Translations under genes and position numbers: made by a program | Assembly: GCA_902794125.1 (NCBI GenBank) | Contig: CADBFX010000010.1 | Span: forward strand, 1 to 43,312 | Source: an uncultured Elusimicrobium sp. | GTDB lineage: Bacteria; Elusimicrobiota; Elusimicrobia; Elusimicrobiales; Elusimicrobiaceae | Length of the DNA stretch: 43,312 nucleotides | Direction: 5' to 3' | Shown here: piece by piece, positions 1 to 43,312 of the stretch | How the letters are laid out: every line of letters starts with the position of its first letter | Position numbering within the stretch: position 1 is the first letter of the stretch | Notes under the pieces: model-generated | The model's database searches: none | What the model saw: the letters and a program-made list of their open reading frames with translations, nothing else | Told to the model about the DNA's origin: nothing

Positions 1-66
1 TACCACTCCGTTTATGCTTACCGGGCCGCGAGTTTTTTGCTTACTTTTTGTCGGAACAAAAAGTAA
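1..66 (+). CDS. Possible C-terminal end of a gene entering from the left
   Basis: One plus-strand frame is open from base 1 to a TAA at 64-66, giving 21 codons ending in RNKK. The last half of the frame lies in the palindrome at 40-67, so the open frame may be chance. No family can be recognised from so short a tail. It is listed only because a gene could run in from the left edge. Confidence 0.15.
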   Translation, partial: YHSVYAYRAASFLLTFCRNKK

Positions 67-67
67 G
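40..67. repeat. Perfect 12-bp inverted repeat (stem-loop)
   Basis: CTTACTTTTTGT (40-51) and ACAAAAAGTAAG (56-67) are exact reverse complements around a 4-nt loop. A second, imperfect stem (71-80 with 94-103) and a run of about 12 T (111-122) follow. The set could terminate an upstream transcript or be a dispersed palindromic repeat. No second copy was noticed in this window. Confidence 0.6.
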
Positions 68-169
68 AATAGCCTTTTCTTGGGAGAAGAAACAGAAAGG
101 GCTTGTAATCGTTTTTTTTTTTGATAAATTCTATTTATAGATAAAATCCATCAAAACAGGAGTAAAGAA

Positions 170-676
170 ATGAAAAATGCATTAAAACGCGGTTTTACAT
201 TAGTGGAACTGTTAGTAGTAGTATTAATTATTGGTATATTATCCAGTGTAGCGTTGCCGCAATATACAAAAGCTGTTAAGAAAGCCAAAGGGGTAAAAAT
301 GATTACGGCGGCTAAAGCCCTAGCAGATGCCATGAATATGGCCTATTTGGAGGACGGAAGATATCGGCGAGAGTATATGGATTACGGAGGTTTTGATCGC
401 TCAGGGGATGACTTTGATATAGATATACCTGCTTTCCCAGCAAAAGGCGATTTCTTTTCATTACAAGCTTGGCCAGAAGGTTCTTCTCGTGCGACTGTTA
501 GAATTATGGTGTATTGTACGCGTAGTAGCAGTGATCCCCATTCTTGTTCAGATTGGACTTATCACGAAAATCCTACTCTTTATTATAATTTGTCAAATGG
601 GAAAATAGCCTCTATTACTTGCGAGGGCAGTGAATGTAGCAGTTACTTCCCCGGGACAATGCTTTCTTCTCAGTAA
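170..676 (+). CDS. Type IV prepilin-like protein (PilE/GspG class)
   Basis: A 168-residue secreted pseudopilin or pilin subunit. The N-terminus has the class III prepilin signal: a short basic leader, Gly8, then Phe9-Thr-Leu-Val-Glu13, so the conserved Glu is at mature position 5. A hydrophobic helix to about residue 30 follows, then the usual PQYTKAVKKAK region. A PilD-type peptidase would cut after Gly8 and methylate Phe9. The C-terminal globular part has four Cys (two around 114-122 and two near residues 151-156), which could form disulfides. An AGGAGT ribosome site precedes the ATG. The gene stands alone, with no assembly ATPase or secretin nearby, as is common for dispersed minor pilins. 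It could be a structural or minor pilin; the sequence does not decide. Confidence 0.85.
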   Translation: MKNALKRGFTLVELLVVVLIIGILSSVALPQYTKAVKKAKGVKMITAAKALADAMNMAYLEDGRYRREYMDYGGFDRSGDDFDIDIPAFPAKGDFFSLQAWPEGSSRATVRIMVYCTRSSSDPHSCSDWTYHENPTLYYNLSNGKIASITCEGSECSSYFPGTMLSSQ

Positions 677-700
677 GTAAGATTAATAAGATTTATAAAA

Positions 701-728
701 ACACCCGCTCAAAAGAGCGGGTGTTTTT
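701..728. terminator. Bidirectional terminator between prepilin and yggU
   Basis: Perfect 10-bp stem ACACCCGCTC/GAGCGGGTGT (701-710, 715-724), AAAA loop, T-run after and A-run before. It serves the converging prepilin and yggS-yggU units. Confidence 0.85.
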
Positions 729-746
729 GCAAGGGTTTGTAAAAAA

Positions 747-1013
747 CTACGGAATCGAGTCCATAATTTGGCGAAGTTCTTCTTCGCTTTTGTCGCGTAC
801 TTCAATCGTTTTTTCTTTGCCTTTAGCCCCTTTGACGATAATAATGCTTTCTTCGCCAACGGAAAAAAAGTCTGACAGGAAGGTTTTCATAATAGAGTTT
901 GCGGCGTCATCGTCCACTTTTTTATTTTTAATTTTTACGCGCAACACGCTGCCGATACGGCTGATTACTTCGTTGCGGCCGGTAGTAGGAATTAAACGAA
1001 CTTTAATAATCAT
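747..1013 (-). CDS. yggU: DUF167/YggU family protein
   Basis: An 88-residue protein with the DUF167 (UPF0235) pattern: an N-terminal beta strand, a G-R-N segment, the strand LRVKIK, helix DDDAANSIMKTFLSDFF, and a strand ending SIIIVKGAKGKEKTIEV. The biochemical role of the family is not established. Its start overlaps the stop of the upstream yggS gene by 4 nt (1010-1013), so the two are probably translationally coupled. The yggS/yggU association is also seen in E. coli. Confidence 0.8.
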   Translation of the reverse strand: MIIKVRLIPTTGRNEVISRIGSVLRVKIKNKKVDDDAANSIMKTFLSDFFSVGEESIIIVKGAKGKEKTIEVRDKSEEELRQIMDSIP

Positions 1014-1714
1014 AAACCCTCCAAATGGGTGGCAAATAATTTACTGCCAATGCGCGGAAGAGAAGATCCCTCTTCCACAGCTACTACAAAATCTTCACTC
1101 ATTCCCAAAGATAAATACCGTTCTTTCGCGGTAGCAAAATCTTCGTCAAAAGCTTGTTTTACTTCTTTAAACAACTTTCGCAATTCGCTCTCACTAGCGG
1201 CTTGGGGGGCTATGCCCATATATCCGCAAACTTGTAGCGAAGGCAGTTCCTTGAGCCGACGGACCAATTGCCGGGCCTGTGCTAACGGCAAGCCGGACTG
1301 GGTGGCCCGTTGCGTTAGTTTTACTTGTACCAGCACCCGCAATACTTTGCCGACAGGTGCATGTTTGCTAAGCAGTTGGGCCGTTTCAAAATCATCCAGA
1401 GAATCAATAAAATCAAAAAGTTGCGCGGCCTTGGCTGCTTTATTTCTTTGTAAATGCCCGATCAGATGTTTTACGGTGTTATAACGAGAAAAATCGGGGC
1501 TGGTCCAACGTTTTTCGGCCTGCTGTACGCGTGATTCGCCCACGTGGCGGATCAGGCCGCTTTTTAACAAAAATAACACATCATTATCTTGCGCGTATTT
1601 TGTGACGGCAAGCAAGGTAACTTCTTGCGAGGGGCGCCCTGCCTCTTGGCAAGCCCCACACAGGGCATTATGAACATCTTGGTAATTTTTTAAAAGTTCT
1701 TGTTCCCTGTCCAT
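1010..1714 (-). CDS. yggS: YggS/PLPBP family pyridoxal-phosphate homeostasis protein
   Basis: A 234-residue cytosolic PLP-binding protein of the alanine racemase-like fold III family, with no known enzymatic reaction and a role in vitamin B6 and amino/keto acid balance. Visible marks are the PLP lysine in LLAVTK (Lys39), the GESRVQQA segment (GENxVQE in most relatives), HLIGHLQRNKAA, and the C-terminal phosphate-binding stretch with GMSEDF and GSSLPRIG. Length matches the family. It has its own promoter (1731-1760) with a leader of about 10 nt containing AAGGGAA. yggU follows with a 4-nt overlap. Confidence 0.9.
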   Translation of the reverse strand: MDREQELLKNYQDVHNALCGACQEAGRPSQEVTLLAVTKYAQDNDVLFLLKSGLIRHVGESRVQQAEKRWTSPDFSRYNTVKHLIGHLQRNKAAKAAQLFDFIDSLDDFETAQLLSKHAPVGKVLRVLVQVKLTQRATQSGLPLAQARQLVRRLKELPSLQVCGYMGIAPQAASESELRKLFKEVKQAFDEDFATAKERYLSLGMSEDFVVAVEEGSSLPRIGSKLFATHLEGL

Positions 1715-1730
1715 AAATTTCCCTTGACAT

Positions 1731-1760
1731 ATTATACAAAAATTTACTTTAATACATCAA
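1731..1760 (-). promoter_or_regulatory. Promoter of yggS-yggU
   Basis: Minus strand: TTGATG (1755-1760), 18-nt spacer, TATAAT (1731-1736). The expected start near 1724 leaves a very short leader before the ATG at 1714. Confidence 0.65.
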
Positions 1761-1837
1761 TTTTTTTCTGACGGAATTTGTTCAATTTCTATAAAAATCG
1801 GTTTTCTGTCGTCGTTAAATTTCATATTATATATAAG

Positions 1838-3073
1838 ATGCGAAAAACAACCCGAAACGGAATGATTGTGTTGTCTGTTGCCAATGGAATTTTACTATTT
1901 GGCTATGGTCTTTCCATTCCATTTTTTACACTTTATCTTATTACCCAACGTCATTTCCCTGCCTCCACCGCAGGGCTTATTATTGCAATGGCAGGGGTTT
2001 CACGTTGCTTTTCCAGCGCCATAAGCGGAGAATTATCAGACGTGTTTGGACGTAAAACAGTGATGATGGGGGGCTTGTTATCTCAGGTGGTGGCTATGTT
2101 CGCGCTGGGGGCGTGTATAGAGTTTCATGTGTCGGCCCCTTGGATGTTGATCTGCTATTTTTTAAATGCGTTTCTAGGGGCTTTTTTCCGCCCCGCTTCA
2201 AATGCCTGGGTAACGGACCATACCTCTCCGTCGCAACGGGTGGAGGCTTTTGGAATTATTCGCATTGGGCTTAATTTGGGTTGGGCGTTAGGCCCGGCAG
2301 TGGGGGGCTTTTTAGTAAAGGTTTCTTATAGTGATGCTTTTTACGCCACGGCGATTTTATACGCTTGTACGGTATTGTATATTTCGCGTTGGATTCGGGG
2401 AGGCTCAAAGAAAAACCTGCGTAAAAGGACAAGTTTTGCAGAGACAGTTCTTTCTTTAAAAGATATACGTTTGGCTAAACTGTGTTTGTATATAGTTATG
2501 ATTACAGCGGTTAATTCGCAACTTGTTATTGGTTTATCCGTGCATTGCAAACAATATCTGCAATTCCCGGAATATTATATAGGTTGGTTCTTTGCAATCA
2601 ATGGCTTGGTAGTAGTTCTTCTTCAATATGCTGCGGCTCGGTTTATGACGAGGCATCGGTTAAGCACCGCCATGTTTTTTGGTTGTAGTCTCTATGCTAT
2701 AGGGTATGGTTCGGTTGGCTTTTTCCATTCGTTTATTCCGATTGCTTTGGGTGTCTTTTTAGCCGGGATAGGAGAACTTATCGTTTCTCCGGGAGAGCAA
2801 ACAATGGTATCTAATATCGCTTCTCGCCAAAAACGCGGACGGTATTTGGGAATGTTGATGGTGTTTTATAATTTAGGCGGGGCGGCAGGTTTTTTCTTTG
2901 CAGGGATTCTAATGGATTGGTTGGCCCCTCATTATTTGCCCGGGCCTTGGCTCGTAGTCGGAGTATTAGCACTACTGGCTGGATGGGGATATTACCGTAT
3001 GCGCTATAGTTTAACAGACGAAGAAGATGGAAAAATAAACTCATCCGAGACTCATTTAAAAAAGATACAATAG
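1838..3073 (+). CDS. MFS family transporter
   Basis: A major facilitator protein of about 411 residues in the inner membrane, with around 12 hydrophobic segments. After TM2 it has the MFS signature loop ELSDVFGRKTVM, and the second half repeats a similar layout with LAGIGELIVSPGEQTMVSNIASRQKRGRYLGM. The substrate cannot be told; the nearest types are sugar or drug exporters. An upstream in-frame ATG at 1778 exists, but I chose 1838. The extra 20 residues are not transporter-like, and a TATTAT hexamer (1825-1830) sits 7 nt before 1838, suggesting leaderless initiation. It heads an operon with the small membrane protein, maf and trxB. Confidence 0.85.
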   Translation: MRKTTRNGMIVLSVANGILLFGYGLSIPFFTLYLITQRHFPASTAGLIIAMAGVSRCFSSAISGELSDVFGRKTVMMGGLLSQVVAMFALGACIEFHVSAPWMLICYFLNAFLGAFFRPASNAWVTDHTSPSQRVEAFGIIRIGLNLGWALGPAVGGFLVKVSYSDAFYATAILYACTVLYISRWIRGGSKKNLRKRTSFAETVLSLKDIRLAKLCLYIVMITAVNSQLVIGLSVHCKQYLQFPEYYIGWFFAINGLVVVLLQYAAARFMTRHRLSTAMFFGCSLYAIGYGSVGFFHSFIPIALGVFLAGIGELIVSPGEQTMVSNIASRQKRGRYLGMLMVFYNLGGAAGFFFAGILMDWLAPHYLPGPWLVVGVLALLAGWGYYRMRYSLTDEEDGKINSSETHLKKIQ

Positions 3074-3089
3074 TTTCCAGGAGGACTTT

Positions 3090-3308
3090 ATGAGAGGTTT
3101 AGTTTTTGCTATTTTAACGTTAGTATTAGGGGGCGTAATCGGAATCGGGTTAGAAAAACTCGCTTCTTTTTTACCGGTCCAAATGGCAAGTGCATTAACG
3201 CGTGTGTATGGCGTTGGAATTCATCCGCTGGCTATTCATATAACGATTTGCGGCGCCATAGGGCTTGTGATCGGTTATTTAATTATTGAAAAATTTGTAC
3301 GGAAGTAA
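3090..3308 (+). CDS. Small membrane protein, DUF4321-like
   Basis: A 72-residue protein with two hydrophobic segments (about residues 3-22 and 47-67), ending in a basic tail. A GGAGG ribosome site precedes the ATG. It resembles the small DUF4321 proteins encoded just upstream of maf in many bacteria, and here maf starts 1 nt after its stop. Function is unknown; the link to DUF4321 rests on size, topology and position, not on a search. Confidence 0.55.
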   Translation: MRGLVFAILTLVLGGVIGIGLEKLASFLPVQMASALTRVYGVGIHPLAIHITICGAIGLVIGYLIIEKFVRK

Positions 3309-3309
3309 T

Positions 3310-3864
3310 ATGTATTTAGTATTAGCGTCCAAATCGCCCCGTCGTATAGAATTGCTTGGACAATTGGGCTTTAAATTTGATGTAATTCCTTCCCAATGCA
3401 AGGAAGTCAGCACGAAAAAAAGGCCTTCAGCCCGCGTGACGGAACTAGCAATTCAAAAAGCGTTTGATGTAGCTAAAAAATACCCCAACGCCGTTGTTAT
3501 TGGGGCGGATACACTCGTTTATTGCAAAGGGAAAATTATCGGTAAACCCAAAGACAAAAAAGACGCTCTATGCATTTTGCGCCGTCTAAACGGAAGTTGG
3601 CAAAGTGTTTATACGGGAGTGTGTATCGTATGTGCGAGTAAGCATAAAATGCTGTTTGGTTATGATATTTCCAAATGCAAAGCGCGCAAATTAACCGGAG
3701 CCGAACTGGAACACTTGGCCGGTAAACATATGGATAAAGCCGGGGCTTATGCCGTGCAAGACGAACAGGACCCGTTTATAGAACGTATCGTGGGTAGCCG
3801 CAGCAATGTGGTGGGTTTCCCCATAGAATTTTTTGAAAAATTACTGAAGGAGTTTTTAAAATGA
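3310..3864 (+). CDS. maf: Maf-like nucleoside triphosphate pyrophosphatase
   Basis: A 184-residue house-cleaning NTP pyrophosphatase that hydrolyses non-canonical or modified nucleotides to monophosphates. Motifs: the N-terminal ASKSPRRIELL phosphate-binding segment, VIGADTLV with the catalytic Asp, GKP, and AGAYAVQDEQ with the C-terminal Asp/Gln region. The start at 3310 puts the ATG directly before YLVLASKSPRR, the normal family N-terminus. An in-frame ATG at 3286 would add eight atypical residues. The stop overlaps the trxB start by 4 nt (3861-3864). Confidence 0.92.
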   Translation: MYLVLASKSPRRIELLGQLGFKFDVIPSQCKEVSTKKRPSARVTELAIQKAFDVAKKYPNAVVIGADTLVYCKGKIIGKPKDKKDALCILRRLNGSWQSVYTGVCIVCASKHKMLFGYDISKCKARKLTGAELEHLAGKHMDKAGAYAVQDEQDPFIERIVGSRSNVVGFPIEFFEKLLKEFLK

Positions 3865-4790
3865 TGACACAAACCGACTTGTTAATTATTGGAGCCGGCC
3901 CTGCGGGGTGTAGCGCAGCTATTTATGCGGTGCGTGCCGGTATTAAAACGGTCATCGCCGGCGGCAGTGTGCCGGGGGGACAATTATTACAAACGAGCGA
4001 AATTGAAAATTATGCCGGGTTTGTAAACCCTGTCGGCGGATATGAAATCATGGATGCCATGCACAAACAATGCAAGCGCTTGGGCGTTGAATTTACGCCG
4101 GATGAAGTAGAAAAAATTGAAGGGGAACATACACCTTTTACCGTTACTTGCAAGGGTGGAAAAATTTATCAAGCCACCAGTGTGATTATTGCTACCGGTG
4201 CTAAAGCCCGCTGGCTGGGCCTTGCCGAAGAAGAAAAATTTAAAGGACATGGCTTGTCGGCCTGTGCCACCTGTGACGGATTTTTTATGCGCGGTAAAGA
4301 AGTATGTGTGGTGGGGGGAGGAAACACGGCTTTTGAAGATGCGTTGTTCCTTTCTCAATTTTGTCCGAAAGTAAGCATTATTCACCGCCGGGAAGGTTTC
4401 CGCGCGGACCAAGTAACCGTAGACCAAGTAAAGAAAAACCCGAAAATTCAGCTGGTGCTTAACAGCGTTCCCGAAAAAATTATCGGTACGGATAAAGTAG
4501 AAGGAGTGCAAGTAAAAAATGTAAAAACGGGCGAAAGCACTGTCATCCCGTGCGCCGGATTATTTGTGGCTATTGGGGCTGTTCCGCAAACGGATTTCCT
4601 AAAAAATTCGTTAGTGGCGTTAGCCGACAATGGTTTGGTGTTGGCCGATGAACGCACCCACACGACGATAGAGGGGATATTTGCGGCGGGCGACTGCACT
4701 GATAAGTACTATCGCCAGGCCATTATTGCGGCGGGTTCCGGTGCAAAGGCCGGCATTGAAGCCGCGGCTTTTATTAACAAAAACCGCTAA
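3861..4790 (+). CDS. trxB: Thioredoxin-disulfide reductase
   Basis: A 309-residue flavoprotein that passes electrons from NADPH through FAD to thioredoxin. Features in order: FAD-binding GAGPAGCSAA (from about residue 10), GGQLLQTSEIENY, the redox-active C135-A-T-C138, NADPH-binding GGGNTAFEDA, the HRRE phosphate-binding stretch, and the C-terminal FAD motif GIFAAGDCTDKYYRQ. Length is typical. AAGGAG lies upstream. Two ATGs stand in tandem (3861, 3864) and either may be used. It is the last gene of the MFS-maf operon, and a terminator follows at 4808. Confidence 0.95.
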   Translation: MMTQTDLLIIGAGPAGCSAAIYAVRAGIKTVIAGGSVPGGQLLQTSEIENYAGFVNPVGGYEIMDAMHKQCKRLGVEFTPDEVEKIEGEHTPFTVTCKGGKIYQATSVIIATGAKARWLGLAEEEKFKGHGLSACATCDGFFMRGKEVCVVGGGNTAFEDALFLSQFCPKVSIIHRREGFRADQVTVDQVKKNPKIQLVLNSVPEKIIGTDKVEGVQVKNVKTGESTVIPCAGLFVAIGAVPQTDFLKNSLVALADNGLVLADERTHTTIEGIFAAGDCTDKYYRQAIIAAGSGAKAGIEAAAFINKNR

Positions 4791-4807
4791 CTTGTTGTCA
4801 TTTATCA

Positions 4808-4841
4808 AACCCCTGTCCGCTTAGGCTGGCAGGGGTTTTTT
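4808..4841 (+). terminator. Terminator after trxB
   Basis: AACCCCTG (4808-4815) pairs with CAGGGGTT (4830-4837), followed by a T-run. Confidence 0.8.
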
Positions 4842-4858
4842 CTAACCCGAAAAAGCCG

Positions 4859-4887
4859 TTGCCCGGCGAGAAAAACCCCGTTACAAT
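4859..4887 (+). promoter_or_regulatory. Promoter of the flavin-reductase-like gene
   Basis: TTGCCC (4859-4864), 17-nt spacer, TACAAT (4882-4887), followed by an AGGAGG ribosome site before the ATG at 4909. Confidence 0.6.
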
Positions 4888-4908
4888 AAAACGAGGAGGA
4901 ATTTTTCT

Positions 4909-5415
4909 ATGCAACGTGTACCGTTTGATTTTAATGCCGAACGCAATTTAAATGTGCTTTCCAATGCGGCTTTTTTAACTACTCATTTTGAGGGAAAAAC
5001 CAATGTGATGGTTATCTCGTGGGGAGCGTTAGGGTTTATGTGGCGGTTGCCTATATTTGTGGCCATGGTGCGCCGTAGCCGTTTTACGCATAGTTTGCTA
5101 GACAAATCGCGCGAATTTACCGTTACTTTTCCGTATGCGGACCAAACGAAGGCTGTTGCTATTTGCGGGCAAGAATCGGGCCGAAGAATAGATAAATTGG
5201 CTGCCAGCGGCCTTTCGGTGCGTGCCGGGCAATCTGTCGCCACACCGGTGTTGGATATTCCCGGTATGCAGTTGGAATGTAAAATCGTGTACGAGCGGTT
5301 AATGGGCCCGACACGGTTGGATAAAACCATTAATGAATTGTGGTATGATCGTCAATCCGGCAACTATCACACGTTTTTTATCGGCGAGGTGGTGGATAGT
5401 TATTTAACTTTATAA
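4909..5415 (+). CDS. Flavin reductase-like FMN-binding split-barrel protein
   Basis: A 168-residue cytosolic protein of the flavin reductase/flavoredoxin family. It has the N-terminal ATFLTTHFEGKTNVMVISWGALGF-type barrel strands, the R-x-S-R-(F/Y)-T-H-x-L-L flavin-contact region near residues 58-65, and a central FTVTFP strand. The C-terminal half contains a strand pair ending in a short HTFFIGEVVD segment, as in family members that return to the FMN pocket. It probably reduces free or bound flavin with NAD(P)H, but the electron partner is unknown. A strong AGGAGG site is present. It is a single gene between trxB and era. Confidence 0.75.
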   Translation: MQRVPFDFNAERNLNVLSNAAFLTTHFEGKTNVMVISWGALGFMWRLPIFVAMVRRSRFTHSLLDKSREFTVTFPYADQTKAVAICGQESGRRIDKLAASGLSVRAGQSVATPVLDIPGMQLECKIVYERLMGPTRLDKTINELWYDRQSGNYHTFFIGEVVDSYLTL

Positions 5416-5457
5416 ACAGCTTATGACGCCGCGGGAAAAAATAAGTACAATAATTCT

Positions 5458-6369
5458 ATGGACAAACCCAATTTTAAAAGCGGCTTTGCTGTTTTGGCCG
5501 GCCTGCCCAATGCAGGCAAATCTACACTGCTTAATCAATTTGCGGGGGGGCTTTTATCAGCCGTTACCCATAAACCGCAAACTACCCGCCAAAATATTTT
5601 GGCGATTGCCGAAGGAAATAATTATCAAATTGTATTTGTGGATACGCCCGGCTTTTTAAAGGCCCAGTATAAGTTGCAGCAGACCATGGCGGCGTGTGTG
5701 GACCGGGCGGTGGAAGAAGATGCCGACGTAGTATTATTTTTAGTAGATGCTTCCGTTGATTTTGCACCGAATGCCGCACTTGTTGAAAAATTGAAAAAAG
5801 TATATTGTCCTATTTTTTTAGTGCTTAATAAAACCGATTTGGTAAAAGATGCCGCCGCCTTAACGGCGTTAGAAGAACGTATCAAACAGCAACTCAAAGT
5901 AGCTAAAACTTTCCGTGTGTCTGCCGCTAAAGGAATTGGAGTTGAAAAACTAAAAGAAGCGGTTGCCGCAGTCTTGCCGGACAGCCCGCCTTATTTCCCG
6001 CCCGGACAGTGGACGGACCGTTGGGAGCGTTTTTATGCGGCGGAATTTATCCGTGAGCAGATTTTCTTACTTTACCAAAAAGAAATTCCGTATAGCACGT
6101 TTGTAGAGATTGAAACGTTTACCGAAAATTTAGGTCCTAAAAATTTTATCCGGGCCAATATCCACGTGGAACGCGAGAGCCAAAAGCCGATTATTATCGG
6201 CGCAAAAGGAGCTATGATTGCCAAATTGCGTGAGCGTGCCCAAAAAAGGGTGGAAGAGTTTTTGGGGCGTAAATGCCGGGTGGAATTAAATGTGGTAGTA
6301 TCGCCGGATTGGCGTAATAATTCCGAACTATTGGAAAAATTCGGCTATATCGTGCGCGATGAGGAGTAA
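5458..6369 (+). CDS. era: GTPase Era
   Basis: A 303-residue GTPase that binds the 3' end of 16S rRNA and aids 30S assembly. G1 is GLPNAGKST, switch I contains KPQTTR, G3 is DTPG, G4 is NKTD, and SA(A)K is G5. The C-terminal KH domain (about residues 200-300) includes the IIIGAKGAMI loop that contacts RNA. Length is standard. No Shine-Dalgarno site is seen; TACAAT at 5446-5451 ends 6 nt before the ATG, so the mRNA may be leaderless. Confidence 0.95.
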   Translation: MDKPNFKSGFAVLAGLPNAGKSTLLNQFAGGLLSAVTHKPQTTRQNILAIAEGNNYQIVFVDTPGFLKAQYKLQQTMAACVDRAVEEDADVVLFLVDASVDFAPNAALVEKLKKVYCPIFLVLNKTDLVKDAAALTALEERIKQQLKVAKTFRVSAAKGIGVEKLKEAVAAVLPDSPPYFPPGQWTDRWERFYAAEFIREQIFLLYQKEIPYSTFVEIETFTENLGPKNFIRANIHVERESQKPIIIGAKGAMIAKLRERAQKRVEEFLGRKCRVELNVVVSPDWRNNSELLEKFGYIVRDEE

Positions 6370-6387
6370 TTTGCCTGTTTCAAAAAA

Positions 6388-6411
6388 GCCCGCCAAACGG
6401 CGGGCTTTTTT
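6388..6411. terminator. Terminator after era
   Basis: GCCCGCC/GGCGGGC stem (6388-6394, 6399-6405) with a T-run after and an A-run before, so it can act in both directions. Confidence 0.85.
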
Positions 6412-6433
6412 ATGTATAAAAATAAAAAAACCG

Positions 6434-6449
6434 CAAGCATTATTGCTTG
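6434..6449 (-). terminator. Terminator of the structured RNA unit
   Basis: Minus strand: CAAGCA-ATAA-TGCTTG (6434-6449), then CGG and seven T (6424-6430). Confidence 0.85.
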
Positions 6450-6572
6450 ACGGACTTTTGTTTCAGCCGTTTTAGACAGGAGGAAGTTTCTCTTCCCCTG
6501 TCCGCCGGCGAACAACGTGGCCGGCTTCAAACTGCTTACTTACGAACCTTTCGGTTCAGTTACATGCACCGC

Positions 6573-6662
6573 TTATTTGCGGCTAATCATGTAGTTGGCA
6601 CCGCTAACGTTCTCGCCTACTTTGACGAGCGCTTGGGCGATTTTTTCCAACATCTTTGTCAT
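6573..6662 (-). CDS. Candidate 29-residue peptide within the structured RNA
   Basis: ATG at 6660-6662 to TAA at 6573-6575. The product starts MTKMLEKIAQALVKVGENV and ends MISRK. It is basic and amphipathic, with hydrophobic residues spaced for one helix face. AAGGAG (6675-6680) lies 12 nt before the ATG, longer than ideal. A three-codon ORF (ATG at 6672-6674) sits directly after that site. The last codons and the stop lie inside the TACATG/CATGTA stem, so structure and coding overlap. The leader resembles the amphipathic part of AgrD-type peptides, but there is no Cys-containing ring and no agrB nearby. Translation is uncertain. Confidence 0.35.
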   Translation of the reverse strand: MTKMLEKIAQALVKVGENVSGANYMISRK

Positions 6663-6674
6663 TTACTTTTGCAT

Positions 6675-6713
6675 CTCCTTTTACAACATACGATAAGGAG
6701 TGTCCTTCTTATC
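6675..6713 (-). promoter_or_regulatory. Possible Shine-Dalgarno switch in the RNA leader
   Basis: Minus strand: CTTATC (6692-6697) can pair with GATAAG (6708-6713). The overlapping CTCCTT (6695-6700) is also an exact complement of the AAGGAG ribosome site (6675-6680). The two pairings share bases and exclude each other, so one frees and the other hides the ribosome site. Confidence 0.4.
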
Positions 6714-6723
6714 TTTCTTAAAT

Positions 6724-6752
6724 ATTATACAAAATTTTACAACGCTTGTAAA
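6724..6752 (-). promoter_or_regulatory. Strong promoter of the structured RNA unit
   Basis: Minus strand: TTTACA (6747-6752), 17-nt spacer, TATAAT (6724-6729). Eleven of twelve consensus bases match. Confidence 0.75.
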
Positions 6753-6824
6753 AAAGGACAGATATAATAACAAATCTAAACAAGGATTGCAACTTTATTT
6801 TTCGCTCATTTTCTTTGGGTTTTA

Positions 6825-6830
6825 TATAAT
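6825..6830 (+). promoter_or_regulatory. -10 element of nadB, leaderless arrangement
   Basis: TATAAT ends 6 nt before the nadB ATG at 6837. No Shine-Dalgarno site lies between, so transcription would start at or next to the start codon. The -35 region is weak. Confidence 0.5.
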
Positions 6831-6836
6831 ATAAGT

Positions 6837-8384
6837 ATGAAAGTGTTACATACCGATTGTTTAGTAGTAGGTTGCGGCCTAGCCGGGTGCGTCTATGCAC
6901 ACCAAGCCGCTAAAAAAGGTTTAAAGACCTTGATGTTGTGTTGCGGGGAATTGTCCCAAGCCAATAGCGATTTGGCCCAGGGGGGAATTGTCTACGAACC
7001 GAACCTGCAACTAGATGAACTACTTGAAGATGTCCGGTTGGCTACGGCCGGCCTTTGCAATGATGAAGCCGTTAAAACACTTTCTCAAGCCGGTTGCCGG
7101 GCGGTAGAAGAAATTTTTTTAAAAGATGTACAGGTTACTTTTGACCGCGATGAACAAAATAATCTTCGCTTTACACGCGAAGGTGCCCATCGTAAAAACC
7201 GTATCATTTATTCCAAAGATACTACCGGGCACGCCATGCTTTCTTCTTTGCAGCGTGCCGTGCAGCAAAACCCGCTGATTACGGTGCAGGAATATGCATC
7301 CGCTATTGATTTGTTAACGCTTTCCCATAGTTCGCCCGATCCGATAGACCGCTACAAACCGCTTACGGTGTTTGGCGCGTATGTGTTAGATAATAAAACC
7401 GGAGAAGTATATGCTGTTACCGCTAAAAAAACGATTTTAGCTACGGGTGGAGTGGGGCAAGTGTACTGCCACACTACCAACGCCGACCATGCGTATGGGC
7501 ATGGGATTGCCATGGCGTACCGCGTGGGTGCGCGTGTGATGAACATGGAGTACGTGCAATTTCATCCCACGGTGTTTGCCAAAGGGAAAAGTTTTCTTTT
7601 ATCCGAAGCGTTACGGGGGGAAGGTGCTATCTTGCGAAATGCGAAAGGCGAGGCATTTATGCCGCGCTACCACGCCTTGAAAGATTTGGCTCCGCGCGAT
7701 ATTGTTGCCCGCGCTATTGAACAGGAACGGTTAAACACGTCGCATGAGTGCGTCTATTTGGATATTACGGCCAACCCCGCCGAAGAAACGAAAAATCGCT
7801 TCCCGGCCATTTATAAAAAATGTTTGGAAGAAGGGTTTGATATAACGAAAACGCCCGTGCCGGTAGTGCCGGCCGCGCATTATTTTTGTGGCGGCATTTT
7901 TACCACACCACAGGGGCGCACAAACATTTTAAATTTAAACGCAATCGGCGAAACAGCGTGTACCGGTTATCATGGGGCAAACCGTTTGGCCAGCACTTCG
8001 CTCCTAGAAGCGGTGGGCATGGGCTATTTATGTGCCCAGGAAGATGCGCAAGATATTGCGCGGGAAAATTTTTACGTTCCCGAACCTAAACCGTGGGTAC
8101 TCCCTTCTGAAAAACCCGATTTGAATTTAATCAAGCAAGATTTATCCACCTTGCGCCGTACTATGTGGAACTACGTGGGGCTTATTCGCAGTTCCAAACA
8201 TTTGGGCCGTGCCGAAAAGATTTTGCGTCACTTGCATAACGAAATTGATGCTTTCTATAAAGGTACCGCCCTTTGCCAAGAATTGCTGGATTTGCGCAAC
8301 GGCACTCAAACCGCGCTATTAATCACGTACGCGGCGCTTAAGAATAAGCGGTCTATCGGATGTCATTATTTATCGGATAAATAA
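6837..8384 (+). CDS. nadB: L-aspartate oxidase
   Basis: A 515-residue FAD enzyme that oxidises L-aspartate to iminoaspartate, the first step of NAD synthesis. It has the N-terminal FAD motif VVGCGLAGCVYAHQA, SDLAQGGI, the active-site loop REGAHRKNRIIYSKDTTG, QFHPT, the catalytic ALRGEGA stretch, the AAHYFCGGI motif and the GANRLASTSLLEA flavin motif. The C-terminal helical domain ends SIGCHYLSD, replacing the usual SRGxHYR. These marks favour NadB over succinate dehydrogenase or fumarate reductase. nadA and nadC are not adjacent. Initiation looks leaderless. Confidence 0.9.
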   Translation: MKVLHTDCLVVGCGLAGCVYAHQAAKKGLKTLMLCCGELSQANSDLAQGGIVYEPNLQLDELLEDVRLATAGLCNDEAVKTLSQAGCRAVEEIFLKDVQVTFDRDEQNNLRFTREGAHRKNRIIYSKDTTGHAMLSSLQRAVQQNPLITVQEYASAIDLLTLSHSSPDPIDRYKPLTVFGAYVLDNKTGEVYAVTAKKTILATGGVGQVYCHTTNADHAYGHGIAMAYRVGARVMNMEYVQFHPTVFAKGKSFLLSEALRGEGAILRNAKGEAFMPRYHALKDLAPRDIVARAIEQERLNTSHECVYLDITANPAEETKNRFPAIYKKCLEEGFDITKTPVPVVPAAHYFCGGIFTTPQGRTNILNLNAIGETACTGYHGANRLASTSLLEAVGMGYLCAQEDAQDIARENFYVPEPKPWVLPSEKPDLNLIKQDLSTLRRTMWNYVGLIRSSKHLGRAEKILRHLHNEIDAFYKGTALCQELLDLRNGTQTALLITYAALKNKRSIGCHYLSDK

Positions 8385-8401
8385 TTTAAGAGGCTTTTAA
8401 A

Positions 8402-8430
8402 AATCCCCCGCGGTGGCGGGGGATTTTTTA
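8402..8430. terminator. Bidirectional terminator between nadB and the MATE gene
   Basis: Perfect 10-bp stem AATCCCCCGC/GCGGGGGATT (8402-8411, 8416-8425) flanked by A and T runs. The stop of the MATE gene lies at its right edge. Confidence 0.85.
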
Positions 8431-9795
8431 TTGGGAATGTTTTCTGCTGAAGAAGAAGTTTTGATGGTGTTTGTCAAAATACCGTTTTAATAAGATAATA
8501 GCCAGCACTGTGGAAACGGCATCCGCCACTGCCGGAGCCAAAAAGACACCATCCAATTTAAAAAACAGCGGCAAGATAAGCACCAGCGGAATAACGAGTA
8601 AAATCTGCCGGGAAAGGCTGAGTAGCGCGGCTTTAAGCGGGCGGTTAATGGCCTGAAAGAAACAAGTAGCCAATATCTGTAGCGAAATAACGGGCAGAAA
8701 TAAATTAAAAATACGTAACACGCGGGCAGATAACGTGATGAGTGCCGTGTCTTGGGAATTAAACACTGTGGCAATCGGCCCCGCAAACACTTCAATAAGA
8801 ACAAACCCCACACTCGCAATAACCGTTCCCCAACGAATGGCCATTTTAAGTGTTTGGATAGACGTTTTGTATTTCCGCGCGCCGTGATTGTAGCCGATAA
8901 GCGGTTGTGCTCCCTGTGCAATACCCAACAGCGGCATGAGCACTAGCGTGTTGACACTGACCGCAATTCCGACGGCCGATATAGCCAAATTGCCACCGTA
9001 TTTTAAAAGCGCGTGGTTCAAAATTACGTTAAGCAAACTGGTGGCAATTTGAAAAGCAAATTGCGAAAACCCAATAGCAAGGGTTTGTGTTACAATAGAT
9101 TTTTTTAAAAAACAATCTTTCCAGCGTAAACGGTAGATGCTGTCGCCGCCCGTAAAAAACCACATCACCCACATAAAGGATACGGTTTGTCCACACACGG
9201 TAGCGGCGGCAGCCCCTTTAATGCCCCAATGAAAGCCGAAAATAAATAATGGCCCTAACGCGATGTTGATAAAAGCTCCAATAAATTGCGTGGCCATGGC
9301 CGTTTTGGGCCGGCCCGACGAGCGGATGAAGTTGTTTAGCCCGGCTCCAATTCCAAAAAGTAGGTAGCCCGGTAAAACAACCAGGGCATAATCGCGGGCA
9401 TAAGGGAGGATTTGCTCGTCGGCTCCTAAAAAAGATAAGAACGGGTCCAAGAATAAATAACTAAACACCGTAAGCACGACGGAAACAAGTGTCAGTAAAG
9501 TAAAACCGTTTCCTAAAATGCGTTGGGCTTCTTCGTGGTTTTTTTCTCCCAAACGAATGGAGAATAACGCATTACTTCCTACCCCGATAAGCGCACTAAA
9601 CCCCAAAAATAAAAGCCCTAACGGGAACAGTACCGTAATTCCGGCCAGTCCGTTTGCGCCGACGTCTTGCCCAACGTAAATGCGGGAGATGATATTATAA
9701 AGCGCATTGACGAACATTCCGGCCATAGCAGGAGCGGAAAATTTAATCAGCAGCGAAGAAAGGGCTTTATCTTTAAACGGATTTTTGGTATTCAT
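8428..9795 (-). CDS. MATE family efflux transporter
   Basis: A 455-residue inner-membrane protein with about 12 hydrophobic helices in two similar halves. Each half opens with an FSxPAMAGMFVNALYN-type or TLAIGFSQFAFQ helix, typical of the NorM/DinF superfamily. It probably exports cationic drugs or metabolites using a Na+ or H+ gradient; the substrate cannot be told. TATAAA (9803-9808) ends 7 nt before the ATG with no ribosome site between, so initiation looks leaderless. It is a single gene converging on nadB. Confidence 0.9.
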   Translation of the reverse strand: MNTKNPFKDKALSSLLIKFSAPAMAGMFVNALYNIISRIYVGQDVGANGLAGITVLFPLGLLFLGFSALIGVGSNALFSIRLGEKNHEEAQRILGNGFTLLTLVSVVLTVFSYLFLDPFLSFLGADEQILPYARDYALVVLPGYLLFGIGAGLNNFIRSSGRPKTAMATQFIGAFINIALGPLFIFGFHWGIKGAAAATVCGQTVSFMWVMWFFTGGDSIYRLRWKDCFLKKSIVTQTLAIGFSQFAFQIATSLLNVILNHALLKYGGNLAISAVGIAVSVNTLVLMPLLGIAQGAQPLIGYNHGARKYKTSIQTLKMAIRWGTVIASVGFVLIEVFAGPIATVFNSQDTALITLSARVLRIFNLFLPVISLQILATCFFQAINRPLKAALLSLSRQILLVIPLVLILPLFFKLDGVFLAPAVADAVSTVLAIILLKRYFDKHHQNFFFSRKHSQ

Positions 9796-9802
9796 ACGAA
9801 GT

Positions 9803-9808
9803 TTTATA
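9803..9808 (-). promoter_or_regulatory. -10 element of the MATE gene, leaderless arrangement
   Basis: Minus-strand TATAAA with 7 nt to the start codon at 9795. A TTGATA lies upstream at a 15-nt spacing. Confidence 0.45.
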
Positions 9809-9921
9809 CTCTTTTTATTATTTTATCAAAAAATGAGGGATACTTAAATTTATAAAAAAATGCTTGTTTTTTTTCGCTTTATCTTATACACTTATAATAT
9901 CTGGGAATGGGAGAAAATTTT

Positions 9922-11217
9922 ATGAAAAAATTATATTTATTGTTGTTGCTGGGGATTTGTATGCCGGCCGCAGCGGAAATGGTTTCAACCATCAGTTATA
10001 ATCCGTCGCGCTTGGGGCAATATTCTTCGTTGAAAATTGCCAACTCTGCGGCGTTTTTGGGTGGTTTGTCCACCGGGAGTTTGGATATTAATAGTGCTAC
10101 TACCATGACAAACCAAACCTTGGATAATTTTTCCTTTGGGCTTATCCAAGGGGGAGAAAGCACTATTGATATGGAAAATGTGGTGTTTCACAACTCTTCT
10201 AATTGGAGTAGTGCTACGGACGCCTCTAACGAGTCTTTTGCGGCCTTCGGCTCTTCAACTGCTACCGTAAAAGGCGGCGTGGCCACCTTTAGGGCAGATT
10301 CGTTTATTAACGAGTTAAGGGGCAATAATTTGCTGCTCAAAGTCAATAAATTGAATACAAGTAACACATTAACTATTAACGGAGAGGGCGGACAGAAACT
10401 TTCCGTTGGTAGCCGGGACACAAGAGGTCTCTTTTTAGCGGGAAATGATATCCCTGTTATTTCCACCAATACGGTAATTGATTATAATGGAGACGGTACT
10501 CCGTCCGGGAAAAACGTGGTCTTGACTAACAAGGCTGCCTGTAGCTTGAAGTGGGTGAAACGGAAAACGAATGATGGGCAAGAGGTCTATGTCCTTGCCC
10601 TGGGAGATCTCTGCCACCCTGAAATTGAATTACCTACGGGTTGTTTAAACCCAACCGGAAGCGTTGGGGCTACTTACACCAGTCTATGTTCTCAAGTATT
10701 GGGAACTGATTATAGGGGAACTGTTACCTATACATGCACAAAGGTTACTGCGGGACGGTATACATGGGAAGAGAATACGTCTGCTTGTATTAAAAGACTA
10801 GATCCGGATCCTATTGAAGAGGAAGAGGAGGGGAATATTACCTGCTTGACCGGGTTTAGTTGGAAAACCTCCGGGTCGGGTCCGAGTTATGAAGCTAGTT
10901 GGCGCAATAACGGTAGAACTATGGATATGAAGTGTGATGGTAGCACCCAGTATATCGGTTGTGCAGCGGGAAAAGAGTGCAATTGTGAGCCGGGGAAGCT
11001 CTACGTATGGTACGATACGTACGGATGTCGCAGAGATTCTGAAAAACCCAATCAGAACGAGTCTTATACTAGTAAAATTGGTTGGTATTGTGCTAGATGC
11101 GGCAAAGTAACTTCTTTAAGTAAGTGTGCTTCTACACCGAAGAATATGAATGGTAAAGCGTGTAGTACGGGGGGGACCCAAAGCGGCAATGAGATAATAG
11201 ATTTGTCCGGACACTAA
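9922..11217 (+). CDS. Secreted protein of unknown family with a Cys-rich C-terminus
   Basis: A 431-residue exported protein. I do not recognise the family. It has a Sec signal peptide (MKKLYLLLLLGICMPAAA, cut near AEM). A Ser/Thr/Asn-rich N-terminal half (about residues 20-215) contains repeated short beta-strand patterns, suggesting a beta-rich or fibre-like fold. A run of acidic residues (EEEEE) near residue 300 is followed by a C-terminal part with many Cys. These are arranged as small modules and probably form disulfides in the periplasm or outside the cell. Start 9922 is chosen because GGGAG lies 8 nt before it; the in-frame ATG at 9907 would precede that site. A terminator separates it from the macroglobulin gene, so it is its own unit. 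Confidence 0.7.
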   Translation: MKKLYLLLLLGICMPAAAEMVSTISYNPSRLGQYSSLKIANSAAFLGGLSTGSLDINSATTMTNQTLDNFSFGLIQGGESTIDMENVVFHNSSNWSSATDASNESFAAFGSSTATVKGGVATFRADSFINELRGNNLLLKVNKLNTSNTLTINGEGGQKLSVGSRDTRGLFLAGNDIPVISTNTVIDYNGDGTPSGKNVVLTNKAACSLKWVKRKTNDGQEVYVLALGDLCHPEIELPTGCLNPTGSVGATYTSLCSQVLGTDYRGTVTYTCTKVTAGRYTWEENTSACIKRLDPDPIEEEEEGNITCLTGFSWKTSGSGPSYEASWRNNGRTMDMKCDGSTQYIGCAAGKECNCEPGKLYVWYDTYGCRRDSEKPNQNESYTSKIGWYCARCGKVTSLSKCASTPKNMNGKACSTGGTQSGNEIIDLSGH

Positions 11218-11246
11218 TAGTAGTTTGTAGGTAAGCAGCCTTTATC

Positions 11247-11280
11247 AAAACACCCCGGGTTTGCTCCCGGGGTGTTTTTT
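11247..11280 (+). terminator. Terminator after the Cys-rich secreted protein
   Basis: CACCCCGGG/CCCGGGGTG stem (11251-11259, 11266-11274) with T-run; an A-run precedes it. Confidence 0.85.
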
Positions 11281-11378
11281 CGCCCCCAAGCAGCGGAAAA
11301 GTTTTACCAACCGCAAAATGGTATTTTTCCTATGATTAAATGCTAAAATATACCTATCTTACTAAGAAGAGGGTATAT

Positions 11379-14300
11379 ATGAAAAAATTTTACCAACTGC
11401 TAGTTGCTTCAGCCGCTTTTTTATGTTTGCCGACAGCCGGATTTTCCGCACCGGCTTTAAAAGTGCTTTCCGCCGCACCCAAAGGGTTTCAATCGGCTTC
11501 CGGTCGTCAAGCCGTTTCCGTTACGTTTAACAAACCCGTAGCGGCCTTGTCGGAAGATACCGCTTTTTCTGTGGAAGATTGCCCTTTGCAAGTAACCCCT
11601 TCTGTTCCGGGCACTTGCCGTTTTGTGGGCACGCAGACGCTTCAATTTGAACCGCTGTCCGATTGGCCCGTAGCCACTCGTTTTATTGCACGGGTGCGCA
11701 AAGGGTTTGCATCCCGCGTATCTGCCGAGCAGTTAGCCAATCCCTATACCTTTTCATTTACTACCCAAACCCCGCAAGTGCAAGCCGTCTATCCGCAAAC
11801 CAACGAACATTGGATCAGTCTAAACCCCACCTTATATGTTGTTTTTAATATGCCGGTGAATGTAAAAGAATTATCCAAGTATGCTTCTTTAACGGCGGAC
11901 GGACACACCACCGCTGTTTCGGCCCGCCCTATTACCGAAGAAGAGTACACTAAAAATTTTTCTTATATTCCTTCTGCCAAACAAGTAGTTGCCTTACTGC
12001 CAACACAGCCCTTACAAAGCGGTCGTTCCTATACGCTTCGTCTGGCCCAGGGTTTAAAAGCACTGGACGGAGAAGAAGGCATGGCGCAAGCCCATACATC
12101 CACGTTCTTTACTTATCCGGCCCTTACGGTGCAAGGCACGCTGACAGACGGGTGCTTGCCTTACACACCCGGGGTGCGTTTTTCGTCGCCGGTGCGGCTG
12201 CGGGAACTTATCAGCCAGTTGGAAATTTCGCCCGCCACGGCTTTGCGTAAATTGTCCGATTCGGAACTGGACGCCTTGGGTAACGAAGTTGTCATCCGCC
12301 CGGAAAATCTGTCCAAAGATATGGCGGCCATTTATAAAAAACGCTATAACGTGACGGATGAAGAACTGAAACAAGGGGCTGCTTTCTTCTTTATGCCTCT
12401 TTCCTTTTTAGAGTTAAAAGCCGGCCAACCGGTGACGCTTCGCGTGAGCAAAAATTTGCGGGATATTTACGGTCAAACACTCGGGCAAGATGTTACGATT
12501 ACCGTGCAAAATAGCGGTTATTGCCCGGCGGCGGAATTTGCCGGCGGGTTTGGCGTGTTGGAAAGTTATTTACCTGCGCGCCTTCCGATAGAAGTGATGA
12601 ACCTTCCTATCTTATCCGTCCGCGCGGCTCGTTTTAACAAAGAAAATTTTATTCCTTTTGCTCAGCAAAATAGCCGCTATTGCCAGCCCAAAGCGTTGGA
12701 TAACCCCACCTTTAACGGGCCGTACACTTTATCCAATGTGCGCAATAAGTCATTACGTACTTTCTTTGATTTGTCGCTCTTTAAACCCAGTGCCAAAGAC
12801 AGCATCGTTTTTACACAAGTAAAATTGCCCCGTAGCGGCGCAGAAGATGATTGCTGGACGGCGGCCACTACCAACTTGACCGACGTAGGCCTCACGTTAA
12901 AAACATCGCCTTCTTCCATTTTAATATGGGCTACTTCGTTAGAAACCGGTAGCCCGATGCCTAATCTGGAAGTAGAACTGCGCGACACACAAAACACCAT
13001 TGTTTGGTCGGGATCTACCGATATGAACGGTTTGGCACGCGCCCCCGGCTGGAAAGAGTTGGACGTAAAAGTTCCGTCTTGGGGACAACCCAAATTATAC
13101 GCTTTTGCCTCCAGCTTGGGCGGAGACGGCGTTGTCACTACGGAGTTTAACGAGGGCATAGAGCCGTGGCGGTTTAATTTAGATTACGAATATAATCCGC
13201 AATCGGCAGCCATGCGCGTTTCCTTGTTTACCGAGCGCGGTATCTACCGGCCCGGGGAAACAGTCTATTTAAAAGGTGTTTCGCGCCGGCTTCAAAAAGG
13301 TGCTTGGGCACTACCCAAAGGCCAAAAAGGAACCTTAGTGGTGAGCGACGTCACCGGGCAAGAAATTGTGAAAAAAGAAGTAGCAATTTCCAACGATATG
13401 GGTACGTTTAACGAGTCGTTTAAAGTGCCTGCGTCTGCCCATACCGGTATGTGGGATGTTTCCTTTACGCCCGCTGTTCCCGGAACAACGGATCCTTCCT
13501 CTTACTATACTTCCTTTCGGGTAGAAGCCGTAAAACAGGCCGATTTTAAAGTAACTTTGCTTGCACAGCAACAGAATTATTTATCCGGACAGGAAGCTAA
13601 TTTTGCCGGTTCTGCCGTTTATAATTTTGGGGCTCCGTTAGCACAAGTTCCTGCCAAATGGACGCTAAAACGGGAAATGGCTTGGTTTGAACCGAAAGGT
13701 TTTAACGATTATACCTTTACGCCGTATTTCTTACGGCAAGATGAGTACCGCCAAAACGGACAAGTGGTATTAAGTTCTTCCGGCAAGACGGACGATAAAG
13801 GGGCATTCTCGTTTGCGGCGCGTTTACCGCAAGTGCAAACGCCGACTCAAGTATATGCAGAAGCAGATGTGCAATCGCCGGCGCGGCAGAATTTATTTGC
13901 CCGCACTTCGGTTATGGTGCACCCGGCCTCGTTCTATTTAGGGACAAAGGTACTCACGGAAGACGCCCGCGCCGGCCAACCGGTTCAGGTGGAAGTGATT
14001 GCGCTGACTACCGACGGCCAACGCACCGATACAACCAACGTGGTTGCCCAAATTCGCAAGATACAATGGTATAGTGTGCGCAAAGTTGGTTTATCGGGCC
14101 GTTTGGAATGGGTCAGCGAACGGCAAGAACAGCAACTTCCTTCCCAAACCTTTGATGTGAGTGCGAAAGGTAGCACCTTCTCGTTTACGCCCCAAGAAGG
14201 GGGAAATTATCAAGTTACCTTAGTGTCGGCTGATGCACAAGGTCACCAAGTGCTGGGTGGATTTGATGTCATGGTTTACGGCGAAGGCGAGGCCTATTGG

Positions 14301-17027
14301 CAACGCAACGACCACGATATTTTAACACTGAAACAAGATAAAAATACGTATAAGCCGGGTCAAAAAGCGCGGATTTCGCTGGAATCTCCGTATGAAAATG
14401 CGTTAGCACTTGTTACGGTGGAACGGGAAGGCATTTTAGATGCCTGGACGACTTACGTGAAAGGCGGCGCCGATTATGTGGAAGTTCCGATTAAAGAAAA
14501 TTATTTGCCCAACGTATACGTTAGCGTAACGCTCGTGCGTGGACGTTCCGGTGCGGCCACGGATGAAAAAGGTGTTGATTTGGGTAAGCCGCAAGGAAAA
14601 GTCGGTTATGTAAATTTGACAGTGGAACCGGCTTCCAAACGGTTAAATGTAGAAGTAAAAACCAACCGTACTCAGTTCCGTCCCGGTGAAGAAGTTACCG
14701 TTAAATTGACCACCAAATCCGGCCGCAAAGGTGTGCCGGCCGAAGTGGTTTTGTGGGCGGTGGACGAAGGAATGTTGGCCTTAACCAACTACAAACGGCC
14801 GGACTTATTTAAAGAATTTTATGGTGATCGTCCGATTTCCGTTTTCACGGCTGATAACCGCGCTTACGTAATCGGTCAGCGCAACTTCGGCGAGAAAGGG
14901 GAAAACCGCGGAGGTGGCGGCGGTGCCAATGCCAAATTGGGCGGTGCTGATTTGCGCAGTAATTTCTCGTTTGTTCCGTATTTTAATGCTATTGTAAAAA
15001 CGGATGCAAAAGGGCGCGCAGAAGTATCGTTTAAATTGCCGGATAATTTGACGAAATTCCGCATTTTTGCCGTGGCTGTTCGCACGGATGAATTCGGGGC
15101 GGGGGAAACAGAAGTAAAAGTTTCCAAACCGCTGATGATTACTCCTAACTTGCCGCGTTTTGCCCGCAAGGCGGACCGTTTTTCGTGCGGGGCGGTAGTG
15201 TATAACTACGAAGATAAAAAAGGACAGCTGACCGTTTCTGCCCAAGCCACGGGAGCGTTACAATTGGCCGGACCGGCGGTGCAAGGTATATATGTGCCGT
15301 TGGGTCAAGCCAAAGCAGTATACTGGCCGTGTGTGGCGGACCAAAACGGAAAAGCCCAAGTAAAATTTGAAGTCAAAGGGGCGAAATCTTCTGACGGCGT
15401 TTTAACAGATATTTCCGTTCAGTCTATTGAAAAACCGCAAACACTTGCGTTGTATGCAGCTACGGATTCTAAGCAAAAAGAACTCTTGGATAAGCCGGGC
15501 CATTTGGATCCGCAAGCCGCTAACGAAGTAAAAATAGCACTTTCTTCTACGGCTTTGCTGAATTTAAAAGGGTCGCTGGTATATTTGTGGGATTATCCGT
15601 ATGATTGTTTGGAACAATTGATGTCCAAGATTTTACCGGTGGTGGAAGGTAGTGCGCTGTTGCAAGATTTTAAATTGGCAGACACGAGTGAACTTCGCAC
15701 CCGCGCCCAAGCCATTTTGGATCGCATTGCTCAGTACCAACACACCAGTGGCGGTTTTGGTTATTGGCCGGATTCTCAGCCGGATCCGTACGTTACAGCT
15801 TACACGCTAGACGTATGCGAACGGGCGCGTCAGGCCGGGTTCACTGTACCGACGGCTGAATTACAGAAAGCCGCCAACTGGTTAGAAACGGCTTTTAACA
15901 AAAATCAAGTACGGGCGTATAGTTATAGTTCGTATGAAACGGACATTACCCGCGCTTACAGCGTCTATGTGTTAATGATGTATGGCAAACACATGACGGC
16001 TCCTTTCAATACGCTCTATGCACAGCGTAATTCGCTGCCGGTACCGGCTGTTGCCTATTTGTTAAAGGCAGCTCATCAATCCAACCGCTCGGAGGCGTTT
16101 AAGCAAGCATTGGCGCAACAATTACTCAATAAGGCCGTGCATACGCCGCAATCGGTATATTTTACTGTTCCGGTTTACTTGCCTTGGATTCACATCAACG
16201 ATGTGACCACTACGGCTTTGGCCTTGGATGCTTTCTTACAAACCAAGCAGCCCTTCGCCCAAGCTTTCCAAACGGTAACGTGGCTCTTGCAGCAACTCAA
16301 TGCCCAAGGTCATTGGGATTCCACCACTAATAATGCGGCGGTATTTCAAGCCTTGCAACGCTATTACCAAACCCAAGAAACCGCGGTGCCTGATTTTGAA
16401 GCGCAGGCAAACGTAAATGGGCAAACAGTGTTATCACCGGTGTTTAAAGGACGTTCAGTGGAAGAAGTGGAAGCGATTGTTCCGTTTGCGCAAGCGTATG
16501 CAGACGGGAGCGAAACGTATGTGAATCTTTCCAAAAACGGGGTTGGAACGCTTTATTATTCGTTGGCGCAAACGTACCAGCCCTTGGATTACGACAAGCC
16601 CGTACAAGCCGGTTTTAGCATTAGCCGGGCGATTACGGCGTTAGACGGTTCTGCTGTAAAAGAAATTGTAGCAGGCGAGCGCTATCATGTAACGTTGACG
16701 GTAAATACACCGGCCGACCGCCATTTTGTGGTAGTGGAAGACTTTGTGCCGGCCGGGTTTGAAATTGTGAATACGTCGCTGGCGACGGAATCGGCCCAAC
16801 AGGCTCAGCAATTGGCCGGGAAGAATAGATGGTTCTACCGCAGCGAAAAATATGATGACCATATCGCGGCGTTTGCCGATTACTTGCCCGCCGGAGAACA
16901 CACCTATACCTACACCGTTAGTGTGCTGGCGGAAGGGGAGTTTGCCTACCCGGCTGCTTGGGCGAGTTTGTTGTATGAACCGGCCGTATTCGGACGGACA
17001 GCTACTTCTGAGGTTACTGTTCGTTAA
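11379..17027 (+). CDS. Bacterial alpha-2-macroglobulin with thioester motif
   Basis: An 1882-residue periplasmic protease trap, like E. coli YfhM. The N-terminus is a Sec signal (MKKFYQLLVASAAFLCLPTAGFS) without a lipobox Cys, so it is probably soluble; E. coli YfhM is a lipoprotein. Many macroglobulin beta domains follow, including the RGIYRPGETVYLKG module (about residue 620) and the LWAVDEGMLALTNY region. The thioester motif Cys1410-Leu-Glu-Gln is intact, followed by the alpha-alpha toroid (GGFGYWPDSQPDPYVTAYTL). A Gly-rich stretch near residue 1183 may be the flexible or bait-like segment. The start at 11379 follows AGAGGG and a normal signal peptide. pbpC starts 3 nt after its stop; this pairing is widespread and links protease defence to wall repair. 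Confidence 0.92.
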   Translation: MKKFYQLLVASAAFLCLPTAGFSAPALKVLSAAPKGFQSASGRQAVSVTFNKPVAALSEDTAFSVEDCPLQVTPSVPGTCRFVGTQTLQFEPLSDWPVATRFIARVRKGFASRVSAEQLANPYTFSFTTQTPQVQAVYPQTNEHWISLNPTLYVVFNMPVNVKELSKYASLTADGHTTAVSARPITEEEYTKNFSYIPSAKQVVALLPTQPLQSGRSYTLRLAQGLKALDGEEGMAQAHTSTFFTYPALTVQGTLTDGCLPYTPGVRFSSPVRLRELISQLEISPATALRKLSDSELDALGNEVVIRPENLSKDMAAIYKKRYNVTDEELKQGAAFFFMPLSFLELKAGQPVTLRVSKNLRDIYGQTLGQDVTITVQNSGYCPAAEFAGGFGVLESYLPARLPIEVMNLPILSVRAARFNKENFIPFAQQNSRYCQPKALDNPTFNGPYTLSNVRNKSLRTFFDLSLFKPSAKDSIVFTQVKLPRSGAEDDCWTAATTNLTDVGLTLKTSPSSILIWATSLETGSPMPNLEVELRDTQNTIVWSGSTDMNGLARAPGWKELDVKVPSWGQPKLYAFASSLGGDGVVTTEFNEGIEPWRFNLDYEYNPQSAAMRVSLFTERGIYRPGETVYLKGVSRRLQKGAWALPKGQKGTLVVSDVTGQEIVKKEVAISNDMGTFNESFKVPASAHTGMWDVSFTPAVPGTTDPSSYYTSFRVEAVKQADFKVTLLAQQQNYLSGQEANFAGSAVYNFGAPLAQVPAKWTLKREMAWFEPKGFNDYTFTPYFLRQDEYRQNGQVVLSSSGKTDDKGAFSFAARLPQVQTPTQVYAEADVQSPARQNLFARTSVMVHPASFYLGTKVLTEDARAGQPVQVEVIALTTDGQRTDTTNVVAQIRKIQWYSVRKVGLSGRLEWVSERQEQQLPSQTFDVSAKGSTFSFTPQEGGNYQVTLVSADAQGHQVLGGFDVMVYGEGEAYWQRNDHDILTLKQDKNTYKPGQKARISLESPYENALALVTVEREGILDAWTTYVKGGADYVEVPIKENYLPNVYVSVTLVRGRSGAATDEKGVDLGKPQGKVGYVNLTVEPASKRLNVEVKTNRTQFRPGEEVTVKLTTKSGRKGVPAEVVLWAVDEGMLALTNYKRPDLFKEFYGDRPISVFTADNRAYVIGQRNFGEKGENRGGGGGANAKLGGADLRSNFSFVPYFNAIVKTDAKGRAEVSFKLPDNLTKFRIFAVAVRTDEFGAGETEVKVSKPLMITPNLPRFARKADRFSCGAVVYNYEDKKGQLTVSAQATGALQLAGPAVQGIYVPLGQAKAVYWPCVADQNGKAQVKFEVKGAKSSDGVLTDISVQSIEKPQTLALYAATDSKQKELLDKPGHLDPQAANEVKIALSSTALLNLKGSLVYLWDYPYDCLEQLMSKILPVVEGSALLQDFKLADTSELRTRAQAILDRIAQYQHTSGGFGYWPDSQPDPYVTAYTLDVCERARQAGFTVPTAELQKAANWLETAFNKNQVRAYSYSSYETDITRAYSVYVLMMYGKHMTAPFNTLYAQRNSLPVPAVAYLLKAAHQSNRSEAFKQALAQQLLNKAVHTPQSVYFTVPVYLPWIHINDVTTTALALDAFLQTKQPFAQAFQTVTWLLQQLNAQGHWDSTTNNAAVFQALQRYYQTQETAVPDFEAQANVNGQTVLSPVFKGRSVEEVEAIVPFAQAYADGSETYVNLSKNGVGTLYYSLAQTYQPLDYDKPVQAGFSISRAITALDGSAVKEIVAGERYHVTLTVNTPADRHFVVVEDFVPAGFEIVNTSLATESAQQAQQLAGKNRWFYRSEKYDDHIAAFADYLPAGEHTYTYTVSVLAEGEFAYPAAWASLLYEPAVFGRTATSEVTVR

Positions 17028-17030
17028 TTT

Positions 17031-19136
17031 ATGAAGTTGGTTTGGCGAAGCATTTATGTAGGGCTTCTGTGCTTAATTTTAAGCACAGAAGCTTTTTGTT
17101 TAACGCCGTCCAAACAAATTTATGACCGCCAAGGCGTTTCTATGCGCGGTTTCCTATCCGAAAAAAATACCTATTACCGCCCTGTTTCTTTAGCAGAAAT
17201 ATCGCCGTGGTTGGTGGCCGCTGTGGTGGCGGCGGAAGATAAACGCTTTTTCACACACGAAGGCGTGGACGGCGCGGCTATCTTGCGGGCGTTATGGCAA
17301 AACACAAAAAATGGGGAAGTCGTTTCCGGCGCTTCTACCATTACGCAGCAATTGGTACGGGCTGTGGAACCTCGGCCTAAGACCGTGTGGGGAAAAGCCG
17401 GGGAAGCGTGGAATGCGTTGCAACTGGAGCAACATAAAACAAAAGAAGAAATTTTGGAAGATTATTTTAATTGGCTTGAGTTAGGGAATTTAACACAAGG
17501 CGTAGAAGCTGCTTCTTTATTTTATTTTGGCGTAAACGCGGCAGATGTGTCTTTGGCCCAAGCGGCGTTTTTGGCGGGGCTGGCTAAATCTCCGACGTAT
17601 TATAATCCGCTTAAACATAAAACACGGGCCGTTAAACGGCAAAAATATGTGCTGGCGCGCATGCGGGAAGAAGGGTTTATTGATGAGGAGTTGTATCAAA
17701 TTGCTTTGCAGGAGCCGCTAGAATTGCGTGCCGTTGCCCGCCCGTTTGAAGCGCCGCATTTTGCGCAATTGTTGCGCCCACTGATCCCTATGGATACGAG
17801 TGATATTTCCTCCACGCTGGATCACGAATTGCAATCTTATGCGCAAAAAATAGCCCAAAGTCATGTGCGGGCACTATCTAAAGATAATGTAACCAACGCG
17901 GCAGTAGTGATTGTGGAAAATAATACAGGTGCGGTGCTGGCATACGTTGGATCGGCTGATTTTAAAGACGTAAAAAATCAAGGGCAGATAGATGGCGCGC
18001 GTGCGTTACGCCAGCCGGGTTCTGCCTTAAAACCGTTTGTATATGCTTTGGCATTTGAGCGTAACTTATTGACGCCTGCTTCTCTTTTAGAAGATGAAGA
18101 TACTTTTTTTGAAGGGGGATTCCGACCACATAATTATGATGAATCGTACCATGGGTGGGTGCCGGTGCGTACGGCCTTGGCGTGTTCATACAACATTCCG
18201 GCAGTAAAAACTGCGGAAAAAACCGGTACAAGCGCGCTATTATCGCTTTTACGTCAAGCGGGGATGACTTCTTTAACAAAAGAACCTGATTTTTACGGAT
18301 TAGGGTTATCGCTGGGAAACGGGGAAGTGCGACTATTGGATTTGACGAACGCTTATGCCTCGCTAGCGCGCGGCGGCATTTACAAACCGTTACTGCTAAG
18401 TACCCGGCCCGAAATTTATTTGCAGGGCTCTACGAAGCGAATTTTGCACGAAACGACCGCTTATCTGATTACACATATTTTAATGGATAATCAGGCGCGT
18501 TCCGGCGCATTTGGACTTAATTCTCCTTTATCTGTTCCGTTTGAAATGGCCGCAAAAACCGGCACTTCTAAAGATTATAGGGATAATTTCGCACTTGCCT
18601 ACACCCCGCGATGGACAATCGGCGTATGGGTGGGCAATTTTGATGCAACACCTATGCAAAAAGTATCCGGCATTACCGGCGCCGGGCCGATTTTGCACGA
18701 TTTGGCGATTTACGTGCAACAAAAATATCCGTCGGATCCGTTTGTCCGGCCGGAAGGGGTAACGGTGGCGACGGTGTGTAATGAAAGCGGTTTGTTGGCG
18801 GGACCTACGTGTAAACATACGCACGAGGACGTCTTTGAAAAAGGACATTTGCCAGAGCGGTGTGAAGGAAAACATACCCAAAAAACGGTTGCCTTTGAGT
18901 TGCTTAGCCCGTCAGATAAAGATGTGTATAAGTGGGACCCGGCGGTGGCGGCAGGTTCCCAGCGTTTAAAATGGGAAGCCCGTGGTTGTTCGGAAAAATA
19001 TAAATGGATATTAGACGATAAAAAATATCCTTCCGCACAACAAACTGTTTGGTGGCCGATACAAGTTGGAAAGCATACGTTGGAAGTACAATGTGGCTCG
19101 GAAAAACGCCAAATTAAGTTTGAAGTACTACCATAA
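17031..19136 (+). CDS. pbpC: Penicillin-binding protein 1C
   Basis: A 701-residue bifunctional peptidoglycan synthase. A short N-terminal hydrophobic segment (about 6-24) leads to the GT51 glycosyltransferase domain, with catalytic Glu69 in AEDKRFFTHEGVD and GASTITQQLVR. The transpeptidase domain has the active Ser331 in GSALKPF, SYN in ACSYNIP, and K509-TGTS. The C-terminal BiPBP_C domain (about 610-701) is typical of PbpC rather than PBP1a or 1b. It lies 3 nt behind the macroglobulin gene with no clear ribosome site, so translation may be coupled. A strong terminator-like hairpin lies inside codons 11-21. Confidence 0.93.
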   Translation: MKLVWRSIYVGLLCLILSTEAFCLTPSKQIYDRQGVSMRGFLSEKNTYYRPVSLAEISPWLVAAVVAAEDKRFFTHEGVDGAAILRALWQNTKNGEVVSGASTITQQLVRAVEPRPKTVWGKAGEAWNALQLEQHKTKEEILEDYFNWLELGNLTQGVEAASLFYFGVNAADVSLAQAAFLAGLAKSPTYYNPLKHKTRAVKRQKYVLARMREEGFIDEELYQIALQEPLELRAVARPFEAPHFAQLLRPLIPMDTSDISSTLDHELQSYAQKIAQSHVRALSKDNVTNAAVVIVENNTGAVLAYVGSADFKDVKNQGQIDGARALRQPGSALKPFVYALAFERNLLTPASLLEDEDTFFEGGFRPHNYDESYHGWVPVRTALACSYNIPAVKTAEKTGTSALLSLLRQAGMTSLTKEPDFYGLGLSLGNGEVRLLDLTNAYASLARGGIYKPLLLSTRPEIYLQGSTKRILHETTAYLITHILMDNQARSGAFGLNSPLSVPFEMAAKTGTSKDYRDNFALAYTPRWTIGVWVGNFDATPMQKVSGITGAGPILHDLAIYVQQKYPSDPFVRPEGVTVATVCNESGLLAGPTCKHTHEDVFEKGHLPERCEGKHTQKTVAFELLSPSDKDVYKWDPAVAAGSQRLKWEARGCSEKYKWILDDKKYPSAQQTVWWPIQVGKHTLEVQCGSEKRQIKFEVLP
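17063..17097 (+). terminator. Terminator-like hairpin inside the start of pbpC
   Basis: GCTTCTGTGCTTAA (17063-17076) and TTAAGCACAGAAGC (17079-17092) are perfect reverse complements with only TT between. TTTTTG follows directly. In the RNA this gives about 12-13 bp with a small loop, plus a U-tract. It encodes part of the pbpC signal segment. It probably limits transcription from the macroglobulin gene into pbpC, or depends on ribosome position. Confidence 0.6.
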
Positions 19137-19141
19137 TTACC

Positions 19142-19169
19142 TTGTTTTTTCTAAAAAAACTCGTATATT
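19142..19169 (+). promoter_or_regulatory. Promoter of the ChaN/TIKI-like gene, leaderless arrangement
   Basis: TTGTTT (19142-19147), 16-nt spacer, TATATT (19164-19169), then 6 nt to the ATG at 19176. No ribosome site. Confidence 0.45.
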
Positions 19170-19175
19170 ATTTGT

Positions 19176-20153
19176 ATGAAACAGATACGTTATTTATTTT
19201 TAGGGTTATTGGGCCTGTTGGTGACGGCCGCGTTACACGCTTCTAGTAATTTGGATCAGGAGCGTGAGGATTTGTTTGCCCCTATTTTAAATAACCCGCC
19301 CTTGCGTGCAGATTTAATGAGTCACGCTAAGAAAATACCGACGAATTTTAATTATACCGAGTTGTTTGGTTCGGATGTAGATGTGCTATTGGTGGGGGAA
19401 GAACATCACGACCCTATCCCCGCCAGGGATATCAATTTAATGATTAAAAATTTAGTGGGTAACCGGGCCGGATTAACGCATGTGGCCAGCGAATTTTTAT
19501 TAGCTTCTGAACAACCATTCCTGGATGCGTTTGCTCAAAAGCAATTGTCTTACGAAGAATTAAAAAAGAAATGTAAATTAGGTCAGCGTGCATTTGTGGC
19601 CGAGATAGCCCGGCGTTACGGGGTGAAAGTGGTTGGGTTGGAAATAGCCCGGACGCATGAGGATTATCCTTGGGCCTTATCTGCCGAGGGGTTGGCGGCG
19701 CGCAACCAAGCGTGGGCTGACAAAATAGTGGCTATTAAACGGCAAAATCCGCAAGCTAAGATTTTAGTGCATGCAGGGAGCTATCACACTCAACTGAGTG
19801 CTTCTTACGGCAAGACGCTTGCGCAAGTGTTAAAACAAAATGGTTTGAAAGTGAAAGTAGTGGAATTTACATCTGTAACGGACGCGGTGTGGAAAAAATT
19901 AAATATTTCCGGTAAATATGATCTGCTCTTTACGATTCCGGATAATTTAAAGCCGTATGTTCGGGCGGATTATGTGGTGTATGCTCCGTTTGCGGATTAT
20001 ACTTCCGAAGAAAAAGCTCGCATTAGCGAGATGTCCGATTCCATTTATAAAGAAAAAATTGTTACGGCTGTAACGGAAGATGGTTGTTTGTTGGACCCGG
20101 ATAACCCGATGTGCAGTGTGATCATCAACACAAGCAGAATTAAGTTAAAATAG
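19176..20153 (+). CDS. Exported ChaN/TIKI-superfamily-like protein
   Basis: A 325-residue protein with a Sec signal peptide (to about residue 22, TAALHA). The body carries VLLVGEEHHDPIPARDINLMI, HVASEFLLASEQPFLDAF, GVKVVGLEIAR and AKILVHAGSYHTQLS. The order GE-x-H-x-D near the start, a central SE, and a late H-A-G-x-x-H matches the ChaN/EreA/TIKI-type fold, in which these Glu and His residues bind metal or heme. E. coli ChaN is linked to iron uptake; a protease-like role is the alternative. The call rests on motif pattern only. A bidirectional terminator follows. Confidence 0.5.
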   Translation: MKQIRYLFLGLLGLLVTAALHASSNLDQEREDLFAPILNNPPLRADLMSHAKKIPTNFNYTELFGSDVDVLLVGEEHHDPIPARDINLMIKNLVGNRAGLTHVASEFLLASEQPFLDAFAQKQLSYEELKKKCKLGQRAFVAEIARRYGVKVVGLEIARTHEDYPWALSAEGLAARNQAWADKIVAIKRQNPQAKILVHAGSYHTQLSASYGKTLAQVLKQNGLKVKVVEFTSVTDAVWKKLNISGKYDLLFTIPDNLKPYVRADYVVYAPFADYTSEEKARISEMSDSIYKEKIVTAVTEDGCLLDPDNPMCSVIINTSRIKLK

Positions 20154-20173
20154 AAATTTTCCAGGCTTACAAA

Positions 20174-20208
20174 AACATCCCCCGGGATTTTTCCGGGGGA
20201 TGTTTTTG
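20174..20208. terminator. Bidirectional terminator before pyrG
   Basis: AACATCCCCCGG (20174-20185) pairs with CCGGGGGATGTT (20193-20204), with A and T runs outside. It serves the converging ChaN-like and pyrG genes. Confidence 0.85.
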
Positions 20209-20210
20209 TG

Positions 20211-21806
20211 TTAGTGATTTTTTTCTTCTTTTTGTTTCAAACTGGCTTTAATGAGCCCGTCAAATAACGGGTGCGGGCGCATTGGGCGGGAGCCAAATTC
20301 CGGGTGGAATTGGCCGGCAATGAAATACGGATGGTCTTCGCGTTCCACAATTTCAGGTAAGACTCCTTCGTGCCAACCGGATACTTTCAGCCCGGCATCC
20401 GCCAGTTGTTTCACGTAGGCCGGATTAAATTCGTAGCGATGGCGGTGGCGTTCCACAATTTGGTCTTTGCCGTACAAGCGGCGAGCCAACGAACCTTCTT
20501 TTAAGTCGGCTGTGTAATTGCCCAAGCGCATGGTGCCGCCTTTATAAACCACGTTTTTTTGTTGGGGGGTTAAATCTACTACCGGGTCCTTGGTGGTGGG
20601 GTCAAATTCCGTGGAGTTGGCGTCGTGCAACCCGCAAAGATTGCGCGCCGCTTCAATGACGGTGCATTGCATTCCCAAGCAAATTCCCAAGAAAGGTACT
20701 TTGTGTTCGCGGGCGTATTTAACGGTGGCGATTTTGCCTTCAATGCCGCGTCCGCCAAAACCGCCCGGGATTAAAATCCCGTCGGCTTGCGGCAACAAAT
20801 CTTCCACTTTGTCTTTATCCGTGTTGACGTAAAGAACTTCTACTTTAGCGTCGTTGTTCATACCGGCGTGTTTTAATGCTTCGTGGATAGATTTATAGGC
20901 CTCGGCAAATTCGGCATATTTACCGGCCACGGCAATTTTAACCGATTTGGACGGATGCATGGCTTTGTCAAAAAATTCAAACCATTTCGGGTCCACTTCT
21001 TTGGTCGGTTTTAAGCCTAAAAGCGAGATGATTTGTTTGTCCACGTCTTGTTTATAGAACATTTCCGGTACGTGATAAATTGTTTTGGCGTCGGCACATT
21101 CGATAACAGCTTTGGCCGGCACACTGCAGAAAAGGGATAATTTTTCTTTTAAATGCTGGTTAATGGGTTTTTCCGTGCGACAAATGAGCATGCTGGGTTC
21201 AATGCCTACTTCGCGCAATTTATTGACGGAGTGCTGCGTCGGTTTTGTTTTAAGTTCTTGCGCCACGGCAATATACGGAATTAAAGTGACGTGTACGCAG
21301 ATAACATTTTGCGCGCCTTTTTCTAAGCGCAGTTGACGGGCGGCTTCCAAGAACGGAAGCGACTCAATATCCCCTACCGTACCGCCGATTTCAATGATAG
21401 AAACGTCCACTTCATTTTCAAATGCGGTAAAACGTTTTTTAATTTCGTTGGTAATATGCGGAATGACCTGTACAGTAGATCCCAGGTATTCGCCGCGGCG
21501 TTCGCGGTCAATAACGGTTTGGTAGATGCTGCCAGCAGTGTTGGTGTTGGCGCGGGTCATATTAACATCCAAAAAGCGTTCATAATGCCCTAAATCCAAA
21601 TCGGCTTCTGCGCCGTCGGTAGTTACAAATACTTCCCCGTGTTGGTAGGGGGACATGGTACCGGGGTCCACGTTAATGTACGGATCGCATTTAATCATGT
21701 TGACCCGCAGGCCGTTTAATTGCAAAAGTTTGCCAATACTGGCGCCGGAAATTCCTTTTCCTAAGGAACTTACCACACCGCCTGTAATAATAATGAATTT
21801 AGACAT
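20211..21806 (-). CDS. pyrG: CTP synthase
   Basis: A 531-residue enzyme that makes CTP from UTP, ATP and glutamine. The synthetase domain starts with GGVVSSLGKGISGASIG (ATP site) and includes CDPYINVDPGTMSPYQHGEVFVT and EIGGTVGDIE. The class I glutamine amidotransferase domain has the nucleophile loop GICLGMQ and the His/Glu pair in GQFHPEF. Length is standard. AAGGAGT lies before the ATG. It follows the kdsB unit on the same strand, but the terminator at 21850 makes it a separate transcript. Confidence 0.96.
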   Translation of the reverse strand: MSKFIIITGGVVSSLGKGISGASIGKLLQLNGLRVNMIKCDPYINVDPGTMSPYQHGEVFVTTDGAEADLDLGHYERFLDVNMTRANTNTAGSIYQTVIDRERRGEYLGSTVQVIPHITNEIKKRFTAFENEVDVSIIEIGGTVGDIESLPFLEAARQLRLEKGAQNVICVHVTLIPYIAVAQELKTKPTQHSVNKLREVGIEPSMLICRTEKPINQHLKEKLSLFCSVPAKAVIECADAKTIYHVPEMFYKQDVDKQIISLLGLKPTKEVDPKWFEFFDKAMHPSKSVKIAVAGKYAEFAEAYKSIHEALKHAGMNNDAKVEVLYVNTDKDKVEDLLPQADGILIPGGFGGRGIEGKIATVKYAREHKVPFLGICLGMQCTVIEAARNLCGLHDANSTEFDPTTKDPVVDLTPQQKNVVYKGGTMRLGNYTADLKEGSLARRLYGKDQIVERHRHRYEFNPAYVKQLADAGLKVSGWHEGVLPEIVEREDHPYFIAGQFHPEFGSRPMRPHPLFDGLIKASLKQKEEKNH

Positions 21807-21839
21807 ATTACTAACTCCTTAATAAAAAATAAATTGTAC

Positions 21840-21869
21840 CAAAAATAAAACTCCCGCGCTGGCGGGAGT
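21840..21869 (-). terminator. Terminator after the kdsB unit
   Basis: ACTCCCGC/GCGGGAGT stem (21850-21857, 21862-21869); on the minus strand it is followed by TTTTATTTTT. Confidence 0.8.
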
Positions 21870-21878
21870 ATTTGAAAT

Positions 21879-22600
21879 TTAATGACAATGCTGCTTAAAA
21901 TAGGATTCGGCCGCTTGCAGGTCCGCTTCTGTATCGATAGCCGGGCCGCCGGGCTGAATTTCCACACATTTGATGGTCATGCCTTCTTCCAACGCGCGTA
22001 ATTGTTCCAACTTTTCTAATTGTTCTAACGGGCTGGGGGGGAGCGAAACAAAGCGTTTCAGGGCTTCGCGACGATATCCGTAAATACCGCAATGGTGCCA
22101 ATAGGGAATCCGTTTGTTTTCTTCGGTCAGTTCACGTTTGAATGGCACACGCGAGCGCGAAAAATAAAGAGCCCGGTCGTCTTTTGCCAGCACAGCTTTT
22201 ACGCAATTGGGATTATCAATTTTTGCATCATCCGTGGTGGCTGTGACGGCGGTGGCAATATCACAACGTTCATCACTGCGCAGTAAATTAGCTACGGCTA
22301 GAATTGTTTCAGGGCGGATAAAAGGTTCGTCGCCTTGCACGTTAATAATGAATTGTTCGTCGCGGCCCCGAGATGCTTCAAAAATGCGGTCGGTACCGCT
22401 TTGGCATTTGCACCAAACTTGGCACAGGCTTCCACCACGAGCGGTGATTCGGTTGCGATGATTACTTCGCCCAAACCGGTTTTTTTACACGTTTCATATA
22501 CGTGCTGGATAACCGGTTTACCACCTAAATTTTTTAAAATTTTTCCCGGTAAGCGCGAAGAACCATACCGCGCCGGAACGGCAATTAACACATCGGTCAC
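21879..22600 (-). pseudogene. kdsB: 3-deoxy-manno-octulosonate cytidylyltransferase, frameshifted
   Basis: KdsB activates Kdo as CMP-Kdo for the LPS core. The first frame (22600 down to about 22405) has the N-terminal PARYGSSRLPGKIL nucleotide-binding loop and ends at KFGANAK. The second frame, from about 22413 down, has CQSGTDRIFEA, VQGDEPFI, ALYFSRSRVPF and GIYGYRREAL, and runs to the normal C-terminus. Joined, the parts cover a whole KdsB except about 7-8 residues (the usual MT-rich stretch before SGTDR). A deletion of roughly 20-25 nt around 22403-22413, with length 1 mod 3, would explain it. As written no full protein is made. The gene is normally needed for LPS, so sequencing or assembly error is possible. 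It overlaps rfaE1 by 4 nt. Confidence 0.85.
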
Positions 22601-23586
22601 GGTAAAACTCCTTCAATTTCTTCGCGGGTAGTAGTAGCGGTGCCGGATTTGGCTACGACAATACCTGCCGCATAGTTAGCAATAGTGGCCGCTTCTTTTA
22701 AATTGGCTCCGGCCGCCAGACCTAACGTCAGAACAGAAATAACGGTATCACCCGCACCGGTAACATCATATACTTCGCGGGAGGTCGCGCGGATCGTGTA
22801 GGGCTTTTTAGTGCCTTTTTCAAATAGACTCATACCGTCTGCGCTGCGGGTAATCAGTACCGATTCGGCTTCCAGCATATCGCGAATTTGGTTGCCCAGA
22901 GCCTCAATAGCTTCTTCGCCGGGTTTGGGTGATTCGCCCGCTCCTTCCCACGCTTCTTTGGTGTTGGGAGTCATGCAGGTAATATGTTTGTATTTTTTGA
23001 AATTGTCAATTTTGGGGTCCACGCATACAGGAATATGATGCTTGCGGCACATATCAATAATGGTTTGGATGTTTTGGTCGCTAAGCATACCTTTGCCATA
23101 GTCGGATAAAATAACGCCTTTGGCGGTTTTGATAGCCGCTTCAAAATTTTTCATACATTCGGCGGCAATGGCGGAAGAAATTGTTTTTTTGCTTTCGCGG
23201 TCAAAGCGGACGATTTGTTGTTGTTCGGCCATGACGCGGATTTTTTGAGTGGTCGGGCGGTCGGTATCTTCGGCAATACCGTTGATATTTACGCGTTTTT
23301 GGCGTAAAAAACCTTTTAGCATATCTCCGCCTACATCCGGTCCCACAACGGAAATCATCACGGGTTTAGCACCCAATGCAGCCAAGTTAACGGCTACGTT
23401 GCCCGCTCCGCCGGCTACATAAAATTCGTTCTTTACGTCTACTACCGGCACCGGGGCTTCCGGCGAAATACGGCTGACAGACCCTTTGATAAAGTGATCC
23501 AGCATAATATCGCCGACTACAATAATTTCCTGTCCTTCAAAATGTTTCAAAATTTCTTTTAAGCGTTTAGTTGTAATTTGGGACAT
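22597..23586 (-). CDS. rfaE1: D-glycero-beta-D-manno-heptose-7-phosphate kinase
   Basis: A 329-residue PfkB/ribokinase-fold enzyme that phosphorylates heptose-7-phosphate at C1 for ADP-heptose synthesis. It has GDIMLDHFIKGSVSRISPEAPVPVV near residue 25, YVAGGAGNVAVNLAALGA, and the C-terminal ATP/anion-hole motif TGAGDTVISVL. It matches the kinase half of E. coli HldE; the nucleotidyltransferase half is absent, so a separate rfaE2 is expected elsewhere. GGAGAG lies before the ATG. It sits between the DUF3108 gene and kdsB, in an operon with gmhB and lpxL. Confidence 0.92.
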   Translation of the reverse strand: MSQITTKRLKEILKHFEGQEIIVVGDIMLDHFIKGSVSRISPEAPVPVVDVKNEFYVAGGAGNVAVNLAALGAKPVMISVVGPDVGGDMLKGFLRQKRVNINGIAEDTDRPTTQKIRVMAEQQQIVRFDRESKKTISSAIAAECMKNFEAAIKTAKGVILSDYGKGMLSDQNIQTIIDMCRKHHIPVCVDPKIDNFKKYKHITCMTPNTKEAWEGAGESPKPGEEAIEALGNQIRDMLEAESVLITRSADGMSLFEKGTKKPYTIRATSREVYDVTGAGDTVISVLTLGLAAGANLKEAATIANYAAGIVVAKSGTATTTREEIEGVLP

Positions 23587-23614
23587 AAATCTCTCCGTTT
23601 TTTTTATTATAACT

Positions 23615-24644
23615 TTAATTGCGTTTGTATTCCAATAGTTCGGCGGACACGCTGCCGATAAACACTTCCGTTTTCATTTTAACGGGCATTTTGTATTTAT
23701 CATCCGTCAGCCAAACTTTTAAACTTTTGCCTTTAGCTACAAAAATACCTTCTCCGCGAAATTGCGGTTCTACTACAATACATTTAAATTTTCCGGCCTG
23801 GGTTTTTACCGTTTCTTTTCCTAATACCTTAACGACCATGGGATACTTTTCTTCGCGGTTGACAATGTCTAATATAACATCTTGTCCGACGTGAAGTGGC
23901 TGAGAGCGCACATAGTATAGAGAGGTTAGCATATCTAATACGGGCCCGGTTAATACGCCGGAAATTTCGCGCGGATCACCCTTTTTTTGAATTTCGCCGT
24001 AATAAGTGTTTGTGTCATAGTCAAAGGTAATCCATTCATCGCGTTTATAATTGCCTTCGCGCAGACTTTGAGTATAGCCCAACGAGTAAAAAGTTTCCGC
24101 GTCCAGCCAGGAATAATTTACGTCGCGCACTTTAAAGACAGAATCAATAACGCTGGCGGAAAAAGCAGTGGTTTGAATTAAATACGCCGGACGACCATTG
24201 GCCGAAACGCCCGTATTTTAATTGTTCTTTGTGCCAGGGAGTATTTTTTTCGGTTTCCTCGGAGGGGGTTGCATAGGCTAAGGGGCTTAACCGACGACCG
24301 TCCAACGAAATTAGCGATTCATTCTTAAAAACGGGAGTATCCGGCACCGGGGTTGCTAACGGCGCGTTAGCGCGGGCTGCGGCAATAGATTGGGTAGCCG
24401 TAGGAGCTGACGCATTAGAAACCGGTTTTGCTACTTCCATGGATGAAGAAGATGACGGGGTTTTGGATTCAAGCGTGGGCAAAGAGACGGTTGTTCCCTG
24501 TGTGTTGCCCGATGTGTTTTCTTCCAATTGCGCTGTGGTAGGTACAGGGGTTGTAGTGGCTGGTTCTTTGGCAGAGCGCATAAAACAACCCGAAGTAACA
24601 AGTCCAAACGTGCAAGCTATTAAAAAAATTTTTTTAGGGAGCAT
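23615..24644 (-). pseudogene. DUF3108 lipoprotein, frameshifted
   Basis: The first frame (24644 to about 24216) starts with a lipoprotein signal (lipobox VTSGC, Cys20). A long Pro/Thr/Ser/Ala-rich linker follows, then EQLKYG, the expected opening of a DUF3108 domain. The second frame resumes with GVSANGRPAYLIQTTAFSA, SVIDSVFKVRD and NYSWLDAETFYSLGY, and continues to 23615, matching the rest of a DUF3108 domain. Some 20 residues of the early domain seem to be missing at about 24205-24218, along with the frame. The role of DUF3108 is not firmly known; members are envelope proteins, often near LPS genes. Decay or assembly error are both possible. AAGGAAGG precedes the ATG. Confidence 0.75.
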
Positions 24645-24646
24645 AC

Positions 24647-25195
24647 CTACCTTCCTTTTACAATAAACCGTGCGGCATTCAGTAAATTAGAGGCCACTTT
24701 TTCGGGGTGTAAATCCGGATATTTTTTCAAGTGATGTTTGCCGTTGGCGGTAGTTACCAAAATACTGCGACAACCAATGGCGTGGCCGAAAAGCACGTCA
24801 GCCTTTTTATCCCCAATCATGAAAGATTGTTTCGGATCAATATGAAATTTTTTAATTAAGTCTAACCCCATTTTGGGTTGCGGTTTGCGGCAGGTACAAT
24901 TTTCGTCCGGTGCATGGGGGCAAAACACAACGGCATCAAACCGGGCGGGTTTTAGTAATTGCAACAAGCGGGCGTGCACGGCGTTGACTTCTTTTTCGGT
25001 AAAATATCCGCGGCCAATGCCCGATTGATTGGATACAATAAAAAAGTGATATCCGGCTTTTTTTAATAATTGCAGTGCCGCCGGAACGCTTTTATAAGGG
25101 CGAACGCGGGCCGGGGCCGACAGATATACGCCGGGTTTTTCATGAATGAGTGTCCCGTCTCTGTCAAAAAATACAGCTTTTATTTTAGGGGTCAT
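24647..25195 (-). CDS. gmhB: D-glycero-beta-D-manno-heptose-1,7-bisphosphate 7-phosphatase
   Basis: A 182-residue HAD-superfamily phosphatase that removes the C7 phosphate of heptose bisphosphate in ADP-heptose synthesis. It has the catalytic FFDRDGTL (Asp nucleophile and Asp+2), the VSNQSGIGRGYF loop, the zinc loop CPHAPDENCTC, the RKPQPKM lysine region and IGDKKADV. The zinc loop marks it as GmhB-like rather than another HAD phosphatase. Start 25195 is used, as a longer frame to 25315 lies entirely inside lpxL. Its ATG overlaps the lpxL stop by 4 nt. Confidence 0.9.
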   Translation of the reverse strand: MTPKIKAVFFDRDGTLIHEKPGVYLSAPARVRPYKSVPAALQLLKKAGYHFFIVSNQSGIGRGYFTEKEVNAVHARLLQLLKPARFDAVVFCPHAPDENCTCRKPQPKMGLDLIKKFHIDPKQSFMIGDKKADVLFGHAIGCRSILVTTANGKHHLKKYPDLHPEKVASNLLNAARFIVKGR

Positions 25196-26154
25196 TTGGA
25201 CTCCTCTTCTGTAAAGCGTTCTTCCGGGTGTTCGCGTAAATATGCTTCGCCTTCGGCTTCCCGTTTCCAGCGGTTGTGTGCCCACAACCAGGAAGCAGGG
25301 TCTTGCCGGAGCCACATTTCGTAATACTCTACTAATTTTTTGGTAAATAATCGTACGTTTTTATTGCTGTACTCGGTGGGGGGGATTAGTTCGTCCATGA
25401 TGACACAAGTTAAGGTGCCGTCTTTTTCCCGCCGGACAGTAACCGGAAATACTGGTACTTGCATTTTTATAGAGAGTAAAGCCGTAATAGGGGAAAATGC
25501 AGCTGTGCGGCCCATAAACGGAATCCACATTTCGCCGGATACGGTGTTCTGGTCAAACAAAATACCAATCAAATTTTTCTTTTTTAACCAGCGCATACAG
25601 GCAAAGAAAGGCCGGTCTTCATGATTGCTATAAAAGGTGCGGCCGCCGAAAATGTTGCGGAGACGATTGGTTTCTTCGTCTACATAAGGATTGTCTACCC
25701 GTTGGGCCAGCACAGCTTTGTCTGCCCCATGTATAGAGGCCGCCAGCCCGAATGCTTCCCAATTGGTAAAGTGACCGATGTGGATAATTCCGCCGGTAGT
25801 TCCCTGGGCTCTAAGTAGTTTATCCATCCCTTCCACACGGCAATATTTTTTAAACACATCCGGTTTCATGGACGTTAATTTGATAAATTCCGCAAAAATG
25901 CCGCCAATGTTGCGCCAGGATTCTACGGCAATTTGATGAATTTCTTGGGGGGATTTTTCCGGGAAAGCTTTAGCAATATCGTTGCACGAACGTTTAAACC
26001 GCTTACGGGTTAAAAATCGGGCGGAACCGCTTAAAAAACGACCCGTTTTAACGGCCAAACGGTAAGGGAGCAAACGTACCCCGATACAAACCCCTTTTAA
26101 AGCGAGGAATTGTAAGTAGTGGAAAGGCGTTCTTTGGAAGCGGGTCTCGGCCAT
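25192..26154 (-). CDS. lpxL: Lipid A late acyltransferase (LpxL/HtrB family)
   Basis: A 320-residue inner-membrane enzyme that adds a secondary acyl chain to Kdo-lipid A. It has an N-terminal hydrophobic anchor region, the HX4E catalytic motif in HIGHFTNWEAFG (about residue 117), VLAQRVDNPYVD, FDQNTVSGEMWIPFMGRTAAFSPITALL, and a C-terminal PASWLWAHNRWK, all typical of the LpxL/LpxM group. The acyl chain cannot be told. TATAAT (26161-26166) lies 6 nt before the ATG with no ribosome site, suggesting a leaderless transcript that heads the lpxL-gmhB-DUF3108-rfaE1-kdsB unit. lpxK is divergent. Confidence 0.9.
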   Translation of the reverse strand: MAETRFQRTPFHYLQFLALKGVCIGVRLLPYRLAVKTGRFLSGSARFLTRKRFKRSCNDIAKAFPEKSPQEIHQIAVESWRNIGGIFAEFIKLTSMKPDVFKKYCRVEGMDKLLRAQGTTGGIIHIGHFTNWEAFGLAASIHGADKAVLAQRVDNPYVDEETNRLRNIFGGRTFYSNHEDRPFFACMRWLKKKNLIGILFDQNTVSGEMWIPFMGRTAAFSPITALLSIKMQVPVFPVTVRREKDGTLTCVIMDELIPPTEYSNKNVRLFTKKLVEYYEMWLRQDPASWLWAHNRWKREAEGEAYLREHPEERFTEEESK

Positions 26155-26160
26155 ATTTTT

Positions 26161-26166
26161 ATTATA
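26161..26166 (-). promoter_or_regulatory. -10 element of lpxL, leaderless arrangement
   Basis: Minus strand: perfect TATAAT separated from the start codon by 6 nt. The -35 region is weak. Confidence 0.5.
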
Positions 26167-26248
26167 GCACTTTTCATTTGTTTAAAAGTGGGTTTTGTTC
26201 GCGTGCGGAAAATGTTAAAATATCTAAAACTTATAAAAGAGGGATTCT

Positions 26249-27358
26249 ATGGATTTACTCAATTTAAAAGAAGGGTTAGCGCAAAATTCGTTAGGACGTT
26301 TACTGTTGGCGGGCGCGTCAAAAGTGTATGGTTTGGGCGAATGGTTAAATCGTACGGCTTATGAGAAAGGTTGGAAACCTTCTAAAAGTGTCAATTCCCG
26401 CGTGGTATGTATTGGCAACATTACGGCCGGCGGTACAGGTAAAACAACGGCCGTATTACTGGCGGCCACAACACTTGCCAAAGAAGGCATTCGCGTAGCG
26501 ATTGTGTCGCGCGGATATAAACGTCAGCGCAAAGTAAGAGGTCCGGTGGTACTATTTGATAATCCGGATGCCGATTGGCGTTTGGCGGGAGATGAACCTT
26601 TTATGATGAGCCGCGTGCTGAGCCAATATAAAGTGCCGGTGGTTATTTCGTCGGACCGGGCCGAAGCCGCTACCGAAGCATTGCGCCGCTTTAAAAGCCA
26701 AATTATTTTGTTAGATGACGGACTTCAGCATCACCGCCTGAAACGGGATGCCAATATCGTTTTGATAGATGCTAAAAATCCGTTTGGCAACAAACAATTG
26801 TTGCCTTATGGTATTTTGCGTGAACCGATGACGGCACTTAAACGGGCTTCCTTAGTGGTGCTAACGCATTGTGACCAAGTTTCTTCGCGCCAACTGGAAG
26901 ATGTAAAAGACCAAATCCGCGAGTATAACGATTGTGTAGATATGGTGGAAAGCATCCATCAGCCGGAGTATTATGTGGATGTTTGCACAACTCAAAAGGT
27001 GGAACTGTCCGATATCCAAGGCCCGGCCGCGTGTTTCTGTGCGCTGGGTCACCCGGAAACTTTTGAAAATACACTCACCGGGCTTGGCTTAGAACTTAAA
27101 CAAAAGTGGCGTTTTCCGGATCACCAATTCTATACCGAAGAAAATTTGCGCACTTTTGAGGAAACGCGGGGGGGGTTACCTTTAATCACCACGTTTAAAG
27201 ATTTTGTTAAATTTCCGAATAATTGGCGCGATATTTTAACTAAAGGCGTCTATGTCTTGTCCGTCAATTTAAAAATTCAAGGCGGCGAGGCGGAGATGGA
27301 TAAATTTATGGATGTGTTGTATCCTAAATTTTCCAAACTCAAAGAAAATAAAGAATAA
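26249..27358 (+). CDS. lpxK: Tetraacyldisaccharide 4'-kinase
   Basis: A 369-residue inner-membrane-associated kinase that phosphorylates the 4' position of the lipid A precursor. The Walker A loop GNITAGGTGKTTAV lies near residue 57, then SRGYKRQ, VGDEP-type AGDEPFMM, the LLDDGLQHHRLKRD catalytic region, and LPYGILREP, all family marks. A hydrophobic or amphipathic N-terminus precedes the P-loop. GAGGG lies before the ATG. It is divergent from lpxL and is followed by a bidirectional terminator. Confidence 0.93.
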   Translation: MDLLNLKEGLAQNSLGRLLLAGASKVYGLGEWLNRTAYEKGWKPSKSVNSRVVCIGNITAGGTGKTTAVLLAATTLAKEGIRVAIVSRGYKRQRKVRGPVVLFDNPDADWRLAGDEPFMMSRVLSQYKVPVVISSDRAEAATEALRRFKSQIILLDDGLQHHRLKRDANIVLIDAKNPFGNKQLLPYGILREPMTALKRASLVVLTHCDQVSSRQLEDVKDQIREYNDCVDMVESIHQPEYYVDVCTTQKVELSDIQGPAACFCALGHPETFENTLTGLGLELKQKWRFPDHQFYTEENLRTFEETRGGLPLITTFKDFVKFPNNWRDILTKGVYVLSVNLKIQGGEAEMDKFMDVLYPKFSKLKENKE

Positions 27359-27380
27359 AAATTGTTTGTTTCGGATTAAA

Positions 27381-27407
27381 AAGGAGCCTTTAACGGCTCC
27401 TTTTTTT
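27381..27407. terminator. Bidirectional terminator after lpxK
   Basis: AAGGAGCC/GGCTCCTT stem (27381-27388, 27395-27402) with flanking A and T runs. Confidence 0.85.
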
Positions 27408-27415
27408 GTGGGAAA

Positions 27416-28204
27416 TTATCGCTGCCTGTGTTGGGCACACCATGTTTTAAAGGGATGTTTTTTTGGCGAGAAGGATTGGAATAATAACGTGTTCAACGGT
27501 AGCGGATTTGTGTGGGGAGTAAGTGCAACAAGCGGCAATTTTAATTCTTTTTGCAAAGCGGGTGCCAGCGCTGCATTTTCACCTTTAGCCGGCCAAATAG
27601 TGGCCGCGGTCACGGGTAGATTTAATACCTGTTTGCAACGTGCGATACTTTCCGATAGAAGAAACAGACTGTCTTCTTCCGATAGAGACGAAATGTCTTT
27701 TCCGTCCAATGGGGCCGCTCCGAAAGAAATGAGGCCGCTTTTTTGTAAAATTTTTAAATCTTTTGACGTAAGGATATCTTGCCACGGCTCTTGGTGCGGG
27801 TCTTGCCAATAATTATAGTGATCAATCGCATCCGGGATTAAAAACAAGGTGGCTGGAATATGGTGCGTTTGTAAAAATGGGAATACTTCCGTATAAAAAG
27901 AACGGTAACCGCCCATAAACGTAAGCCATACAGGCTTTTCGGGAAGGTGCGTTAAATCGCCGGGGGTTACAAATGAAAAACCGCGGTTTTTAAGAGTGAG
28001 TAATTTTTGCTGTAATTTGTGGGAAGCATACCATTTTTTCTTGTCCCGACAAGGCGAAAGAGGCGCGCCTATTTTTTCAAAAGAGAGCACTAGCAAGGCT
28101 CTGGGGTCGCGGCGCAGCCACCACCACAAAGCTCCGCCGATTAACAGTAGCCCTATTGCGGCAAAGATGCCCCACAGCCAATAGGTTATTGTTTCCGTTC
28201 CCAT
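27416..28204 (-). CDS. NodB-fold (polysaccharide deacetylase-like) protein with degenerate active site
   Basis: A 262-residue protein with one N-terminal membrane segment (about 6-28) and a periplasmic or cytosolic NodB-like domain. The segment VWLTFMGGYRSFYTEVFPFL followed by HIPATLFLIPDAID aligns with the deacetylase core, where the canonical form is TFDDGY. The two Asp are replaced by Met-Gly. The usual HSxxH metal motif is replaced by ISFGAAPLDG. With all metal ligands gone it is unlikely to deacetylate; a binding or scaffold role is possible. ATG 28204 is chosen; a GTG at 28213 is an alternative. It overlaps the end of the glycosyltransferase gene by 19 nt. Confidence 0.7.
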   Translation of the reverse strand: MGTETITYWLWGIFAAIGLLLIGGALWWWLRRDPRALLVLSFEKIGAPLSPCRDKKKWYASHKLQQKLLTLKNRGFSFVTPGDLTHLPEKPVWLTFMGGYRSFYTEVFPFLQTHHIPATLFLIPDAIDHYNYWQDPHQEPWQDILTSKDLKILQKSGLISFGAAPLDGKDISSLSEEDSLFLLSESIARCKQVLNLPVTAATIWPAKGENAALAPALQKELKLPLVALTPHTNPLPLNTLLFQSFSPKKHPFKTWCAQHRQR

Positions 28205-28944
28205 AAATACCACAACTTAATATATTTAACAAATACGTAGAAAGAAGAAAACGAAGCCCACACGAGTCCGCGCAAGCCATCTAAAAAGCCGGCTTTTAAA
28301 ATATAACGGCGGAAAAATTCAAACGGAATCGTAAGCAACACTTTTATTAAGTGAAATTTCTTTCCGCTTTGGAACATCGTTTGAGCGGCCAGCGTTGTAT
28401 ATTTATTAAATTTTTCAAAGTAACTTTCTATCGTTGGATATGAATAGTGAATAAACACGTTACGTAGTCGCTTGATAGGCCCGGTTACGACTAATTTTTC
28501 ATGCACTAGTCCGCCTTCATACTTGGCTTTTTGGGTGCGGACTAAACGCAAAATATATTCTTTTTTAAGTCCGCCATGCGTCATGCGTTTGCCTAAAAAA
28601 TCATTAATGCGGGGGAGTTCATACCCGTCTACATCCGGGTTTTGAACAATCTGGCGGATTTCTTCTGCCAGTTGCGGTGTAAGTGTTTCATCAGCATCTA
28701 ATGAAAGAGCCCATTCGGTCGTAACGTAAGAAAGAGCGATGTTTTTTTGCTTTGTGAAATTTTCAAATTCGTGGTCATAGACGCGTGCTCCCAGTTGTTT
28801 GCATACAGCGGCAGTATTGTCATCGGAGCCGCTATCTACGACGATCACCTCTTGCACCAAGCCTTTGGCACTGTTGATGCAGGCGGCGATTTTGTCGGCT
28901 TCATTTTTTGCAATAATAAAAAGTGAAATTTGTGGGTTAGTCAT
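28186..28944 (-). CDS. Family 2 glycosyltransferase (WaaE/KdtX-like)
   Basis: A 252-residue GT-A fold transferase. It has the N-terminal SLFIIAKNEADKI, VVDSGSDDNT (nucleotide site), SLDADETLTP with the metal-binding DxD, and ELPRINDFLGKRMTHGGLKKEYILRLVR, which is typical of the LPS core WaaE-like beta-glucosyltransferases. It probably adds a sugar to the inner core. The start at 28944 is favoured over 28950 because TAGAAT (28952-28957) lies 7 nt before it, fitting a leaderless start. The NodB-like gene follows with overlap. Confidence 0.85.
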   Translation of the reverse strand: MTNPQISLFIIAKNEADKIAACINSAKGLVQEVIVVDSGSDDNTAAVCKQLGARVYDHEFENFTKQKNIALSYVTTEWALSLDADETLTPQLAEEIRQIVQNPDVDGYELPRINDFLGKRMTHGGLKKEYILRLVRTQKAKYEGGLVHEKLVVTGPIKRLRNVFIHYSYPTIESYFEKFNKYTTLAAQTMFQSGKKFHLIKVLLTIPFEFFRRYILKAGFLDGLRGLVWASFSSFYVFVKYIKLWYLWERKQ

Positions 28945-28984
28945 ACACATTATTCTAGCATTTTATGGGAAACGGGAGGGGTAT

Positions 28985-29026
28985 AAAAAAGGGAACCGCT
29001 GTAGCAGGGTTTGGGACTACAGCGGT
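28985..29026 (-). terminator. Orphan minus-strand terminator-like hairpin
   Basis: Perfect 10-bp stem ACCGCTGTAG/CTACAGCGGT (28995-29004, 29017-29026). Read on the minus strand it ends in TTCCC and six T. It lies upstream of the glycosyltransferase, with no minus-strand gene before it for 150 nt, so it either ends a small unseen RNA or blocks read-through. I see no protein gene in 28958-29181. Confidence 0.5.
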
Positions 29027-29181
29027 GTGGATGAAATTGTTTGTAGGAGGTGTTACACTCATACTATAGGAATTTTAAGCATTTTTTACGAGGGTCTTTG
29101 GACCTAGAATTAAGGCAAATTTATGCCTAGAAAGATTTAGGCCTTTTGTTGTATAATTTCTAGGACTCAAGGAGGATATGT

Positions 29182-29784
29182 ATGATAAGAAAAATTTGCG
29201 GTTTATTCGTAGCAATTTTAGCGGCGGGGTGCACCACGTTACCGACGTCTGCCGAGTGGAACGCGCGCGGAGATGGTTACTTTAAAGACGGTAAAACAGC
29301 CCAAGCTATTAAAGCCTATAACAAGGCCATTGTGATGAATCCCGATAATTTAGAGGCCTATGCTTCCCGCGGCGCGGCGCATTTTGTGGAAGGGAATTTT
29401 GATTTAGCCGCCAATGATTTTAAATATATTCTGCAGGTAAATCCATATTATGCCGATGCTTATACGGCGTACGGAAGTGTGTTGGCTGCCCGGCGGGATT
29501 TTGCCAACGCGTTAGAAGTATTGAATATGGCGATAGAAATGAAACCCTCTAAGCCGGAAAATTATTTTTCGCGCGGGGGCGTGTATGTGATGTTAGGGCA
29601 ATATGCAAATGCGGTGTCCGATTATACGGCGGTACTAAATGTTTATCCGGCGGCAGATGTGTATAATGCCCGAGGAATTGCGTATGCCCAATGGGGAAAA
29701 AAGGAATTGGCCGCTAAAGATTTTGAGGCCGCTAAAAGCGGAAAAATTCCCGCCTCGTTAAGCGTGTATTCGCAATTAAAATAA
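29182..29784 (+). CDS. TPR-repeat lipoprotein
   Basis: A 200-residue lipoprotein with signal peptide and lipobox LAAGC (Cys17), followed by about five tetratricopeptide repeats from residue 24 (AEWNARGDGYFKDGKTAQAIKAY onward), each with the A-x-x-x-(G/A)-x-x-x-x-x-(G/A) spacing. Such proteins act as docking platforms, and the partner is not known. TPR lipoproteins include PilF/PilW-type pilus factors, and a prepilin is in this window, but no direct link is visible. AAGGAGG precedes the ATG, and TATAAT stands at 29152-29157. A tRNA follows. Confidence 0.75.
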   Translation: MIRKICGLFVAILAAGCTTLPTSAEWNARGDGYFKDGKTAQAIKAYNKAIVMNPDNLEAYASRGAAHFVEGNFDLAANDFKYILQVNPYYADAYTAYGSVLAARRDFANALEVLNMAIEMKPSKPENYFSRGGVYVMLGQYANAVSDYTAVLNVYPAADVYNARGIAYAQWGKKELAAKDFEAAKSGKIPASLSVYSQLK

Positions 29785-29788
29785 GTAG

Positions 29789-29818
29789 TTGCACACGAAT
29801 TACTTATTTTGTTATAAT
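29789..29818 (+). promoter_or_regulatory. Promoter of tRNA-Met
   Basis: TTGCAC (29789-29794), 18-nt spacer, TATAAT (29813-29818), ending 17 nt before the tRNA 5' end. Confidence 0.65.
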
Positions 29819-29835
29819 AAAAATATAAGATTTAC

Positions 29836-29909
29836 GTCACCGTAGCTCAGCTGGTTAGAGCGAGCGTTTCATAAGCGCTAGGTCGGTGGTTCGATCCCAC
29901 CCGGTGACA
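29836..29909 (+). tRNA. tRNA-Met (CAT)
   Basis: All arms are complete: acceptor GTCACCG/CGGTGAC, D-stem GCTC/GAGC, anticodon stem AGCGT/GCGCT (with a terminal G-T pair) around loop TTCATAA, T-stem GGTGG/CCACC with TTCGATC loop. The discriminator base is A and CCA is not encoded (ATT follows). CAT could also be tRNA-Ile2 with modified C, but the overall sequence fits an elongator Met tRNA better. The paired first base (G1-C72) argues against the initiator. Confidence 0.93.
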
Positions 29910-29914
29910 TTTTT

Positions 29915-29941
29915 AGCCCTCCCTTAGCGGAGGGCTTTTTT
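29915..29941 (+). terminator. Terminator after tRNA-Met
   Basis: AGCCCTCC/GGAGGGCT stem (about 29915-29936) followed by a T-run to 29941. Confidence 0.85.
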
Positions 29942-30003
29942 GTGTGGATTTTTTCGTGCAAAATCCGTTAAAATGTACTATCATTATTATACGGAGTGTT
30001 TTT

Positions 30004-30759
30004 ATGCGTAAAATTTTAACGATTTTTTCTATCTGCATTTTTGCCCCGTTGTTGGCGGGAGCTTCCACGTGCGAAACGCGGGTGGATAGCCACCAAAAGG
30101 CTTCTACCGTGCAGCGCGTGTCTTATTGCTTAACGCCGGATATCGAGGCGCCCGCAGCGCAACCGCAACTGGTGTACTACGGTGTGGCCGATAAAACGCC
30201 CGCTAAAACGCAAGCTGCTGCCACTGGGCGCAGTACGCATTATTTTGACGAAGAAGGTGTTGGCGTGGCCCGCAACTATGTGGGAACCGGGCATTTCCCC
30301 GTATTTACTAACGACGTGTTAAGCGAACAGGAACGTATTGCGTTGCAAAAAGCATACCAGGAAGAATTAGCCAAAGCGCGACTGGAAGCAGCCGCGAAAG
30401 CGCAGGCACAAAAAAAAGCTGTCAAAGCGGAAGCTGAAGAAGCCGAACGGGCCGAGAAAGCAAAAAAACAACCCAATATTATTACATGCTATGATTCGGA
30501 TGGTAAAGTAGTTAAGGTGACCAAAAAAACAACCGGTTTTGTGGAAACGTCTGAGGGATATGCGTTGCGCCAGCAAAAACCGAGACGCACATTAAAAGTG
30601 CCTGTTTCCGAATTGGAAACATACGAAGAAACTGAAATTATAGAGCAAGAACCGCAAGCGGCCCCGGTAGAAGAAATGCCGACGGAGACGGATTTGTCCG
30701 CGTACGGCTCGGCGGCGGATGAATTAGCTTCCCCGTATGGTGCGATACCGGCAGAATAA
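30004..30759 (+). CDS. Exported protein of unknown function with charged coiled coil
   Basis: A 251-residue protein with a Sec signal peptide (to about residue 21, LLAGAS). I do not recognise the family. A Lys/Glu/Ala-rich helix (about residues 100-155) is predicted coiled coil. A short Cys-containing segment (IITCYDSDGKVVKVT) follows, resembling the Cys/DGK repeats of some envelope proteins. The C-terminus is acidic. The start at 30004 follows GGAGTG at good spacing; upstream in-frame codons to 29944 lack a signal. It lies between the tRNA and a small membrane-protein gene with its own promoter. Confidence 0.6.
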   Translation: MRKILTIFSICIFAPLLAGASTCETRVDSHQKASTVQRVSYCLTPDIEAPAAQPQLVYYGVADKTPAKTQAAATGRSTHYFDEEGVGVARNYVGTGHFPVFTNDVLSEQERIALQKAYQEELAKARLEAAAKAQAQKKAVKAEAEEAERAEKAKKQPNIITCYDSDGKVVKVTKKTTGFVETSEGYALRQQKPRRTLKVPVSELETYEETEIIEQEPQAAPVEEMPTETDLSAYGSAADELASPYGAIPAE

Positions 30760-30775
30760 AAAACAGTAATTTTTC

Positions 30776-30804
30776 TTGACAAAGTTATTTAGGGAGAATA
30801 AAAT
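30776..30804 (+). promoter_or_regulatory. Near-consensus promoter placing transcription start on an ATG
   Basis: TTGACA (30776-30781), 17-nt spacer, TAAAAT (30799-30804). The ATG begins 6 nt later at 30811. This is the clearest leaderless case in the window. Confidence 0.75.
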
Positions 30805-30810
30805 AAAACT

Positions 30811-31077
30811 ATGCAACCTATTATTACTTTTTTTAAAAAACCTTATGCCGAAAAAGGGCTGATTGTCGGCACGATTGATTTACTGTTAAAAACGCTTACC
30901 CTGTGTGTATGGGGGTATGCCGCTGTGATTTTGAGTTCTTTATTTATAGAATCTATGGTGATAGATTTTGATCCCGCCAATAAAGTGTGGTGGTTTTCGT
31001 ACTGCTTTTTGATTTTCTTTGGAATTTCGTGGCTGACCTACATTGTGTGGTTTGTGCGCGATTATAACGAAGATTAA
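30811..31077 (+). CDS. Small membrane protein of unknown function
   Basis: An 88-residue protein with two long hydrophobic helices (about 20-47 and 60-82), a positively charged N-terminus (FFKKPYAEK) and an acidic end (RDYNED). I do not recognise the family. A near-consensus promoter puts the transcription start at the ATG, so it is probably translated from a leaderless mRNA. It is separated from the upstream gene by its own promoter and is followed by a bidirectional terminator. Confidence 0.65.
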   Translation: MQPIITFFKKPYAEKGLIVGTIDLLLKTLTLCVWGYAAVILSSLFIESMVIDFDPANKVWWFSYCFLIFFGISWLTYIVWFVRDYNED

Positions 31078-31094
31078 TTAGTCGGTTTTATTTT

Positions 31095-31128
31095 AAACGG
31101 CCTTCTTGCAAAAGAAGGCCGTTTTTTT
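31095..31128. terminator. Bidirectional terminator before ribF
   Basis: AAACGGCCTTCTT (31095-31107) pairs with AAGAAGGCCGTTT (31112-31124) across a 4-nt GCAA loop. A T-run follows. It ends the small membrane gene on plus and ribF on minus. Confidence 0.85.
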
Positions 31129-32029
31129 ATAGTACAAAATCTTTCAGAATTTCTTGTGCGGCGGTGCGGTCTTTTTTTAGGCGAGCGACCAAAGCGTCTA
31201 ATCCGCTGAATTTCATTTCGTCGCGTAATTTTTGTACAAACCAAATGGTAATTGTTCTACCATAGAGATCTTGGTTAAAGTTAAAAATATGTACTTCCAC
31301 TAGCGGTAAATTGTTGTTAATGGGGTTAACGGTTGGGCGGAACCCAATGTTGCAAAATCCGTCGTAATATTTATTATCCACGCGTACTTTTACGGCGAAT
31401 ACACCCAACGGTAAAATTTTATAAATTCCTGTATCTAAATTAGCCGTAGGGAAACCTAATTTGCGCCCCAGTTGAAAACCTTTTACCACCGTGCCTGTTA
31501 ATTCGTAAGGGCGCCCTAACAACGTGGCCGAGCGTTCCATATCTCCGGCGGCTAAAATTTTACGAATAAGAGAAGAAGAAATCTTTTCCGTTTCCGCATG
31601 ATAAAACGGCGTTACTTCAAAAGCAATGTCCCGTCGGGCACATTCTGCCCGCAAAAAATCAACGCTGCCCAAACGGTCTTTGCCAAAGGCAAAATCAGCT
31701 CCTACTAAAAGCCCGCCCATATTGTATTTTTTGAGGAGAATTTCTGTAAAAAACTGTTCCGGCGTTAGCTGGCGACATTCTTCAAAATCTAAAGCCGTGG
31801 CCGGAGTTCCGGTAGATTTTAATAATTCTTTTTTTTCTTCCGGCGTAGAAAGTACCGTCATTTCCGGATGAGGGTTTAGCAAGGTTTTTGGGGGGAGCGG
31901 GAAATAAAGGGCCAGCGGACGCAAGCGGTATTTGGCGGCTAATGTTTCCAGACGCCCGAATAAAAAGCGGTGCCCGGCGTGAACGCCGTCAAACGTGCCA
32001 ACAGTTAAAAAGTTTTTTTGTGTTGTCAT
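31127..32029 (-). CDS. ribF: Bifunctional riboflavin kinase/FAD synthetase
   Basis: A 300-residue enzyme that makes FMN and then FAD from riboflavin. The N-terminal adenylyltransferase has VGTFDGVHAGHRFLF and the (I/L)SSSLIRKIL-type motif. The C-terminal flavokinase has LGRKLGFPTANLDT, IGFRPTV and VEVHIFNFNQDLYG with the catalytic Glu region. Length and order match the family. It overlaps truB by 4 nt and is the last gene of the rbfA-nrnA-truB-ribF unit. Confidence 0.94.
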   Translation of the reverse strand: MTTQKNFLTVGTFDGVHAGHRFLFGRLETLAAKYRLRPLALYFPLPPKTLLNPHPEMTVLSTPEEKKELLKSTGTPATALDFEECRQLTPEQFFTEILLKKYNMGGLLVGADFAFGKDRLGSVDFLRAECARRDIAFEVTPFYHAETEKISSSLIRKILAAGDMERSATLLGRPYELTGTVVKGFQLGRKLGFPTANLDTGIYKILPLGVFAVKVRVDNKYYDGFCNIGFRPTVNPINNNLPLVEVHIFNFNQDLYGRTITIWFVQKLRDEMKFSGLDALVARLKKDRTAAQEILKDFVL

Positions 32030-32736
32030 ACTGGTTGTACAAACTGATATAAGTCCGGCCCGTATCCTTTTAAATTTTCTCCCTTAAATGCTTTGGTAAC
32101 GGCAAACGGCCCGATAGATTCCCGCCGTAATTGGATTAAATGCCCTACCGTGCCCAATTGTTGGGCTAATAAATACCCCAACGAGCGAACATACGTTCCG
32201 CACGAACAATGTACGGTAAAAGTAATTGTATCCGGGGACGTTAACGTAACTTGTTTCCACGCTACGGATACCTCGTTGTATTTTCGCTCCATTTCCACGC
32301 CTTGTCGGGCCAGCGAATAAAGATGTTGCCCTTGCACCCGCTTGGCGCTAAAAAAAGGAATGGGCTGGCGAATTTGGCCGCTTAAATGGGAGCAAGCCTC
32401 GTCTACTTGAGCCTGAGTTAAGGGGGGGATGGGTTTTTCGGCAATTACTCGACCATCCGCATCCCAGGAATCGGTTTCTTTTCCCAGCAAAAGTGTAGCA
32501 CTATACACTTTGTCCAATTTTAAAAAATCGGCTTGATGTTTGGTTGCTTCGCGCCCAACCAGGATAATCAAGAGTCCGGTGGCCATGGGGTCCAATGTGC
32601 CGCTATGACCAATCTTTTTGGTGTGAAGTTCCCTGCGGCAAATAGCCACGATATCGTGCGAAGAAAAATCCTTCGGTTTATCAAGGAGCAATAGGCCGCT
32701 TTGTTGCGGTTCAGTGTATGTCTTTAACGACGTCAT
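32026..32736 (-). CDS. truB: tRNA pseudouridine(55) synthase
   Basis: A 236-residue enzyme that makes pseudouridine 55 in the tRNA T-loop. It has the GLLLLDKPKDFSSHDIV opening, the catalytic GHSGTLDPMATGLLII with Asp, RPIPFFSAKRVQGQHLYSLAR-type loop, and CSCGTYVRSLGYLLAQQLG. At 236 residues it ends soon after the catalytic domain, so the C-terminal PUA-like domain of longer TruBs (about 300) seems absent. The start at 32736 is the ATG just before TSLKTY; a longer frame to 32757 has no added family residues. It overlaps nrnA by 26 nt and ribF by 4 nt. Confidence 0.92.
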   Translation of the reverse strand: MTSLKTYTEPQQSGLLLLDKPKDFSSHDIVAICRRELHTKKIGHSGTLDPMATGLLIILVGREATKHQADFLKLDKVYSATLLLGKETDSWDADGRVIAEKPIPPLTQAQVDEACSHLSGQIRQPIPFFSAKRVQGQHLYSLARQGVEMERKYNEVSVAWKQVTLTSPDTITFTVHCSCGTYVRSLGYLLAQQLGTVGHLIQLRRESIGPFAVTKAFKGENLKGYGPDLYQFVQPV

Positions 32737-33706
32737 GCACCACTTCCGCCAGCGCATCGGCTACTTCTTGCACGGTCTTACCGGTTACTTTAAAACCGGA
32801 GGCTCTTGCGTGTCCGCCGCCACCAAAAGTTTGAGCAATTTTGCTGACATCTACGCTGCCGCGGGAACGCAAATTGACGGAAACTTTATCCGGTTCTTCT
32901 TTAATAAGTGCGGATATTTCCACCCCCGGTATCATGGTGGGCTGGCTGACGATGCCTTGGGTTTGGGCGGGGTTGGCCCCGAAGGAGGCAAAGTCGCGGT
33001 GCGTTAAAATGATTTGGCTGTATTTATTATCAAAACGCATTTCCATTTTTTCTAACGCGCGGCCCAATAATTTAAGTTCTATGTAAGATTTAGTGAAGTA
33101 AATTACCTGATTGATTTGCTGTACATCCGCTCCTAACGCTACGAGCGCGCTAGCTACGCGCAACGCTTCGGACGTGGTATTGGAGTGAACAAAACGCCCG
33201 GTGTCGGTGACTAAGCCGGTATATAAGCAGGTAGCTTCATCGGGGGTGGGAAGCAAATTTTCCTCGCCGGAGGCTTCAAAAAGTTGAAAAATAATTTCGG
33301 CCGTGGAAGAGGCCTTAGAATCAATATGATTGACGTGGCCGTAATCGTCGCTTACAAGATGGTGATCTATATTTACGAGTGTTTTGGCTTTTGTTAACAC
33401 GCTTTCCAAATCACCGCCGCGTTGACGGTCGGAACATTCCAACAAAATAACCGTGTCAAAATCGGGCTTTTGGGGTAATTCGCCTACGTGTATTTTAGAA
33501 AGGCCGGGTAAGAATTTCAAATCATTTCCTATTGCCGGAGATGCATAGGCATAGACGGTTTTTCCCAAACGTTCGAGTAGAGAAGTCACGGTCAGTGTGC
33601 AACCCAAAGAATCCCCGTCGGGGTTGAGGTGCCCGGCAATAAAAAATTTTTTACCGGCACGGATAGCATCCCACACTTTTACCAAACTTTCTTCTCTATT
33701 TTCCAT
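32711..33706 (-). CDS. nrnA: DHH-DHHA1 nanoRNase/pAp phosphatase
   Basis: A 331-residue phosphoesterase that degrades oligonucleotides of 2-5 nt and 3'-phosphoadenosine 5'-phosphate. The DHH domain has HLNPDGDSLG, LLECSDRQRGG and NIDHHLVSDDYG. The DHHA1 domain ends with GGGGHARASGF. Manganese would be bound by the Asp and His residues. The ATG at 33706 is chosen, with AAGGAA 9 nt before it, rather than the TTG at 33724. It overlaps the rbfA end and the truB start, in a normal rbfA-nrnA-truB order. Confidence 0.93.
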   Translation of the reverse strand: MENREESLVKVWDAIRAGKKFFIAGHLNPDGDSLGCTLTVTSLLERLGKTVYAYASPAIGNDLKFLPGLSKIHVGELPQKPDFDTVILLECSDRQRGGDLESVLTKAKTLVNIDHHLVSDDYGHVNHIDSKASSTAEIIFQLFEASGEENLLPTPDEATCLYTGLVTDTGRFVHSNTTSEALRVASALVALGADVQQINQVIYFTKSYIELKLLGRALEKMEMRFDNKYSQIILTHRDFASFGANPAQTQGIVSQPTMIPGVEISALIKEEPDKVSVNLRSRGSVDVSKIAQTFGGGGHARASGFKVTGKTVQEVADALAEVVHDVVKDIH

Positions 33707-34055
33707 GTTCGTGTTCCTTTTCAATTACTTGAAAAATGGCTTCCACGCGGGAGGCTTTTTCCGGCGTGTCGTCGTATTCAAAACTAAAAGAAGGAATCCG
33801 TTTTAAATGTAATCGCCCGCGCAGTTGGGCTCCGATTTCCTTGCGAAGTAGCGACAGGGCTTCTTGCGTTTTTTTGCGGTCTTCCGGGCTGCCAAAGACG
33901 GAGAAAAAGACTTTTGCATTAGCCAAGTCTTTAGATAAACGGACCGCAGTAATCGTCACAAATCCGCCAAAATCGCCATTGGCGGCCATTTTGGTAATAA
34001 GCGTGTTTATTTCTTCTAATAAAAGGGTTTCTAAGCGTTTGATTCTATCTATCAT
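33696..34055 (-). CDS. rbfA: 30S ribosome-binding factor A
   Basis: A 119-residue KH-like protein that binds free 30S subunits and aids 16S maturation. It has the IDRIKRLETLLLEEINTLI opening, GGFVTITAVRLSKDLANAKVFFSVFG and RLHLKRIPSFSFEYDD. A perfect TATAAT (34063-34068) lies 7 nt before the ATG, after an infB terminator, so rbfA appears to start a separate, leaderless transcript. Confidence 0.93.
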   Translation of the reverse strand: MIDRIKRLETLLLEEINTLITKMAANGDFGGFVTITAVRLSKDLANAKVFFSVFGSPEDRKKTQEALSLLRKEIGAQLRGRLHLKRIPSFSFEYDDTPEKASRVEAIFQVIEKEHEHGK

Positions 34056-34062
34056 ATGTTAG

Positions 34063-34068
34063 ATTATA
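34063..34068 (-). promoter_or_regulatory. -10 element of rbfA, leaderless arrangement
   Basis: Minus-strand TATAAT 7 nt before the rbfA ATG. A TTGTTT lies upstream at about 19 nt. It starts a new transcript after infB. Confidence 0.5.
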
Positions 34069-34106
34069 GCATTTTGGGGGGAGGGGAAAACAAAAATAAC
34101 ACATAA

Positions 34107-34138
34107 GAAAACCCCTTGGTTTGCACCTCGGGGTTTTC
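34107..34138 (-). terminator. Terminator after infB
   Basis: GAAAACCCC (34107-34115) pairs with GGGGTTTTC (34130-34138). On the minus strand a short T-rich stretch follows. It is weaker than others here, so some read-through into rbfA is likely. Confidence 0.55.
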
Positions 34139-34155
34139 ATGCGTAAGAGTTAAAC

Positions 34156-36426
34156 TTACATTTTAATACGTCTAGTTACAGTTTCTTTTTTAAAGCATTC
34201 AATGACGTCGCCTTCGGCAACGCCTTTGAACCCTTCTACCAAGATACCGCATTCATAACCTTTTTCCACTTCTTTTACGTCGTCTTTGAAGCGTTTTAAG
34301 CCGCCCACTTTTCCGTGGCCGACTTCTTCGCCGTTGCGTTTGACGCGTACTTCAAACCCGCGGAAAATGGTACCGCTGTCCACCAAAGATCCGGAGATAA
34401 TCCCGGAGCTGAGTTTCATTACTTTCTTGATGGTGGCCGTACCTACTACGGTTTCTACCACGTCGGGTTCTAACAACCCTTCCATGGCGGCTTTGATATC
34501 TTCTAAGAGTTCAAAGATAATTGTGTAGTTGCGGATTTCAATACCTTCGCGTTCTGCTTCAGCTTGGGCCTTATTTTCCGTGGATACGTGGAAACCAATT
34601 ACAACGGCATTACTGGCTTTGGCCAGCAAAATGTCCGATTCGTTGATGTTTCCCGGTGCAGCAAGTACGATATCCACTTCTACTTCGTCAGACGGAATAC
34701 GCAGCAGCGCATCTTTAATGGCTTCAATAGAGCCTTGCACGTCCGCTTTTAAGATAAGACTCAATTTTTTAACGCTCGGGCCTTCTTCGTCTTTTTGAGA
34801 TAAACTCATCAGCGAAGCTTGCTTGCGGTGCGCTTGAGAATCTTCTTTTTGCGCGAGTTTGCGTTTTTCGGCGGCGTAGCGGGCTTCTTTTTCGCTTGTC
34901 ATAATATAAAGCGTATCACCCACTTGCGGAGGTTCTCCGTTAATACCCAAAATTTCGGCGGGTACGCTCGGGCCGATTTTTTGATAACGCTGTGAATTTT
35001 CATCAATAAGTGCACGGATGCGGCCGTAGTTGGTGCCTACGATAAAAGGATCACCCACTTTCATGGTTCCTTTTTGCACGAGCACGGTAGCAACTACCCC
35101 GCGTTTGTTATCGCGTTTACTTTCCAAAATGACGCCTACGCCGGGCCGATCCGGATTGGCTTTCAGTTCCATCATCTCGGCTTGTAAAGCAATCATTTCC
35201 AAAAGTTTATCAATGTTGATATGTTTTTTAGCGGAAATTTCAACAAAGATGGTAGAACCTTGCCATTCTTCCGGCACCAGTCCGCGGGCGGCTAAATCTT
35301 GCTTGACGCGGTCCACATTAGCACCGGGTAAGTCAATTTTATTGACGGCCACAATGATAGGTGCTCCGGCGGCTTTGGCGTGTTCCATAGCTTCAATCGT
35401 CTGCGGCATGATGCCGTCCGTTGCGGAAACTACGAGTACAACGATGTCCGTGGCTTGTGCTCCGCGCGCACGCATAGCGGTAAACGCTTCGTGACCGGGC
35501 GTATCTAAAAATGTAAGTACACCGCGGGGAGTGTTTACCCGATAAGCACCGATATGTTGCGTAATAGCACCGGCTTCTCCGGCCACTACGTTTGATTTGC
35601 GGATAGCATCCAGTAAACTGGTTTTACCGTGGTCCACGTGGCCCATGATGGTAATGACCGGGCTACGCGGTTTTAAATCGGCGGGATCATCTTGCCCGTC
35701 CATTAAATCCAATGCTTCTTGGGTTAAATCTTCTTCCGCCATTTCCGCTTTGAAGCCACATTCATCTACGACAAGTTCAATCATGTCTTTTTCAAGACGT
35801 TGGTTAATCGTAGCAAAAATGCCCATCATCATGAGTTTTTTAATAAATTCATTGGTGGGCAAATTCATTTTTTCCGCTAGTTCTTTCACGGTTGGCGTAC
35901 CGACAATGCGAATTACTTTCTCATCTTTTTTCGGAGCTTGCGGTTCAGCGGGTTTTACGTGGCCGTGGCGGTCCGTAGCGGGTGCGTGTTCGGCCGGTTT
36001 AGCCGGCGGAACAGGGGCAGACTGCGGTTTGGGTTGCACAGCCGGTTGAGGTTTAGCAACTTGCACGGGCGCCGGTTGCGGTTTAGGCGCTGGCGCCGGG
36101 GCCGGTTTGGGAGCCACCACAGGTTCTTCTTTTTTCGGAGCTGCGACTTGCGGAGCAGCAACCGGTGCTTTTGTAACAACGGGCGCTTTTTCCTCGTGAG
36201 CCGGTTTTTCAGCCACCTTTTTCACTACCGGTTTTTTAGTGGCAGTTTTTGTTGTAACCTTTTTTGCAGCCGGTTTCTTCGCGGCCGTTTTGGTGGCCGG
36301 TTTAGTAGCCGTTTCTTTTTTTGCCGTTGTTTTTTTTGCGGCAGTTTTTACAGTTGTTTTTTTGGCAGCCGGTTTTTTCTTGGAAGCGGACTCTTCTTCG
36401 GTACTAGTTGTTTTCTTGGTTGTCAT
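34156..36426 (-). CDS. infB: Translation initiation factor IF-2
   Basis: A 756-residue GTPase that brings initiator tRNA to the 30S subunit. The N-terminal 170 or so residues are low complexity: AAKKTT/KPAAKK-type repeats (residues 10-70), then Pro/Ala/Gln-rich. IF2_N (TPTVKELAEKMNLPTNEFIKKLM) comes next, then the G domain with GHVDHGKT, DTPGHEAF and NKIDLPG, and domains II-IV to the end. The Lys/Ala repeats resemble histone H1-like tails. The start overlaps the end of nusA by 23 nt, so translation is coupled. Confidence 0.95.
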   Translation of the reverse strand: MTTKKTTSTEEESASKKKPAAKKTTVKTAAKKTTAKKETATKPATKTAAKKPAAKKVTTKTATKKPVVKKVAEKPAHEEKAPVVTKAPVAAPQVAAPKKEEPVVAPKPAPAPAPKPQPAPVQVAKPQPAVQPKPQSAPVPPAKPAEHAPATDRHGHVKPAEPQAPKKDEKVIRIVGTPTVKELAEKMNLPTNEFIKKLMMMGIFATINQRLEKDMIELVVDECGFKAEMAEEDLTQEALDLMDGQDDPADLKPRSPVITIMGHVDHGKTSLLDAIRKSNVVAGEAGAITQHIGAYRVNTPRGVLTFLDTPGHEAFTAMRARGAQATDIVVLVVSATDGIMPQTIEAMEHAKAAGAPIIVAVNKIDLPGANVDRVKQDLAARGLVPEEWQGSTIFVEISAKKHINIDKLLEMIALQAEMMELKANPDRPGVGVILESKRDNKRGVVATVLVQKGTMKVGDPFIVGTNYGRIRALIDENSQRYQKIGPSVPAEILGINGEPPQVGDTLYIMTSEKEARYAAEKRKLAQKEDSQAHRKQASLMSLSQKDEEGPSVKKLSLILKADVQGSIEAIKDALLRIPSDEVEVDIVLAAPGNINESDILLAKASNAVVIGFHVSTENKAQAEAEREGIEIRNYTIIFELLEDIKAAMEGLLEPDVVETVVGTATIKKVMKLSSGIISGSLVDSGTIFRGFEVRVKRNGEEVGHGKVGGLKRFKDDVKEVEKGYECGILVEGFKGVAEGDVIECFKKETVTRRIKM

Positions 36427-37786
36427 TCGCTTCCTCCTGCGGTTTTTCGGTTTGGCCGGCTAGGTGTTTTTTAGCGCCTTCAATAATTTTAGCGGCCGTT
36501 TTTTCACCGATTCCTTGCACGGTGGATAAATGATCCACATCCGAAGCGGCAATTTGTTCAACTGTCGTAAAACCTGCTTTTTGTAATACTTCGGCCATTT
36601 TCGGGCCAATGCCTTCTACATCAGATAAAGTGGCTTGTACAGCGGCAGTGGCTTCTTCGCCTTCTTTGGCTTTTTGGCTTTCACTCTTTACATCTAAATT
36701 CCATCCGGTTAAGCGGCTGGCTAATTTAATGTTTTGCCAATCTTTACCAATCGCAATGGCTAACTGATCGTCGGGTACGATGACCGTGGCGCGTTTTTCG
36801 CTCAAGCTGTCAATACGTACAAAACTGGCTTTGGCCGGGGCCAAGGCGTTCATCAATACGGTAGAGATATCTTCGGAATAGTTGATTAAATCAATGCGTT
36901 CACCGGAAAGCTCGTTCATAACCGCACGGATACGAATACCGCGCATACCGACGCACGTGCCAATCGGGTCAATTTTATTATCAATGCTGGATACCATCAC
37001 TTTGGCGCGGAAACCCGGGTCGCGTTGGACGTTTTTAATTTCTACAATGCCTTCGTTAATTTCGGGCACTTCTACTTTGAATAATTCTTCTAAGAATTTG
37101 CCGTTGGCGCGGGATAAAATGACGTACGGTCCACGTTGGCCTTTATCCATTTTAAACGCGGCCGATTTATAGCGCGCGAGTACCGGATCGTCACCGATGT
37201 TAGCTAAATCGTTTTGACTCAGCACTTTGGCGATAATGGCTTTTACGCGAGAACCGGTGCTGTAGCGTTCTTTTTTAATTTGTTCGCAGTAGGGTAAGAT
37301 AGCTTCTACTTTGCCCAAATCTATGATGATATCGCGGTCGGAAAAGCGGCGGACAGAGCCGGTAATTACTTCGCCTTCGCGAGGTTTAAATTCCTTGTAG
37401 AAATTATCACGTTCAATGCCGCGCACTTTTTGAATAAGTACCTGTTTGGCAATTTGAGCCGCAATGCGGGAAAAGTCGTTTACTTCCAAGGTGTTTGTCA
37501 CCACATCGCCCACTTTGGGGTTTTTGAGGTGTGCTTTGGCGGCGGTAACGTCAATTTCCGTTTCCGGATTGGTGACAAGTTCCACTACATTTAAGGTTTG
37601 AAATGCTTTAATAGAACCGCTGTTTACGTCAATTTTTGCCGTAATTTGAGCGGTTTTACCTAAGTTTTTGCGAAGTGCGGAAACGAGAGCATCTTCAATC
37701 GTTTTCAAAATATCTTCGCGTTTAATATTTTTTTCTCTTTCCAGGCCTTCTAAGGCCAAGATTAAATCTTTTGCGGTTCCTTCCAT
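36404..37786 (-). CDS. nusA: Transcription termination/antitermination factor NusA
   Basis: A 460-residue RNA polymerase-binding protein. It has an N-terminal polymerase-binding domain, an S1 domain (EGEVITGSVRRFSDRDIIIDLG), two KH domains (DPIGTCVGMRGIRIRAVMNELSGERIDLI and DDQLAIAIGKDWQNIKLAS) and a C-terminal pair of helix-hairpin-helix motifs (VEGIGPKMAEVLQKAGF, VQGIGEKTAAKII). The start at 37786 follows AAAGGAG; a longer frame to 37819 lacks family residues. It lies 22 nt after rimP and overlaps infB, the usual rimP-nusA-infB order. NusA may control its own leader, where a strong hairpin lies. Confidence 0.95.
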   Translation of the reverse strand: MEGTAKDLILALEGLEREKNIKREDILKTIEDALVSALRKNLGKTAQITAKIDVNSGSIKAFQTLNVVELVTNPETEIDVTAAKAHLKNPKVGDVVTNTLEVNDFSRIAAQIAKQVLIQKVRGIERDNFYKEFKPREGEVITGSVRRFSDRDIIIDLGKVEAILPYCEQIKKERYSTGSRVKAIIAKVLSQNDLANIGDDPVLARYKSAAFKMDKGQRGPYVILSRANGKFLEELFKVEVPEINEGIVEIKNVQRDPGFRAKVMVSSIDNKIDPIGTCVGMRGIRIRAVMNELSGERIDLINYSEDISTVLMNALAPAKASFVRIDSLSEKRATVIVPDDQLAIAIGKDWQNIKLASRLTGWNLDVKSESQKAKEGEEATAAVQATLSDVEGIGPKMAEVLQKAGFTTVEQIAASDVDHLSTVQGIGEKTAAKIIEGAKKHLAGQTEKPQEEANDNQENN

Positions 37787-37808
37787 TTTTGTTATTCTCC
37801 TTTTGTTA

Positions 37809-38267
37809 CTAAAATTCAAGGACAGGGTCCAAGTTTGCTTTTTTGATATTGTCGTAGGCGAAGCGGTACTGATTTGTTCCGTCGTCTAATACGAAGCCGT
37901 CGTCATCGGCTGAAGCGATAACGCCGGTAAAAAATCCGCGTCCCTCCAAGGGAACCTTGAGCACAATTTTTACACGTTGCGTAATAAATTGTTTAAAGTG
38001 AGCCGGTTTTTTAAGTACCCGGTGTACGCCGGGGGAAGATACTTCCAAAATATAGGCGCCGTCAATCAAGTTTTCCATTTCTAAAATGGCGTCAATTTTG
38101 TCCGTTAATTCGCCGCAGTCGTCCAGCGTGATACCGCCGACTTTGTCCACAAAAAATTGGAGCAATTTCTTTTTCCCTTGATTTTGGATGAGCAAATCCA
38201 CCAGTTCCACTTGTTCGTTTTCTAGTGCTTTGGCGACGGTTTGTTCAATCGTTTTAGGGTCTCTCAT
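37809..38267 (-). CDS. rimP: Ribosome maturation factor RimP
   Basis: A 152-residue protein needed for 30S assembly. The N-terminal domain has VELVDLLIQNQGKKKLLQFFVDK and DDCGELTDKIDAILE, and YILEVSSPGVHRVLK is the family signature. The C-terminal SH3-like domain has RVKIVLKVPLEGRGFFTGVI. AAGGAGTG precedes the ATG. It is the first gene of rimP-nusA-infB, with a promoter at 38343-38371 and a hairpin in its leader. Confidence 0.94.
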   Translation of the reverse strand: MRDPKTIEQTVAKALENEQVELVDLLIQNQGKKKLLQFFVDKVGGITLDDCGELTDKIDAILEMENLIDGAYILEVSSPGVHRVLKKPAHFKQFITQRVKIVLKVPLEGRGFFTGVIASADDDGFVLDDGTNQYRFAYDNIKKANLDPVLEF

Positions 38268-38297
38268 ATTTCACTCCTTGGAAATCCTATTTAAGCA

Positions 38298-38328
38298 AAG
38301 AGCGACTTGAACCAACCAAGTCGCTCTT
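38298..38328 (-). promoter_or_regulatory. Perfect 12-bp hairpin in the rimP-nusA-infB leader
   Basis: AAGAGCGACTTG (38298-38309) and CAAGTCGCTCTT (38317-38328) pair fully around a 7-nt loop. It begins about 8 nt after the expected transcription start. On the minus strand TTTGCTT follows, a weak U-tract, so it could be an attenuator or a 5' stabilising hairpin. Confidence 0.6.
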
Positions 38329-38342
38329 ACGAGTACATTATT

Positions 38343-38371
38343 ATCTTACCATTTGCTAGAAGGGTTGTCAA
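38343..38371 (-). promoter_or_regulatory. Promoter of rimP-nusA-infB
   Basis: Minus strand: TTGACA (38366-38371), 17-nt spacer, TAAGAT (38343-38348). The -35 is perfect. Confidence 0.75.
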
Positions 38372-38396
38372 CCGGCCGTCTAATTAGTTTTTTGCG

Positions 38397-38425
38397 TTGC
38401 GAGAGGAAAAACGGCCCGCTACAAT
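38397..38425 (+). promoter_or_regulatory. Promoter of the outer-membrane protein gene at 38463
   Basis: TTGCGA (38397-38402), 17-nt spacer, TACAAT (38420-38425). A second -10 (TATAAT, 38444-38449) lies closer to the gene. It is divergent from the rimP promoter, 25 nt away. Confidence 0.5.
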
Positions 38426-38462
38426 AGTAACGTAGTACATCATTATAATCAGGGGGAAAAAC

Positions 38463-39452
38463 ATGAAAATACATGCCGTTGTGATTGCCATTGTGTTATT
38501 ATTAATGGTGAGTTTGGCTTTTGCCGGACAAAATACGGTTACTTACGGCGAAGTAGCCGTTGTCAACACGCCTAACGGGGCTGTGGTAGCGGGGGAACAG
38601 GTTACGGTCCCTGTTGCGCCGGCGCAAGCTGCCGCGCAACATAAAGCGGCGGCCGTGCATAAAATTAATCAGCAGAAAGCTGCTACCAAAGCCACACAGG
38701 CTGCCAACGAGGCCTCTTTGAAAAAAGGGGAGCCGAAATTAAAAGTAAATAAAACAACCACTACTACCGACGTGTATGATATGAGTGTGAAAAATAAATA
38801 CGGTACCACCGATTATGGGGTAGTGGAAAAAACGGTTACCAACCCGCAAGGTAAAAAAAGCACCAGCGGGATTGTTTATAGTAGTTACGACCCAAGTAAA
38901 GCGGCCCGGGCCAATGCTAAAAAAATGGAAATTTCTATCGCCGGAGGGCAAACTATGCTTTATAACAAAGATAACCGCGGGGACCGCTACGCTACTAACG
39001 GTTTAGCCGCCAGTTTGAGTGCGTTACATTATATGACGGATCATTTGGCCGTTGGGGTAGATTATATGATGTTGCATCCGCGCGAAAAAACGCATGGAAA
39101 CGGAACGGAGCAGCGCCATTACCATGGGATATATGCTCATAACATTTCGTTAGCAGGGGAATTAACGCTCAATCCGTGGGATAGTTTCCAAGTATATTTA
39201 CCGATGGGTGTTGGTATGATGAACGCCCGGATGAAAACAGTGGTCAACGGTTCTGACGATGGGGACAATAAATGGGGTGCTTCCATGTATGCCGGGGTAG
39301 GGGCCAAATATAACATCACAGATTGTTTGTTTGCCGGGTTGGAATATCGCTACGCCTACGGTTGGATTAGCGATAAAGACCTGACTCCTTTCCATAAGGA
39401 GCGCAATTTACAATTCCACAACGTTTTACTGCGTGTGGGGATGCGTTTTTAA
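38463..39452 (+). CDS. Outer-membrane beta-barrel protein, unknown
   Basis: A 329-residue exported protein. Signal peptide to about residue 20 (SLAFA). An Ala/Lys/Gln-rich helical stretch (residues 50-90) may span the periplasm or contact the wall. From about residue 155 (MEISIAGGQTMLYN) alternating strands end in RVGMRF with a terminal Phe, the mark of BamA-inserted barrels. The barrel looks like an eight-strand OmpA/OmpW-type porin, e.g. SMYAGVGAKYNITDCLFAGLEYRYAYGW. Function not known. GGGGG precedes the ATG and a terminator follows. Confidence 0.65.
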   Translation: MKIHAVVIAIVLLLMVSLAFAGQNTVTYGEVAVVNTPNGAVVAGEQVTVPVAPAQAAAQHKAAAVHKINQQKAATKATQAANEASLKKGEPKLKVNKTTTTTDVYDMSVKNKYGTTDYGVVEKTVTNPQGKKSTSGIVYSSYDPSKAARANAKKMEISIAGGQTMLYNKDNRGDRYATNGLAASLSALHYMTDHLAVGVDYMMLHPREKTHGNGTEQRHYHGIYAHNISLAGELTLNPWDSFQVYLPMGVGMMNARMKTVVNGSDDGDNKWGASMYAGVGAKYNITDCLFAGLEYRYAYGWISDKDLTPFHKERNLQFHNVLLRVGMRF

Positions 39453-39470
39453 ACAAGCTAGTTCGCAACG

Positions 39471-39498
39471 AAAGGCAACCGTTCGGTTGCCTTTTTTT
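39471..39498 (+). terminator. Terminator after the 38463 gene
   Basis: AAAGGCAACC (39471-39480) pairs with GGTTGCCTTT (39485-39494) around a GTTC loop, with T-run. Confidence 0.85.
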
Positions 39499-39557
39499 AT
39501 TTTCCGCTAGCGCAGAGACTCTGTTTTTTGCTATAGTAAATTATCTTGGGAGGGTTT

Positions 39558-40400
39558 ATGAGAAAAATTTGTTGTTTGGTAGCATCTTTTATTTTTACGC
39601 TTTCTGCCGTTGCCGGTGAGCGCAATTCTTTTGAAGCGGCGGTGGAAACATCTAAGTACCAATATCGCGAGCCGCACATGCAATATCCTATCAAAAATAC
39701 TGGGCGTATGACAGGGGTTAGTGCTGCGTTTACACACCGCTCTCTGTTGGAATCATACTTTGGGGAAAACCCGGCTTTTGTGCGCATTGAAGGGATTTAT
39801 ATGAAAGGCAAAGTGGATTACGACGGCTATTTACAGGATGGAACGCCTGCGACTTCTGACGACATAGATGATTGGTATGTTGATGGACGCTTGCTGTTTG
39901 GTCAACGCTATGAATTTGCCGAACAGTCATTAATTTTAGAACCTTTTTTGGGGTTAGCCTATCGCTTTTTACAAGATAACGGACAAAAGAAATCAGAATC
40001 TGGGTACTTGCGCGAATCCAATTATACCTACATGCCGATTGGAGCGCATTTTACATGGAATGTAACTAACTCGTTTCGCATGATGTTAAAAGGGGAATTT
40101 GATTGGTTGTTGGAAGGTAAACAGAAAAGTGGCACGAGCCGTTTTGACCCCGCCTTCAAAGATTTAAAAAATACGCAAAAGAAAGGTTTTGGCTTACGGG
40201 CCGGCTTCCGGGTAGAACAAGATTTGGGAAAAATTGCCCTTTTTGCCGAGCCTTTTTATCGCTATTGGAAAATCCAAAACTCCAAAATGGATTGCTATTA
40301 TACTGAAGATATTGGCGGCGGTTGGTATATGTGCTACGGTGGTATTGAGCCGTACAACACAACCCGCGAATGGGGTATGAAAGCTGGTATTGAGTTTTAA
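39558..40400 (+). CDS. Outer-membrane beta-barrel protein, unknown
   Basis: A 280-residue exported protein. Signal peptide to about residue 18 (TLSAVAG), then beta strands with alternating polarity throughout (RLLFGQRYEFAEQSLILEPFLGLAYRF, FRMMLKGEFDWLL, ALFAEPFYRYWKI) and a final MKAGIEF ending in Phe. This fits a small barrel in the outer membrane. The family is not recognised. The ATG at 39558 is chosen because GGGAGG lies 4-9 nt before it; an upstream TTG lies in that site. It sits in tandem with another barrel gene, but a terminator separates them. Confidence 0.65.
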   Translation: MRKICCLVASFIFTLSAVAGERNSFEAAVETSKYQYREPHMQYPIKNTGRMTGVSAAFTHRSLLESYFGENPAFVRIEGIYMKGKVDYDGYLQDGTPATSDDIDDWYVDGRLLFGQRYEFAEQSLILEPFLGLAYRFLQDNGQKKSESGYLRESNYTYMPIGAHFTWNVTNSFRMMLKGEFDWLLEGKQKSGTSRFDPAFKDLKNTQKKGFGLRAGFRVEQDLGKIALFAEPFYRYWKIQNSKMDCYYTEDIGGGWYMCYGGIEPYNTTREWGMKAGIEF

Positions 40401-40412
40401 TTAATTGGGTGC

Positions 40413-40451
40413 AAAAAAACTCCGGCAACTATTAGTTGCCGGAGTTTTTTT
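40413..40451. terminator. Bidirectional terminator before proS
   Basis: ACTCCGGCAACT (40419-40430) pairs with AGTTGCCGGAGT (40434-40445), with A and T runs outside. It ends both the barrel gene and proS. Confidence 0.88.
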
Positions 40452-40460
40452 ATTGGTGTG

Positions 40461-42185
40461 TTATTTATTAGCAAGTGCTACCAGTTTTTCCACCGCTTCG
40501 CTCAGATTCCAGCGTACGGCCTCTTTTTCTTTGCGGGATTTGTATTCGCATTGGCCGTCGGCTACAGTGCGGCTGCTGACCACTAAGCGGTGCGGCAAGC
40601 CGATAAGGTCCATATCCTTAAACTTAATGCCGGGGCGTTCGTCGCGATCATCTAATAGCACGGTGATTCCTTTGGCTTCCAACGCGGCGCAGATTTCGTC
40701 TGCATGTTTTTTGACGTCCGGGTTGGAGTCGTAATCAATGGCCACGAGTGCCACATCAAACGGAGCTAACGGCGCGGGCCAGATGATGCCGTTGTCGTCG
40801 TGCGATTGTTCAATCGCGGCGGCTACCACACGGCTAATACCGATACCATAGCAACCCATAATCATGGGTTTAGCGGCCTGTTTTTCATCTAAGAACGTGG
40901 CATTCATAGCCGCGGAATATTTGGTGCCGAGTTTGAACACGTGGCCCGCTTCAATGCCGCGCGTAAAGGTGAACGGCGCACCGCATTTGGCGCATTTGTC
41001 GCCGGCAGAGGCCATTTTTAAGTCGGCATAAACATCTACCGTAATATCGCGGCGGGGGGTAACATTAATCATGTGTACGTCTTTTTCGTTACCGCCGGAA
41101 ACACCGTTGACGATATTTTTTACATAATTGTCGGCGTAAATCGTAATATTCGGGTTTTTCTCTTTGAGCCCTTGTGCGCCTGCAAAGCCGACGAACGAAC
41201 CCGTTACTTGGGTATAAACTTCTTCGCTGGCTTTTTCCAGTTCGGCACATTTTAAGAGGGCTTTAAATTTAAATTCGTTTAGTTCATGGTCGCCGCGTAC
41301 CAAGGCTACCACCGGTTTCCCATCTGCCGTAAACACCAGGAGCTTAATTAATTTTTCCGTTGGTACATTTAGCATCTTGGCCACGTCTTCCACCGTGTAT
41401 GCTTTGGGAGTAGCGCGTTTTTCCATGGGTTTTAAATCGGCTTCGTTAATGGTAATATCCGCCGGAGCTTGAATTTCGGCCTTTTCCGTGTTGGCGGCGT
41501 ATCCGCAAGCGGGGCAGTTGGCAATGGCATCTTCGCCCGTTTCGGCCAGCACCATAAACTCGTGCGAAAAATTCCCGCCGATAGCGCCGGTGTCGGCTTC
41601 TACGGCTTTAAATTCAAAACCGCAACGCGTAAAAATGCGTTGATATGCGTCGTACATTTTTTTGTACCATTCGGACGCATCTTCGTCCGTAGCGGCGAAG
41701 GAATAGGCATCTTTCATGTAAAATTCACGCGCGCGCATTACGCCAAAGCGGGGGCGGATTTCATCGCGAAATTTAGTGCCGAATTGATATAAGCAAAACG
41801 GTAATTGTTTGTAAGAAGAAGTATCTTTGCGCACGAGGTCCGTCATTACTTCTTCGGCGGTGGGGGCTAAACAAAACTCGGCTTCTTTGCGGTCTGCAAA
41901 GCGGAGGAGTTCTTTGCCGTAATACGTCCAGCGGCTGCTTTCTTCCCAAAGTTCTTTGGGTTGCACAACGGGCAACCACACTTCGCACGCGCCGGCGCGG
42001 TCCATTTCTTCGCGCACGATATTTTCTACTTTTTTAAGTACTTTTAAACCAAGCGGCAACCATTCGTAGAGTCCGCTGGCTAGTTTGCGGATGAGGCCGG
42101 CGCGAATCATCAGTTTGGCTGACAATGTGTCGGCATCTTTCGGGGCTTCTTTTAACGTCGGAATATAGTAATTTGATAGTTTCAT
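40461..42185 (-). CDS. proS: Prolyl-tRNA synthetase, bacterial type
   Basis: A 574-residue class II synthetase. It has GLYEWLPLGLKVLKKVE (motif 1 area), motif 2 with FRDEIRPRFGVMRAREFYMKDAYSF, the inserted YbaK-like editing domain (about residues 230-390) that clears Ala-tRNA(Pro), motif 3 with GCYGIGISRVVAAAIEQ, and the C-terminal anticodon-binding domain (ALVAIDYDSNPDVKKHADEI). Start 42185 gives MKLSNYYIPT, the usual N-terminus, with AAGGAA before it. ispG lies just upstream, a common order in this kind of cluster. Confidence 0.95.
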   Translation of the reverse strand: MKLSNYYIPTLKEAPKDADTLSAKLMIRAGLIRKLASGLYEWLPLGLKVLKKVENIVREEMDRAGACEVWLPVVQPKELWEESSRWTYYGKELLRFADRKEAEFCLAPTAEEVMTDLVRKDTSSYKQLPFCLYQFGTKFRDEIRPRFGVMRAREFYMKDAYSFAATDEDASEWYKKMYDAYQRIFTRCGFEFKAVEADTGAIGGNFSHEFMVLAETGEDAIANCPACGYAANTEKAEIQAPADITINEADLKPMEKRATPKAYTVEDVAKMLNVPTEKLIKLLVFTADGKPVVALVRGDHELNEFKFKALLKCAELEKASEEVYTQVTGSFVGFAGAQGLKEKNPNITIYADNYVKNIVNGVSGGNEKDVHMINVTPRRDITVDVYADLKMASAGDKCAKCGAPFTFTRGIEAGHVFKLGTKYSAAMNATFLDEKQAAKPMIMGCYGIGISRVVAAAIEQSHDDNGIIWPAPLAPFDVALVAIDYDSNPDVKKHADEICAALEAKGITVLLDDRDERPGIKFKDMDLIGLPHRLVVSSRTVADGQCEYKSRKEKEAVRWNLSEAVEKLVALANK

Positions 42186-42196
42186 AGTTCGTTTCC

Positions 42197-43251
42197 TTAT
42201 TTTTTCCAAGTGTTAATTTTATCAATCAAAAAATCTACCCATTTTTCTTGCGGGAGTTTGAACATGGTCTGCCCGTGTTCAAAGTAAAGCCCTTCGCCTT
42301 TTCCGCCGGCGATGCCAAAGTCGGCATCGCGCGCTTCACCCGGGCCATTGACAATACAGCCCATGACGGCAATTTTAAGGCCGGTCGCTTTGGCAAGGAG
42401 TTCTTTATCGTTATAAATTTTTTCTTCCAGTGCGTGCGCCCGCACGTAGGGCAGGAAATTAAATTCGGGCCGTATTCGCGTAAGCCAAGGGCTTTTAAAA
42501 TTTCATACGCGGTGCGTACTTGCATGCGCGGGTCTTCCGTCAAGGAAACGCGAATCGTCGCGCCGATTCCTTTTTGAAGTAACGTGCCCAAGGCAACCGC
42601 ACTTTTGACGGTGCCGCTTAAAAAACTGCCTGCTTCCGTCAGCCCAATATGTAAGGGGATATCGCTTTGTTTGGCAAACAGTTCGTTAGCCAAAACAGTG
42701 CGTTTAAAATTGTCCGACTTTAACGATACCACCACATTTTTAAAATTAAGTTGTTCTAAAATGTTGGCTTGTTCCAAGGCTTCGTTGACCATTACTTCGG
42801 CCCATTTTTCGTCGGAAAGTTCCATACGGCCTTGTACACTTTTTAGGTATTTCACGCTACCCGCATTAACACCGATGCGAATAGCTACGCCGTGGTCTTT
42901 AGCGGCTTTAACCACTTCTTTGGTGTTTTCCACCGCGCCAATGTTTCCGGGGTTGATGCGCACTTTATCTACGCCTTGTTTAATGGCTTCTAAAGCCAGT
43001 TTATAATCAAAATGAATATCTGCCACGAGGGGGGAATGAATTTGTTTTTTAATCGCCCCAATGGTTTGCGCCGCTTGCATATCCGGCACGGCCACGCGGT
43101 TAATTTCGCAACCGGCATTTTCTAACAGGTTAATTTGGGCGGCGGTGGCGGCTGCGTCACGTGTGTCGGTGTTGCACATGCTTTGCACGCGGACCGGATG
43201 CCCGGTGCCGAGGGTATAAGGACCTACTTTTACTTCTCTAGTCTTGTACAT
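42197..43251 (-). pseudogene. ispG: 4-hydroxy-3-methylbut-2-enyl-diphosphate synthase, frameshifted
   Basis: IspG (GcpE) makes HMBPP in the MEP isoprenoid pathway with a [4Fe-4S] cluster. The first frame has VGPYTLGTGHPVRVQSMCNTDT-type opening, a TIM-barrel body, and SCPTCGRT with two cluster Cys. The second frame resumes with [14 protein letters not shown] and has [27 protein letters not shown], with the third Cys and Glu. The frame change lies at about 42430-42440. About 8 residues normally between CGRT and the LEEK helix are missing, so a deletion of roughly 22-25 nt explains it. The gene is normally essential, which makes a sequence or assembly error plausible. It lies upstream of proS. 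Confidence 0.85.
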
Positions 43252-43312
43252 TTTTTTGCTCCTGGGATAAATCGGTCGTCGCGGCGGGTTGAGTTTCCTC
43301 CGCCGCCAGTTT
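43238..43312 (-). CDS. C-terminal tail of a gene running off the right edge
   Basis: An open minus-strand frame runs from base 43312 to a TAG at 43238-43240, giving 24 codons ending QEQKNVQD. It overlaps the start of ispG by 14 nt, as in a coupled operon. In many bacteria ispG follows a site-2 (M50) protease gene such as rseP, but the tail is low complexity and does not show which gene this is. Confidence 0.45.
   Translation of the reverse strand, partial: KLAAEETQPAATTDLSQEQKNVQD

Follow-up and report, generated by a model that had tools for sequence, protein, structure and literature searches.

A small-protein gene next to nadB, with a structured mRNA, in one Elusimicrobiota genus

Organisation of the interval between era and nadB

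The window analysed was a stretch of 43,312 nucleotides of DNA from an uncultured Elusimicrobiota gut bacterium. Its genus is probably Candidatus Avelusimicrobium, of the Elusimicrobiaceae, or the corresponding GTDB genus. The locus lay on the minus strand at 6752-6424, between the two housekeeping genes era and nadB. Judged from its sequence, this interval is an independent transcription unit with a promoter, a 56-nt 5'UTR, a 29-codon ORF, a structured 3'UTR and a terminator. Its parts were as follows, in the direction of transcription.

6764-6792, minus strand: upstream promoter-like site TTGCAA-17-TATTAT with an extended -10, weaker than the main promoter
6724-6752, minus strand: main promoter TTTACA-17-TATAAT, with 11/12 bases as in the sigma-70 consensus
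6692-6713, minus strand: 5'UTR hairpin with an anti-SD as its 3' arm: CTCCTT (6700-6695), the complement of the Shine-Dalgarno (SD) sequence
6675-6680, minus strand: Shine-Dalgarno sequence AAGGAG, 12 nt upstream of the ATG
6573-6662, minus strand: 29-codon ORF, MTKMLEKIAQALVKVGENVSGANYMISRK, for a small protein predicted to be amphipathic and helical
6544-6557, minus strand: hairpin with a GAAA tetraloop, 3' of the stop codon, with equivalents in many, not all, relatives
6466-6535, minus strand: three-way junction (match of model R1, 6540-6462)
6535-6529/6472-6466, minus strand: junction P1, with an A.G mismatch
6525-6521/6508-6504, minus strand: junction P2
6503-6492/6486-6474, minus strand: junction P3, with one bulged U
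6424-6449, minus strand: intrinsic terminator CAAGC-AATAAT-GCTTG (stem 6449-6434) followed by a T run

The initial annotation had listed a near-consensus promoter, a clear intrinsic terminator, a hairpin with a GNRA tetraloop, a long stem with a single bulge and a 29-codon ORF, and all of these were present. The long stem (6503-6474) was found to have 12 pairs. The stop codon had been placed inside a stem. However, in the minimum-energy fold, a small hairpin holds it in its loop, AAAUAA. In 33 of the 38 copies described below, the best sense site had 10-11 of 12 consensus bases. Equivalents of the upstream site (TTGCAT/TTGCTT-N17-TATTAT/TATACT) were visible in most relatives and missing in G024.

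Given its length of about 290 nt, its short reading frame and its self-contained layout, the locus might also be a known housekeeping RNA (tmRNA, 6S) too divergent for the Rfam thresholds, or a leader or attenuator. This was hardly credible. No Rfam family was found at the locus at the gathering score, in line with the earlier impression that no familiar RNA family was involved, and the relaxed matches were terminator-like chance matches. With no Rfam match here and the tmRNA gene of this genome on another contig (G000:C12, E 1e-40), a known housekeeping RNA was rejected. In addition, the locus was missing from 28 of the 66 genomes of the genus, which would not be expected of a housekeeping RNA. 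Since era, the downstream gene in the window, is convergent with the unit, a leader would have nothing to attenuate. 6S was not found; its model detected only 5 of 14 control genomes, so that this absence says little.

A strong symmetric hairpin at 6383-6413, AAAAAAGCCCGCC-GTTT-GGCGGGCTTTTTT, separated the unit from era and was suited as a bidirectional terminator. Elsewhere in the window, a 1895-codon ORF was located at 11340-17030 on the plus strand.

The encoded small protein

A profile search with the peptide detected the locus in 38 of the 66 genomes of the genus, with one copy each and E values of 2e-8 to 1e-20, and gave no credible match in the rest of the 341 genomes of the phylum. None of the 38 copies had lost the reading frame, although they had diverged at silent sites, and the encoded proteins were 28-33 aa long. 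Every orthologous ORF had a GGAG-type SD and an ATG start. The dN/dS was about 0.09 in the largest group (15 sequences), and the group means were 0.07-0.22. The third codon position dominated the variable columns, which numbered 14, 5 and 25 at positions 1, 2 and 3. These comparisons made it close to certain that the ORF is truly coding and under purifying selection.

The residues L-E-A-L-G-N-G-Y were invariant in the alignment. A conserved LEKxAEALxKVGENVSGAxY core, of the GENVSGA type in the carriers, was followed by a mostly basic tail. In the divergent G024 copy (L083), ANVQGANY replaced ENVSGANY. The helical moment of residues 4-21 was 0.52, compared with 0.20 for shuffled sequences (p = 0.0014). 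The peptide was weakly hydrophobic (mean H about 0) and had no transmembrane stretch. AlphaFold2 modelled a 33-aa orthologue as a single helix over residues 2-32 with a mean pLDDT of 79. The protein is thus predicted to be a single amphipathic alpha-helix. The amphipathic peptide proposed in the initial annotation was strongly supported by the dN/dS, the conserved SD and the helical moment. No credible profile match to the peptide was found in Pfam, NCBIfam, PHROGs or PADLOC, and the sequence matches in the PDB were weak and short, the best having E 0.011 over nine residues.

RNA structure outside the reading frame

The RNA 6717-6425 folded at -97.4 kcal/mol, compared with a mean of -71.9 for shuffled sequences (z = -5.1; dinucleotide shuffles, of which 0/200 were as good as the native sequence). 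Two genome groups differed in the sequences of P1 and P2 and shared P3 in part; the same three-way junction fold was found in both. The covariance model R2, built on one group alone, found the element of the other group at the orthologous place; P3 scored on the reverse strand too, so the P3 hairpin carried part of the model score. When sense copies only were counted in an alignment fitted to the model, 96.6% of the cells were paired, compared with 37-55% when the partners were slid, and 15 of 24 pairs had double-sided changes, where the junction sequences represent few independent lineages and the number of events is below the pair counts. In the second group alone, the cells with double-sided changes exceeded all 500 shuffles. 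From this covariation, a conserved three-way junction in the 3'UTR of most lineages was well supported. The initial annotation had proposed checking relatives for conservation, for covariation and for codon conservation of 6573-6662; in equivalent forms of these tests, the locus was kept in related genomes, covarying base pairs were found, and conservation was seen at the codon level.

One lineage of three genomes (G048, G038 and G037) was without the junction and kept the promoter, the peptide and a similar terminator. Because this lineage lost the junction yet kept the protein, it is probably the protein that forms the core of what the locus makes. The same lineage bears on the reading of the locus as a purely non-coding structured RNA with an accidental ORF. 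The strong folding and the covariation of the 3' structure would suit such an RNA. However, it would not account for the dN/dS of about 0.09, the conserved SD and start, the frame kept in 38/38 copies or the peptide retained where the junction was gone, and we regarded it as very improbable.

The main rival was a putative dual-function RNA, in which the small-protein mRNA would also have a regulatory role through its 3' junction, acting in trans or by binding a protein, as VcdRP or RNAIII do. RNAIII of Staphylococcus aureus, which encodes delta-hemolysin, is a quorum-regulated RNA of about 514 nt with C-rich target-binding loops. The present locus resembled it as a structured RNA bearing a small amphipathic peptide ORF. 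However, C-rich loops of that kind were not seen here. A precedent for a 29-aa protein within one small RNA is VcdRP of Vibrio cholerae, where the small protein VcdP is combined with the base-pairing RNA VcdR, which has a four-cytosine base-pairing segment (PMC8672173). The likeness was in layout, both being short RNAs transcribed on their own that hold a 29-aa ORF besides other RNA sequence, and no sequence relation is claimed. In contrast to VcdR, the 3' part of the present locus was a three-way junction and not a four-cytosine segment, and its RNA activity is putative. Conserved coding ORFs of 10-50 aa in small RNAs are common across bacteria, and a survey of ORFs within annotated sRNAs is reported to have covered 14 bacterial species (PMC5521070). 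The present family is genus-specific and absent from the libraries searched here.

A dual-function RNA would be consistent with covarying structure outside the ORF and with the P3 sequence, GAC[AG]GG/CC[TC]GTC, which was strongly conserved across lineages. This conservation is stronger than simple 3'-end protection needs, which counts against a role in stability. However, the conserved nucleotides were mostly paired, no conserved single-stranded seed was evident, and the junction was absent in three genomes. A dual function of this kind was therefore considered possible but doubtful. We were equally tentative about its more specific form, a dual-function RNA family limited to one Elusimicrobiota genus in which the small helical protein and the junction RNA would each have their own regulatory target. 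Where the initial annotation had suggested a new regulatory or dual-function RNA, the part concerning conserved structure stood. The dual function itself is putative, and the three genomes that keep the peptide without the 3' structure suggest that the peptide is the core.

Of the 38 copies, 31 had a CTCC anti-SD in the 5'UTR ahead of the SD, compared with 6% expected from composition. In the predicted ensembles, the SD of most copies was paired within the 5'UTR. Pairing of the SD with the 3'UTR was rejected, being near zero in the same ensembles. In a swap test of the anti-SD/SD helix, own pairs were no longer than swapped ones and no covariation signal was obtained. One subclade (G014, G020, G007, G012 and G053) was without the anti-SD, and SD occlusion in the window copy was not unusual compared with shuffled 5'UTRs (p = 0.24). 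Because of these three results, translational throttling by the anti-SD was considered only as a hypothesis.

Such a 5' element, together with the size of 29 aa, the amphipathic helix and the structured mRNA, might indicate a type I toxin-antitoxin-like locus, in which an antisense RNA and the folding of the 5'UTR would silence the mRNA for a toxic amphipathic peptide. In the AapA/IsoA systems of Helicobacter pylori, type I toxin mRNAs carry SD-sequestering 5' elements, and AapA3-type mRNAs use SD-sequestering hairpins (PMC6733600). The present locus shared with them a short mRNA and a small peptide, and its 5' anti-SD was a candidate sequestering element. However, a consensus scan of the transcript gave no sigma-70-like promoter in antisense direction that was conserved, and the peptide was weakly hydrophobic without a transmembrane stretch. 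The locus was also single-copy, syntenic and vertically inherited, and it had zero matches in phages, plasmids and viral contigs. Because a conserved antisense promoter, transmembrane character and mobility were all lacking, a type I toxin was less likely than a dual-function RNA, and we judged it unlikely.

Inheritance of the locus and its possible function

The unit was the divergent neighbour of nadB in nearly all carriers. The exceptions were G044, where nadB lay 2.9 kb from the unit, and G061, an assembly without nadB. No matches were found in viral contigs (IMG/VR), plasmids or phages, and with the synteny to nadB this led us to reject a mobile or phage element. Elusimicrobiota MAGs, including UBA1436, were the source of DNA with the same 3' element. 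Among the loci checked, era adjoined the unit only in the window, and a role for this gene was therefore rejected. On the nadB tree, the presence/absence label needed 5 changes, of which starred branches forced 3, compared with 19 when shuffled; this tree alone cannot separate gain from loss. Because both deep lineages of the genus carried the locus at the same place, the simplest explanation is that the ancestor of the genus had it and that several whole clades lost it.

Several weak matches were rejected. Peptide matches in other genera (E above 5e-4) were short stretches within long open frames. On reading, the weak model hits G022:C27, G117:C41 and G002:C38 had no ORF homologue and looked like chance hairpins, and the weak DNA hits G006:C128 and G059:C19, also without an ORF homologue, looked like chance DNA similarity. 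In non-carriers of the genus, other sequence followed nadB at once. Read by eye, this stretch beyond nadB (L088-L108, first 300 bases) mostly resembled the 3' part of a pilin-like, cysteine-rich gene encoded on the other strand; the window has era at that place.

The compared sequences indicated that the locus is a genuine small-protein gene of genus-level distribution, not catalogued before, whose mRNA is structured and whose regulatory function is putative. The family was absent from Rfam, Pfam, NCBIfam, PHROGs and PADLOC. As the most economical and a fairly probable mechanism, we considered a monocistronic mRNA that encodes a small regulatory protein of helical form. The 5' anti-SD of this mRNA may throttle translation, and its 3' structure would stabilise the RNA or act itself. 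Sequence comparison showed a vertically inherited ORF with a promoter, SD and terminator of its own. The amphipathic helix might use its hydrophobic face to dock on a partner protein or a membrane surface. The 5' anti-SD would hold translation low until displaced, and the 3' junction and terminator would shield the transcript from exonucleases that attack its 3' end. How much of the small protein is made would then depend on translation control and RNA stability.

These results add a well-supported family of small proteins, together with a covarying RNA structure that is new. Almost nothing was found in the literature on regulatory RNAs in Elusimicrobiota, and if the dual-function reading were true, no such RNA has been described in the phylum as far as our searches show. 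The lineage that kept the protein without the junction provides a natural comparison for separating the function of the protein from that of the RNA. Standard gene callers may miss such 29-codon genes in this genus.

At nadB, on the plus strand, a TATAAT-like -10 (TTTATATAATATAAGT) was located at 6837-6860 of the window just before the ATG, with no SD. Because of these two features, the nadB mRNA looks leaderless. A related TTATATTATATAA motif was present at nadB in most of the genus, including many genomes without the small-protein locus.
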